A stretch of DNA of 64,000 bases from Polyodon spathula (taxonomy: Eukaryota; Chordata; Actinopteri; Acipenseriformes; Polyodontidae). A program made the translations under genes and the position numbers. Shown here piece by piece: positions 1-64,000 of this stretch. The stretch spans positions 21,464,976-21,528,975 of the forward strand of contig NC_054543.1 in assembly GCF_017654505.1 (NCBI RefSeq), in the 5' to 3' direction. The notes below the pieces were generated by a model. It had not been told where the DNA came from, did no database searches, and saw only the letters and a program-made list of their open reading frames with translations. Position 1 is the stretch's first letter; every line of letters begins with the position of its first letter.

Positions 1-643
1 GTGACAGGTATCAGTCTTGGGAAATCAAGGACTACAGTGTTACAAGCCGATCTGTACTGCTGAACATGTGAAGTCTTATGAAGTGTCAAATTGTATACAA
101 AATACTGGTAGTAGGATTTTTTAAAGACCTGACAAGACAAAGTTCTTTATTTAGTCAGTTCCTTTGAAATGGACAAGCACTGATGGCCGAATGGCCTCTC
201 GCTCATTCTTTTATATTCATGTATACTGTAGTTTTGTAAGAGATATGTACCAGTATAGAAATCTTGAGTGAAATTCTCTAGATCAATTGATCAGATCATA
301 TATTTTATATAAAGTAATCCTTGCATGACATTCATGGGGTTTCTTGCGTTTCCATTTGCTCAATTTTACTCGAGTAAACCAGGCTTTTCACCCAACGTCA
401 TGCAAATGAATGGGAAAGGTGGGGGTTAATATGTAAATTAGTTACGCATAAAAGTACACATGCTGTTTTTGAGGATTACTAGTCCTTGCCCAAATTGTTT
501 TTCAAATTTAATTGGTAGCGAATATTGTTTCAACTAATGTATGTTATGACTCATTAATTAAAAATAAACTTGGAAGTATAAAATGAAACTGACCAACATG
601 TATTGTAGATCACCATGGCTGAAAACCGGTGGAGAGAGCCTCC
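1..643. other. No gene; degenerate repeat scraps
   Basis: No coding region is recognised. A short stretch at about 181-215 resembles the conserved 3' tail of the CR1 copies in this window (GCCGAATGGCCTC followed by CTCG), so it may be a very decayed LINE or SINE tail. At about 333-400 there is a CATGGGGTTTC start and a CTCGAGTAAA motif that recall the termini of the MITE candidate at 2405-2598. Confidence 0.3.
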
Positions 644-644
644 A

Positions 645-689
<45 letters not shown>
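644..689. repeat. (GA)n microsatellite
   Basis: A nearly pure GA dinucleotide run. The SLSLSL-type peptide that can be read from its other strand is an artefact of the repeat. Confidence 0.95.
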
Positions 690-693
<4 letters not shown>

Positions 694-1344
694 CACATCA
701 CCAAAGCCCCAGGGAGAGAATCCAACGCTGCTGTCTGAGAGAATGGCACCCAGCTCTCTCCAAATGACAGCCAGGTACTGAGGTTGCTGTTGGGGCTGCT
801 CTTGTTAACCTCTGCCTTGCTGTGTGGAGAGGGGTAGCGGTCCAAGGGAGCCCAGATCCAGGAGGGGACTCTGCTTTGTATAGCCCTCAAAACCCTCTGC
901 TACTGGACTGAGGCAGGTTCTTCCCGGGCCAGGAAGTGTTTAAGCTGGGGGCAATGTAGTGTCGGGTACCGCAGGACTGCAGACTGGGACTTCATGGTGC
1001 TGCATTGAACTGCTGGGGGGTGGGATTTGTGTTGTTCACTTTCTGTCTGTATGTGTAGATGCTGCAGCCTGGTTCCAACCAGGTCCACTGTTTCCCGCCT
1101 GCTGGACCATATAAGATGCAGCCTGGGTGCTCTTTTCGGAGTGTGCTGAGAGAGTGACAGAAGCAAGAGCTAAAACCATCTGCAAGCTAAAAAGACAGCA
1201 CTGATAAGTGCCAATTGATTCCTCTAAAACCAATGGCACTTATAAGAGCCAATCCAATTCAGCAATAATCGGCCTTTCCAGCCCCAAAGAAATCCTTTGT
1301 TTCAGTGTCTCTTTCTGCTGCTGAACCCATGCCAAGCTGCCGCC

Positions 1345-1348
<4 letters not shown>
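690..1348. other. No recognisable gene; GC-richer stretch with small hairpin
   Basis: This stretch is richer in G and C than its surroundings and has a TATA-like CCATATAAG near 1106. It could be an old LTR or a promoter, but nothing shows which. At 1204-1213 and 1234-1243 lie perfect 10-bp inverted arms (ATAAGTGCCA / TGGCACTTAT) around a 20-bp loop. Confidence 0.35.

Positions 1349-1403
<55 letters not shown>
1349..1403. repeat. (AT)n microsatellite
   Basis: A pure AT run of about 55 bp. Confidence 0.97.
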
Positions 1404-1404
<1 letters not shown>

Positions 1405-2404
1405 TTTCATTCAGGCAATACAGCATATAGGGGATCATGTGATGCTGCATATACTACCCTGGCTTAGAAGCCCTACCTGTCCAGATGGCTGACAGCTGCT
1501 GAGGAAGCATTTAACACCTCGCTGAGCAAGGTTTTAAATATTAAGCAAAGATGTTAAGTTGAAGCACGAATGACGGGGTCTGGGTGTTTGCTACAAAACA
1601 AAAACAAACACAGATGGTGGGCTGAAGCAGTGTATAAATAACAAAGAAAGAGATTGACAAGTCACCTAACCCCCTACCCCCACCCGGAAGTAGTTTGTGT
1701 GGCTAATTCCGCCCCCATTGAGTGCTGCCAGGGAAGCTAGAGAAGCCAAACACATGTATAAAACTTGTAAGCTCTGTGAAGGAGCGCCCTCTACAGTGTC
1801 CACCTAATTAGACCTAAAGGTTAACATTGATGCAAACAAATAAAACACAAATTAATACATTAATTTGCAGTTTTATTTGGTCAGCTTTGAATGGGCATCA
1901 ACAACTTTTTGGTTGTTTGTTGCACTGTTTTGGACGATCCAGCTGGTCCATGACACCCAGTTCACCAACTATTTATCATTGTGGAGGGCAGACACACATT
2001 GTCTTTGGTCATAGCTGGGATAAAAAAAAGGACAGGAATTAATTCAGTTACATTTAAACAGCTTACTAGCACTTTAACTTTAGCGTAGTTTTTACACCAA
2101 GGGTATTCTCAAACAGCTGCTTTAATACTATAACAAGGGCACAATGCAGTTCATGGTAAGTGGTTTTATATGAACTGTAAACCCACAAGAGATATACAAC
2201 ATGACAGTCTATACAAGGCAAAAAAATCAATAATAAAAAAGCCACCCACATTATTATTAAAGTGAACTACACCATTGCTAACCATAAAATCGCCCTTCAC
2301 CCATTACTTTCTGCCGTCTTGGAATCCATCGTAAGAACTGACTTGCTCCCTTGAAATATTTATAGTTAAGGATAAACTCGCTCATTAACATTTACATGTG
2401 AAAT
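1404..2404. other. No feature recognised
   Basis: AT-rich sequence. Short open frames exist, but none has a recognisable domain or exon-like borders. Confidence 0.4.
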
Positions 2405-2598
2405 GTGGGGTTCCATGTGAAACTGGGCATGGATTTTTCCGTGTGTTTAGTCATTTACACAAGTAAATGAGGTTTACCCTATCCCTCTCTTTGGCCGTTA
2501 TTTTTGTCCACAAAGCTGATTTACACAAGTAATTCTCCCAAAGGTGCATGCACATCGCTATTTCATGTGTAAATTGACCCGTATGGAAACCCCATGAT
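2405..2598. mobile_element. MITE candidate with CATGGGGTTTCC-like ends
   Basis: The left end reads GTGGGGTTCCATGTGAAA and the right end, on the other strand, CATGGGGTTTCCATACGGG, so the two ends are imperfect inverted repeats about 190 bp apart. Internal TTTACACAAGTAA motifs recur. A related end appears near 333. There is no coding capacity; the superfamily is not determined. Confidence 0.4.
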
Positions 2599-3075
2599 TA
2601 TTATTAATGCTACAAATATAATATTGTATGGATTATCCCACCTAAAACAAAATCTTGATTAAAATGTGAACGAACTACCATTCATGCAATCTGTAAAGAT
2701 AATATTGTTGAGTGTTTTGCAAAGTGGTTTAAGTGAAAAAGTGAACTTTGGGTTGGTACAATCAGCCCATCGTGGCTGTCGTGTTTGTTAATATGCACAT
2801 CATATTGATCCAGCGGGAGATCAATTTGGTGTCAGTGGTGCAAGGCCATAGATCTGAAGAAACAGATGTAGATACGGAGGCTTTATTATGGGACAGGAAC
2901 ATTACCATGCATTACTACAGCAATACTGGTGCATCAATCAGAAGACGGTGCAAAGTGGTTTAGTTTTATCTAAAGTCTATAATTGCCTTGGTTTATTTGA
3001 CAAATAAGACAAGGAGAATCCTCTGCTGGGCTCCTCAGTCTAGGTTCCAACTAAACAGGTGACGAACCACTGCTT
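2599..3075. other. No feature recognised
   Basis: No domain, repeat family or exon-like segment was recognised in this stretch. Confidence 0.4.
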
Positions 3076-3119
3076 GGGAGGGGGGGAGGGGGGGGGGTGG
3101 GGGGGGGGGGGGGGGGGGG
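3076..3119. repeat. G-rich homopolymer tract
   Basis: About 44 bases of G broken only by a single A and a single T. It could form a G-quadruplex, and its length is prone to sequencing error. Confidence 0.9.
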
Positions 3120-3231
3120 AAATCCCTTATTGTATTATTTAATCGCACATTAATTAAGAGCAATAAGAGCACAAGATACACTTGGCATTTGTGAAATTAA
3201 AAAGGAAAAATCCCACTTTACCTCTCCAGAG

Positions 3232-3252
3232 GAAAAAAAAAAAAAAAAAAAA
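3232..3252. repeat. Poly(A) tract
   Basis: An uninterrupted A run of about 21 bases. No processed pseudogene or LINE tail was recognised just upstream of it. Confidence 0.9.
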
Positions 3253-3869
3253 CATTGTCCTAAGTCAGCAAAGATGTGATTACAGCAGAAAGCTGTCAAA
3301 CTCGATTGGAGGAGCAGTAGCTGGAAATAAAAAATGATCACCTCCTTGTGTAAATACTGCAGCACGGTTTTGGGTGATCGAGCTGGTGGAATTCCACCAT
3401 TACACAATGCAAATTCCACCAAGTCATTAAGTTGTATAAACAGAGAATTAGTTGTAATGCTATAAATATGTTTTGGATGCCAGGGATGTGCAAACTCTTT
3501 GTGACAAATAAAACAACAATAAGCTACTAAGGGAGATTTGAATTAGCCAACACGCTTTAAAACTTTAAACCCAGAAAAGAACAGGAAAATAAAGCTAGCT
3601 TGCTAAATGAAGCTAAACTGAACATTTAAAAGGGATAAGTGCTGTTTTTTTGTGTAAATTGGTTCAGATATCTGTATCAGCCTATCAGAAGAGACAAGGC
3701 AAACCAAACTTTAATGATCTCCCTGTGCTTTTGTTTGTTTGCTTGTTGGGGAGTGGAGAATAAACAGTACCAAAAGAATCCTAGTCTGGGAGCTAGGTGT
3801 CATATTGGATTAATATACTAGCTTTTCATCTCAGGAGGCTATTCACATCAGGCTTCAGTCACAGTGCTT
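3253..3869. other. No gene recognised
   Basis: No gene or repeat family is recognised here. A short local palindrome centred on GGAATTCC occurs near 3405. Confidence 0.35.
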
Positions 3870-3913
3870 GAATGTCCCAACAAGTCTACCCTAGTGAACT
3901 TGTTGGGACATTC
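3870..3913. repeat. Perfect 16-bp inverted repeat (hairpin)
   Basis: GAATGTCCCAACAAGT at 3870-3885 and its exact reverse complement at 3898-3913 flank a 12-base loop. Most repeats here are eroded, so a perfect 16-bp stem stands out. It is followed within 20 bp by a G-rich tract. It is not linked to a recognised element. Confidence 0.85.
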
Positions 3914-4311
3914 GCCCCTTATTTGGGGGGTGGGGGGTGTCATGTGGCATTTTGGAAAATCAATTAACTCATATTATCTACTATTTTACTTCTCTGTGAT
4001 GACATTAAAACAATAAATAAATCGTATGATCTCGCAATATTATAAACTATCACACAGCATACATTACCACAGCTGTTTCCAGAAATGTTTTTTGGTTTTC
4101 TTTTCATTATCATTACCGTATTAGCAACAATGTAGAGATCTGAGCTAAGTTACAGTACTTGAAACAAATAAAATAATGCAGTGAGCAGGCCCTCTACAGA
4201 GTTCAATACACAGGTTCACATACACCAAGTTACTGTAAAGTAAGGGATGTACATATAATGCTTACTTTCAACTGACTATTCAAAACTGAACATAAAAATT
4301 ATATACTCTTA
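3914..4311. other. No feature recognised
   Basis: No gene or repeat family is recognised apart from a short G-rich tract near 3925-3938. Confidence 0.4.
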
Positions 4312-4404
4312 CAGTGCTTATAGAAAGTCTACACACCCCTTGAACTTTTTTCACATTTTGTTGTGTCAGAGTTTCATACACTTAAATGAGGATTTTTTTT
4401 TTTT
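4312..4404 (+). mobile_element. Tc1/mariner-type terminal fragment
   Basis: The sequence AGTGCTTATAGAAAGTC, followed by ACACCCCTTGAAC and TTTTCACATTTTGTTGTG, is typical of Tc1-like transposon ends in fish. It continues after the SINE at about 4837-4870 with CTCCACAGTGTTAAGGGGG, which again resembles such elements. No transposase is visible, so this is a terminal piece or a short non-autonomous element. Confidence 0.5.
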
Positions 4405-4836
4405 CCCCACTTATCTACACATCATACTCCAATGTGTTTTTGGGCTGACTTGGGAGCGGTGAAGACGAACATACGTTGTCCTCTGAAGCATGTGCCGTTA
4501 GCCGACCGCTTCTTTACACACTGCAGACTAACCACGCAGCCACCTCAGAGCTACAGCATCGGAGGATAAGTCAGCCTTAGGCAGCTTACAGGCAAGCCTG
4601 CAGGCACCTGGCTAGACCATAGGAGTCACTGGTGCGCGATAAGCCGAGGACACCCTGGTCGACCTAGCCCTCCCTCCCCCTGGGCGACACTCGTCCAATT
4701 GTGCGACGCCCCCTAGGAACTCCCAGTCACGGTCGGCAGCGACATAGCTTGGATTCAAATTTGCGATCTCCAGGCTTTAGGGCGCATCCGCGCAGAGCAC
4801 TTTTACTGGATGTGCCACTCGGGAGCCCCACTTATA
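4405..4836 (-). mobile_element. tRNA-derived SINE with target-site duplications
   Basis: Read on the minus strand, the element starts GGGGCTCCCGAGTGGCAC and carries an A-box-like TGGCACATCCAG and a B-box-like GCAAATTTGAATCC at tRNA spacing. This is an internal RNA polymerase III promoter derived from a tRNA. A unique body follows. The direct repeat CCCCACTTAT flanks it at 4405-4414 and 4827-4836, consistent with a target-site duplication. The SINE sits inside the Tc1-type fragment, so it is the younger insertion. Confidence 0.8.
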
Positions 4837-5570
4837 CTCCACAGTGTTAAGGGGGAAAAAAGTTTTATTCTAAAAGATCATAAAATGGATAAGTCTCTGT
4901 TTTGGTCAAATTAGTTAAAGGCTACATGTGCGCCGATTGGAGAAAATCTGGACTCTTGGGATCTAAAGCTAGCTGTGTGCCAATAAACTTAGTCCTGTCT
5001 TCACTAAAACACATAGAAATTTCGCCAAGGACTGCATCCAGTGTGCTATAGTACATTCTTTTGAACTCTTAACACCCCTCTTAATTTCCATCATCTCCAG
5101 ATTGACCCACAGAACTTTCCACCATGAACTGTTGCAAATGTTTGTTTACGACTTTTCTTTTACATTAGCTACAGTTCCACCACTGTTCTTCCAAAGCTCA
5201 TTAAAAAAGTCAGAGTCAGCACCTGGTTTAGTGATGCACTCTGATGTACTTTAAATAATGTGTATCGCTGAAAGCAGGTCAGTTTGTTCTGCCTGACCCA
5301 TCTTGTTTGGAGCATCTAGTAGATGTTAAATTTTGTAGACCATGTGAGCAGGAAATCTCTGTACCTCACTTTAATAACCCTGTAGTTTCAATTCGCACAT
5401 CGGTTCCATGTGCTTGAGTGTTTTCAACTTCTGTAAGGAGTTTGAAAATACTGTGAAATGGCTTGACTATAACTGATGCTCTGCCATAATGACCAGTCCA
5501 TCATTGGTCTAGTAAATGCTTAAGTTTCTTACCTTTGTAGAAGACACCGACAGTGGGTTTTCTAATGAAC

Positions 5571-5741
5571 TGTGAACAAGCTGGCTTTAGTGGTGACGTC
5601 AGACCAGAAAGGAACACACAGTACTGCGAAGTGAAATGGTAAATGAAATGGGCTGTTGCATGTATTTAATAAACATACAGAAAATTAAAGGCTGAAAGAC
5701 AAACAAAACACAGGACACGGCACTGGTAACCAAAACAAAGA

Positions 5742-5774
<33 letters not shown>

Positions 5775-6182
5775 GGACTACACAGATAAACACGGTGAGC
5801 TGTTATTATTCTTACTATTATTATTACGTCCGTCTCCAATCCCATTCTCCACTTACTGAACACACAACCCCGAGCAAGTGAAAACATGCTGCTTTTATGC
5901 AGCTGTACCGAGACTCAATTGTTAATCAATCATTCAACTGGAGTCTCGATAAAACTGCACGTGAATTAATGAAGTGCAATTCCCCGTGCTCACATATTAT
6001 TACATTTTACCTGCACGTGGAGTGCTGTGCAATCCTCGTGCCTAAATACAAATATACATTTTAAACACTTGTGCACATAACCCATATTATATTCTGTGTA
6101 CCAACTACAATACGCCAACATTAACACACCACATGCAACATATAACACAGAAATACACACAGGGGTGGGCAACATTGCCACA
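5571..6182 (-). mobile_element. Solo LTR (LTR family 1)
   Basis: On the minus strand it begins TGTGGCAATGTTGCCCACCC and ends GTTCACA, the TG...CA form of an LTR. It matches the LTRs at 39662-41351, about 41767-42438 and 55546-56106 over most of its length, including the segment CTGCATAAAAGCAGCATG. TGAAC (5566-5570) and TGAAT (6183-6187) flank it as a 4-of-5 target duplication. No internal region remains, so it likely formed by LTR-LTR recombination. It contains a poly(A) run at 5743-5773. Confidence 0.75.
5743..5773. repeat. Poly(A) tract inside the solo LTR
   Basis: An uninterrupted A run on the plus strand (T on the LTR's sense strand), giving phenylalanine-rich artefact peptides. Confidence 0.9.
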
Positions 6183-6700
6183 TGAATATATTTCATTTCA
6201 TTGAAATATTTCATTCCACATTGTCATGCAATTTAAGTGCTCCTTGCTGGAGGAGTGCTTATTTAATCCTTTATTACATTCCGTTACATGTTTCCAATCA
6301 CAGTATCCACTTAAACTAAACGTGAGATCAGCATTTCCTGTCGAAGAACCGAATTTGACACAGGAAACAAAATGCTGCACCCACCTTCTGCGAATATTCA
6401 AGCTACTCTCTTTTTTTGTATCATAATACCTTGTTCTTGCCTCCAAAATGACAATAGGGATACTTTGAAAGGATTACCTGTACTGAATTTTCCACGCAGT
6501 TTAAGTGCTGGGGCCTTCTGAATCTGCTGCGGCTCAGTTTCCTCCATTCATTGGTTACTCTACGCTGGCCTGGGTCTTCTTCAGTGACCACTGTTGATAG
6601 AGCAAAACTACTGCTACCAGATTTTTTCGTTTGTTTTAAGCCACTTTCAAAGCCTATTGATAGTCCTTGATGTTTCTATCTGACTTTACCAAACACCCAC

Positions 6701-7244
6701 AGCGACACACTACAATATGTCTCAGCCCTCAAGATGCACAACTAGAAAACGTCACTAAGGCGACCCTATGAAGGTAGTAGTTTGTATACAACCCTAAAAA
6801 TTTTACAGAAGCAAGTAGCATACATGTCCCTATATGGTTGAGACAGTCCTGATTTCCTAGCAAATGTCCCAGGTCCCAATACATAGGAAGAAAGTCCTGC
6901 TATTTACCCATAGAAAAAAGAATCATTTGTTCTGCACAGTGAAAATCACACGCTGTGCTCTTCTTGCAGCTGACACATCTACTGATCACTAACTTATACA
7001 AAGGTAAGAACGCTTCATGTCTGTTTTTACTGTCATGATGGTCGTGTCATGTTGGGGAGGATACGTCTATTATGTGACAGTGTTTTTTGCATATGACTCC
7101 TCCCATGTGTATGATGAGCGTCCACCTGAACAGTTTCCAAGTGTTGGCAAGCATGAAGTAGGCATTTTTTTTAAATTTACTATTATTGTGCTTTGCTTTA
7201 ATTTTATTTGTCAATTTTTTTTTCTGTCAATTTAGAATCAGAAA
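6701..7244. other. No feature recognised
   Basis: AT-rich sequence. It may hold the decayed upstream part of the hAT relic, but no further motif can be read. Confidence 0.35.
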
Positions 7245-7292
7245 CTGGGGGGGGGCCTAAGGCCCCCCTAAGGCCCGCCCATAGCCCACCCT
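7245..7292. repeat. G/C palindromic cluster, possible hAT-type terminus
   Basis: A G run passes into GGGCCTAAGGCCCCCC and then AAGGCCCGCCC, forming nested short palindromes. A similar cluster at 19484-19546 lies next to the second hAT relic, which suggests a transposon end. No target duplication was found. Confidence 0.35.
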
Positions 7293-7730
7293 CAAAGTGC
7301 AGTAAGAATTGTTTTACCTCACACAATGAAGTGGGTTATTTCGCTTATAAAATTAATATTATAATTTTTTATTTTTTTTAAAGTAAATTACACAAATTAG
7401 CATTTTATGGAAAAAAATGAAATATATTATGTTTCATACATATATTTTGTACTTTTTTATTTGCCATAAACATTACATTGAACATTCCCATTTTCAGTAA
7501 CATTTGAGTTAAAATGGTACTTGGGAATTGAAGGCAGACAGATTTCCCACATCTTAGGGAGGATTCACGGAACAGCTAAACACTGTACTGGTACTTGACA
7601 TCCAGAGAGGAGCTTCCATGTGTTTTTCTTTTTTTGTGTGTAGATTCTATTCAGGTTTTGTGGTGTTCAAGAGAAGTTGACCAATAATTTCAGAGGCTGT
7701 TTTCACATCAATGGTCGGTAACCGGCATAA

Positions 7731-9613
7731 GAACATAAGAAAATAAGAAAGTTTACAAACGAGAGGAGGCCATTCGGCCCATCTTGCTCATTTGGTTGTT
7801 AGTAGCTTATTGATCCCAAAATCTCATCAAGCAGCTTCTTGAAGGATCCCAGGGTGTCAGCTTCAATAACATTACTGAGGAGTTGATTCCAGACCCTCAC
7901 AATTCTCTGTGTAAAAAAGTGCCTCCTATTTTCTGTTCTGAATACCCCTTTGTCTAAACTCCATTTGTGACCCCTGGTCCTTGTTTCTTTTTTCAGGCTG
8001 AAAAAGTCCCTTGGGTCGACACTGTCAATACCTTCTAGAATTTTGAATGCTTGAATTAGGTCGCCACGTAGTTTTCTTTGTTCAAGACTGAACAGATTCA
8101 ATTCTTTTAGCCTGTCTGCATATGACATGCCTTTTAAGCCCGGAATAATTCTGGTCGCTCTTCTTTGCACTATTTCTAGAGCAGCAATATCTTTTTTATA
8201 GCGAGGTGACCAGAACTGAACACAATATTCAAGATGAAGTCTTACTAGTGCATTGTACAGTTTTAACATTACTTCCCTTGATTTAAATTCAACACTTTTC
8301 ACAATGTATCCGAGCATCTTGTTGGCCTTTTTTATAGCTTCCCCACATTGTCTAGATGAAGACATTTCTGAGTCAACAAAAACTCCTAGGTCTTTTTCAT
8401 AGATTCCTTCTCCAATTTCAGTATCTCCCATATGATATTTATAATGTACATTTTTATTTCCTGTGTGCAGTACCTTACACTTTTCTCTATTAAATGTCAT
8501 TTGCCATGTGTCTGCCCAGTTCTGAATCTTGTCTAGATCATTTTGAATGACCTTTGCTGCTGCAACAGTGTTTGCCACTTCTCCTATTTTTGTGTCTTCT
8601 GCAAATTTAACAAGTTTGCTTACTATACCAGAATCTAAATCATTAATGTAGATTAGGAATAGCAGAGGACCTAATACTGATCCCTGTGGTACACCGCTGG
8701 TTACCACACTCCATTCTGAGGTTTTTCCTCTAATCAGTACTTTCTGTTTTCTACATGTTAACCGCTCCCTAATCCATGTACATCTGTTTCCTTGAATCCC
8801 AACTGTGTTCAGTTTGAGAATTAATCTTTTGTGCGGGACTTTGTCAAAAGCTTTCTGGAAATCTAAATAAACCATGTCATATGCTTTGCAATTATCCATT
8901 ATCGATGTTGCATCCTCAAAAAAATCAAGCAAGTTAGTTAGACACGATCTCCCTTTCCTAAAACCATGTTGACTGTCTCCCAGGACCCTGTTACCATATA
9001 GGTAATTTTCCATTTTGGATCTTATTATAGTATCCATAAGTTTGCATATAATAGAAGTCAGGCTTACTGGTCTGTAGTTACCTGGTTCAGTTTTGTTTCC
9101 CTTTTTGTGGATCGGTATTACATTTGCAATTTTCCAGTCTGTCGGTACCACCCCTGTGTCAAGAGACTGCTGCATGATCTTGGTTAGCGGTTTGTAAATT
9201 ACTTCTTTCATTTCTTTGAGTACTACTGGGAGGATCTCATCCGGCCCAGGGGATTTGTTTATTTTAAGAGCTCCTAGTCCCTTTAACACTTCTGCCTCAG
9301 TTATGCTAAAGTTATTTAAAACTGGATAGGAACTGGATGACATGTGAGGCATGTTGTCAGTATCTTCCTTTGTAAAAACTTGTGAAAAGTAATCATTTAA
9401 TGTATTTGCTATTTTTTTTTTCTTCATCCACGATTTTGCCATTTGTATCTCTTAAACATTTAATCTCCTCTTTGAATGTTCGCTTGCTGTTGTAATATTG
9501 GAAAAACATTTTGGAATTGGTTTTAGCTCCCTTAGCAATGTTCATTTCTATTTCTCTCTTGGCCTTTCTAACTTCCTTTTTGACTTGCGTTTCCAGTTCT
9601 GTGTACTCTTTCT
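7731..9613 (-). mobile_element. CR1-like LINE copy 1, 5' truncated
   Basis: On the minus strand the element runs from the middle of the pol ORF to a 3' tail GTTTGTAAACTTTCTTAT ending in TTATGTTC. It lacks the endonuclease half, the usual result of incomplete reverse transcription. GCATAA at 7725-7730 and 9614-9619 flanks it, and family X copy B has a single GCATAA at the matching place (26265-26270), so the insertion is defined by an empty site. The minus-strand frame at 9393-9617 supplies more N-terminal sequence in another frame. Confidence 0.9.
7799..9442 (-). CDS. CR1-like reverse transcriptase, partial
   Basis: A 547-residue frame covers the RT domain and C-terminus of a CR1-type ORF2. 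The enzyme would copy its own RNA at a nicked target site. Visible motifs are INKSPGPDEI and GNYRPVSLTSI in the N-terminal part, the palm block VYLDFQKAFDKVPH, SGVPQGSVLGPLLFLIYIND, and a C-terminal block with EQRKLRGDLIQAFKIL and VRVWNQLLSN. The catalytic box reads FAEDTK instead of FADDTK, so one of the paired aspartates is replaced by glutamate. The N-terminal endonuclease is missing, so the chosen methionine is not a native start. It is a dead copy. Confidence 0.9.
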   Translation of the reverse strand: MAKSWMKKKKIANTLNDYFSQVFTKEDTDNMPHMSSSSYPVLNNFSITEAEVLKGLGALKINKSPGPDEILPVVLKEMKEVIYKPLTKIMQQSLDTGVVPTDWKIANVIPIHKKGNKTEPGNYRPVSLTSIICKLMDTIIRSKMENYLYGNRVLGDSQHGFRKGRSCLTNLLDFFEDATSIMDNCKAYDMVYLDFQKAFDKVPHKRLILKLNTVGIQGNRCTWIRERLTCRKQKVLIRGKTSEWSVVTSGVPQGSVLGPLLFLIYINDLDSGIVSKLVKFAEDTKIGEVANTVAAAKVIQNDLDKIQNWADTWQMTFNREKCKVLHTGNKNVHYKYHMGDTEIGEGIYEKDLGVFVDSEMSSSRQCGEAIKKANKMLGYIVKSVEFKSREVMLKLYNALVRLHLEYCVQFWSPRYKKDIAALEIVQRRATRIIPGLKGMSYADRLKELNLFSLEQRKLRGDLIQAFKILEGIDSVDPRDFFSLKKETRTRGHKWSLDKGVFRTENRRHFFTQRIVRVWNQLLSNVIEADTLGSFKKLLDEILGSISY

Positions 9614-9925
9614 GCATAATTTCCTTAGATTGTAAAACAGCATTAGATGATATGTGGACTAAACGACTTTCGTGTCAGTTTGCGCAGTGCTGCAGTCCTT
9701 CCCGTTCGCTACGAGCACAATAGAATTCTATGTCAAACCCGATCTTGTTTAAAAGCGCAGCAGTTGTGTCAAAAGAGAGCAGGAGAGATTTTAATTTTGT
9801 TTTAAATATGTTTCTGAAATTGGAGGTTAGTGGTGAGATGTATCTGTTGTGTCTAATTTAAACCTTGCATACTCACTAATAAGTTTTATAAGGCAATATT
9901 TCATTTAATAAGTAGATGCTGCTGC

Positions 9926-9928
<3 letters not shown>

Positions 9929-9999
<71 letters not shown>
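9929..9999. repeat. (AT)n microsatellite
   Basis: A pure AT run inside family X copy A. Copy B has only a short CATATATT at the matching place, so the expansion is specific to this copy. Confidence 0.95.
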
Positions 10000-10002
<3 letters not shown>

Positions 10003-10379
10003 GAGTGAGACTTGCCTGGTGATTTCTCGGATGGCTTTTGAATAAAGTATTACTGCTACTGCTTACATTAGTTTTTTGTTGTTGTTGGGTGTTTTAAATG
10101 CTGTTTCAGTTGTATGTTCACATTTGTACCTACATAAACACTGTGTACATAATTGTTACTATTAAGGTGTAGTAATATTAATATAACAGGTAAGTTGGTC
10201 TGTGATGTCATAGCCTTGACGAACAGGCATGTGATCTTGTTAAGTCAATCACAGCACTTTATTTATCCAAGCCCCATTTTATAAAATGCTTTCATTATGC
10301 TTTATTACATTGTACAATACTTTCACTTTTATAAGGGTAGTATGTTGAGAAAACTGCTCTGAACACAGATGTTTACAGT

Positions 10380-12003
10380 CCAGGGGCGATTGTACTAAAC
10401 GTGTCTGATCGTGGATCCAGGCTCCGATCTTGATCCTATTAAATATTGGGTTGCACTAAAAGGATCAGAGCTGATCTTGAGCTTAGTTTCGGCTCAATCT
10501 GCCCCTATTTCGATCTTAGTTCAGACCAAGATCAGAGTGGGATCAGAGCTTCATTGAATGTTTTATAAATGGAGAAATTAAATGTTTTTAGTTTTGAGCA
10601 AAGGAATAAACAACATAATGTATTTTGTCAGGTCAATAACATATCATGGCCCAGTAGACCTGACTGAGTGACCATGCCTCATAACTAAATATTGTTAGAC
10701 ACTTTGTGTGTTGACAAAGTCATACTGTCGTGTAGCAGGGCAGCAGGAGAGAAGCCCTGCACATGTTTTGGTATGTAAAACAAATGTCTAGTTTGTTTAT
10801 TTTAGCCTGAAAGGGAGGAGCTGGTGCATCCTCAGCCCAAGAGGGAGTAGGCCGAACGTCCACAGCCCACGTCTCCAGCAGCAGAGGAAGAATACCTGCT
10901 GGTTCTGCCTCCATCTCCATGGGGGAGGACTGCTTGCCGCTCCCATCTCCACCAGCAGAGGGAGAGTGCCTTCTGCTTCCGCCTCCACCACCCAAAGCAG
11001 AAAAAGACCTGCTGTGCCATATCCACCAGCAGAGAGAGCAAACTGCTGGTCCCCCCACTGCAGCCAGAAGGGGAGGACCCCCTGCCGCCTTCACAGCCAG
11101 AAGGGGAGGAGCAGCAGGAGTTGCCTCTGTCTCCACCACCGCCAGGGCGAGAAAAGCAGGATCTGCCTCTCCCTGCACCTCAAGAAGGACCAGGACAGAA
11201 TGCTGGCAGTCCTCAGCAGCCCCTGCATATGCTTCTGAGTGGAACATGGGGGAAAACCGCCCGGCTGCAGCGGCCATGAAGAGGGTCAACCCCAGCACCC
11301 CAACTAGTCCTGATTCCTTCACCAGGTGAAGAAGTGGAGCTCCCACTGCTGTCTTCATGGCCAAGGGCTCCCCTCCCGCCATCACCTCTCTAGGGTCCAT
11401 TGTCGCCTCCCAAGGGTCCGCTGCCTCCCAAGGGTGCCTGCCTTGCACTGCTGGGAGATGCCACGTCCACATCGCCTGGGCTTGTCTGCTTCGCCTGAGG
11501 ATGTTTGCTGTGCCGCTCTGCCTGGGAGAGCTGTTTCTGTTGTGTCTCCTAGGGTTACTACTGTTCCCGCTTCGCCTGGGGTCGCTGATGGTCCTGCATG
11601 GCAGCTGGAAATACTGTGGCTAGAGCCCCACAGAGGAGAGCTGCCAGTCATGAAAGGTGGGGGGGGGGGGGTGTCAGGAGACCAGGACCCCCCGCAGAAT
11701 GTTTTGTTATTTAAATAAATGGCACACACCACGTCTTTTTGCCCTGCAGTACTGCAGTTTCTTCCCGCTTCTGGCCTGATGTCAATTGGCTACCCTGTCA
11801 CATGCCGTTATCATTTTATCGATTACAATTAAATCATTGGTTTAATCTGATTGAACACTATGTTTCGGTCAATTCTTTTTTTTCTTAATGATCTTACCTT
11901 CTCCGACAGCCTTGATCTCCCCCTGTCCACAACATTTTTCTAATGGCAGTCAGCATCAGACCTTGATCTAATTTTATCAAAATGTGTTGATATTTTGCCC
12001 TGA
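10380..12003. mobile_element. Harbinger-like element with distant inverted ends
   Basis: The left end CAGGGGCGATTGTACTAAAC resembles the reverse complement of the right end, CAGGGCAAAATATCAACAC, and both are followed by GATC-rich sequence. Such GGGGC ends suit PIF/Harbinger elements. No matching 3-bp target duplication was found, and the interior is mostly the LTR element at 10727-11810. It is probably a non-autonomous Harbinger hit by a later LTR insertion. Confidence 0.35.
10727..11810 (+). mobile_element. Short LTR retroelement with Pro/Glu-rich spacer
   Basis: TGTCGTGTAGCAGGG at 10727 and TGTCAGGAGACCAGGACC at about 11672 may be the starts of two short related LTRs; both are followed by a GCA-ATGTTTTG block. 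A long G run at about 11657-11671, just before the second LTR, fits a polypurine tract. Between them, 10870-11330 codes proline/glutamate-rich repeats (for example PPAEGE and LLPPPPPKAE) shared with the element at 56107-57020. No protease or RT is present, so it would depend on another element. The 3' border is approximate. Confidence 0.45.
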
Positions 12004-12983
12004 ACTGATGCTGTAGCTACCTGTTGTCTGTGTTTGGTGGCATTGTGAGTGTATCCGTCAGAAACAAAACCGTGAATGGTAACATTTATTATAAACTTTA
12101 GATGTTTACATACCTTTTTTAAAATGTCTTTTTTTCTGAGGTGAGAAAAACATTTGTTATCATTTTAAATAAATATTGTACAGATACGTCTCTCGTGCTC
12201 ACTCCTCATCCCTCTTTTGATCTGCTTATTAAATAGGTGCCTGTTTCTTTACTTCAATCAAAGCAAGAGAAAAAAGAATGAAGAAAAAAACAGAAAAAAA
12301 CTGGGACAGAAACATTATTCCCTCTTTGCACAAGAAGAAAGGGCTTGGCTCTGATTAATTAGTTGGAGTTGCTAATCAGTTTAATAAGTCTGAAGTTGAT
12401 GGTAAGCGGTCCCCTTTGGCAATGCTTGCTAAGCTGATGGGGTGTCTTTTATTCTTCTGTCAGTAAACAGCCAGCCTTTATTTACGAAAACAGTTGTTTC
12501 CTTTTTTGTGCCTATTTACTGGGATAACCTTAAAGGCTTACACCACTGCTTAAGTCACTTAACAAGGGAAGGGGAAATTCATGAATTTTTTAAAGGGATT
12601 TAGCTCTAATTAAATCTGTGCTTCCCAATAGAGATATGGGGGATGGAGGAAAGTGCTGGTACTCCCTCTGTTTCTACAAAAAAGACTAGCTGGGTTTATG
12701 ACATCACCCAGGAAGAATCCATCCAAACCTATTGGAGTGGCAGAGAGGGAGGGAAGTTGCTCAAGCATGGGATAAAAGATACATTGTCATTTTAATTTCC
12801 AGGCAAGTTAACCAAGTTTAGGCTTTCTAAAGGTTGCCTAAACCCCAAATCTTTTGGGAGAGAATTAATACATGAGCTTTTTAATTCTAACAATAGTAAC
12901 ACAATTCTGGAAAGCAAATACTACATATTTATGAGGTTCTTAAAAGTGGAGTGCCACATATCATTCTTTTATTTTTTAAACAT
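12004..12983. other. No feature recognised
   Basis: AT-rich sequence with no recognisable domain, repeat family or exon-like segment. Confidence 0.4.
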
Positions 12984-14675
12984 GAGAACATAAGAAAGTT
13001 TACAAATGAGAGGAGGCCATTCGGCCCATCTTGCTCGTTTGGTTGTTAGTAGCTTATTGATCCCAAAATCTCATCAAGCAGTTTCTTGAAGGATCCCAGG
13101 GTGTCAGCTTCAATAACATTACTGGGGAGTTGATTCCAGACCCTCACAATTCTCTGTGTAAAAAAGTGTCTCCTATTTTCTGTTCTGAATGCCCCTTTTT
13201 CTAAACTCCATTTGTGACCCCTGGTCCTTGTTTCTTTTTTCAGGCTGAAAAAGTCCCTTGGGTCGACACTGTCAATACCTTTTAGAATTTTGAATGCTTG
13301 AATTAGGTCGCCACGTAGTCTTCTTTGTTCAAGACTGAACAGATTCAATTCTTTTAGCCTGTCTGCATATGATATGCCTTTTAAGCCCAGAATAATTCTG
13401 GTCGCTCTTCTTTGCACTCTTTCTAGAGCAGCAATATCTTTTTTATAGCGAGGTGACCAGAACTGAACACAATATTCAAGATGAGGTCTTACTAATGCAT
13501 TGTACAGTTTTAACATTACTTCCCTTGTTTTAAATTCAACACTTTTCACAATGTATCTGAGCATCTTGTTGGCCTTTTTTATAGCTTCCCCACATTGTCT
13601 AGATGAAGACATTTCTGAGTCAACAAAAACTCCTAGGTCTTTTTCATAGATTCTTTCTCCAATTTCAGTATCTCCCATATGATATTTATAATGTACATTT
13701 TTATTTCCTGCGTGCAGTACCTTACACTTTTCTCTATTAAATGTCATTTGCCATGTGTCTGCCCAGTTCTGAATCTTGTCTAGATCATTTTGAATGACCT
13801 TTGCTGCTGCAACAGTGTTTGCCACTCCTCCTATTTTTGTGTCGTCTGCAAATTTAACAAGTTTGCTTACTATACCAGAATCTAAATCATTAATGTAGAT
13901 TAGGAATAGCAGAGGACCTAATACTGATCCCTGTGGTACACCACTGGTTACCACACTCCATTCTGAGGTTCTTCCTCTAATAAGTACTTTCTGTTTTCTA
14001 CATGTTAACCACTCCCTAATCCATGTACATGTGTTTCCTTGAATCCCAACTGCGTTCAGTTTGAGAATTAATCTTTTGTGCGGGGCTTTGTCAAAAGCTT
14101 TCTGGAAATCTAAATAAACCATGTCATATACTTTGCAATTATCCATTATCGATGTTGCATCCTCAAAAAAACCAAGCAAGTTAGTTAGACACGATCTCCC
14201 TTTCCTAAAACCATGTTGACTGTCTCCCAGGACCCTGTTACCATATAGGTAATTTTCCATTTTGGATATTATTATAGTATCCATAAGTTTGCATATAATA
14301 GAAGTCAGGCTTACTGGTCTGTAGTTACCTGGTTCAGTTTTGTTTCCCTTTTTGTGGATCGGTATTACGTTTGCAATTTTCCAGTCTGTCGGTACCACCC
14401 CTGTGTCAAGAGACTGCTGCATGATCTTGGTTTGCAGTTTGTAAATTACTTCTTTCATTTCTTGGAGTACTATTGGGAGGATCTCATCCGGCCCAGGGGA
14501 TTTGTTTATTTTAAGAGCTCCTAGTCCCTTTAACACTTCTGCCTCGGTTATGCTAAAGTTATTTAAAACTGTATAGGAACTGGATGACATGTGGGGCATG
14601 TTGTCCGTATCCTCCTTTGTAAAAACTTGTGAAAAGTAATCATTTAATACATTTGCTATTTTTTTTTCTTCATCC
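12984..14675 (-). mobile_element. CR1-like LINE copy 2, 5' truncated
   Basis: It is collinear with copy 1 and similar throughout, starting at the 3' tail next to 12984. Homology stops at about 14675, immediately after a TTTTTTCTTCATCC block, where copy 1 continues into further ORF sequence. No target duplication was identified. This is the best-preserved CR1 copy in the window. Confidence 0.9.
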
Positions 14676-14716
14676 TTAATTAACCAAGGGCTAGTGCAAA
14701 AAATGGAGCCTAACAA
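13046..14716 (-). CDS. CR1-like reverse transcriptase, partial but uninterrupted
   Basis: An uninterrupted 556-residue frame. The first dozen or so residues come from flanking DNA upstream of the truncation point, so this methionine is fortuitous. The RT blocks are complete: SPGPDEILP, GNYRPVSLTSI, VYLDFQKAFDKAPH, TSGVPQGSVLGPLL, and an intact catalytic FADDTKIGG. The C-terminal CR1 block (LKELNLFSLEQRRLRGDLIQ and the VRVWNQLPSN block) follows. The endonuclease domain, needed for mobility, is absent. An open frame of this length suggests a relatively young insertion. Confidence 0.9.
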   Translation of the reverse strand: MLGSIFCTSPWLIKDEEKKIANVLNDYFSQVFTKEDTDNMPHMSSSSYTVLNNFSITEAEVLKGLGALKINKSPGPDEILPIVLQEMKEVIYKLQTKIMQQSLDTGVVPTDWKIANVIPIHKKGNKTEPGNYRPVSLTSIICKLMDTIIISKMENYLYGNRVLGDSQHGFRKGRSCLTNLLGFFEDATSIMDNCKVYDMVYLDFQKAFDKAPHKRLILKLNAVGIQGNTCTWIREWLTCRKQKVLIRGRTSEWSVVTSGVPQGSVLGPLLFLIYINDLDSGIVSKLVKFADDTKIGGVANTVAAAKVIQNDLDKIQNWADTWQMTFNREKCKVLHAGNKNVHYKYHMGDTEIGERIYEKDLGVFVDSEMSSSRQCGEAIKKANKMLRYIVKSVEFKTREVMLKLYNALVRPHLEYCVQFWSPRYKKDIAALERVQRRATRIILGLKGISYADRLKELNLFSLEQRRLRGDLIQAFKILKGIDSVDPRDFFSLKKETRTRGHKWSLEKGAFRTENRRHFFTQRIVRVWNQLPSNVIEADTLGSFKKLLDEILGSISY

Positions 14717-16216
14717 GAGTACCTCAAAATACGCATCTCTTCCTTACCATCAACTACTTTTTCCTTACTTTTGTAGTTGCTCAGAGGCAGAAACCTAACA
14801 TTTTCAATGGTAAACATGGACCTACTCATTACCAGGCCATTCACTATTTCCATTTTAATGTTTTCATTTTTTTATGTGATAAAATCTGAACAGATGTTTT
14901 CTCCATTTCAGAATACAGCATCACCAGGACTTGTGTAAAGTCCTTTGGAGTAGGGGAGAATGTTATAATACTTTGTAAAATACCTTTTATTATGTTAGAC
15001 AATTTATGCAATAAAAAAAGCAATGTGCTTCAAGCAATTAAGAACATTTTGAGTTACATACAAGCACAAAACAGCCAGCCTAACCATGTCATTTGCTTAT
15101 CAAGAAACACATGCCAGCATAAAAGGTATATTTTATATCTATATTGTCACTATATGTAATTGCTGACCAGTTTAATGTCCTATTCTGTGTATTCTCCATC
15201 ATTTTGTATGAGTGTTTTAGTGTAGATCATTATTTATCATGCTTACTAACTATTTCAGCAAAAATGCCCCTTTTCAAATGTTGGCACTGCTTCTTAAAAA
15301 AACCACTAGGTTGAAAAATGACCACTAAGATTGTGCAGCTATAATTCCTGTCCCCTCTCTTACTATGGTTTAATGTAGAGATGTTCTGTTTACTATGGCC
15401 ACCGTTACTCACCCCTAGTGGTTATTTCTAAAGGCTCATAGAAGATGCCTCCAAGAAATTACTGACATTTCACAAGGTGATGAGTGATGACTCTGTGGGT
15501 GCTATGAAAATTAAAGGTAGTGACCTTTGGGGATCCCTGTGTGGCTTACCTGGTAAAGGCATGGTCATGTGATGTGTAAGTTCAGCTCCTGGGTATAAAT
15601 GGGTGATTGGCTTGGAGGTGAGATAAAAGAACACCCACTGACCTTCAGGTCTCCTGAGCTGTCATGGGGAGATGTTGCAGTGAAGGTGTATAATTGGGCA
15701 TTGTATATTGGGGAGACAATGGAGACTTATTAAATTTAGACTTATCACACATTGGCAGATTATATCTATATTGTGGCAAAGCCTCAGCTCTGGCTCGTTG
15801 CACCCTTTAAACACACCAATCCAGACACAGAAACATAGCGCATGTTTACTTACAATACAACAAAATAAACAAACAAAAACCTAACTCCCCTTGAAACACT
15901 AACTTACCAAATCCTTCGCTGTCAGCCAGACGGCTAAGCCATTTACCAGTCACCAAAACCACTTGTTGTACAAACAAGTTTACACCGTACCTTTTTTGAC
16001 CACACAGGTCTCTTTACAGGCCTCTCACAGACAGACTGTTTCTCCAACACCACCCTTCTTACTGGCAACAAAGGCCAGTATTTATGCCATGTGTCTGAGG
16101 CTTAATTGATTGCCAATTACCCAATCTGTACCTCACCCGCATTTCAGGCAAGGACTCGTTAACCACTTCAACTCTAGATGTAAAAATGAAACCCCTTCCC
16201 AGGTACCAGATTTTGA
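14676..16216. other. No gene; one MITE-like fragment
   Basis: About 15222-15270 matches the arm of the palindromic element at 32080-32305 (GATCATTATTTATCATGC, then TTACTAAC and CAGCAAAAAT). The stretch 15770-16210 has a TATA-like TTTATGCC on the minus strand and might be an unknown LTR, but this is weak. Nothing else was recognised. Confidence 0.3.
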
Positions 16217-16217
16217 A

Positions 16218-16286
<69 letters not shown>

Positions 16287-16293
16287 TAATAAT
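16217..16293. repeat. (AAT)n microsatellite
   Basis: A trinucleotide run with a single interruption near its right end. Confidence 0.95.
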
Positions 16294-17032
<739 letters not shown>

Positions 17033-17183
17033 GAAGGTGTCGAGTTTTCAAACATGTTTGTCTACATTGTACTTACACCCATTTGATGACAAAGTAAAAT
17101 AGTATAGTATTAGTAATAGTAGTAAAATAATGCACTTTTTTCTTTTTTACTTAAGAATAAATTAATAAATTAAAGTAAAACAT

Positions 17184-19196
17184 TTATGTCTTAATCTTTC
17201 GCAGGGTTGAGAAGGACTTTTCGGATGTGCAAGAGGAGACTGGGATCGTAAGCACAATCTTAATCAGTTTGAAGAGCTCTGGTAGTAGTGCTTGCAAATG
17301 TTCGCCTTGCTCACAGCTAAGCAGTTTTACTGCATCCTCAAATGTTGACAGGTGAATGCCACGTTCTTTTGCAAAGTCAATAAGCATATCATAATGTAGT
17401 TGCAGTCGATCAGCGGCGATGTCAGTCTTATAGAACTCTGCAATGTGATTGCTGTTGCATGCCCCAATGAAACTTTTCAATGCTTGTCATGTGTTCCCAC
17501 ACAGCAGACTTGAACCTGTTGTATAGTGCAGTTGTAACACAATCTATAACACTGTTGTAACTTTGTTGGTAGAGTTCTTCAGGAGACTGAAATGATTGCG
17601 AGAGAGATCCATCATCAAACCGGCGAGGTACCTTTCTATGTCTTGGAAGGGTGGAGGGTGGAATCCAACAATTATGCCCCCTGAATGGCTTTCTTCCATA
17701 ACTGTTTAAATCTGTTGCTAAGTTGGCTTATACTACTTTTAAGTGAATTAACAGTTATTTCTGCTTGATGGAACTGCATGTGACTACTTTACAAAGCAGT
17801 ATTGACAGTTTCAACGCGTGCAAAAAAGAGCAACAGCATCTGGAGGGTTGTATATGCCAAACTTTCGGAGATGTGCAGCGAATCCACTTGCTTTCCCTCC
17901 AGCGCCACTTTTATTATTAATTGATAGATCTTCAAGAAATTCACTTAATTCACTGTAATTGGAGACCACTGACTGCAGTGAAGATGCGCGGAGAGTCCAT
18001 CCTGTTGGACAAAATAGGTGCAGACTCACTTTGTCTTGCTCTCCTGTTTGAAACCTTTCAAAGTAAGCACGTCGTTTTGGAGAATTCTTCACAAATATAA
18101 TCAAGTCATGAATTACTGTCATCAGATTTCGAAAAATATCAACACTTTATAACATGTCTTGCACCACCAAGTTCAGACTGTGTGCTAAACAGTGCACATA
18201 TAAAGCACAAGGCTCCTCTTGCTGTACTAGTGCCTGTAACCCCCAATGCTTTCCGGCAACATTAGCGGCTCCATCGTAACTCTGTCCCCAACCTTTTTCG
18301 ATTGGAAAATTGTATCTGAGAAGAAGGTTTTAAGCATGGCAAAAAGAGCACCAGCCCTAGTTGAAGATGTTGTGTAAAAGCCAAAGAAAAGCTCATCCAC
18401 TTCAAGATTCTTCATAACTATTCGAAAGCAAAATGACACCTGGTCTATGATAGAGATGTTTACTGTCTTGTCCACAATAACAGCATAACATCCAGCTTTG
18501 TGTACCTCCTGTGTTAATGCACGAAGGATATTGTATGCCATTATTGAAATCATTTCACTTGTAATGTCAGGAGAAAGCCAGTTGTATCCAGAGTGATTAA
18601 ACCAGGATTTTAATACTGGGACGTCTTCTGCCCGTGAATTTAAAAGTTGTGTCAAATTGGACTGTTTATCCACTTTTCCTCTTATTGTGAGAACCTGACG
18701 AGCCAGATACCTCAATGATGACAGAATTTTCATGATAGCGACTCTTCCTTCTTTCATTTGTTGTAATTTGCCTTGCGAACAGGCAAATTACAGCTATATT
18801 TACACCTCCTTTAATTGCTGCTACTGCACCAGCAGAAGCTCGATGCAAACTTGATTTCTCATGACTATTAAACCTTTCTAAAGCCTTTTTTCCAATTTCC
18901 AAACCCCTCCTGAATGAAAGTCATGTATGAATCTTTTTCTCGAGATGTGGCTGGGATGAGTCAGCACTAACCTTACTTAGTGTAGATCCTGAGTCCGATT
19001 CTGTGGCATTTTTCCAGCTCTGTTCCGTTTCCCCCTCGCTCTGGCTAGATATTTCTGGTTCAGTTGTGCTGGGCTCAGCAGCAACTGACAAAGCTGAATC
19101 AGTCCTGAACCCAGTTCTTTCTTCAGCAACTGCAGAACCTCTGTTTGTCGTCTTAATTAGAAATGTATCCATGATTTCAAAAAATAGAATGAACAA
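17184..19196 (-). pseudogene. hAT transposase relic (ZMYM1-like, DUF4371)
   Basis: Read on the minus strand, the pieces occur in native order. 18921-19196 is an N-terminal region; 18666-18902 holds the end of a TTF-type finger (ERFNSHEKSSLHR). 18227-18757 is a DUF4371 core with ELFFGFYTTSST-type residues and the nearby VIVDKTVNISIIDQVSFCF. 17811-18122 follows with CPTGWTLRASSLQSV. The C-terminal dimerisation block at 17184-17480 includes TIPVSSCTSEKSFSTLRKIK. Frame changes and stops separate the pieces, so no active enzyme can be made. The expected VDET box reads VDKT, losing the acidic residue. It belongs to the same broad family as 4870-6700 but is a different copy. Confidence 0.85.
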
Positions 19197-19483
19197 ACTG
19201 CTATTTTAACGCTATATACGACCCTTTCATTGCTTCACTTTATTTCTGCCACGCAACGTCACTACGTTACCTTTACGTTTTGTATCACCCTACTGACGGC
19301 TTTTGTCACATGATGATGTTATGAAGCAGGAAACCGGTGAAATTTACTCAGACCAATGCAACTAACGGGGTGGGGAATTAAAACTATTGTAACTAGTACA
19401 GTATAAAAGAAAACCTAATCGGAATCGCAGTTTTTTTGTTTTTTTTTTTACTTCCTTGAATGATTAAACAACTTATTAAAATT

Positions 19484-19546
19484 CCAGGGGGGGCTGAGCC
19501 CCCCTTTTTACTATTCAGCGGGGGCTGAAGCCCTGGAGCCCCCGTG
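19484..19546. repeat. G/C inverted-repeat cluster, likely hAT terminus
   Basis: CCAGGGGGGGCTGAGCCCCC and then GCGGGGGCTGAAGCCC form two adjacent short hairpins. The start CAGGGG suits hAT ends, and the cluster lies about 290 bp upstream of the hAT relic's coding region. The partner terminus beyond 17184 was not found. Confidence 0.45.
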
Positions 19547-20592
19547 TACATCAATCGCGGATATAGCGCCTATATATATATCATATATTATATATATATG
19601 AAAGGCTTCCCGCAATATAAGCTCAGTTTTCTAAACGCACACAGGTAGATTAGAATCTCTACACAACACTCAATTGGATACAAATGTCACCTGACCCTCC
19701 CCCCACTTTCATTGCACATTCCACAGTACTATTACTGCCTTAGGGAATGAAACCTGAAACGCTAGACTGAGAAAACGATCACAGAATAGAATGGGAAACT
19801 TGACGTACATTTGATGTAAGTCATGGTGTTGAAGTGGTTAAGACAGGATTCCTTTTTCCCTACCAACCACAACTCACATCCGTGTACACATCCACTGAAC
19901 TTCTTATAATGAGCCCGTGTCCCCCCCTTCCCAGACCAGACACAATACCAATACACCGTTTGTATTAACATGACATGTCTGACGACAGGCTAATCTTTTT
20001 TACTTGTTTGTTTACACTTGCTTTTTCATAATTAAACTCCCATGCATTTTTCTCCAGTCCAGTAGAATGCGCTCACACCCTCCCTGGTTACAGTCAGTTT
20101 CACAGTAAAGCCTGGACAACAACATCAGGATTGTTAACAACATGGCCCGGCACAAGTATAACCTTGTATCCCTGTTACACCTGACCATTACTTCTGGAAG
20201 AATAAGTAATCAGCTTCGGGAGTGACTGTTGAAATATAGGCAAATATTATATTTGTGGTTAAAAATACAGTGAAATTCATCTGCTGTAAATGTATCTGTT
20301 CGCTAGACAAAATATGTGTGTGATGTTTGGACATATGGAGTGACCTAGCAAGTGAATGGTAGAAATGCGTAGGCCTACTTCTGCGTACTACAGTACAGTT
20401 TATAGACAAAGTGCAGTAGATTTGTGAAACGAAAATTGCATCATTGATTAAAAAAAATAATAATAATAAAGTAGCCTACGGTAACATTATAAAATATGTG
20501 TAAGTCTTTTCTATGTCAAAAAAAAAGTGTGTATGTGTTTAGCACCAACTGTCTCTTGGCCATTTCGCCAGCAGGCCTATAAAGGCATGATA
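19547..20592. other. No feature recognised
   Basis: Contains a short TA-rich block near 19572-19599 but no recognisable gene or repeat family. Confidence 0.4.
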
Positions 20593-20599
20593 AGAAAAA

Positions 20600-20690
<91 letters not shown>

Positions 20691-20711
20691 CACACACACA
20701 CACACACACAG
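20593..20711. repeat. Compound microsatellite (A)n-(TA)n-(GATA)n-(CA)n
   Basis: A poly(A) run is followed by TA, GATA and CA blocks, in the same order as the locus at 16869-17032. Confidence 0.97.
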
Positions 20712-21768
20712 ATACAGCGTATGTGATTTTATATAGCACTGTATATATGCCTACACATTTTGAATTGAGAAAACACCACCGGAATCAGAGTAAAGAAAGT
20801 TATTATGTAATAACTTTTAAGTGCAGTCACGGTTTTGTTAAGTAGAATTTTCAAAACTATATAACATGTGCAGTATTAAAATATGCTAAACCAACAAAAT
20901 ACATGTTGTATATTTTATTTTTAGTGCACTGGTACGGGCCATCGTTTAAACAGTACCTGAAACAGATATACGTGTTTATCAATATCAACATCAACATGTT
21001 TTGTAAAAATAAAGCAAAAATAGTTTTGAAAACTGTCAGAGGTCAGTGCACAGATGGCTAATTTACATATTAAAGAGGTAGACATAAGCCCTCTGTAAAT
21101 GTCATATAAACAGTTAGTCGGTTACTGCAGTCTGTCTTTGGGATAAAAAAAAAAATAAATAATAAATAAATACATATTTTAAAAAACTAAAAGCCTGGTC
21201 TAAACTCCATTTTATTTCCTGTGTGTGTTCGTGCCTGCAAATTGATATGAATTTTTTTCAATGACCCGATTAAAGTTTATTGTAACTTAAGTACTACTGG
21301 TTTATTTCAAAATACAGAATGTATGGCCAATCAGGATCCGAAGTTTTGCCACACAGTCCTATTTTACAAGCTGTTACGTCTGCTGTGAGAGTAGCTTTCA
21401 ATCCAATGAATAAATATGGATTACTGGCTCAATACTAGTATGTTACTAGCAAAGGGTGATAAAGATGAAATACCATCAGATTAAAAACGCCAAAAATGTT
21501 TTGCGAATGAAGCTCTCTTAATTCCTCTGCTATCATCGTGATTTGTGTGGTAACAAGCAATGTTATCAGACTGATATTAGTTAAGCGTTTTATTAAGATT
21601 TTTTAATTTGCATCATACTGTACGTTTTAGTCACCAATAATTTAAAAATGCCAATAACATGTTTTTGTAATAAGGACAGATGCGGTGAGATGCGTGGATA
21701 GTGAACTTTTCTTTGCCTGCTTTTCTATAATTGTATTATCAACAAAAATATATGATTGCCATTTGCTG
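20712..21768. other. No feature recognised
   Basis: AT-rich sequence. No domain, repeat family or exon-like segment was recognised. Confidence 0.4.
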
Positions 21769-22791
21769 AAAACAGAAAGTACTGATTAGAGGAAAAACCT
21801 CAGAATGGAGTGTGGTAACCAGCGGTGTACCACAGGGATCAGTATTAGGTCCTCTGCTATTCCTAATCTACATTAATGATTTAGATTTTGGTATAGTAAG
21901 CAAACTTGTTAAATTTGCAGACGACACAAAAGTAGGAGGAGTGGCAAACACTGTTGCAGCAGCAAAGGTCATTCAAAATGATCTAGATAAGATTCAGAAC
22001 TGGGCAGACACATGGCAAATGACATTTAATAGAGAAATGTGTAAGGTACTGCACGCAGGAAATAAAAATGTACATTATAAATATCATATGGGAGATATTG
22101 AAATTGGAGAAGGAATCTATGAAAAAGACCTAGGAGTTTTTGTTGACTCAGAAATGTCTTCATCTAGACAATGTGGGGAAGCTATAAAAAAGGCCAACAA
22201 GATGCTCGGATACATTGTGAAAAGTGTTGAATTTAAATCAAGGGAAGTAATGTTAAAACTGTACAATGCACTAGTAAGACCTCATCTTGAATATTGTGTT
22301 CAGTTCTGGTCACCTCGCTATCAAAAAGATATTGCTGCTCTAGAAAGAGTGCAAAGAAGAGCGACCAGAATTATTCCGGGCTTAAAAGGCATGTCATATG
22401 CAGACAGGCTAAAAGAATTGAATCTGTTCAGTCTTGAACAAAGAAGACTACGTGGCGACCTAATTCAAGCATTCAAAATTCTAAAAGATATTAACAGTGT
22501 CGACCCAAGGGACTTTTTCAGCCTGAAAAAAGAAACAAGGACCAGGGGTCACAAATGGAGTTTAGAAAAAGGGGCATTCAGAACAGAAAATAGGAGACAC
22601 TTTTTTACACAGAGAATTGTGAGGGTCTGGAATCAACTCCTCAGTAATGTTATTGAAGCTGACACCCTGGGATCCTTCAAGAAGCTGCTTGATGAAATTT
22701 TGGGATCAATAAGCTACTAACAACCAAACGAGCAAGATGGGCCGAATGGCCTCCTCTCGTTTGTAAACTTTCTTATGTTCTTATGTTCTTA
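21769..22791 (+). mobile_element. CR1-like LINE copy 3, strongly 5' truncated
   Basis: Homology to copies 1 and 2 begins at AAAACAGAAAGTACTG (about 21769) and runs to the 3' tail, which ends in tandem TTATGTTC units at about 22791. It is in the opposite orientation to copies 1, 2 and 4. The truncation lies inside the RT domain. Confidence 0.9.
21812..22720 (+). CDS. CR1-like RT C-terminal part
   Basis: A 302-residue open frame starts just before SGVPQGSVLGPLLFLIYIND and includes an intact catalytic box FADDTKVGG. It continues through the thumb and the CR1-specific C-terminus (LKELNLFSLEQRRLRGDLIQ) to the stop. The fingers and the first catalytic aspartate (VYLDFQKAF in copies 1 and 2) are missing, so it cannot be active. 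The open frame is retained by youth rather than by function. Confidence 0.9.
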   Translation: MVTSGVPQGSVLGPLLFLIYINDLDFGIVSKLVKFADDTKVGGVANTVAAAKVIQNDLDKIQNWADTWQMTFNREMCKVLHAGNKNVHYKYHMGDIEIGEGIYEKDLGVFVDSEMSSSRQCGEAIKKANKMLGYIVKSVEFKSREVMLKLYNALVRPHLEYCVQFWSPRYQKDIAALERVQRRATRIIPGLKGMSYADRLKELNLFSLEQRRLRGDLIQAFKILKDINSVDPRDFFSLKKETRTRGHKWSLEKGAFRTENRRHFFTQRIVRVWNQLLSNVIEADTLGSFKKLLDEILGSISY

Positions 22792-23039
22792 AATAGTTGT
22801 CACTTCTGAATGATTGAGGCTAGCACTGAGGCTTTGTTGATTTGAATTAATTAGTAATTACAATAAAATTATGTTGATGTTTCCAACAACTAGATACTTG
22901 TTTGAGGGACTATATAATATATGCTTTTCCGTTATAATACTGTAACTTTTATAATTCTATCCATCACAAACTCCAAGGCTTGTGCGTTGTTGTTGTATCA
23001 TGTTATTGTACAGATCTTATTTTTTTCTGTTTTCATTTT
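22792..23039. other. No feature recognised; may hold the start of the next LTR
   Basis: Nothing recognisable. The 5' edge of the LTR that ends at 23271 may fall in or just after this stretch. Confidence 0.3.
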
Positions 23040-23271
23040 ATTATGACTATCTCAGATTGGGATACGCAGTGCACTACAGTGTGTTCCCATTGGCCCGAAG
23101 TGTGTGGCTAAGGACGAATGGGATGTGTAAGTCTTGAATAGAATAGCGTAGGTTGGGGCTATAAAAGGCACCGCAACGCTCTGTTGTTGTGGTTGCCATG
23201 GTTCCGGAGCAGCTGACAAGTTGCTGTGTGTGTGACTGAATAAAGTTTTTGGAACGAGAAACGCTACATTG
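23040..23271 (+). mobile_element. LTR 3' part (U3-R-U5) of a Ty3-like element
   Basis: A TATA box CTATAAAAGGC at about 23159-23169 is followed about 70 bp later by a poly(A) signal GAATAAAG at about 23238. The segment ends ...CGCTACA just before a primer-binding-site-like sequence. This is the promoter-polyadenylation order expected in an LTR. The 5' edge is not resolved, and the sequence is not obviously LTR family 1. Confidence 0.55.
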
Positions 23272-23293
23272 GCATCAGAAGCAGGATAAGAAC
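23272..23293 (+). promoter_or_regulatory. Candidate primer-binding site
   Basis: TTGGCATCAGAAGCAGG immediately follows the LTR end. TGGCATCAGAAG-like sequences are found at this place in many Ty3/gypsy elements. The tRNA used is not determined. Confidence 0.5.
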
Positions 23294-23418
23294 AAAACCT
23301 ACAGCGTCAAGCAGGAGCAGTAAGGAGATATGGAACAGTGAATCTGCTGCAACCCCGACACATCCCGTGGGATGGCAGATGAGAGGACCTCTTTGAGGAC
23401 CTAGAGGACTGGGGTTGG

Positions 23419-24078
23419 TGCTTTGTTTGTGGGAAGTTCAGGCACGAAGTGGGGCGCTGTCCCCATCAAGAGGGAGAGAAGCTGTCTGCCCGAAAGCGAA
23501 AGTGGAAGAGGGGCGGCCATCCCCGAAGGCAAACACAGGAGGCAGCTCCGTCCCCACCACCTGAGAGGGTGATGCTGCTAGCCCGACTGCAATGGAGAGA
23601 GGAGCTGCTGCAAGTGCCAGCTATTTCAGTGTCTCCTGCACAGTTCTTGAGCAGGGAACAGGAGTGGTGTCAGCTGCCAGTGAAACCCTCTAGCCCCCAG
23701 CACGCACCAGCCCTTTCAAGGGCTCCTGCAAAGGGTGTGAGCAGGGAGCAGGAGCGGCGACAGCCACCAGTGCAACCCTCTATCCCCCAGAAAGCACCAG
23801 CCCTTTCAAGGGCTCCTGCCAAGGGGAGTGAGGTGAGAGCAGGAGCAGGATGGCCGACACTACAACCTGACTGCCCAGCGCCACCGCCTGACTGCACTGA
23901 GCCACGCCTGACTGCCCAGCGGCGCCGTCTGACTGCCCAGCACCGCCGCCTGACTGCACTGAGCCACCGTCTGACTGCCCAGCGGCGCCGTCTGACTGCC
24001 CAGCACTGCCACCTGACTGCACTGAGCCACCGTCTGACTGCCCAGCACCGCCGCCTGACTGCACTGAGCCACGCCTGA
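23419..24078 (+). CDS. Short gag-like ORF: zinc knuckle plus Pro-rich tail
   Basis: The frame opens with a perfect CX2CX4HX4C zinc knuckle, CFVCGKFRHEVGRC (23419-23460), as in retrotransposon gag proteins that bind RNA. A basic stretch follows (RKRKWKRGGHPRRQ), then a proline-rich tail with two copies of an ALSRAPAKG motif. From about 23870 the tail enters the 20/21-bp minisatellite and ends there. No capsid precedes the knuckle, and no protease or RT follows, so the element is non-autonomous. The true start is uncertain; coordinates begin at the knuckle. Confidence 0.6.
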   Translation, partial: CFVCGKFRHEVGRCPHQEGEKLSARKRKWKRGGHPRRQTQEAAPSPPPERVMLLARLQWREELLQVPAISVSPAQFLSREQEWCQLPVKPSSPQHAPALSRAPAKGVSREQERRQPPVQPSIPQKAPALSRAPAKGSEVRAGAGWPTLQPDCPAPPPDCTEPRLTAQRRRLTAQHRRLTALSHRLTAQRRRLTAQHCHLTALSHRLTAQHRRLTALSHA

Positions 24079-24690
24079 CTGCACTGAGCCACGCCTGACT
24101 GCCCAGCACCGCTGTCTGACTGCACTGAGCCACGCCTGACTGCCCAGCACCGCTGTCTGACTGCACTGAGCCACGCCTGACTGCACTGAGCCACGCCTGA
24201 CTGCCCAGCACCGCCGCCTGACTGCACTGAGCCACGCCTGACTGCACTGAGCCACGCCTGACTGCCCAGCACCGCTGTCTGACTGCCCAGCACCGCCGCC
24301 TGACTGCACTGAGCCACGCCTGACTGCCCAGCGCCGCCGTCTGACTGCCCAGCACTGCCGCCTGACTGCACGGAGCCACCGTCTGACTGCCCAGCGCCGT
24401 CGCCTGACTGCATGGAGCCCCTACCTGACTGCCCATCGCCACCTCCTGACTGTCCAGCACCACCGCCTGACTGCCCAGCGCCGCCGCCTGACTGCCTGGA
24501 GCAGCCGTCTGACTTCCCATCGGCGCTGCATGAGTGCCAAGCGCAACCGCCTGACTGCCAAGCGCAACCGCCTGACTGCCCAGTGCAGCCGCCTGACTGC
24601 ACAGAGCCATTGCCTGACTGTCCAGCGCCACCTCCTGACTGCCCATCGCCACTGCCTGACTGCCCAGCGCCGCCGCCGTTTTCTTATGTA
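23865..24690. repeat. 20/21-bp minisatellite inside the gag-like ORF
   Basis: Repeats of CTGACTGCCCAGCACCGC plus three bases (21 bp) alternate with CTGACTGCACTGAGCCACGC (20 bp). The 21-bp form keeps the frame (PDC and APP motifs), while each 20-bp form shifts it by one. Long artefact frames therefore appear on both strands (GQSGG-, LGSQ- and AVRRR-rich peptides). More diverged units continue to about 24680. Confidence 0.9.
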
Positions 24691-24939
24691 AAGATTTTTT
24701 ATTTTTTTTGCAGGCAAATGTTCCATTTTAAAACAGAAATAAGTCATTTAATATAAATGATATAGAAGTCACAATAAATGTGTTCCCTGGTATATTTCAA
24801 TGTTGACAAAACAAGTTATTTGTCATTAGAATTGGATGTCTTGTAACATACACATGCGTGGATAAAAGTGCATGGGGACTTTTTTTTTTTTTTTGCCTGC
24901 GATGTTACGCTTCACTGTAACTTGGCGCGAGGAACTACC

Positions 24940-24942
<3 letters not shown>
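24691..24942. other. No feature recognised
   Basis: AT-rich flank with a T run at about 24880-24894. No 3' LTR matching the one at 23040 was recognised. Confidence 0.3.

Positions 24943-24996
<54 letters not shown>
24943..24996. repeat. (TA)n microsatellite
   Basis: A pure TA run. Confidence 0.97.
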
Positions 24997-25001
<5 letters not shown>

Positions 25002-25081
25002 CCACAATGGGCCATGCGGTTCCCATGATAGATACAATTCCTGGTGGTTTTTGTTAGTTGTCGAACACCGTTGTGTCCACG

Positions 25082-25339
25082 TCATACCAGATTAAGTTTA
25101 AGATCGAACCAAACTTTATGCACAAATCCGACCGCGCTGTCAGGGGACAGTGCCTCAGTTTCCTGCAGATGCTTCAAATCCAGGCTGGTAATTCGGGAGG
25201 TGGTGTCTGGCCTTGTCTTTACCTGCTTTTCTGTTTTCATGACTGACAGGAGTACATTATTGCTGGTTTTAAACTCACTGTCAGCAGAGATGTTAACATT
25301 TCTACTGTTAAAATATCTATTTAGTCCAGTTCTCAGCAT
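25082..25339 (-). pseudogene. Crypton/ZMYM-type tyrosine recombinase-like fragment
   Basis: The 85-residue minus-strand frame resembles the N-terminal part of the DUF3504-type domain found in Crypton-derived proteins such as ZMYM2/3, QRICH1 and KIAA1958. It has LRTGLNRYF, then an ADSEFKTSNNVLLSVMK block, a hydrophilic linker, and ALSPDSAVGFVHKVWFDLKL. In that family this part contacts DNA ahead of the catalytic region. The catalytic Arg/His/Tyr region is absent, so it is a fragment. It lies about 500 bp from family X copy B; whether the two belong together is unknown. The identification rests on motif recall. Confidence 0.5.
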
Positions 25340-25764
25340 TATAAAACTGGAGAATGAACACTGGTTTTCAGTTGAACTTCTTGCAGTGGCATAAAATCCT
25401 CTTTAATGTTGTTGAGATTTTATTTATTTCTTTAAAAATGAATGTCCATATTTTTTTTTTTCTTAAAGACAGTATTTTTTTAATCTTAGTTTTTTTGAGT
25501 TTCATTTAGCGGTTCCTCATGTACTGTTATGTGTCTACTCTTGACAGTTGCTGGTGCACTTATTTATTTTTCAGGTCGACTGCTGTCTTCACCCAGTAAG
25601 TTGGTGTTGTACCAGTTATCTGTTTCATCTCTAAATATATTAAAGGAAACAGGTGGAATGTCACTCATTTTTGGAAGTGGTTTTGTAACTAATAACAAAT
25701 AAAATAGCAGTTTGTCATGGAATTTAGAAGGCAGTGGTGCATGTAACAAATAACCCATGACAGT
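25340..25764. other. No feature recognised
   Basis: May hold more of the decayed recombinase fragment upstream of 25339 on the minus strand, but no motif can be read. Confidence 0.3.
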
Positions 25765-25862
25765 GTGTGTGGTAAGACAATTCTTACTGCAAGCCCTGGG
25801 TGTTTTGTGACAGACGAGGGTGCAAGAAGTGTGGTAAGAATTGTCTTGCCGCACACCCTGGA
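25765..25862. repeat. Inverted repeat at the left edge of family X copy B
   Basis: TGTGTGTGGTAAGACAATTC and the following TTACTGCA, at 25765 onward, pair with GGTAAGAATTGTCTTGCCGC near 25830-25862, which is the left-end motif of family X. The arms make an imperfect hairpin with a roughly 40-bp loop. This may be two head-to-head copies of a transposon end. Confidence 0.55.
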
Positions 25863-27190
25863 GTGGGTTATTTTGCTTATAAAATGGCTACACTTTTTTT
25901 TCTTGAAAATAATTACACAAAATAGCTGTTTTAAGGAAAAAAGTAAAAAATCTATTATATATCCTTCCACTGAGAAAATATATTTTGTACTTTTTTAAAA
26001 TGTATTTGCCATTAACATTACATTGAACATTGCCATTTATAGTAGTATAGTAATTTTTGAGATGAAATGGCATTTGGGAATTGAAAGCATATTGATTCCC
26101 CACATCTGAGGGAGGATTCATGTAACAGCCAAACACTACACTTGACATCAAGGGAGGGGCTTCCGAGTGTTTATTTTATTTTATTTTTTAATTTGCTTTG
26201 TTGTCTTCAAGATAAGCTGACCAATAATTTCTGAAGCTGTTTTCACACCAGTGGCTGGTAAACAGCATAATTTCCCTAGATTGTAAACCAGCATTAGATG
26301 ATACGTGGACTAAACGACTTACGAGTCAATTTGTGCAGTGCCGCAGTCCTTCCCGTCCGCAGCGAGCACAATAGAATTCTATGCCAAACGCGACCTTGTT
26401 TAAAAGCCCAACAGTTGTGTTAGCAGAGAGCAGGAGAGATTTTAATTTTGTTTTAAATATGTTTCTGAAATCTGAGGGTAGTGGGGAGATGTATCTGTTG
26501 TGTCTAGGTTTGTGTCTGTCGTACTCGCTAGTCAGTTTTATAAGGCGATATTTAGTTTAATAAGTAGATGCTGCTGCTGCTGCATATATTACAGTGAGAA
26601 TTGCATGGCAATGTCTCAGATGTCTTTTGAATAGTTACTGCTACTGCTAGCCTCAGAGATTTCTTTGTTCTGTTCTCTGACTAAATAAATACCACAATAT
26701 TTACATACCGAAGCTGGAATTGCATTGCTTCGGTTAGCTAATTGAGATATATCGGTGTGTAAAATATTTGTTAGGGTTTCAATTGACCATCTGTTAAAAA
26801 GGTATCGGCTTCTCAATCAATTCTCATCTGGATGATCATCAAATAAATCATATACTATCACCTGTCGAGCCGTGGGAGAAAAAAAAAGATTTTCAATGGC
26901 AGATCTGTACTTAAGTCTCCACCGGGTTAGTCCTAAAGTTAAGACCTTCCTTAAGACCAAAACTCCGTTAAGACTTGTTCCTGAATAAGACTTAAATCCA
27001 AATTGATGAATTATGATCAGTCTTAGACTTAGTCAGATGTGAATACGGCCCCAGGTAAGTAAGTTGATCTATGATGTCATAGCGTGCAGTAGGACAATTA
27101 TTACCGCACAGTCATGTGATCTTGTTCAGCCAATCACAGTACTTAATTTATGCAAGCCATTTATAAAGTGATTTATTCAGTGTGAAGCGG
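25830..27190. repeat. Family X copy B (without the CR1 insertion)
   Basis: It aligns with copy A in order. At 26265-26270 it has one GCATAA where copy A has the CR1 insertion, so it preserves the pre-insertion state. It carries its own insertion at about 26640-27051 (Harbinger fragment), where copy A reads straight through. Near the right end, CAGTAGGACAATTATTACCG is an inverted relative of the left-end GGTAAGAATTGTC motif, supporting a DNA transposon with inverted ends. Confidence 0.65.
26640..27051 (-). pseudogene. Harbinger transposase N-terminal fragment in family X copy B
   Basis: The minus-strand frame 26616-26816 contains RYLFNRWSIETLTNIL and LANRSNAIPASV, matching the N-terminal region of PIF/Harbinger transposases (HARBI1-like). 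The right edge on the minus strand starts GGGGCCGTATTCACATCTGA, a typical Harbinger terminus. Relative to copy A, this segment replaces about 100 bp. The catalytic DDE region is missing. The other terminus could not be located. Confidence 0.55.
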
Positions 27191-27632
27191 CTCATTAGTT
27201 TGCAAACTGTGGTATACGTTATTTACCGTATTACTTCAATTTCGCGACGCCCTCGTATTGACGCCGCACTCATGTATCAGCTTTATAATAGAGGTCACCC
27301 TCGAATAAATGCTGCTCTCAATAAATAAACATTAATGTATTTTTTTTCTCCCCTACTAAAAAAAAACACACAAAGTAAACAAATAACCGCGCAACATCAA
27401 CTATGTACATGTAACACCCCCGAAGAGACGGGAGCCTCTACCTAGCATGTACATTACAAACTAATGTACACACACATAGTAAGCACATTTTATTTTATAG
27501 TAGTATAGTTCTGAAAAAAAATGCAAGATAAATTATGTACAGAACAGCAGACCTTCTGAAGTTCTTATAGGTGTTTTTTTTGTTTTGTTTTTAGTTCAGT
27601 TGTAATTCCCGTACTCAATCCCATACAAATAA
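27191..27632. other. No feature recognised
   Basis: AT-rich sequence with no recognisable gene or repeat family. Confidence 0.35.
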
Positions 27633-29398
<1,766 letters not shown>

Positions 29399-29650
29399 TC
29401 ATTCTTTTCTGTTGAGTCCCGCTGGTATAATCGTGTTCAGTCTATTTATGCATATTTTTTGCTATGTTCTTGACTGGTGAAGTGCTGTACTATTAGTTCA
29501 TTCATCTTTTTATTTCTAATTAATGAAAGTTGGTATCTGAATTATTTTATATAAAGTTGTTCCAGTCTCTCCAACATATTTTATTTCATCACATTTTTCA
29601 CAGGCTATTCCATAAACAACATTGCTATTTTTACAGTATGTAATAGTTTT
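29399..29650 (-). pseudogene. Penelope-like element, GIY-YIG endonuclease fragment
   Basis: On the minus strand one frame reads NSNVVYGIACEKCDEIKYVG and then ETGTTLY, containing the two halves of a GIY-YIG nuclease (VVYGI and KYVGETG) and the CX2C insert typical of Penelope-like elements. After a frameshift it continues with LSLIRNKKMNELIVQHF and, after another, RLNTIIPAGLNRKE before a stop, matching the usual C-terminal end of the domain. The reverse transcriptase that normally precedes it is not visible upstream (29651-30700). It is a short dead fragment. Confidence 0.7.
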
Positions 29651-30737
29651 TAGTGGATATGGATAGGCAGCAGTTACAATATAAACCCACCAAAGTAGCT
29701 GATAATGCTGGGACTAATTGTAAACTCTGTTATGTGGTTTATGGTTCTTTAAATTGTGTGTTATGCTTGGCGGGAGATTTTAGAAAGGCATTGTTTGTGT
29801 GGGGAGAAGGTTTTGGGAGCAGGAATTTAGTGAATTAACTTAGAAAGCCTGAAAAGTTCCTGGGGGTTAGGAGACAAATTGGTTCCACACTTGTTTCTGT
29901 TAAAGATTAAAACCCTTTCACAGGACTAAGAAAAACTTGACTGCAAGAAATTCATTGACTAAAGTATGATTTCATTGTTGAAAAAGGCACTGAGTACTGT
30001 ATTTCTACTGTATATTTTATATCCTAAGCATAGTAGATGATATTATCTGATACAGTTGAACATATCACAAGAAATGGAAGTTAATACTAGTGCTATCAAA
30101 TAGTAGTTTTGTTATTTTTTATTTACAAATACAAAGTTTATTCAGACATTTAAAAAGTTCATCCCAAAAGATAAAAAATGTTTTATAACTGTCTGGGGGG
30201 GCTGTCTCTTTCTTTCAGGACACACTATGCCAACTCATTAATAAGCAATATGGTTCACTGATTTTCTCAGTGCTGTAATAGCATATGCATCACAAAACAG
30301 AGTAGGTCTGCGTGCTGTGCTACAAACCATTTACAGCTCACAATAAGCAAAGTTTGTGTGGTATTACATACAGACCAATTGAATTCTATTGAAATAACAA
30401 TTCAATTATGATACTTGAAACATACCGATATGTTCACCCTTACTGTAGACCTTGTTGAACAGATAATCATTATCCTGTGGTAGATAACCTTGGAGCTATA
30501 GAATCTTAGAAACTTGCTCAGTTACAATAGTTTGAAATCAGCCAGTATTAAGCAAGCAATACAATAACACATTATAAAAATGGATTCATATTGGATTAAT
30601 ATACAGAAAAAAAGCCAGTTCATAATAATAATGTCCTCCACAGAGGGCATTCCTGCTAGATTATGGACGTTGCGTCCATTTACATTTACAATGCAGAGGA
30701 CAATTTGCCTATATTTTGTCCAAAACCTATAAGAGAC
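29651..30737. other. No feature recognised
   Basis: AT-rich. Decayed Penelope RT sequence might lie here, but I could not read any motif. Confidence 0.35.
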
Positions 30738-31180
30738 TGTGACAGAGACAGAATGATTCTTGGTGATAAATCTCTCTCCTGACCTTTAAGCGCTGTGTAA
30801 AGGGAACAGAGTGCCCTGGACTGGATGGCCAGACAATTCATTCCCAGGGTTCGAAGGAAGTCATCATCTAGAATGGGGGCAGAGCTACAATACACAAGAT
30901 CATTGACCTGGAAGAGAAACGACGTGGCAGCCATGGGTTGGAGGAGCGATTGCACTAGTTATTGTGGACTGGTGATTGTGTTTGTGTTACGTGTGGGTGT
31001 AAAAAGATCGGGACTGTTATTATTTCGGGACCAACCCATGGAGCTGTGTTGCTTGTTATCATTATTATTAACTGTTTTTTGTTTCATCAGACCATTGGAT
31101 TTACAAATAAAATATCATTGCACCTGGTTATCATTGTCTGTCTGTTCATTGATCACTGTGGCATTCCTGTATCTGCACAC
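30738..31180 (+). mobile_element. Possible solo LTR of unknown family
   Basis: It starts TGTGACAGAGACAGAATG and ends near CTGCACA, with a poly(A) signal in ACAAATAAAATATC at about 31105. The start, end and signal order fit an LTR. No target duplication or second copy was found in the window. Confidence 0.3.
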
Positions 31181-31446
31181 TGTTAATCACTTTACCTCAG
31201 AGACCTAGTAATTTTTAACAATTTTTTTTACTACTCCATAATAAATGTATGACAGAGCAAAATACCCACTGTACAAAATTGCCTCTGACCTTGTACCTAG
31301 GACACCTACAGTAACTCCTGCTGTTGTCAGTTAGCTATACCAATGCCCCTTGCCTGGGATAGTAATACTAAATTCATATGAAATGCCCCTTGTAAATATT
31401 TATCCCAATTCTTTCTGCTTGTCACTGTTCTGTCTGTTTCTAACAG
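31181..31446. other. No feature recognised
   Basis: No domain or repeat recognised. Confidence 0.3.
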
Positions 31447-31675
31447 CTACTCCTGCTGTCCGTGTTACTCTGTGTGTGTCTGCATTTACATGTGCACTAG
31501 ATAGTGCTCTGTGTTCTCTGTCTGTGTTTGTACGTGTGGTGTGCAGTACTCTCCGCGTTGCTCTGTGTGTGTCTGTGTGTGTTTGCATGTGCGCACACAG
31601 CACTCTCCATGTTGCTCTTTGTTGTGTGTTGTATGCGTGGTGCGCAGTACTCTGTGTGTGTGTTTGGTGTTTGGC
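31447..31675. repeat. Degenerate tandem repeat of about 50 bp
   Basis: Roughly five diverged units share GTACTCTCC or GCACTCTCC, then GTTGCTCTGTGTG, a GT-rich stretch and TGTGCA. The GT-rich core makes several artefact frames on both strands. Confidence 0.6.
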
Positions 31676-32079
31676 AAGTGCAAGGCGCAGGGCTGAGGAA
31701 TCCGCTTAGTTTTTTGTTTTTGATTTTTTTTTTGCTCTCTGTGTTCCCAGCTGATTGCTGTGCTTGGCCACACTCTCTGTGGGAACTTGGACTCTGCAGT
31801 GTTGTGTTACATTGTTGTGATGGCTGAACTGGTGAACTGTATCTTGGAGGTTTGTCAGTGATTTCAATGTGTTTGCATCTCAAGTCTACCCCTTTCTGCA
31901 GGCGAGCTTGTCAAAGCACAAAAATATTCTTGACTTGATGTTCGGTGTGAGGTTTTTGGCCAATATTTATCTTTGCAAAACCAGTAACGACCCACTACGT
32001 TATATCATCTCCATTTTAAAAATATATATTTAATATCCTATTAAAGGGGTTCTGTATGAATTGCTATTGCTGCTTGGAT
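31676..32079. other. No feature recognised
   Basis: No domain or repeat recognised. Confidence 0.3.
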
Positions 32080-32305
32080 CATTATTTACCATGTTTACTA
32101 TATTCCAGAAAAATTGCTTCTGAAAGACTCCTCAGGGATGATTACTTGACATGAGGTAGGGGAAGCATATTAGTGTTGCTGTATGCACTGAAGCATGTGC
32201 AACGCTGCTATGCTTCCCCACCTCACTTCAGAAAATAGGCATTTGAAGAATCTTTTCAGAAGCAATTTTTGCTGGACTAGTTAGTAAGCATCGGCAAAAA
32301 AAGAA
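32080..32305. mobile_element. Palindromic MITE-like element
   Basis: The whole segment folds on itself. TTCCAGAAAAATTGCTTCTG on the left pairs with CAGAAGCAATTTTTGCTGGA on the right, and nearer the centre GAGGTAGGGGAAGCATA pairs with TATGCTTCCCCACCTC. A partial relative is at about 15222-15270, so this is a repeat family rather than a chance hairpin. No coding capacity. Confidence 0.6.
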
Positions 32306-33414
32306 TTATAATATATTAAACACGTACAAAAATGGAATATCAGGAAGCTACCTCTGGATTTCCAGTTTTGTGTATGCTAATAGATCCATGAATAGTATAA
32401 TAAATAAGGGCCAGTGCTATTTTTTTAAAAATAAATATTACAAAACTAGAACCAAACCAATCAGGATAGTAGTTTATATGAGTAAATTGAGTAAACCATC
32501 ATGTTAACACATCTAACAATTACATCTGATTTTACGTGCAGCATTGAAAGAAAAACTAACCCCTACCTTGAATTTAACAATAACATATTGTAATCTACAC
32601 AATCACTCTTTCACCAAATGACTCAAGCATGTTTTACCAGGAATCCACAATTAGTCCAAGCTTCTATCATTCTAAAGGTGTTTACATATTTTAGATTGCT
32701 GACCTTTACCATTCCTCTGGAGTGCTTGACTCCCCTTTTCAATCTGCAGAGGGGGAGTTAATAGGGAGGGTCTATCACTGTGTGCAACTTGGACATTCTC
32801 ACCTGGTTTGTTAGGAATAAACAATACAGCTATAATAGCAGCCCAGTGGAGCAGGGAGGTTGACTCAAGAGAGCAGGGAGTCTGGCTCTATGAGTGCAAT
32901 AACAGTACCTTGTGTGGGAAGTCCGATGCTAACACTTCTGGAACACCCAGAGGTGAACAGTCCTCCAAGTGGAAAAATTAAGGATTTTATATTAGCACAC
33001 TATGAGGCCACTGTAATGATACGTGCAAAGTAATTTGTGGCTGTAAAACACATATATTGCTGCCAGGAAACGTGTTTAGCTGACATCAAGTTGGACTATA
33101 TTCACAAAAAAATTTGACTTATGTAAAGAATGTTTTTCACCCGGCGTTCTGGACCCACTAGTAAATTACACTTTGTAAATGATACTGAAATGTATTCAAA
33201 CGAACAAAATAGCATGGAATTGGATGGGGACCTGGAATACTAAGCGGGTGCAAACATTATAATGAGATGGAAGGCTTTTGCCTTGCACTTGGGCAATTGC
33301 TCACCCTTCAAAAACTCTGCACCTCCTCTGTCAAGTTGCAAACCATTGTGGAAGTGAGTAATTAAGATCTGTATAAAACCACACACCTTTAGAGACCCGT
33401 CATTTGGTCTTAAG
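32306..33414. other. No feature recognised
   Basis: No domain, repeat family or exon-like segment recognised. Confidence 0.4.
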
Positions 33415-33600
33415 GGCTATTCACACCTGATGCGGCGCAGCAAAAGCAATTGTTTTCAATGAAAGCGGTCACGCGGCAGAGGCAAGCAGCACTCAAGCGG
33501 CACCGCAGAGGGGCGCACAGGATATAAAATATTTTCAACTTTTGCGGCACCGCAGCGTGACGTACACTACAAGCAACAAATCTGGAAACCGGCGCTCCTG
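33415..33600. mobile_element. DNA-transposon end or MITE fragment (unclassified)
   Basis: GGGCTATTCACACCTGATGC followed by GCGGC-rich motifs (GCGGCGCAGC, GCGGCACCGC repeated) is the style of end seen in several fish MITEs. The matching inverted end was not found. Confidence 0.3.
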
Positions 33601-33965
33601 TATCAGCCAATGATATTCGCCGTAGCTTTTTCTTTTCTTGCTGATGTCATGGACCCACACAATCTTACTTTTTTTTTCTTTCTCCTGTAGAGCAGGGCGA
33701 TCGCAATTATCTTGTTTTGTTTCGTCGTCGTTCCCCCCCCCCCCCAAAAAAAGTTTGATGTGATGGGGTGGCAGTACTTACATTTTTTAAACATGTGTGT
33801 AATGCTCAATAATATCAATGCATAATGATGCCTTCAACTCACATTCTCTTTGCCTATACCCAGCAAACCAGACAAAACTCACAAAGAAAGAAAGAAAATA
33901 TTTCAAATTTTACAAGCAACATGTTTTTATTTTATTTTAAACACAATTGCCTGATATTTTGGTTA
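33601..33965. other. No gene; C run
   Basis: Only a C run followed by an A run near 33733-33751 stands out. Confidence 0.3.
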
Positions 33966-34013
33966 TTGTGTGTGTGTGTGTGTGTGTGTGTGGGGGGGGG
34001 GGGGGGTAAAATC

Positions 34014-34045
<32 letters not shown>

Positions 34046-34066
34046 TATATACACACATACATATAT
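33966..34066. repeat. Compound microsatellite (GT)n-(G)n-(AT)n-(AC)n
   Basis: GT and G blocks, a short spacer, then AT with one break and a short AC block. Confidence 0.9.
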
Positions 34067-34884
34067 GCACTAAGTGGGGTGCGAAAGTATTAACGCTTTC
34101 CCCCTTGGGCATCACCATCAAAAACTACATTCATATTTTTATAATGTAAGTATATGTTCATGTTAGTTTTCAATATATATATATATCTATATATATATCG
34201 ATATATATATATCATATATATAGTTATTATCAATATAGATCATCTCTCTTGTCATTATCTCTATTCTGGGTCATTATCTATATTTCAAACGTCGTCTATA
34301 AATTCCAAATCTGTTTAAGGTTTGAACCTCAACAACACCAATTAGCATATCGTACGAACAAATTGTATGTCCTTTGTTTTACTGTTTAGTACAACTTTCA
34401 TGTATGGTCCTCCGCAAGAAAATATTTCAATTACTTATTCTAATTTCATTACCGTAATCTAACATCATTAAATACATATTAGGTAATAATTATACAAGTT
34501 CTGTTTAATTGGTCAGCACCATTAATTCAAGATTTATAAAGTTGTCATTTGTTGACCATAAGTTTGCATTGTACCTTAAGTTATGAACATGCGAACTGCC
34601 AACTTTGTATAATTACTATGCAACAGCAATTCCGCCATACTCAGTTTAAACAGAATTAATCATACAATCGATTTATGCACCATGGAAATTCATGCTTTAT
34701 TTAGTTACCAGTCCCTTATATGTGAAGAATGAATAATTACTATGTATAGCTTTCTCCTTATGGTTAAAAAGTTTTTCAGTTTAGAAACCTTTCTTCAGTT
34801 TGTAGTCCTCTTCAGTTAAGTTGGTAAAGAAAAAAACAAGATGGCTTTTTCTTCAGGACTCCATATCCCACAATGCAACAAAGC
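34067..34884. other. No gene; imperfect (AT)n block
   Basis: An imperfect AT run with CGAT and CAT interruptions lies at about 34170-34225. The rest is AT-rich and unrecognised. Confidence 0.35.
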
Positions 34885-35270
34885 CATGGTAAAGCTTTGT
34901 ATTGCTTGACATAAATTAATATTAAATAGATATGCAATTGCATATTAAAATAAGGTTAAATTAATATTTAATGTAATAGCTGGTTTCTTGCTAAATGTTA
35001 ACCAAATGTCGATTTAAAATGTAATTGCATATCACGTCCATTTATATCACATTTTGTTACCCTTCAAAATGTAATCATTTCCCATTGTTTAGTAGTACAT
35101 GTTTTTAATTGAAAATAGTTAATCTGACTACAATGGAAAGTAACAATAATTGAGCATACATTTAGTATCAATTGCATATCTATTAAATATTAACTTAACA
35201 TTCATCTAATCTGCAATTGCATATCTATTTAATATTAATTCATGCCACGCAATATAAAGCATTACCAATG
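34885..35270. mobile_element. MITE with long terminal inverted repeats
   Basis: The left arm (34885-34945) and right arm (35212-35270) are inverted repeats of about 60 bp with few mismatches, sharing ATTAATATTAAATAGATATG and then CAATTGCA. Related inverted copies of the TTAATATTTAAT and ATATGCAATTG motifs recur inside, giving a foldback structure. Non-coding, about 386 bp. The target duplication is unclear, and the superfamily is not assigned. Confidence 0.65.
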
Positions 35271-35535
35271 CCACACCTCCTGTTCCTGGTGTTTTTATCA
35301 ACAAAGCGGCAATTTGAGTAGATTTAAAAAGCTACTGTTCACTTCTTTGTGGATTTTATTTTAGCATTCTTTTAATTTTAGTAGCAACAAAGTCTTTTTA
35401 TTCATAGTTTGAATTAAGATCTTTTCTTCAAGAAGTCATTTTTTCTGTACTGCAGTTAAATGTTTCTGTGTAGCTTTTCCAAGAGTTGTATTGTCTTTTG
35501 ATTTGAGAGAGTTTTCCTTGGAGAATGATATCCTG
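35271..35535. other. No feature recognised
   Basis: AT-rich, nothing recognised. Confidence 0.3.
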
Positions 35536-35583
35536 AAAGAGAGAGAGAGAGAGAGAGAGAGAGATCGAGAGAGAGAGAGATCG
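35536..35583. repeat. (GA)n microsatellite
   Basis: A GA run with two GATC interruptions. Confidence 0.93.
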
Positions 35584-36162
35584 ATTTTCCATTCTGCAAT
35601 CATTTTTATAACATTTAAGAATAGGTGTATCTCTCAGGTTATTGTCATTCAATTGAATAACTCTCCTAATCTTTCCATTGGTAAATCCTCAATCAGGTAA
35701 TTTTATTGGCTATTTTCAATATAAGCAGATGACATCATAACTTCATCAAAAAGACACCTCCCCATTTTCATTTTAACAAAAGATCATAAATCACAGAAAA
35801 TGCATTCAGTTAAAAATACTCTTTTGTGAAATAGCTTTTCCTACATTATTCATTTTTACTTAATAATTACATTTCTATTTTCCTGATGTGATTTCACACA
35901 ATGCAGTCCCATAATTATCAGTCTAATAAATTAACTAATGTTAATCAATTTCCTGAATGATAAATGACCTAATCTTTTTTGATGTAATTAAGGATTTTAA
36001 TACACTATTTCACAAGTACATTGTTTTTATAACAGTTAACATATTTTCACGTTGAATACAATGCTAATTAATTACAAACTGAACCATTTCCATCGTCCAC
36101 TAGATGGCAGTATTAATCTATTTTTAATCAGCTCTCTTATGGAGTTCAATTTTCGGAAACAC
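35584..36162. other. No feature recognised
   Basis: AT-rich flank of the Harbinger element. No gene recognised. Confidence 0.35.
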
Positions 36163-36823
36163 TATGGGCCCGATCTTCGATCTTTGAACAATCCGCTCAC
36201 TAAATTTGTGCATCGCAAAAAAAATAGTGTTTTGGCACAAAATGAGAGATATTGCAAAATGGCACAAAGCAGTTACGAGAAATTGGAATATAGCAGTTTT
36301 TTTTTAACAAATTGTAAATCTGTTTTTGCCTCACAAAACCATCTGCACATTCACTACCAATATAGCAACTGCACACAACAGCCAAGCGAGAATGCAGAAT
36401 GATGGACAGTCACCATTAGTAATGGCATTACCCCAACAAGCTGCTATCATTGGTGTCGCCACAGTATGTACCGATATGACAGCAGACAAGACCACACAAT
36501 ATATCGTGCACACATACATACGGACCATTCAAATACACAATAAAGGCCAGCTGATCTGACATAGCTGTGTGTTTTTGAAGTAAAATAAAAAAGGCTTTGG
36601 ATACTATCGTGCCATGACAAAGTCTACTGTGGTAGCACACTCTCTGATTTGTAAATGTAATGATTTCATTCACCTGCAAAGTAAACATCAGTCGAGCATT
36701 TTTATATACACAATACGCAGAAATGCATTATGTTATTCATTCTACTCACCCATTTGAACATCATGATTAAGCCCAGATTGTAAGGTTTAGAGTGTCGCTG
36801 GAATGGATTTTTTTCATTATGCC

Positions 36824-36879
<56 letters not shown>
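36824..36879. repeat. (AAT)n microsatellite
   Basis: A pure trinucleotide run inside the Harbinger element. Confidence 0.95.
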
Positions 36880-37249
36880 TAATTTTAAATACGCTCCTAA
36901 AATGTTAATTGTAGTCTACTGTGATTTCTCAATAAATTAACAGTCTCTGTACCAATTAGCAACATCGACATTCAGCAGACTGGACAGCTGCATAACGACA
37001 GCCAGAAATTACAGTTAACGGAACTGTTTGTCCTGCCTCAGCTAGCTTATGATTGGACTGCTGCAGAGAAAATACAGGTCTTTGATTGTTGATCATATCA
37101 TCGGGCTGACTTTAGGAAAACATTAACATGCCTTTTACAACAAGAGTGCCCTGTCGGGGTTTGGCTGTCCGAACCGTAGCTGCCCACCCCTACACCCAAA
37201 TAAAGCAATGGACCACAAGATGGGTGTATGACGTATTTATACAATTAAT

Positions 37250-37798
37250 TTACAGATGTGTGTCACCACACAGCAAAGATAACAGGCAGGACCCCCCTCC
37301 CCTCTTCATCCTTCTCTCAATCTTCATTTCCGTACTTTGATGGTGCACTTTGGATGCCGATATGCCTGTGGAGCAGTGAAGAACACATATAACTGCATAT
37401 GTAAACACACTACCACTGTCTATAATATTAATACCGAGGTGGCGGAACATGGCTGATTGGCTGATCCCCACTGTATCACCTGCTACCTTCTGGAAGGTCA
37501 CGGTAGCCAGGATACACATACAGACAGATACTACCAATTGCTCAGACAAGGCATGACTGCACAGGTTTGTTCTGGCCAGGTCATCATGCAGCATGTGACA
37601 TAGATGAAGCAGCATGTCTCGGTCAAGACAATACCTGGACACGAATTGCTCATTGCTGAGCTCCTCATATGTGTGCCGAGGCCAGTACACCCTTTCAGCA
37701 TATCTTCGCCTATGTCGGGGTTGCTGTTGCTGGGTGTGCCTTGCATCATTCACATCCACATGTCGACGGACACGCTGCATGCTACCCATGTTTCCCAT
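37250..37798 (-). pseudogene. Harbinger (HARBI1-like) transposase, N-terminal part only
   Basis: The 182-residue frame has the family's N-terminal signature: an SRYCLDRDMLLHLCHMLHDD block, then HALSEQLVVSV and FQKVAGDTVGISQSAMFRHL, corresponding to the helix-turn-helix region before the DDE nuclease. The usual next block, with a GxIDGTH-type first catalytic aspartate, is not found; the frame instead ends in a basic tail unlike the family. The enzyme would cut and paste the element but cannot in this state. It lies downstream of the Myb-like gene on the same strand, as in intact elements. Confidence 0.75.
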
Positions 37799-38313
37799 TG
37801 TTGCCTGTTTGTAGTCAGTGCTGGAATGGTAGTGTGTGCGGAGTTAACGCAGTCCTTTTACAATCCTTATTCTGCGCATCACAAACCTGGTTTTGTGCTT
37901 TGCGCATACCTACGAATATACCAGGATCATGCATATTGTCGGCCACTCCCCCCATATTGCGCAATGCATACATTTTATTTCTGCACAGCGCAGAATTGAT
38001 TATGACACGCAAAGGTTTTGAATATGGCAACTTGGCACAATTTCGGCAGAACGGCCATTTGCGCGCGCAAACCCCCTCTCCGTGGTGCGCAAACCTTTCG
38101 AATTTCTGTAAGAACTTTACATGGTCCTGTTATCAGTTTCAAGATGCAAGGTGTAAACAGAAAGCTGTTTGACGTTCGGTACTTAGTTTGGTAACAATCT
38201 ATGTTCGTAACAAAGTCAAGCCAAGCCGAACTTCACAGCAGGTATTTAGCTTAACAAATGGCATTCTTTGTCCTAGATGAGTTTATCCAGATCTGTTATC
38301 AGAGTTGTCTTAG

Positions 38314-38634
38314 TCATAAAGATTCAATAGGTATGTTTTCATTTAAGCAACTATAAATATAACTTTCTACATCACACCACCGCAGGTCCTGCCACCTTTT
38401 CATCACCTGGTTGACTATCCTAACACCGACAGCATTAACTTTCTCCACTATAGAGGACCATATGGCCTCTTTGACAGCATAACTGATGTGGGTTGAAGCT
38501 TTTCCAAATAACTCAATTTTATGCTGAGTGACCTCAGCCGTAAGGACTCTCAGATACTCCTCAGAAATATTTTCTTTTCTCTTCCCTGACATATTTTTGT
38601 GTTTGGTTTGATTTTCATGCTTCACAAATCTCAT
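38314..38634 (-). CDS. Harbinger Myb/SANT-like DNA-binding protein
   Basis: The 106-residue frame has a basic N-terminus (KHKNMSGKRKENISEEYLRV) and a tri-helical Myb-like region that includes AIWSSIVEKVNAVG and ends with MKRWQDLRWCDVESYI. Harbinger elements encode such a partner protein, which binds the transposon ends and helps nuclear entry of the transposase. The frame is open but ends soon after the domain; the usual longer C-terminus is missing. The start is uncertain, since MSGKRKEN 15 residues later is an equally good one. Confidence 0.55.
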   Translation of the reverse strand: MRFVKHENQTKHKNMSGKRKENISEEYLRVLTAEVTQHKIELFGKASTHISYAVKEAIWSSIVEKVNAVGVRIVNQVMKRWQDLRWCDVESYIYSCLNENIPIESL

Positions 38635-38879
38635 ACAGCACCTACTGCTCTCTATACTAACTCACCTCCCCTTTGCACAGTAAATAGCCAGATGAACAGG
38701 CAACGCTCATTTCGACCATCATTACCATGATTGTGGCTCATTATTTGTGCATGTTGAATAATTTGCATTGCTTTAAGCTTACATAGACCGCAGTGCAAAA
38801 TAATTGCCTGGCAAATAGGCAATTTGAATTTTGCAGCTGCAATTGTTTGCAATGTGCCTATCCTTACATCAGCCCCTAT

Positions 38880-39130
38880 TTGTGCTTATGGTACATGCTT
38901 TGGTCTTTCCATAGATCTCTTTTATAGTTAGAAAAATAAAAATAACCTAATATTTATCGTAGTCATAGAAAAAGAAACTGCTTTTGTGTTCAGTGGCCAT
39001 TTGATCTACAAGTAGCCTCGAAGTAGAATGAGCAGTTGTTGAATTATGTTAATATCTTAGAAAAAAATACAATACAAAAATCAAAAACACATTTGCAGTA
39101 ATATGTGTATCTTTTATAATGCAACATTTT
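38880..39130. other. No feature recognised
   Basis: AT-rich flank between the Harbinger element and the exon-like segment. Confidence 0.3.
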
Positions 39131-39132
39131 AG

Positions 39133-39378
39133 ATCTATGAAGGGTTGGTAAGATCTTCTGGAATTATTTTGTTAGCTCTCTGTACTTTAAGTGCTACATC
39201 CTCCCTGGGTTCAACCGAAACATTGTCATTTGTGACAGGTGTCTGTGCTGTGGTATCAATGGGAGCCTTTGTGATGTCCTTCTATATAGCTGGATATGAA
39301 GATTTAGAATCCAGATCAAACTCAACGGCAAAGAGATTTAATTTTCCAAGTCCCATAATTATGTTATACACCAAATAG
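39133..39378 (+). CDS. Exon-like ORF with two hydrophobic segments (unidentified)
   Basis: The segment is open from ATC right after an acceptor-like ACATTTTAG to a TAG at 39376-39378. It could be a terminal exon of about 82 codons. The peptide starts IYEGLVRSSG and has two hydrophobic stretches (GIILLALCTLSATSSLG and VCAVVSMGAFVMSFYIAGY) followed by a polar tail, as in a membrane protein's C-terminus. I recognise no family. Without an upstream exon it may be chance; the stop lies 3 bp before the LTR element's AGAAT duplication. Confidence 0.25.
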   Translation: MYEGLVRSSGIILLALCTLSATSSLGSTETLSFVTGVCAVVSMGAFVMSFYIAGYEDLESRSNSTAKRFNFPSPIIMLYTK

Positions 39379-39645
39379 AATTGTGATGAAGTGCCCGCAC
39401 CTGTGTGTATTTTCTGTTATATGTTGCATGTGGTGTGTTAAATGTTGGTGTATAGTCATTGGTACACAGGATAGATTCGTCCCACTGTCAGCATGTCTGC
39501 TGACAGCATGGCCAGTAGCAACCTGGCTACTGGCAACATTGCCGCCCATCAACCCCTTAAAGTCCATGTTCTTGGCTCAGGACTTTGAGCGAGACTTTTG
39601 TGATTTTAAGGGGGGAGGTGACCATTAAGGCCATGTGTGCTTTGC

Positions 39646-39657
39646 ACAGGGGGGGAG
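39646..39657 (+). promoter_or_regulatory. Polypurine tract before the 3' LTR
   Basis: CAGGGGGGGAG lies just before TATATGTGATAAAG, at the position where plus-strand DNA synthesis is primed in LTR elements. A similar AAGGGGGGAGG block lies about 40 bp upstream. Confidence 0.6.
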
Positions 39658-39905
39658 TATATGTGATAAAGTGCCCGCCCCTGTGTGTATTTTCTGTTAT
39701 ATGTTGCATGTGGTGTGTTAAATGTTGGTGTATAGTCATTGGTACACAGGATATAAACAGGTCTGTGTAACACGAGAGTTTAAAATGTACATTTGTATTT
39801 AGGCACAAGGATTGCACAGCACTTCACCTGCAAGTAAAATGTAATATGTGAGCACGGGGCACTTTATTAATTCACGTGCAGTTGTACTGAGACTCCAATC
39901 AAATA

Positions 39906-40986
39906 GGAATCCTAGGGATGCAAGGCAACACATGTACATGGATTAGGGAGTGATTAACCTGTAGAAAACAGAAAGTACTGATTAGAGGAAAAACCTCAGA
40001 ATGGAGTGTGGTAACCAGTGGAGTACCACAGGGATCAGTATTGGGTCCTCTGCTATTCCAAATCTACATTAATGATTTAGATTCAGGTATAGTAAGCAAA
40101 CTTGTTAAATTTGCAGACGAAACAAAAAAAGGAGGAGTGGCAAACATTGTTGCAGCTGCAAAGGTCATTCAAAATGATCTAGACAAGATTCAGAACTGGG
40201 CAGACACATGGCAAATGACATTTAATAGAAAACAGTGTAAGGTACTGCATGCAGGAAATAAATATGTGCATTATAAATATCATATGGGAGATACTGAAAT
40301 TGGAGAAGGAATCTATGAAAAAGACCTAGGAGTTTTTGTTGACTCAGAAATATCTTCATCTAGACAATGTGGGGAAGCTATAGAAAAGGCTAACAAGATG
40401 CTTGGATACATTGTGAAAAGTGTTGAATTTAAATCAAGGGAAGTAATGTTAAAACTGTACAATGCATTAGCAAGACCTCATCTTGAATATTGTGTTCAGT
40501 TCTGGTCACCTCGCTATAAAAAAGATATTGCTGCTCTAGAAAGAGTGTAAAGAAGAGCGACCAGAATGATTCCGGGTTTTAAACATGTCATATGCAGACA
40601 GGCTAAAAGAATTGAATCTGTTCAGTCTTGAACAAAGAAGACTATGCGGTGACCTAATTCAAGCATTCAAAATACTAAAAGGTATGACAATGTCGACCCA
40701 AGGGACTTTTTCGACCTGAAAAAAGAAACAAGGGCCAGGGGTCACAAATGGAGATTAGACAGAGGGGCATTCAGAAGAGAAAATAGGAGGCACTTTTTTA
40801 CACAGAGAATCGTGAGGGTCTGGAATCAACTCCCCAGTAATGTTGTTGAAGCTGACACCCTGGGATCCTTCAAGAAGCTGCTTGATGAGATTCTGGGATC
40901 AATAAGCTACTAACAACCAAACGAGCAAGATGGGCCGAATGGCCTCCTCTCGTTTGTAACCTTTCTTATGTTTTTATGTTCTTATG
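39906..40986 (+). mobile_element. CR1-like LINE copy 5, nested in an LTR
   Basis: CR1 homology runs from about 39906 to the TTATGTTTTTATGTTC tail near 40986. On both sides the LTR sequence resumes in register with the other family-1 LTRs. The longest frame, 40008-40550, contains SGVPQGSVLGPLLFQIYIND and a catalytic box mutated to FADETKKGG. A stop near 40550 and a frameshift follow. It is younger than the LTR but inactive. Confidence 0.88.
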
Positions 40987-41356
40987 AATGATTGATTAGC
41001 AGTCAAGTCTCGGTACAGCTGCATAAAAGCAACATGTTTTCACATACTCGGGTTGTGTGTTCGGTGAGTGGAGAACGGGATTGGAGACGGAGGTAAAGAG
41101 AATAAAACTAATAATAACGTAAAGTAAAAGAAGCTCACCGTGTTTTGTTTAATCCGTTTTGTTTGTCTATTTATTTTGGTGAATGTGCTGTGTCCTGTTT
41201 TTGTATTGTTACAACCGTTTATTTTCTGTCTGTTTGTTTATTTATTAAATGCTGAGCAAAAGCATTCGCTCAGCTCCACCAAACTCCATCTATCTGTTGC
41301 TTATTTCCTGGCTCTGGTCGGATGTCCCCCTCTCCGGCCGTCTTTGTGACAAGAAT

Positions 41357-41479
41357 GTATTTGTTTCAATTTACTGCATTATTCCATTCCTTTGTATCAG
41401 AAAGGAGACCTGTCTGGTGGTCCAGTTTGTTTACATTATCACATGCCCCTTGTTAAATGTATTTTGAGTGGCAGGAAAA

Positions 41480-41511
<32 letters not shown>

Positions 41512-41766
41512 AATAATAATTAGTACTGTTATGTCAATGCAATTTGCAGGCTTTTTTATACTTGCACTTTATTTTCTCCAGCTTAATACAGTAAGTGAGA
41601 AACTACTTTACTTTTTGAAGAAAGCACAAGCAAAAATGTAGTGGATTAATATATATGGTCCCAAATGACCTAATTGCTTGCTTTTCTTTTTAAATACCAT
41701 AATTACCTTTCCTAAAGTAAGTCTGCACCATGTAACCATACATTAAATGTGATCCATAACAAGCTA
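41357..41766. repeat. Flank with (AAAT)n/(AAT)n run
   Basis: An AAATA-type run at 41478-41521 is the only feature seen. Confidence 0.5.
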
Positions 41767-42438
<672 letters not shown>

Positions 42439-42457
42439 TGTGGTGTCAGAAAGTGGG
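42439..42457 (+). promoter_or_regulatory. Candidate primer-binding site
   Basis: TGTGGTGTCAGAAAGTGGG follows the LTR end directly and resembles the TGGTGTCAGAAGTGGG type of Ty3/gypsy site, with one inserted A. Confidence 0.55.
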
Positions 42458-42579
42458 AAACCACGCTTCCACAGATGCAGGCCAGGAACAGTACTGCAAG
42501 TGAATTTTCTTTGGAAAATGGGGAGAAAGAGCCAGAGGGCTGGTTGAAAATCCTGTCGCGTCCCAGCCACACTGGATGT

Positions 42580-42945
42580 ATGCCTCACCTGCCTAAAAGG
42601 TGAGGAATGGTGCTTTGTCTTTGGCAAGGTCGGGCACATAGCACCCGACCAACCCCCTCCATGGCAGGAGGTGGAACTGGCACCACAGGTACAACAGGGG
42701 GGCCGCTGGGATAGCTATTTCCGCCTGGTCGAGACTTGGAGGGTGCCCTTCCTGCACGGAGGGGGGCAACACTGTCATCAACTTCCCCCGCTCCAGAGAG
42801 GAGGAGGAGTGACGACTGGAGGGCAGCTGGGATGCCTTCCTCAGCACTCTCGAGGCGTGGCACGTGCCCTGCCTGCGAGGAGTGGGGCCAATTCGTGATC
42901 AACTGCCCCCTCCTCCAGGAAGAGGAAGAGAAGGAGCACTAGTTT
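42580..42945 (+). pseudogene. Degenerate gag-like region with two zinc-knuckle relics
   Basis: At 42611-42652 a knuckle relic reads CFVFGKVGHIAPDQ: the spacing is kept, but the second and fourth ligands are lost. At about 42865-42906 a second reads CPACEEWGQFVINC, with Gln in place of His. A Glu-rich end (LQEEEEKEH) precedes a stop. The arrangement LTR, primer site, knuckle matches the element at 23040. No capsid, protease or RT is seen. Confidence 0.55.
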
Positions 42946-43211
42946 CTGGCGCGAGAGGGGAGAAGTCCCATCGTCTCCAATGCGGCAGGGTGACGCTTTG
43001 CCTCGTGACTTACAGTATAACGCACCCAGGGCGTGTGGATATTAGAGTGTATTCCACACCCTGTCGTGCCTTATTGCTTACATGTACATCTTAAACTTAA
43101 CAGTAATTTAATAGCCAAATAATTATTTCTAACTTTGCTGTAACTTGATGCTCTAATTTTTATATGATATAATTTTATTTTCAATAACATTATTCCTTCA
43201 TTTCATTTCAG
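42946..43211. other. Intron-like sequence before an exon candidate
   Basis: After about 43000 the sequence is AT-rich and ends in a pyrimidine-rich stretch (TTCCTTCATTTCATTTCAG) at the acceptor. Confidence 0.35.
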
Positions 43212-43483
43212 GATGATGCTCTGGATAATGTAACGATGGAATACACTGCATTCCGTAACAATCGCTTCTCCCAATCCCTGGTGTTGGCATTTATTTTAAA
43301 TTGCATTGTAAAGAACTTCGAACCCATTATGAGGAGGTTTGCACATTTTTATCTTCTTAGCCATTCTCTATTAAGCCACCATGATCTCTTAATAAAACAT
43401 CCACAAACTAGACAGCACTTCCGAGACTCTCTTGAATACAAAGCACCTGCCAACTCTGTGCCTACTATCGGCCAGATATCAAA
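43212..43483 (+). CDS. Host-gene exon candidate (unidentified protein)
   Basis: The 272-bp segment is open in one frame and bounded by a strong acceptor (ATTTCATTTCAG) and a good donor (AAA|GTAAGC). The peptide starts DDALDNVTMEYTAFRNNRFS and includes LVLAFILNCIVKN, MRRFAHFYLLSH and QTRQHFRDSLEYKAPANSVP. It has mixed, non-repetitive composition like a real globular or helical protein. It would enter in phase 0 and leave in phase 2. I do not recognise the gene. It is flanked on both sides by fragments of LTR-family gag spacer, so it might instead have been carried or surrounded by retroelements. Confidence 0.5.
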
Positions 43484-43659
43484 GTAAGCTGTCTTTCCCA
43501 TTGTGACTCAAACTGAGTTGCAACAGGGATATGCATGTACAGAATATATGTCAGGGATTTTGCTTGCAGAACAAAGTTATTATACCATTGAAAAGTGAAT
43601 TCGTCCAACAGATGTTTCTTCACATAATCTTCTTCACATAGTATGTTGTAAGCTTTTTT
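43484..43659. other. Intron-like sequence after the exon candidate
   Basis: No feature beyond the donor site. Confidence 0.3.
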
Positions 43660-44110
43660 GTGGAGCATCACCAGTCTCCAGTGACTGAGGGAAAGCTGCT
43701 TCAGTCTCCAGTGACCAAGGGAGAGCTGCTCCAGTCTCAAGTGACCAAGGGAGAGCTGATCCAGTCTCCAGTGACTGAGGGAGAGCTGCTCCAGTCTCTA
43801 GTGACTGAGGGAGAGCTGCTCCAGTCTCCATTGACCGAGAGAGAGTCGCTCCAGTCTTCAGTGACCTAAGGAGAGCTGCAGCACTCTCTAGAGATAGAGA
43901 GAGACTACCTGTCATCACCTCCCGAGGGACTGTTCTTGCCCTGTCTTGCACCTCCTGGGGCTGCACAGCCTGCTCGCCGTCACCTGGGGTTGCCTGCTTG
44001 CCGTCGCATGTGGATACCAGTTCGCACCCGGGGTTGCCTGCCCATCATTGCCAGGGAGGTGTTTTGACAAGCAGCAGTTTAACTGCCAGAAATTCTGTGG
44101 CCGGAGCCCA
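43660..44110 (+). mobile_element. LTR-family gag spacer with 30-bp tandem repeats
   Basis: Seven 30-bp units lie at 43672-43881, followed by sequence related to the end of the element at 10727-11810 (the AAATTCTGTGGCCGGAGCCC block compares with AAATACTGTGGCTAGAGCCC). This is the 3' part of a short gag-like region. No PPT or LTR was recognised after it. Confidence 0.55.
43672..43881. repeat. 30-bp minisatellite, seven units
   Basis: The unit CAGTCTCCAGTGACTGAGGG plus AGAGCTGCTC encodes the decamer QSPVTEGELL. All seven units keep the 30-bp length, and most changes are substitutions. The last unit has an in-frame TAA. Two related 30-bp units occur at about 56291-56350. Confidence 0.9.
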
Positions 44111-44641
44111 GGAAGAGGGAGTTGATGGGTACAGAGAAGGGTAGGAGGTGAGGAAAGCAGTGATTTGATTTCTTTGAGAAGTGCAGCTTGTGTCCTTTTA
44201 GTAGGTCTGCTTTTTAATTGCAGCAGTGAAAAATGGAGGACATGTCATGTAAAACCACGACAAAGAGTACATTCTGTATGTTTTATCATCACATCAAAAG
44301 GAATATACTGCAGCTTCCTTAAATGATTTAAAAGGTATACATTGTAATCTGTTATCTTTTTACAAAGCAGTCCAACGGGTGAGCTAGACATAGAGTACAT
44401 TTTTCACACCTGTTGTTTTGTAAAATCTTTCCTGTATTAAAATATCCTCATCCAAGTAAAAATGAAATTGAGGTTTACTTCCATCTTTAAAATATTGGGT
44501 ATTTTGGTACCTCATTTTAGAATAAACATGTTTCATGGAGTAATATCTGATTACTGCAAGCAAACCAGTACTTGCATGCAATGTTTGCTCCAGGTCTCAA
44601 TTCTTCAAATTAATATTCTCTAGATTTTGTTTCTTGTTTAA

Positions 44642-44707
<66 letters not shown>

Positions 44708-45297
44708 GGCATCATTCAGTAGCCTTAAATAGTATTGCAAGTTATGTAAATACTGGATCACATATCAAGCGCTAAGAGATTACTCCTGATTCAAATTACA
44801 ACATTATAGTAGATTCGTAAGAGCATTACAAACCAGAAATACAATTTTTCAGTTGTAATTACTAAGAATTGTGTTTTCTTACCTTTGACTGATCAGAAGT
44901 CACACCATGAAATCACAGTCAAATTGTTTTGTTTTTTTTATTATAACAAATAGTGCATCCTACTGCGCATACAAAGCTATAATTGAATGTTAAGTTTTTG
45001 GTGCAAATAATAAATCAGTCAAGCTTAATGCTGTAATGCTTTTATATGAATTACATAATGGCTCAGTATATACAGTTGGGTGTATATTATTCTTTTTATT
45101 AGTAGTATTACTACACTGCTCCCCCTTTATAAGCTGTAGTCTGGAGCCATAGTTAAGAGACAGTGCTATTTGTTTACCGCTCTATATATAGAATACTAGT
45201 GTTAATTTAATGGCATCATGTGACAAATGGGAGCCATGACCGTACCGCCTTATACTGTTCTGCAGTATAAAGGGCCACCTTATAAAGGAGGAGCACT

Positions 45298-45298
<1 letters not shown>
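44111..45298. other. No gene; one microsatellite
   Basis: An (AAT)n run lies at 44644-44705. Otherwise AT-rich with no recognisable feature. Confidence 0.4.

Positions 45299-45367
<69 letters not shown>
45299..45367. repeat. (ATT)n microsatellite
   Basis: A pure trinucleotide run of about 69 bp. Confidence 0.97.
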
Positions 45368-45419
45368 CTGCTTGGCTGGTTATGGTCTCATGATGTTGTA
45401 AAATCACTATGTATTTCAG

Positions 45420-45507
45420 ATGCTGCTTCTGAAAGCAGGGTCAGCCCTAAAACTAATGAAATCATTACAATGTCTAAAGTTACGTTTCTGGCTTGTAACA
45501 TAGCAAG
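45420..45507 (+). CDS. Small exon candidate (88 bp)
   Basis: An acceptor-like ATGTATTTCAG and an excellent donor (AAG|GTAAGT) bound an 88-bp segment open in one frame, reading AASESRVSPKTNEIITMSKV and then TFLACNIA. It needs an upstream exon leaving one base over, while the 43212 exon leaves two, so the two do not join directly; a further exon or a different gene would be needed. Identity unknown. Confidence 0.35.
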
Positions 45508-46110
45508 GTAAGTTCTGAGCAGTTTGTATAAAATATTTAATTACAGGTACAGTAACAGCTACAGGATGATTTAACTACACCACTGTCTATTTTAATTGGT
45601 GACTGATTATAAAAGTTTGGGCTTCTGACCAAGTAAGCACCAACCTAGCAGCTTAGTCCAAATTAGTTTTTACTCTGCTTATACTGTCAAAGCTGGAACC
45701 GTTCTTAAACATTATGCAGTTAGTTTATTGGTAAGCCATTCTGATCACACGGTGCACTATGTATCTGTTAACATTGCATAGCTATCATTGTGAATACACT
45801 GGTTTTACACAGAAAGTATAACAAGGCTACATATGAATCAACGTTATTTCATCACCTTCTAGTCTTTGGAGAATGCAAGCAAGAAAAAAAAACAACAGAG
45901 CACTTCAGTCATATCAAAACAACAATGAAATGGAAAATGTACGGTCAAGGACATGCAGATTAAAACTTCAGTTTGGTTTATTTTTGTTTTTGTAACTGAT
46001 ATGTTGATCTGTTTATTCTTGGTTCACCAGTGAAAAACATTAACTATTAATGTTTTTACATTTCAAATAGGATACATGGCTTTCGCTCTGTGAAGATAGT
46101 CTGAAATGTT
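45508..46110. other. No feature recognised
   Basis: AT-rich sequence between the exon candidate and the DIRS element. Confidence 0.35.
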
Positions 46111-46360
46111 AGGTTATTACCACAACCCTGGTTCCCTGAAAGAGAATGACAACCATTACCGAATGGGAAGAGCCTCTCTGACCGACAAACACTGAGCATA
46201 TATATAAAAAGCTGCCCTATCAGGTTCATGCTATGAGGGAGAAGTCCCTACAGTAGCACATCTCCATTTTCTTTCGAAAACAGAGGTCAGGTGTGGACAC
46301 GACCACAAAGGGTAATGGTTGTCATTCTTTTTCAGGGAACCAGGGTTACGATAATAACCT
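46111..46360. repeat. DIRS terminal inverted repeat pair
   Basis: The arms 46111-46160 and 46311-46360 are 50 bp each and nearly identical when inverted (AACCCTGGTTCCCTGAAA core). A further AAGGTTCCCTTTCA block follows. Such inverted and internal complementary repeats let DIRS elements form the circular intermediate that the recombinase inserts. Confidence 0.85.
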
Positions 46361-46634
46361 AAGGTTCCCTTTCAATGAATGACAACCATTACTGAATGAG
46401 AAAGCTGTACCAAAGCTGTCTCCAGATTACCGACAGTACAGCCCCACGGCGATAGCCTCAGAGTCCACATGACACCTAAGAGCATGTCACCTTCAATGAA
46501 ACAGGGCACAGTTCTGCTGACGCCACGGGCTCGAATGGGGGACCCATAAGGACGAAGCCTCCAAGCCCCTTAAGAAATTGCACTGCCAGAAAATGTGCCC
46601 CACAGGACATCGAGTCAATTTTGTTATGGCACAC

Positions 46635-46850
46635 TTATATTGCTGCCAGGTATACCTTCAAAGTGGATGCTGATTTTCTTGTGTTAAACAAGTGTTGTAA
46701 GAAGGTTAATATTGTCTCAATAGGGCAAGTCACAGGATCATGACCTTCGGCAAGGCACCAGTCTTGGAAAACCTTCCATTTATATAAGTACTGGGTTCTA
46801 GTGCTCGGCGCCCTAGCAGACTGTAGTGTTTCTACTACTGCATCTGGCAA
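46635..46850 (-). pseudogene. DIRS tyrosine recombinase, N-terminal core-binding part only
   Basis: The frame has APSTRTQYLYKWKVFQDWC, then an ILTFLQHLF block and ASTLKVYLAAI, matching the SAM-like core-binding domain at the start of DIRS/Ngaro recombinases. The catalytic half with its Arg-His-Arg-Tyr residues should follow on the minus strand at 46400-46634, but that stretch shows no such motif. The catalytic domain appears deleted, leaving this part next to the terminal repeats. Confidence 0.7.
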
Positions 46851-46853
46851 ACC

Positions 46854-48642
46854 TCATCTGAATAGACGGCTCTGTTCAACGGCAAGACCCAGAGTTGGAG
46901 CTGGGCTGGGTTCGGGTGCCATAGTAGCCCCTCTGCTTGGCTCAGGAGGTCCTTGCACAGTGGGAATTGCCACGGCTGATCCGGCAAAATGTCGGAGAGG
47001 AGAGCAAACCAGGGGCGTCTCGGCCATCTGGGTGCAGCCAGCAAAACTTGAGCTCTCTCCACCCTGATCCTCTCTAGTGTCAAGGGTAATAATGGTAGTG
47101 TAGGGAATGCATACAATAGCCCCTGTGGCCAGGGTTGAGCTAGTGCGTATACTCCCAGGGAGCCCCCGTCTCTCTCCATGGAGAACCATAGGGGCCAATG
47201 ACTGGACTCGGCTGTGGCAAAGAGGTCTACTCGTGCAAGTCGAAACCTCTCCCAAATCTGTTTCACCACTGCAGCCTCCACTCCGAGCTGTCTGGAGCTC
47301 TTCTGGACAGGATCTGCTGCCTTGTTGTCCACACAGGGGGAAGTGAACTGCTCTGGATGCAAGTTTCTGTGCATCCAGGACAGGAGTCTGTGCGCTTCAT
47401 GGTGAAGGCCCAGTGAGCACCGGCTGCCTTGTTGATTTACAGTATGTAGGCTACCACTGTGGTATTGTCCGTCCAGACCAGCACATGTTTGTGACATAAT
47501 TGTTGGTGAAAATAGGATAACGTCAGACTCACTGCTTGCAGCTCCTTCCACTGGCCTCTTATTCCTCTCCCATTCCAGACCACTCCCCAGCCCAGGCTGG
47601 AGGCATCTGTAGTGACCACTTCCCTTCTGTGGGGGGATCCGAGGGGAGATCCAAGGTGCAGATTGTCGGGATGGAGCCACCACTGCAGTGTCTTCCGGCA
47701 TTGTCTATACACTCGCACCAGCTGGTACCGAGCTCGGACCAGGTGTACCTTGAGCGTATTTACCCTGGTTTGAAGCAGGCATCTTCTCAGCAGCTCTAGT
47801 GGAAGGATTCTCAAGGTGGCTGTCATCACCCCCAACAACCTTTGATATACTTTGACCTGTAGGAGAGAGTCCTCTCAGAATAGGGAGAGTGTGGCCTCCA
47901 ACAACCGAATCCTGTCTTCCGACAGTGAGGCAAGCATGCTCACAGAGTTCAGTTTGATCCTCAGGAACACTGTGGACTGAGACGGTATGAAGTTGCTCTT
48001 CTGTTGATGTATTGAGAGCCTTAACTTCATCACATGATCTATGACCTGTTTTGTCTGCGCCTCTGCGCGTGCTTTTGAATGTGCGCAAACTAACCAATCG
48101 TCCAGATAGTTTAGGATCCGAATACCCTGCAGCCTGACTGGAGCCAGTGCTGCATCCATGCACTTTGAAAATGCATGGGGTTCCAGCGACAGGCCAAATG
48201 GCAGCATGCAGAATATGTAAGCACTGCCTTGAAAGGCGAAGCGCAGATTTTTTCTGTGCGTGGGACGGATCGGGATGTGAAAGTAGGCGTCTTGCAGGTC
48301 GATCAATGTGAACCAGTCGCCCGGTTGGACGGACTGGATGATATGCTGTGCTGTCAACATGTTGAACTTCCTCTGTTTGAGGAACAAGTTGAGGACCCTG
48401 AGGTCCAGAATTGGTCTGAAATCACTGTTCATTTTGGGCACCAGGAAGTACCTGGAGTAAAAGCCGCTGAGGGCATTGCTTGGACTTACCAAACGTACAG
48501 CGTTCTTCCTTTGAAGATTGGCAATCCCCTGTTGAAGGAGTATCGCTCTCGCTGGTTCGATGGAGGTAAGGAGCACACCCTTGAAGGGTGGCGGACCTAT
48601 GCGGAATTGTAGAGTGTATCCATGTCTCATTGTCAATAGCAC
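46854..48642 (-). pseudogene. DIRS reverse transcriptase-RNase H
   Basis: 47875-48642 holds the RT: LVSPSNALSGFYSRYFLVPK, then FRPILDLRVLN, FTLIDLQDAYFHIPI and FAFQGSAYIFCMLPFGL, with the catalytic box YLDDWLVCAHS intact. 47437-47838 continues in another frame with a connection segment and RNase H residues (EVVTTDASSLGWGVVWNGR and later VWTDNTTVVAYI). The C-terminal part is spread over other frames down to 46854 (SRVDLFA- and DILPDQPW-type residues). Several frameshifts inactivate it. Confidence 0.8.
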
Positions 48643-48790
48643 CTAGGAGTCCTGTGTGCAGCCTTGCCATGGGTCGTTGCCATTGGTCAGTCCGGTTGTG
48701 GGAGGGTTTGGTGGCAGCTGGGGCCTCTCACGGGTGGTCTTCCTTGGGCTTGGGAGGGTGCAGTTCTTTCTTAGGCCCTGGCCTTGGTCT

Positions 48791-50386
48791 TCAGCTGGAA
48801 AACCGGTTACCCCTGGCCTGCTGTGGTCCCCTGCTGCTGGCTCTGCCTCTGCCTCTACCTGCTTGCCTACTCTGGGGTGGAGTTTGGTGTTCAGACCCTT
48901 TTACCCCAGCAGACTGTGAATGCCACCTTGGGCGCTGACTGTAAGCTGGAAGGCGCAAAAACTTTGAGGTGACCATGGCTTTGTGGGACGCCTCCAGCAA
49001 CCTCCCTAATGCCTGACCTAACTCCCTCATTAGGTCAGTCATCGCCTTTGTTACCGCCTGAAGCTCCCCTGTGTCTGCTTCTGTAGCCCTTTCCTGCAGC
49101 CTCTCTGCTAACTGGTTCTGATAGAGCACCAGTATAGCCATGGCATTTGCTGCTCAGACTGACAGCGCTGCCAATGCATCACATCCATTGTCCTGCAAGG
49201 CTTGGATGGACAGGTTGGGTCCTTGTCCCACTTGGTGAAGGTGGAACCTTGCACCAATACAGTGACCATGTCCCCGATAGTGGGGAATGTGCCTAGGCCT
49301 GCTTTTGGGGCTCCTGCAGTATGAAGCAGAGACTCTGCTGTTCTGGAGGCTGAGGGTGCAGATGCTGGGTTGCTCCAGGAGGAGCGTACCAATTCCACAA
49401 AGTCCTGGCATAAAGGAAGGGCATGCTGTGGGTGTCCTTTCTGCTGGAGGAAGCTGTTCTCCTTTCCCTCCTGTTCTGCTGGCTAGGGAACATCCGTGGC
49501 TGCAGCTGCACGCTGTATTAGTGCCCGGCACTCTTCCCTCTGTGACACATGTGGCAAGGGCGGTAAGGAGCCCCCCACCGTGGCCTGCCCGATTCTGGAT
49601 CCACAATGTCCAATCTGGATGCCGTGAAGAACAGCTTGTCTGGGCTATGGGGTCTAGGCAGAGGGGATGGGGAATGAGACTGTGGGGGCTGGGGCTGCCC
49701 GGTGGTAGGGGGAAGTCTGCCCTGTCTCTAGCATGTTCTGCTGAGCCCTTACAGTCTCCGCCAGCTCCACAAAACATCGCTCGTCCGAGCTTGTGCGCCT
49801 CCTAGGCAACTGTGATGGGGATCGTCTGCACCTGCGTGGCTAAGGGGAGCCGTGCCTGCGCAGGGACCATCTGTCCCCAGGTGACCATCCCTTCGAGCTG
49901 TACCGCCTTGGTGGTGACCTTCTCGTCTCCCCTGAGAGGTGTCTGCACCTCTGTATCAGAGGTGGAGAAGGAGAGGGTGACCCAGTTGTGCGGGAGAGTT
50001 CCCTGGTCACTGTAGCAGGGGGGTCCTAGAGGACCTCTGCGGAGGGCCTTGGGCCACTGACCTCATTCTCCCTTGGTTTGGGGAGAGAGACTCTGCTGGG
50101 GATAGGGCTGTTCTCCAGTGCTTATTTCTTCTGGAGAACTTACTGTATGGAAAGCAGTCCAGATCACCTGCCAGTGCTTTGGCCACATGGTCTCGCCCTA
50201 AGCATCTGGCTCAGGACCAGTGCTCGTCCTGCCTGGGCAGCTTCGCAGCGCACTGGTCACACTGGTGGAACCCAGCTGAGGACCCAGTCGACTGTACTGA
50301 CATGGCTTTGCAGGTGAAGCTGCTGTGCTCGATGCCGATAGTAGTGCGGTCGGTGCCGAGCTGTAGATGCTTTTAAAGCGATTCAC
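48791..50386 (-). pseudogene. DIRS gag-like region
   Basis: Near 50100-50270 the minus strand reads CDQCAAKLPRQDEHWS, a stop, then ARCLGRDHVAKAL, the cysteine/histidine pattern at the start of DIRS gag proteins. 49108-49398 has GDMVTVLVQGSTFTKWDK-type residues. 48791-49141 includes MTDLMRELGQALGRLLEASH and an Arg/Gly-rich tail (SRQAGRGRGRASSRG) just before the RT. Multiple frames are needed to read it. The role is inferred from position and motif. Confidence 0.55.
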
Positions 50387-50400
50387 CGGTGCCAGATTAG

Positions 50401-50874
50401 TCGGTGCCGGGATTGGATATATAATTGCATAGTTTTGTTTTTGTTTCTTATTTGGGTGAGTAGCTAACTATCATTTATTTTCTTATACCACGTACAGGCA
50501 GGATCTGTACTCAGTGTGACTTTTGGCATTCTTTACATGATGTGAGAGCTGCAGGTCTGAAATTTTCTTTTGCAGTTGATTGTTGTTAGGACATAGGATA
50601 GCAATAACATCCCTAAAGCAAGTTTTCACAAACTCACCTTCGGGCAATGTACCAGGCCACTTGTTAGGAGTAGGCTAGAGTCGCGGTCTCAGATTGTTTG
50701 GCAAATTTGGTCAACATTTGTGTCTATTTATCCTTTTGCTTTTTACTGACAGCAGCCATTTTGATGAGTACATTTGAATCAGCTCTGATATGAAAATGAA
50801 ATACAAACTTTCAGATAAAACTCAAAAGATGTATTCATGAACATAATATCTAACATTTGCACAGCAGAAAACTG
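50401..50874. other. No feature recognised
   Basis: Nothing recognised; the 5' terminal repeat of the DIRS element could lie at its start. Confidence 0.3.
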
Positions 50875-51040
50875 TATTTAAATGGAAATTTGCACATATA
50901 ACACATGACTGTCATAGCAGTTCTAGCGCTAACTTTTAAAGACAGAAGTTCATAATCTTTTGGTAATTCTTTGTCAATGTGGGCATGGTTTGTAGTGAAA
51001 TATCGCTGCAGATTTGAAGATTTGAACTGCGACATAAAGG
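50875..51040 (-). pseudogene. hAT-type BED zinc-finger fragment
   Basis: The frame contains FKSSNLQRYFTTNHAHIDKE followed by LPKDYELLSLK, like the second half of the BED-type finger and linker at the start of many hAT/EPM2AIP1-like proteins. Cysteines before it are lost where the next repeat begins (51046). A very short fragment; low confidence. Confidence 0.35.
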
Positions 51041-51045
51041 CAAGT

Positions 51046-51526
51046 GCCCAGTTGCATAACACCTTAAGTGAAATTCCCCCCTTAGTTTTCCCAAATGTTC
51101 TACTTAAGTAATATTTGTATTTAAGAATTTCTCTTAAGTTAGTTAACCATTGCACAAAACTACTTTAGGGGATAACGAAGTGAAAATACTTAAATGTCCT
51201 ATTGAGACACCTTAAATCGAAAAAACGGTTTAGCAGTGTTTTTGGAAATTGAAGAGGACAGAGCCACACTTAGCAGAAGGATTTGCAGAGAGAAAATCTT
51301 TTGGATATAATGGATGACGAGCACTTAATAACAAACTATATAATTGTGTAATGCTAGAAGCAGATTAACAACCCCAAACAAGAAGGAATCACGCATTGCT
51401 CTCTGTTCTTCAAATACAACGGCAGCACTTCTTTTTTTTCGCAGCTGGTGGCTTTTTATTACTATAAAAGTGTATACTTAAAAAAAAACAAAAAAACACA
51501 AATTTGGCCGGTTGCATAACATCTTA
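51046..51526. repeat. Pair of Harbinger-like ends in direct orientation
   Basis: GCCCAGTTGCATAACACCTT at 51046 and GGCCGGTTGCATAACATCTT at 51506 are nearly identical and in the same orientation, about 460 bp apart. Ends of this type usually occur as inverted pairs. No partner in inverse orientation was seen, so two truncated copies in tandem are likely. Confidence 0.4.
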
Positions 51527-51661
51527 ATTGAGATTAATAGTTAATTCTGCTAAATACAAGATACTGCTCTCACTTTTGTTGCAAACACAGCAGTCATATA
51601 AGTTGTTTAAACAAATATTTACCTGATTTACCTGTTTTTTGTGATGCTCTTCTGAAATCAG

Positions 51662-51662
51662 A

Positions 51663-51716
<54 letters not shown>

Positions 51717-51723
51717 GCACACA
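51662..51723. repeat. Compound microsatellite (AT)n-(AC)n
   Basis: AT then AC run adjoining the Tc1 terminus. Confidence 0.95.
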
Positions 51724-53100
51724 CTACCAGTCAAAAGTTTTAGAACACCTCCATTTTTCCAGTTTTTATTGAAATGTACGCAGTTTAATGTTTCAATGTA
51801 ATCTGAAATTAAAGCATAGAACAAATAAACAATTGGAGATAAAAAAGAAATCATGGAATTGTGGCATTCTCTCTACAATGGAAATCAAATATTGTTCGGA
51901 AAGTTCTTCCCAACACTGTTGCAGAAGTTCCCACAAATGTGTTGCACTTGTAGGTTGCTTTGCTTTCACCCTTCTGTCCAGTTCATCCCAAACCAGCTCG
52001 ATGGGGTTTAAGTCTAAAGACTGTGCTGGCTATTCCATGATTTGAAGCCTACTGTCTTGTTTTTTTCTTCTAAGGTAGTTCTGACATAGTCTGAAGGTAT
52101 GTTTTGGGTCATTATCTTGCTGTAGGATGAACCCCTGACCAAGGCGTATACCAGAGGGTATTGCATGGCGCTGCAAAATGCTGTGGTGGCCATTTTGGTT
52201 CAGGGTGCCACTCAATCTGTGCAAGTCGCCTACTCTGGATCCAGCAAAACAGTACCTGACCATCATGTTTCCTCCTCCTTGTTTGACAGTTGGTGTCACA
52301 CACCGAGGAACCACTGATGGCGTACAAAAACCCTGCATGATGAACCGAAGATTTCAAATTTTGATTCATCGGTCCATAAGACCTTCTTCCAGTCTTCAGT
52401 AGTCCACTGGTGGTGCTTCATGGCCCAGGCAAGCCCCTTTTTCTTATTTTGCCATCTTAGCTATGGCTTTCTTACTGCCACTTGACTTGTTAAACCTGCA
52501 GCCCGAAGTCTTCTCTTCACAGTTGAAACTGAGACTTGCTTACTTCGACCAGTGTTAAACTGTGCTTGAAGCTGTTGTCCTGTGGGCCGCCTATCACGCA
52601 AGCTGTTGACTCTCAGAAACTTGTCTTCTGATTCTGTTGTGGCTTTGGGTCTGCCAGACCTCTTCCTGTCAGAGTTTCCTCCAGTTTCCAAGTGCCTTTT
52701 GATGGTGTAGGAAACTGTATTCACTGACACCTTGGCTTTCTTTGCAATTTCTCTAAAGGAAAGACCTACACTTTTAAGGGTTATAATGATCTGTCTGTCT
52801 TCCTTTGTTAATTGCCTTTTTCTCGCCATTATGATAGCAATATACTACTTCCTGCAGTACAGTACTGTCAAATAATGCTTAAGAGGGTGTAGTAACACAG
52901 TATGTTCGAACACTGCTTTTATACAGACAGAGAGTTTGCAAGTAATCAACAAAAGTTGGGACACCTGTAGGAATTGTTAGCATCAACTTTCAAGGCTTAA
53001 TTTCCTTCCATTGCTGCAGAACAGTTGTAAGTTGTTAACCCATTACTTGTTCCCTGAAAAAAAGGCCTTTTTGTATAACTCTGAAATGTACATTATTTTT
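51724..53100 (-). mobile_element. Tc1-like transposon copy 1
   Basis: It starts at CTACCAGTCAAAAGTTTTAG, a common Tc1 terminus in fish, and ends near GAAATGTACATTATTTTTCAG, with the transposase on the minus strand between. The inner end motif GAAATGTAC also occurs near 51772, so the two ends share inverted motifs. A TA target duplication could not be resolved at either end. Confidence 0.75.
51900..52829 (-). pseudogene. Tc1 transposase; DNA-binding half intact, catalytic half broken
   Basis: 52461-52829 is an open 122-residue frame with the bipartite paired-like DNA-binding domain (KEDRQIIITLKSVGLSFREI, KVSVNTVSYTIKRH) and the linker motif KRSGRPKA. On the minus strand after it, 52030-52460 reads LWTDESKFEIFG (first catalytic Asp) and, in other frames, FILQQDNDPKHT (second Asp). 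Several frameshifts and stops follow. The enzyme would cut the element out with a DD34E site. Confidence 0.8.
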
Positions 53101-53359
53101 CAGTTTTTGTTAACCTAAACTTTTTTTTAACCTCTGGCAGTTTACCGCTTACCTTTGTACAATTTCAGGTTATTCACTGGACTTTAACTGATATGTAACA
53201 AAAAAGTGTTGCTGCCACGCTGCTGCTACATATTGTGATGATATGAAAAACATGGCTTCAGTTCATTTACTTGTAAACGCACAATATAAGTTTGATACTT
53301 ATTCTGTTGGTGCGATGTTTAAAACAAAGTCTTCTTAACACGGTTGTTTTCTCTGTAGA
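53101..53359. other. Possible 3' part of the Gmr1-like element
   Basis: No LTR was recognised; the 3' LTR expected here may be lost. Confidence 0.3.
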
Positions 53360-54352
53360 ACTTAGTTGTGCACCAGTGCAGTGCAGTATCTCTGTGAAGT
53401 CTGTAGGCAAAAGCTTTCATCATTCCAGAGGAAGACCATTTTCTCCATTTTGAGTGTGAAAGTGTAAGGCTGCAAACTCAAAAACCACCTTATTACCCTC
53501 ACATTTTTGTCCTTGGACCTGTGCATCCAGGTAAGGGGGGGCATGGTCACTGATGAGGGTAAATTGACGGCCCAACAAGTAATACCATAAAAGCCCATCT
53601 GACCACTAAACATTCCTTTTCTACAATTGCGTAATTCTTTTCCCGGGGCTCCAGCTTCCAGCTCAAGAAGAGAACAGGGTGTTCAGTCCCGTCGATCTCC
53701 TCAGACAGTATGGCCCCTAGTCCCACCTCAGAGGAGTCTGTCTGTAATAAACATTATTTTCCAAAATCCGGGACAACCAAGACTGGATCACTACACAAAG
53801 CTTCCTTGAGGCTATTAAAGGTTAGTTCTGCCTTTGACTGTGAATTGCTATGCTGTCCAGGTAGGCTGCTGCATATGCCCGATGGGGCCGCAATATCTGG
53901 TCCATAAGTCACTGAAAGGCTGCCGGGGTGCCATGTAGGCCAAATGGTAATACAGTATATTGAAACAACCCATCAGGAGTCGCAAAAACTGTTCTTTCTT
54001 TAGCTCTAGTGGTTAGGGGGACTTGCCGATATACTTTTGTAAGGTCAAGCGTGGTTATGTATCGAGCTTTCCCTAACTGATCCAGTAGTTCATCTACTCT
54101 TGGCATAGGGTAGGCATCAAACTTTGAGATTTCATTTAACTTTCTGAAATCGTTACAGAACCACCACGAACCATCTGGTTTGGGAACCAAAACTATAGGG
54201 CTTGACCACTCACTGGTGGACTCCTCAATAACCCCTAACTCTAACATTTTCTTTACCTCTGTCCTTATGGCTTCCTTACAATCTTCTGGGACTTGATATG
54301 GTCTCATATTCACCTTTTTTCCTGGTGTCGTGATAATGTCATGTGCTACCAC
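53360..54352 (-). pseudogene. Ty3 reverse transcriptase-RNase H
   Basis: 53909-54352 carries RT blocks: YQVPEDCKEAIRTEVKKMLE, SPIVLVPKPDGSWWFCNDFR, ITTLDLTKVYRQVPL and LPFGLHGTPAAFQ. A stop follows, then the expected catalytic YLDD reads YLDS, so the second active-site aspartate is lost. Further on, 53830-53620 shows RNase H residues (LLQTDSSEVGLGAILSEE, EKNYAIVEKECL) and 53360-53613 its C-terminal part (APLTWMHRS-like). It lies directly after the integrase end, consistent with a Gmr1-type polyprotein. Confidence 0.8.
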
Positions 54353-54438
54353 CTGTGTTTATTCCTGAAAACACCCTCTTATTTTTTCCCACAAAAGCCA
54401 TTACTTGCTCTGGGGAAAGTGTAGGTGCTATATTGACT

Positions 54439-55198
54439 TCAGGTGTCCCTACTGGTGAGATGGAATAGGTTTCTATTGCCATCAAAACGTCTTTGCCTCT
54501 CCAAGTTAACATAATATATCTGTTCAAGTCGTCTTCGGCCTGGCTTTTGAACTCTATAGTTCACTTCCCCTACCTTTTCTATCATCTCATATGGTTCCTT
54601 CCATGTGGCTAGCAATTTACACTCCACAGTGGGGATTAAAACCAACACCCTATGCCCAGGTTGAAACACCCGTATTGTGGCTTGTCGGTTATAGGTAAAT
54701 TATTGGTGCTCTTGTGCCTCTCTCAAGTGCTCTCTCATGCTTGGGGTGACGGCTGCTATTTTATCATGCATGTTGGTGATGTGCTCAATCACACTATGAT
54801 AGGGTGTGGACTCATGTTCCCAGGTTTCCCATGCTATATCAAATATTCCCTATGGGTGCCTCCCATACACTAACTCAAAAGGTGAAAATCCCAGTGATGA
54901 CTCTGGAACCTCACATATGGCAAACATCAAATATGGTAACATGAAGTCCCAATTTTTTCCATTTTTATCAATCACCTTATGCAGCATAGATTTCAAGGTT
55001 CTGTTAAATCTCTCCACTGGGCCATCGTCTGTGGATGATTCACTGAAGTACGAAGCTGTTAAGGAGTTTACTAAGGTCTGTCATAACCTGTGACATAAAT
55101 GGGGTGCCCTGATCTGTAAGGATTTCCTTTGGGATGCCCACCCGACTAAACATGTTCATAAGCTCCTTTGCTATAGTAACAATGTCAAGTCCTGAGGT
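54439..55198 (-). pseudogene. Ty3 integrase, second half of the core and C-terminal domain
   Basis: From right to left: IPKEILTDQGTPFMSQV gives the second catalytic Asp, and GPVERFNRTLKSML gives the Glu of the DD35E site. GFSPFELVYGRHP follows, then after a stop-broken stretch the C-terminal GPY/F-like module (VFQPGHRVLVLIP, TWKEPYEMIEKVGEVNYRV). Reading resumes exactly where the insertion ends at 55198. It is followed on the minus strand by the RT, which fixes the IN-before-RT order. Confidence 0.8.
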
Positions 55199-55545
55199 GC
55201 CAGATAGTTACCAATGTCCTATCAAATTATTTAACTTAACCGCATTACCAGGACCAGAAAACCCAATCAACCTATTCAAGATCTGTGTAGTTAACTAGAG
55301 TAAGCAGGGACTATTAATTAATTGAATACCAAAACAAATTGCTTATAAAGTAAATATATTTAGATGGCTCCACCTTTGAATCCATTCACCAATAATGAAA
55401 CCAAATTACAGAATAAAGAAACAAAGCGTGTTAATTAACAATTACAGAAATAAGGAAAATGTTAATTAACCAAAATAAAATTAAACAAACAATGAATTGC
55501 ATGGCAATAACAAGCAATATGAGACAATGAAAAGCTTTTCATCCC
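55199..55545. other. Unrecognised left flank of the insertion
   Basis: AT-rich, with repeated TTAATTAAC motifs. No feature identified. Confidence 0.35.
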
Positions 55546-56106
55546 TGTGGCAAAGTGCCCAGCCCCTGGGCTATTTATTTGTGTTGTATGTTGCGTGTAA
55601 GGTGTTAATGTTGGTGTATTGTAGTTGGTACATGGGACATAATATCGGTTATGAGCATGAGTGATTTAAAATGTATATTTGTATTTAGACACGAGGATTG
55701 CACAGCACTTCACGTGCAGGTAAAATGTAATAATATGTGAGCATGGGGAATTGCATGAATGATTAATTAGCAATCGAGTCACGGTACAGCTGCATAAAAG
55801 CAGCATGTTTTCAATCACCCGGGGTTGTGTGTTCATGAGCAGAGAACGGGTGTGGAGAGGAGAGTTAAAATAAAATAAAGAAAGAAAGAAAGAACAATTG
55901 CTAAGGCGTGCTGGAGGGCCAGCAGTGTATTTATTTGTTTAACGTTCGTCCACTTGTTTTGTCTGTTAGTATATTTTGTTTGTCTATTTATTTTGACCGC
56001 AAGTGCCTTGTCCTGTTTTGGTGTCAGTGTTTTGTTACAACCTGTTTATTTTCTGTCTGTTTACCTATTAAATGCTGAGCGCAACCAAGCTACAGCACTT
56101 CACGTA
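55546..56106 (+). mobile_element. LTR of family 1, 3' end missing
   Basis: It begins TGTGGCAAAGTGCCCAGCCC and matches the other family-1 LTRs through the CTGCATAAAAGCAGCATG block to CTATTAAATGCTGAG. At about 56106 it passes straight into the Pro/Glu-rich spacer, without LTR end, primer site or zinc knuckle. This points to a deletion. Confidence 0.75.
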
Positions 56107-57020
56107 GCTCCCATCTCCACCAGCAGAGGAAGAATGCTTGCTGATTTTGCCTCCAGAGCCAGAGGGAGAGGAGCCGTCTCCAGCACCAGAGGGAGAGGAG
56201 CCGTCGCTGCCATCTCAGGCACCAGAGGGAGAAGTCCCACCACTGTCTCCAGAGCGAGAGGGAGAAGCTCTGTTGTTCCCTGCAAATGAGGCAAGTGAGG
56301 GAGAGCCGTATCAGTCCCCTGCAAGTGAGGGAGAGCCACACCAGTCCTCTGTAACAAGGGTAGACTGCATGCAATGCATGAGGTCTTACTCCTCCATTCC
56401 CAGGAGTTAACACTACTTCTCCTGCTCCGTCGCCACTTTTCACAATGTATCTACACGCCGCTCTCCACCTACCTTTTTTATACCCAGCAGGAGCTGCCTC
56501 TTCTGAGTCCACCACTTTTTCCACCAGCAGGAGCAGAGCAGCAGGAGCTGCCTCTGCCTCCTCCACCTCCACCAGCAGAGAGAAGAATGCCTGCAGGTTT
56601 CACCTCCACCACCATGGGGAGAGTACCTGCCATTGCCTCTCCAGAGTCCCCTCCTGCCGTCACCTCCCAAGTGTCCAGCATCGGTGGGAGAAACCCTGCC
56701 AGAGGAGCTGCCACGGAGCTGCCGTTGCCTCTGCCACCTCTACAGCCAGGAGCAGAGCAGAGCTCCTAGAGCTTAACACTCTCTGCCTCCATGTGGTACC
56801 ACCTCCACCACCAGGAGCAGAGTTCATTTTAAGTTAGTCCCTTTAACTTTTTTTGCTAAGGAGCTGCCTCTGTTTCTGCCACCTCCACCAGCAGAGGGTG
56901 AATACATGCTGGGTCCACTTCCACCAGCAAGAGTGAATGCTTGCTGGTATCACTTCCCTCATCACCAACACAAGGACAGGAGCTGGAGCTGCCTCTGCCT
57001 CATCACAACTGGCTAAATGA
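56107..57020 (+). pseudogene. Pro/Glu-rich gag spacer of LTR family 1
   Basis: Repeats code for motifs such as PEGEEPS, SEGEPYQSPA and, in other frames, PPPPPAERR. Blocks such as CACCTCCACCAGCAGAG recur here and at 10870-11330. Two 30-bp units at about 56291-56350 relate to the decamer repeat at 43672-43881. No enzymatic domain is present. The frame shifts several times. Confidence 0.6.
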
Positions 57021-57233
57021 TCCTTTTAATGACTTAAAACCAAGCCAACAATATTCAAAAGCTGCACGACCTGTTTCGCTGGAACACATAGGTTAGTTAA
57101 CCAGTCTGTTCATCTGGCTTCCGGTGCATAGTTTGTTGCTAATACTCATCGAGTGGATCAGTTAACATTGTCCTCATGAAGCCGCTGACGACATAGAACA
57201 GTTTTGTTTCGTTCTAACAGACACTCCGCCCTC
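57021..57233. other. Unrecognised spacer before the 9-bp array
   Basis: No feature recognised. Confidence 0.3.
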
Positions 57234-57728
57234 GCTCTCACAGCCCTCACAGCTCTCACAGCCCTCAGAGCTCTCACAGCCCTCATTTGAGCCCTCACAG
57301 CTCTCACAGCCCTCACAGCCCTTACAGCCCTCACAGCCACCCTCACAGCCCTAGTTATTTTCTCACAGTTATCTGACAGCCTCACAGCTCACAGCCCTCA
57401 CAGCCCTCACAGCCCTCACAGCCCTCACAGCCCTCACAGCCCTCACAGCCCTCACAGCCCTCACAGCTCTCACAGCCCTCACAGCCCTCACAGCTCTCAC
57501 AGCCCTCACAGCTCCTCACAGCCCTCACAGCCCCCACAGCCCTCACAGCCCTCTCCTGGGCACAAGCCCTCACAGCCCTCACAGCCCTCCACAGCCTCAC
57601 CTGAGCCCTCACAGCCCTCACAGCCCTCACAGCCCTCACAGCCCTCACAGCCCTCACAGCCCTCACAGCCCTCACAGCCCTCACAGCCCTCACAGCCCTC
57701 ACAGCCCTCACAGAGACGGCCCTCACAG
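57234..57728. repeat. 9-bp tandem array 1 (CTCACAGCC)n
   Basis: Mostly perfect CTCACAGCC units, with CTCACAGCT variants and a few insertions. The unit lacks stop codons in five of six frames, so long low-complexity frames (HSP, SQP, LTA forward; AVR, EGC reverse) appear. They are not genes. Confidence 0.95.
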
Positions 57729-58106
57729 TGTGTCGAGAAGTGTCGGTATTCGAGGGTACGAGGGGTGGGTTGGTGTCTCGCTGAGGAAGGACGTTCAAAA
57801 CTGTCGAGGTGTCAGGTACCTTGTCCCATGGACGGTACCACGTGAGAGTTCAGGGGAGGTCGCGGAAGTGGAGGGTGCCAGGTCGTTAGTTTTGGGAGTC
57901 TCAGGAGGTGCTCGACCCCTATCATGGACGGTAGCGGAGAGATGTCGGTGGAGATCGTCGGTCTGAGAGGTAGGTGGAGCCTGTGTCCGGAGAGGGGCGG
58001 AGGACGGTGGAGGTGGTCGTATCCTTCGTATCATCGTCCTCGAGTGGAGGGAGGTGGGTGGTTTTTTTGGGGTCCGTCTCCACACGACACGGGGAAGTCA
58101 GCGTGA
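57729..58106. other. Segment matching its family only as a non-reversed complement
   Basis: If each base is complemented while keeping the order, the segment reads GTACCTGCCAT twice (at 57828-57838 and 57923-57933), plus GTCCCCTCCAGC, TTCACCTCCCA and CCACCTCCACCAGCA. These align in order with 56575-56700, which reads GAGTACCTGCCATTGCC, AGTCCCCTCCTGC, GTCACCTCCCA and CACCTCCACCAGCAG. Neither the direct nor the reverse-complement reading gives this match. Normal orientation returns at 58107 (TGGTATCACTTCCC, as at 56945). Confidence 0.7.
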
Positions 58107-58120
58107 TGGTATCACTTCCC

Positions 58121-58850
58121 AGCCCTCACAGCCCTCACTGCCCTGCCTCAGCCCTCACAGCCCTCACAGCCCTCACAGCCCTCACAGCCCTCACAGCTCT
58201 CACAGCCCTCACAGCCCTCCCAGCTCTCACAGCCCTCACAGCCCTCACAGCCCTCACAGCCCTCACAGCCCTCACAGCCCTCACAGCCCTCACAGCCCTC
58301 ACAGCCCTCACAGCCCTCGGTTTCTGGCCACCCCCACCAGAGAGGTGAGATACATGCCCTCACAGCCAGCACAGCCCTCACAGCTCTCACAGCCCTCACA
58401 GCCCTCACAGCCCTCACAGCCCTCACAGCCCTCACAGCCCTCACAGCCCTCACAGCCCTCACAGCCCTCACAGCCCTCACAGCCCTCACAGCCCTCACAG
58501 CTCTCACAGCCCTCACAGCTCTCACAGCCCTCACAGCTCTCACAGCCCTCACAGCCCTCACAGCCCTCACAGCACAGCCCTCACAGCCCTCACAGCCCTC
58601 ACAGCCCTCACAGCCCTCACAGCCCTCACAGCCCTCACAGCCCTCGCTCTCACAGCCCTCTCACAGCCCTCACAGCCCTCACAGCCCTCACAGCCCTCAC
58701 AGCTCTCACAGCCCTCACAGCCCTCACAGCCCTCACAGCTCTCACAGTTCTCACAGCCCTCAGAGCCCTCACAGCTCTCACAGCTCTCACAGCCCTCACA
58801 GCCCTCACAGCTCTCACAGCTCTCACAGCCTTCACAGCTCTCAGCTCCAA
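58121..58850. repeat. 9-bp tandem array 2 (CTCACAGCC)n
   Basis: The same 9-bp unit as array 1, longer, with interruptions at about 58318-58365 and 58575. It begins directly after the TGGTATCACTTCCC block. Confidence 0.95.
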
Positions 58851-59029
58851 TATTTCAGATGACATCACACAATGCCTTCCTCTGTGGTCTGAATGACAAA
58901 CACGAACAGAAACTGCCAACCTCCATACAGCACCTGTAGTGACTTCTAGCAAGCCTTTCATACAGCAGTTTATTTTCTTCTTTTAAACGAACATTGTCGA
59001 TTTACTGTGTTTGCCACACTATGCCTTTA
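58851..59029. other. Unrecognised right flank of the insertion
   Basis: No feature recognised. It ends just before the second GAGGT. Confidence 0.35.
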
Positions 59030-59420
59030 GAGGTCATGATGCCCAACAGGATGGCTTCAGGGTATCGAGTGGAGTAATCCAAAATAATCAGAATGTACTG
59101 GTGCCCTCTGGAAGATTTCGTTAATGATCCCACTAGATCCATCACGATCAGGTAAAATGATATTTCTATTATGGGCAAGGGAACTAGTTGACTACGAAAT
59201 ATTGGTTTTGGAGCAGTCTGTTGGCATTCTGGACATGAATTATAATGCTGGGACACATCTCCATAAACACCTGGCCAAACTTCTTAACACAGTATCCCAT
59301 GTTTTTTCTATACCCATGTGACCCCCTAATATATGTTAATGGGCCAAATCAAGTACTGTCTTTTTGAAACCAGTTGGTACCGGCAATTGTTCAGTTACTT
59401 CAAGTCCTATTTCATCCACT
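59030..59420 (-). pseudogene. Ty3 integrase, zinc-binding domain and first part of the core
   Basis: On the minus strand, HILGGHMGIEKT (59300-59360 region) and NSCPECQQTAPKP give the His-His-Cys-Cys zinc-binding module. LIVMDLVGSL supplies the first catalytic Asp and is followed by HQYILIILDYSTRYPEAI. Reading breaks at the insertion and resumes at 55198. The protein would insert the cDNA into the genome. Confidence 0.8.
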
Positions 59421-59449
59421 CTGTACAATAAGTTGTTCTTCATCATGAA

Positions 59450-59743
59450 CTAGGGATAACTGTTTGGCATGTTTTCTGTATGTATGGGGGCCCCATTAAT
59501 TACCTTCATGCTTTCTTTGGCATGATACATGTTAAGATCCTGTGCTTGTGCAGTCTCAAAGTTAGTGGGTGATACCTCTAAGTCTGATAAATCAATATCC
59601 TCAACTAAGGGTTGTTCGGATAGGGGGTTATGGTCATCACTACTGGTGCTGGTACTGGGTTGCTCGTCATCTTTAACTGTAAGCTCCCCCATATTGCCAT
59701 TGTCTTCTACTAAAACCTTTACAAGTGGCTCGTCAAAGACCAC
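59450..59743 (-). pseudogene. Acidic linker between protease and integrase
   Basis: A 97-residue frame rich in Asp, Glu and Ser (EDNGNMGELTVKDDEQPS, EDIDLSDLEVSP) lies between protease and integrase. No domain is recognised; its position suggests a polyprotein linker. Confidence 0.5.
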
Positions 59744-59878
59744 ATCTTTTCCTTCCTCAGGTTATGGGATTGAGGCTGCCTGCTCTTGGCTCTGAGGGCT
59801 AAATCCTCCCTTTGTAATTCTAGTGGGCAGTTCCAATATGCCCTGGTTTGGTCCCAATTTTAGGATATTAGGGAAATA

Positions 59879-60130
59879 TCACCCCAATATTACATCGTGT
59901 GGCTTGGATGGTACAATGCCAACCTGATAATCAACAGACCTCGCATCGGTCTTGATATGTACTAATGCGGTGGGGTATTGACATGTATCACTGTGTATAA
60001 ACATAATACTGACATCTTGACATTTATCCAATTTTTGGATCTGTACTAATTTTTCAACAACCAGTGTAATCATGCTTCCGGAATCAAGCAAAGCTGCCAC
60101 CTCTTTCCCAACAACATTCACAGTACACAT
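59879..60130 (-). pseudogene. Ty3 retropepsin-like protease
   Basis: The frame has the aspartic protease signature VAALLDSGSMITLV, with the catalytic Asp at residue 16 of the frame, and ends with HDVILG, the start of the conserved LG motif. The enzyme would cleave the gag-pol polyprotein. It follows gag and precedes the linker and integrase. The fragment is close to the size of a retropepsin core. A stop ends it after ILG. Confidence 0.75.
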
Positions 60131-60169
60131 ATGTTTATGAGGAGGATTTTTTTTTTCTCAAAAACAGGA

Positions 60170-61250
60170 GTTACAACCGGGCAGGAATATAAAACAGTGT
60201 CTGCTTCCTTCCCATTACCCACAATGCATTGCATTGGCTCTTCCCTAAGTGGACAGTGTGCAGCAATATGTCCAATTTTGTTACAACTATAACAAATAGG
60301 AGATCAGGACAATGACCCTCTATATACCGGCCCTTTACTATCAATTTTGGCCAATGTCTTTTTTTTCCACCCCCAAGTCTTGTACTGTCTTTACAGCACT
60401 ATGCTGTTCTTCTTCCCCCAAGTTCCTAGGAACATTCTTACCCTGTCCGCTGGTTCTCCAGGACTTGGGGAACATGTGTCTGTCATCCTGCAACTGCTCT
60501 CCAGACTCCGCTGTGTAGTATTGCTCAACCAGAGCAACAAGGTTGTCAGCAGAAAGTGTTTCATTCTGTCCAAACCAGCGACGAACATCTCTGGGTAGAC
60601 GTCACTGATAGTGGTTGAGGACAACGGCTTCAACAATTTCAGTTGAGGAGTGGATCTTCAGCTATAGCCATTTTCTAGCCAGGTGGATGAGGTCAAACAT
60701 CTGGGTTCTGGGTGGTTGTCTGGGTTGGTATGTCCATTTATGGAACCAATGAGCCCTCACTGCAAGGGTCACTCCAAGCCGCAAACATTATTTCTGCTCT
60801 CAGTTTGTCATAATTTTTTTAATCTTTGACTTCCAGGTCAAAGTATGCTTTCTGCGCATCTCCCGCAAGGTACGGTGCGATGAACCCCGCCCATTGTTCT
60901 TTTGGCCACTTTCTCTCTCAGCTGTCCTCTCAAACGTGGTGAGATATGCTTCTATGTCATCCTGTAGAGTCATCTTTTGCAGATAATGGTTTGTGTGTAT
61001 CTGTTGTGCTATTGGCTGGGGGGTTGTCCCATCATGGAGGCAAGCTCATGGATGCTTGCTTTCAAATCTTTGGTCACTTTTTCTTGCTCCTCCCACAGCA
61101 ACTGGTATGTGGAGTGCTGGACCTGTAACATCTCCTGATGCATCCACTCTGCATCTTGAGGTGCCATCTGCTGGACCCTGGTTGCCTCCTGCTAGGCAGT
61201 AACAGCTTGCATCAGCACCTGTACAACAGCCTCCATTTTTATTTCACAGT
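60170..61250 (-). pseudogene. Ty3 gag with SCAN-like capsid segment and zinc knuckle
   Basis: On the minus strand the N-terminal part has DDIEAYLTTFERTAERE, then WAGFIAPYLAGDAQKAYFDL. At about 60745-60540, across several frames, it reads HLARKW, then a STEIVEAVVL-like helix, and DNLVALVEQYYTAE. The order and spacing resemble the SCAN domain, which is thought to derive from Gmr1-like gag. 60253-60294 is a perfect CCHC knuckle (CYSCNKIGHIAAHC). Frameshifts and stops break it in several places. Confidence 0.7.
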
Positions 61251-61339
61251 GTCTTTCTTTATGTTTTCAACATTGTATTTGTGTTGTCAAATGCAAAAAC
61301 TGTGCCCACATTCTCCATCATATGTGACAATGTGGTTCC

Positions 61340-61700
61340 TTCTTTGCGAACTTCAGTCACAAGTTTGAGCGGGAACAACACAATAGACACAACAATTTAA
61401 GTTATGTTAAATAGGTTTATTTTATAGGGGAAATCCAGTAATCAGAGTCGTAGTGCTAGTCCAGCGTTCATAAACAATCAGGTAGTCATCCAAAACAGGG
61501 TTAAAACAGCCAACAGGGTTATTCAAACAGTCCAGGAACACACACAACAACGTAATCCAAAAATATCAAAAGAAATAGCAAACCTTCAAACCACAGGACC
61601 AAAACGCCTCTACTCCCCTCTCACCATGGTGCTACCAGCATGCTCTTTTTTATAGGGCTGGTCATTACCCTTGATCACATGCAAGTGTATTGACCCACGC
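61340..61700 (-). promoter_or_regulatory. Possible 5' LTR of the Gmr1-like element
   Basis: On the minus strand a TATA-like CCCTATAAAAAAGAGC (about 61649-61660) is followed about 230 bp later by TATAAAATAAACC, a poly(A)-signal-like sequence. Then comes sequence leading to the gag start. The order fits U3-R-U5. No primer-binding site or duplicate LTR was confirmed. Confidence 0.35.
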
Positions 61701-61775
61701 CTTGGTTACCTGATCAGGATTCTGGGTAATTCTGGGTTTATCACAATATTCTGGGTTTATCTGGGTTATAATGGT

Positions 61776-61788
61776 TTATATATATATA

Positions 61789-61870
<82 letters not shown>
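61776..61870. repeat. Compound microsatellite (TA)n-(CA)n
   Basis: A TA run with one break, then a short CA block. Confidence 0.96.
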
Positions 61871-61871
<1 letters not shown>

Positions 61872-63345
61872 ATAATGTACCATTTTGTTGAATTACAAAT
61901 AATGGAAGCACAATTATTTAAACAAACCTTTTTTATTCAAAGCTCTAGTGGTTAAACTGAACACTTATATGAGGAGGAGGTTAAATGTAAGCAAAACTTG
62001 CAAAGAAAATGTACAAAAAGAAATGTACTGGTTGCATAAGTATTCAGCACCCTTTGCAGCAATTACTGCTATGAGTTTCTACTAGCTTTGCACAGTAAGA
62101 TGGTGAAATGTTTGTCAATTCTTCACAAGAAAATTGCTGATAAGTTTGTTGCAATCTTCAAGTCTCACCATTAATTTTGTATTGGATTTAAGCCTGGGCC
62201 ACTCAAGAACATTAATTGTGTTCTTGTTCAGCCACTCCAGTGTGGATTTGGCTTTGGCTTTGTGTTTCGGGTCATTGTTCTGCTGAAATGTGAATTTCCT
62301 CCCCAGCTTCAGAGTCTTGGTTGACTCAAAAAGGTTTTCCTCAAGCATTTGCCTGTCCTTTGCACCATCCATTCTACCCTCTATCCTGGCAAGCTTCCCA
62401 GTCCATGCAGAAGAGAAGCATCCACATAACATGATGCTGCCACCACCATGCTTGACAGTTGGGATGGTGTTGACCAGTGTTGGGCTTGTGCTACACTTAA
62501 CACTTGGAATTTAGACAGCAAAGTTCAATTTTTGTCTCGTCTGATCAGAAAACCTTTTCCACATGTCTGCAGTATCATCTACACGCTTTCACAAACTCCA
62601 TACGTGCTTTAAGATGTGTCCTTTTGAGTAATGGCTTCTTTCTTGCCACCCATCCATACAGGCCAGCTTTGTGTAGTGATTGGCTTATTGTTGATGTGTG
62701 AACACTGACTTCCATCTCAGACACAGAACTTTGCAGATCTCTCAGGGTCATTGTTGGCTTCAGAGTGACATCCCGAACCAGTTTCCTACTTGCCCAGCTG
62801 CTCAGTTTGGGAGAGCGACCTGATCTGGGCAGTATCTGGGTGGTATGATGCATCTCCCACTTCTAAATGATGGACTTCACTGTGCTGAGGGGGATAATCA
62901 GTGCCTTTGAAATTTGCTGTAGCCTTCTCCTGCTCTGTGCCTCTCTATCACTTTATCCCTGACTTGTTTTGAAAGTTCCTTGGTCTTCATGGTTGTTTTG
63001 TTGGATCACTATGTGAGTTGCAGCTTGAAAGTCATTATATACCTGAGGGAAATTTTCTACAACTTAAACCACTTTGAGTACAGACAGGCTGAAACCATTT
63101 CAAACAAATCATTTGCACCTGAGCTGATTTAAGGCTGCAGTAGCAAAGGGGTTGAACACTTATGCAACTGAGATTACTCTGTTTTTCTCTGTAAATGTTA
63201 CTTATTTATATTCTATATGCATTTTTTACATTTTTTCAATGTGGAGTAGTTTGTGTATATTCTACATGTAAAGTCTAATTTGAAAGTGTCTTGGAGTACG
63301 CTCAGGTGCCAACAAAATGTGAAAACTTTGCAGGGGGGTGAATAC
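61871..63345 (-). mobile_element. Tc1-like transposon copy 2
   Basis: The transposase relic lies on the minus strand. The right-hand flank contains GTTGAACACTTATGCAACTG and GCCAACAAAATGTGAAAAC, typical of Tc1 ends that carry this enzyme. The left flank contains ACTGGTTGCATAAGTATTCAG. Precise termini are not resolved. Confidence 0.7.
62115..62853 (-). pseudogene. Tc1 transposase relic (copy 2)
   Basis: 62575-62853 gives the second DNA-binding helix region (RSPKLSSWASRKLVRDVTLK) and AGLYGWVARKKPLLKRTHLK, the usual junction to the catalytic domain. Next is VEKVFWSDETKIELC with the first catalytic Asp. 62115-62432 contains [15 protein letters not shown], the second catalytic position, where the expected Asp is retained in NNDPKH. 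The Glu region is out of frame. Stops and frameshifts abound. Confidence 0.75.
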
Positions 63346-64000
63346 TGAGTGTAAAAAACATTAGGAACACCTTCCTAATATTGAATTTGCACTACCTTTT
63401 GCCCTCAGAATAACCTTAATTCGTCGGGGCATGGACTCTACAAGGTTTCGAAAGCGTTCCACAGGGATGCTGGCCCATGTTGACTCCAATGCTTCCCACA
63501 GTTGTGTCAAGTTGGCTGGTAGTGGATCTCTACTCTGAATAGCTCGTTATATCTCATCCCACAGATGATCAATTGGATTGAGATCTGGTTACAGGGCAGG
63601 CCACTGCAGTAAGCTGAATTCACTGTCATGCTCGTGGAACCATTCCTGGACAATCCTAGCCTTGTGGCATGGGGCATTGTCCTGCTGAAAAAATCCATTA
63701 GCAGATGGATACACTGCTGCCATGAATGGATGCACCTGATTGGCAATGATGTTCAGATATCCTGTGGCATTCAAACGTTGCTCCACTTTTATCAAGGGGC
63801 GCAATGTGTGCCATGAAAACACACCCCATACCATCACACCACCACCAGCAGCCTGCAATGTTGACATGCTGCATGATGGATGCATGTACTCATGTGGTTT
63901 TCTCCATACCCTAGTCCTCCCATCAGCATGAAACAGCAGGAACCAGGATTCATCAGACCAGGTAATGTTTTTCCAGTCCTCCAGTGTCCAGTGTATTTGT
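63346..64000 (-). mobile_element. Tc1-like transposon copy 3, cut by the window end
   Basis: The terminus reads CTGAGTGTAAAAAACATTAG followed by GAACACC, a common Tc1 end in fish. It lies head to tail with copy 2 and directly adjoins it. The element continues beyond 64000. Confidence 0.75.
63507..64000 (-). pseudogene. Tc1 transposase, catalytic part (copy 3)
   Basis: From the window edge the minus strand reads ITWSDESWFLLFHADGRTRV (first Asp), GGGVMVWGVFSW, then FFQQDNAPCHKARIVQEWF (second Asp). After a TAA it continues PDLNPIDHLWDEI, where the expected third acidic residue is Asp, and another TAA follows. Two stops in otherwise collinear sequence mark it as a recent pseudogene. The DNA-binding half lies beyond the window. 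Confidence 0.85.

Follow-up and report, generated by a model that had tools for sequence, protein, structure and literature searches.

Short, indel-rich patches in which a known repeat is written as its plain complement, with left-to-right order kept, recur in the genome assembly of the paddlefish Polyodon spathula, where they match 55 to 802 bp of a repeat that we take to be a LINE. One such patch occupies positions 57729 to about 58100 of the 64,000-nucleotide stretch analysed here (the window; G000:C10:21464976-21528975) and, judging from its letters and those of its relatives, is almost certainly an artefact of assembly. The segment at 57729-58106 is therefore most likely not a biological feature, and what makes it useful is that it flags an assembly error which recurs and is simple to test for.

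Results

A segment that matches its own repeat family after complementing

The original prediction held that the segment 57729-58106, lying between two 9-bp arrays, is related to the spacer of its own repeat family by complement without reversal. Both points were borne out. Arrays were detected at 57237-57713 and 58120-58843, and in local alignment the plain complement of the segment scored 88 against the normal spacer copies at 56107-57020, where 200 dinucleotide shuffles of that complement gave a mean of 23.7 (SD 2.6, maximum 34). The direct, reverse and reverse-complement versions scored 20, 20 and 24, respectively, each within the range of its own shuffles, and the four-version alignment that had been proposed as a check thus came out in favour of the complement. 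A second reference, 10870-11420, was only marginally informative, because the complement score of 33 there barely tops the shuffle maximum of 32 (mean 22.9, SD 2.7); the other versions scored 18-21. When all 24 base permutations were applied in both directions and aligned to 56000-57236, complement-forward stood on top of the 48 transformations with 88 (z about 25), and the runner-up scored 35 (z 4.7), a little more than the best of its own 50 shuffles (30).

The collinear course of the complement match was as originally described, but its extent of roughly 110 bp proved too short. The main alignment, after complementing, carries 57760-57963 onto 56558-56749 with 154 identities, 22 mismatches and 44 gap columns in 22 gap events, and a further block carries 57988-58057 onto 56550-56613 (score 50, direct 20). 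The limits of the segment likewise held at one end and not at the other. Scoring of 18-mers against the 9-bp array showed the direct reading giving way to the complemented one at about 57724-57732, so that the flip starts within array sequence, near the predicted 57729; at 57728 the array match scores 20 in the complemented reading and 4 in the direct one, and from about 57728 to 57746 the letters are array-like only after complementing. At the other end, the complement match stops at 58057. Direct matching is back from 58101 on, where 58101-58120 aligns with 56939-56958, and the last bases up to 58106 are therefore already direct. The switches are abrupt, here as at the LINE loci described below, with the left one near 57729 and the right one resolved only within 43 bases. 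Once its letters are complemented, the region reads array, spacer, array, as does its neighbourhood. The exchange of A<->T and C<->G without reversal, which is of the swinger type, is found both in this patch and in the LINE patches.

Table 1. Features of the window that bear on the complemented segment (window positions; "." where no strand applies)
Feature	Positions	Strand	Basis
Left 9-bp array (CTCACAGCC)n, direct, with interruptions	57237..57728	+	array detection 57237-57713; direct reading lost at about 57724-57732
Left flip junction, array-like only if complemented	57729..57746	.	array scores at 57728
Repeat spacer in plain complement, collinear with 56558-56749	57760..57963	.	alignments
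Repeat spacer in plain complement, further block, matching 56550-56613	57988..58057	.	score 50
No clear match in either reading; flip ends inside	58058..58100	.	complement ends 58057, direct starts 58101
Direct spacer match to 56939-56958, normal reading back	58101..58120	+	score 30 direct versus 16 complemented
Right 9-bp array, direct; direct spacer-like interruption at about 58320-58365 (by eye)	58120..58843	+	
Normal direct spacer-family copies, used as reference	56107..57020	+	direct matches to 10864-10987 and within itself
Presumed LINE fragment with RT-like reading frame; first 1379 bases used as genome-wide probe	7732..9429	-	

Recurrence in unrelated sequence of the same assembly

We searched the whole assembly of 1,541,705,134 bases with the plain complement of window positions 7732-9110, which are 1379 bases of the LINE fragment and unrelated to the spacer. 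This probe gave at least 43 matches, with E-values from 7.2e-68 to 5.7e-7 and identities of 72-92%, and these 43 were 55 to 802 bp long with a median of 129; the count is a lower bound because only 40 of the 61 candidates were scored. When the exchange A<->G, C<->T was applied to these LINE bases instead, no candidates came back from the assembly, an empty answer that proves nothing by itself, and the unchanged bases returned 4259, of which 40 were scored and all 40 matched. An artefact would be expected to recur in unrelated sequence of the same assembly, and 43 matches for the LINE probe against 0 for the control permutation are indeed what was found, with this one probe and one control permutation as the basis for genome-wide recurrence.

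A rough extrapolation puts the number of complement patches genome-wide at about 1,600. This figure is based on the 43 matches and on 20 sampled loci, treats the LINE as typical and the 20 loci as representative, and may be low (21 of the 61 candidates were unscored) or high (repeats may be more error-prone). The LINE covers 5131 of the 190,792 non-N bases in the sampled loci, and no LINE complement was present among those bases.

For self-comparison, the window was combined with the same 20 loci, one from each of C1-C20 at 5.0 Mb, to give 264,000 bases, of which 9,208 are N. Mirror-type self-matches aside, the sole plain-complement match to pass an entropy filter in this set was the patch at 57729-58106. 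Reverse-only self-matches (L020, L004, L017 and L011, and the reverse match between L005 and L011) were set aside after six stretches had been read, as these proved to be self-mirroring CT-rich, AAT-like and other short-unit repeats. Within the window, BLAST with the entropy filter yielded one further complex match among the 40 highest-entropy of 1879, an imperfect mirror at 54357-54407. It spans 51 bp at 80%, is not a simple repeat and is possibly due to chance, since mirrors have half the independent positions.

Searches of the whole genome with the segment itself were less productive. As written, 57729-58106 matches only itself, and its 378 bases after complementing match two other places, over 57 and 55 bp (E 3.5e-6 and 1.2e-5). 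These lie at G000:C15:33103832-33103888 and G000:C17:15178163-15178217, and both match one part (270-329) of the complemented segment. The complemented search was not sensitive, because the spacer copy that the window itself has at 56558-56749 was missed. For the 9-bp array, its plain complement was found at 15 places elsewhere, only with 2 mismatches, and this we count against the artefact reading.

Patches within LINE copies

Ten loci were compared in detail, namely the nine whose matches had the lowest E-values, and C61, where there are three matches, and together they contain 13 patches. One patch per locus (10 of the 13) was subjected to the 48 transformations, and in all ten only the plain complement, or the plain reverse, which is the equivalent version for minus-strand copies of the LINE, gave a score (180-458, with any other version at 32 or below). 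Twelve of the 13 patches share their locus with normal LINE sequence, there being none in the fetched locus of L039, and 11 of these 12 lie on the same strand as the normal LINE. Only the second patch of L040 departs from this, being opposite to the normal stretch there.

In several loci the patch sits where the corresponding part of the LINE belongs. At L041 (which includes 369 N), L043 and L045 the order is normal, complement, normal, and on either side of the patch the LINE positions carry on to within about 15 bases; in L043 the left-hand junction is collinear only by way of a 68-column match beside an out-of-order one. At L040, L046 and L048 the LINE position continues at one edge of a patch at least, and at L042 and L047 the patches are not collinear with normal LINE. 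L044 is of another kind: its patch, which covers LINE positions 318-501, is not a replacement but an extra insertion between contiguous normal stretches 2-270 and 271-1320. The cases of L039, L042, L044 and L047, the opposite-strand patch of L040 and the left edge of L043 weigh against the artefact reading. The longest patch (802 bp), like the opposite-strand one, is in L040 (G000:C2586:14000-17600), on a contig of 38,347 bases, and in L048 (G000:C61:36000-39400) three complement patches are crowded into about 1.3 kb of LINE sequence, the normal parts of which are noisy too.

An error profile unlike that of the surroundings

Uncorrected PacBio long reads have an indel-rich error profile, and that of the patches is like it. 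Over 3731 columns the LINE patches showed 6.70 gap openings per 100 columns and 1.59 mismatches per gap opening, whereas the normal LINE sequence of the same loci, over 6794 columns, showed 1.24 and 6.24, respectively. The latter tally omits seven short normal matches (42 columns in L040, 51 in L042, 68 in L043, 76 in L046, 59 and 40 in L047, and 58 in L048); with all normal matches kept, 7188 columns contain 49 extra and 44 missing events, or 1.29 per 100. In the patches extra bases outnumber missing ones, with 156 versus 94 events. L044 shows the contrast within one locus: 1336 columns of normal sequence hold 2 gap openings at 96% identity, and the 193 columns of its patch hold 11 at 86%. 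Some normal stretches are noisy as well, those of L046 and L048 reaching 4.2 and 3.7 openings per 100 columns, and this also weighs against the artefact reading. The spacer behaves in the same way, its two complement blocks having 10.0 and 7.0 gap events per 100 columns against 0 to 5.4 in four direct comparisons within the family. Evolution fails to explain the contrast between patch and normal sequence, because parts of one copy should share one age; the profile is that of uncorrected reads and argues for an artefact. A data-handling or consensus error had been suggested at the outset, and recurrence in an unrelated repeat, the empty result for the control permutation, strand agreement in most patches and indel richness together strongly support that suggestion.

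Discussion

Real copying is antiparallel and gives reverse complements, whereas software performs reversal and complementing as separate halves of one operation. We propose that a step handling uncorrected PacBio stretches may have carried out only half of the reverse complement when orientating some of them, either reversing a minus-strand read without complementing it or complementing a plus-strand read without reversing it. Stretches half-orientated in this way would have entered the backbone or the consensus, and would there read as the plain complement relative to their flanks. Polishing would presumably leave the raw errors within them, because no read would match them. The likeliest stage would be DBG2OLC together with its consensus step, and this choice of stage is far less certain than the artefact reading itself. 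DBG2OLC is described as working from uncompressed long reads, which it lays out and patches in succession before a consensus is taken, and Sparc, the consensus module named for it, builds a graph that starts from that backbone. The paddlefish genome paper describes an assembly of 1.54 Gb that began with Platanus, used DBG2OLC for joining with PacBio reads, and went through Pilon polishing, scaffolding with SSPACE-LongRead and SSPACE, gap filling with GapCloser and GapFiller, a second polishing and ordering by Hi-C (PMC8042750); the reads carry the accessions PRJNA484687 / CNP0000867 (PMC8042750).

The main alternative to the DBG2OLC stage is also an artefact, and we regard it as possible but rather doubtful. 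A post-assembly script that orientated scaffolds or gap fills may have complemented upper-case letters only, which would leave lower-case stretches reversed but uncomplemented wherever the scaffold was on the minus strand. As analysed here, the window is upper case throughout. Such a script would yield in-place plain complements with sharp edges, and both gap filling and an AGP file with directions belong to the published pipeline (PMC8042750). By itself, however, it gives no account of the extra insertion at L044. The indel-rich letters of the patches are also left unaccounted for, because GapCloser and GapFiller are usually run on short reads.

Whichever step was responsible, an assembly artefact of this kind has partial parallels. 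Hybrid assemblies are subject to unpolished long-read residue and to local misassembly, and the paddlefish patches resemble these in being short, indel-rich stretches inside repeats. Ordinary residue, however, has the right letters or their true reverse complement, whereas the paddlefish patches are complement only. Among the papers listed by a literature search for complement-only assembly errors or nuclear swinger DNA, mostly outside subscription journals, none looked from its title and the opening of its abstract like a description of such errors; the list did include the swinger papers.

We consider it very improbable that the patches are real swinger DNA, in which a polymerase would swap its A<->T and C<->G pairing for a few hundred bases and then revert. 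To our knowledge no enzyme mechanism for this is accepted, the patches are far more indel-rich than the normal LINE of the same loci despite two Pilon polishings, and the one other permutation searched genome-wide (A<->G, C<->T) gave nothing; that fish nuclear DNA should hold hundreds to thousands of short polymerase-made A<->T, C<->G stretches with left-to-right order kept is hardly credible. The form of the patches is nevertheless that of abrupt A<->T + C<->G switches embedded in regular DNA, as Seligmann describes them (PMC4942731). According to that paper, the 16S rRNA gene of the Kamimuria wangi mitogenome is A<->T + C<->G swinger DNA, this was the only exchange detected in DNA up to then, and some swinger reads may be produced by unknown sequencing artifacts (PMC4942731). 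The mitogenome paper itself reports cloned PCR products, BigDye sequencing and assembly with ContigExpress and DNAMAN (PMC3900512). As these papers describe it, the Kamimuria wangi case is like the paddlefish patches in being complement without reversal, with abrupt switches and regular sequence around it, and unlike them in being a whole mitochondrial gene from PCR clones, whereas the patches are short and rich in indels and sit in nuclear repeats, in an assembly from long reads. Our results suggest that exactly the swinger signature can arise in an assembly, the error profile speaking against real DNA. If the artefact reading is right, it also offers a plain explanation that could be tested for the published swinger DNA: the sole exchange that had been reported in DNA is the one performed by software.

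Two further readings can be dismissed. One, that CT-rich sequence matched by chance or through low complexity, for which it could be said that both sequences are CT- or GA-rich and repetitive and that one other permutation exceeded its own shuffles (35 versus 30), is ruled out by dinucleotide shuffles that reached at most 34 against 88 and by the other 47 transformations, none of which passed 35. The four-version test equally rules out an ordinary inversion or a templated insertion of another repeat copy, prone to rearrangement as repeats and arrays are, since the former would give a reverse complement (24) and the latter a direct or reverse-complement copy (20 and 24), all of them at shuffle level.

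If the artefact reading is true, a chromosome-level reference genome holds many short stretches of sequence that does not exist. Complement-only copies of a known repeat would then provide a simple test for the same error in other assemblies.

Two other features of the window were noted in passing. About 39 copies of a 21-bp unit at 23866-24677 have long open frames on both strands, and at 46835-48642 the minus strand carries RT-like open frames of an element that we presume to resemble the DIRS type.
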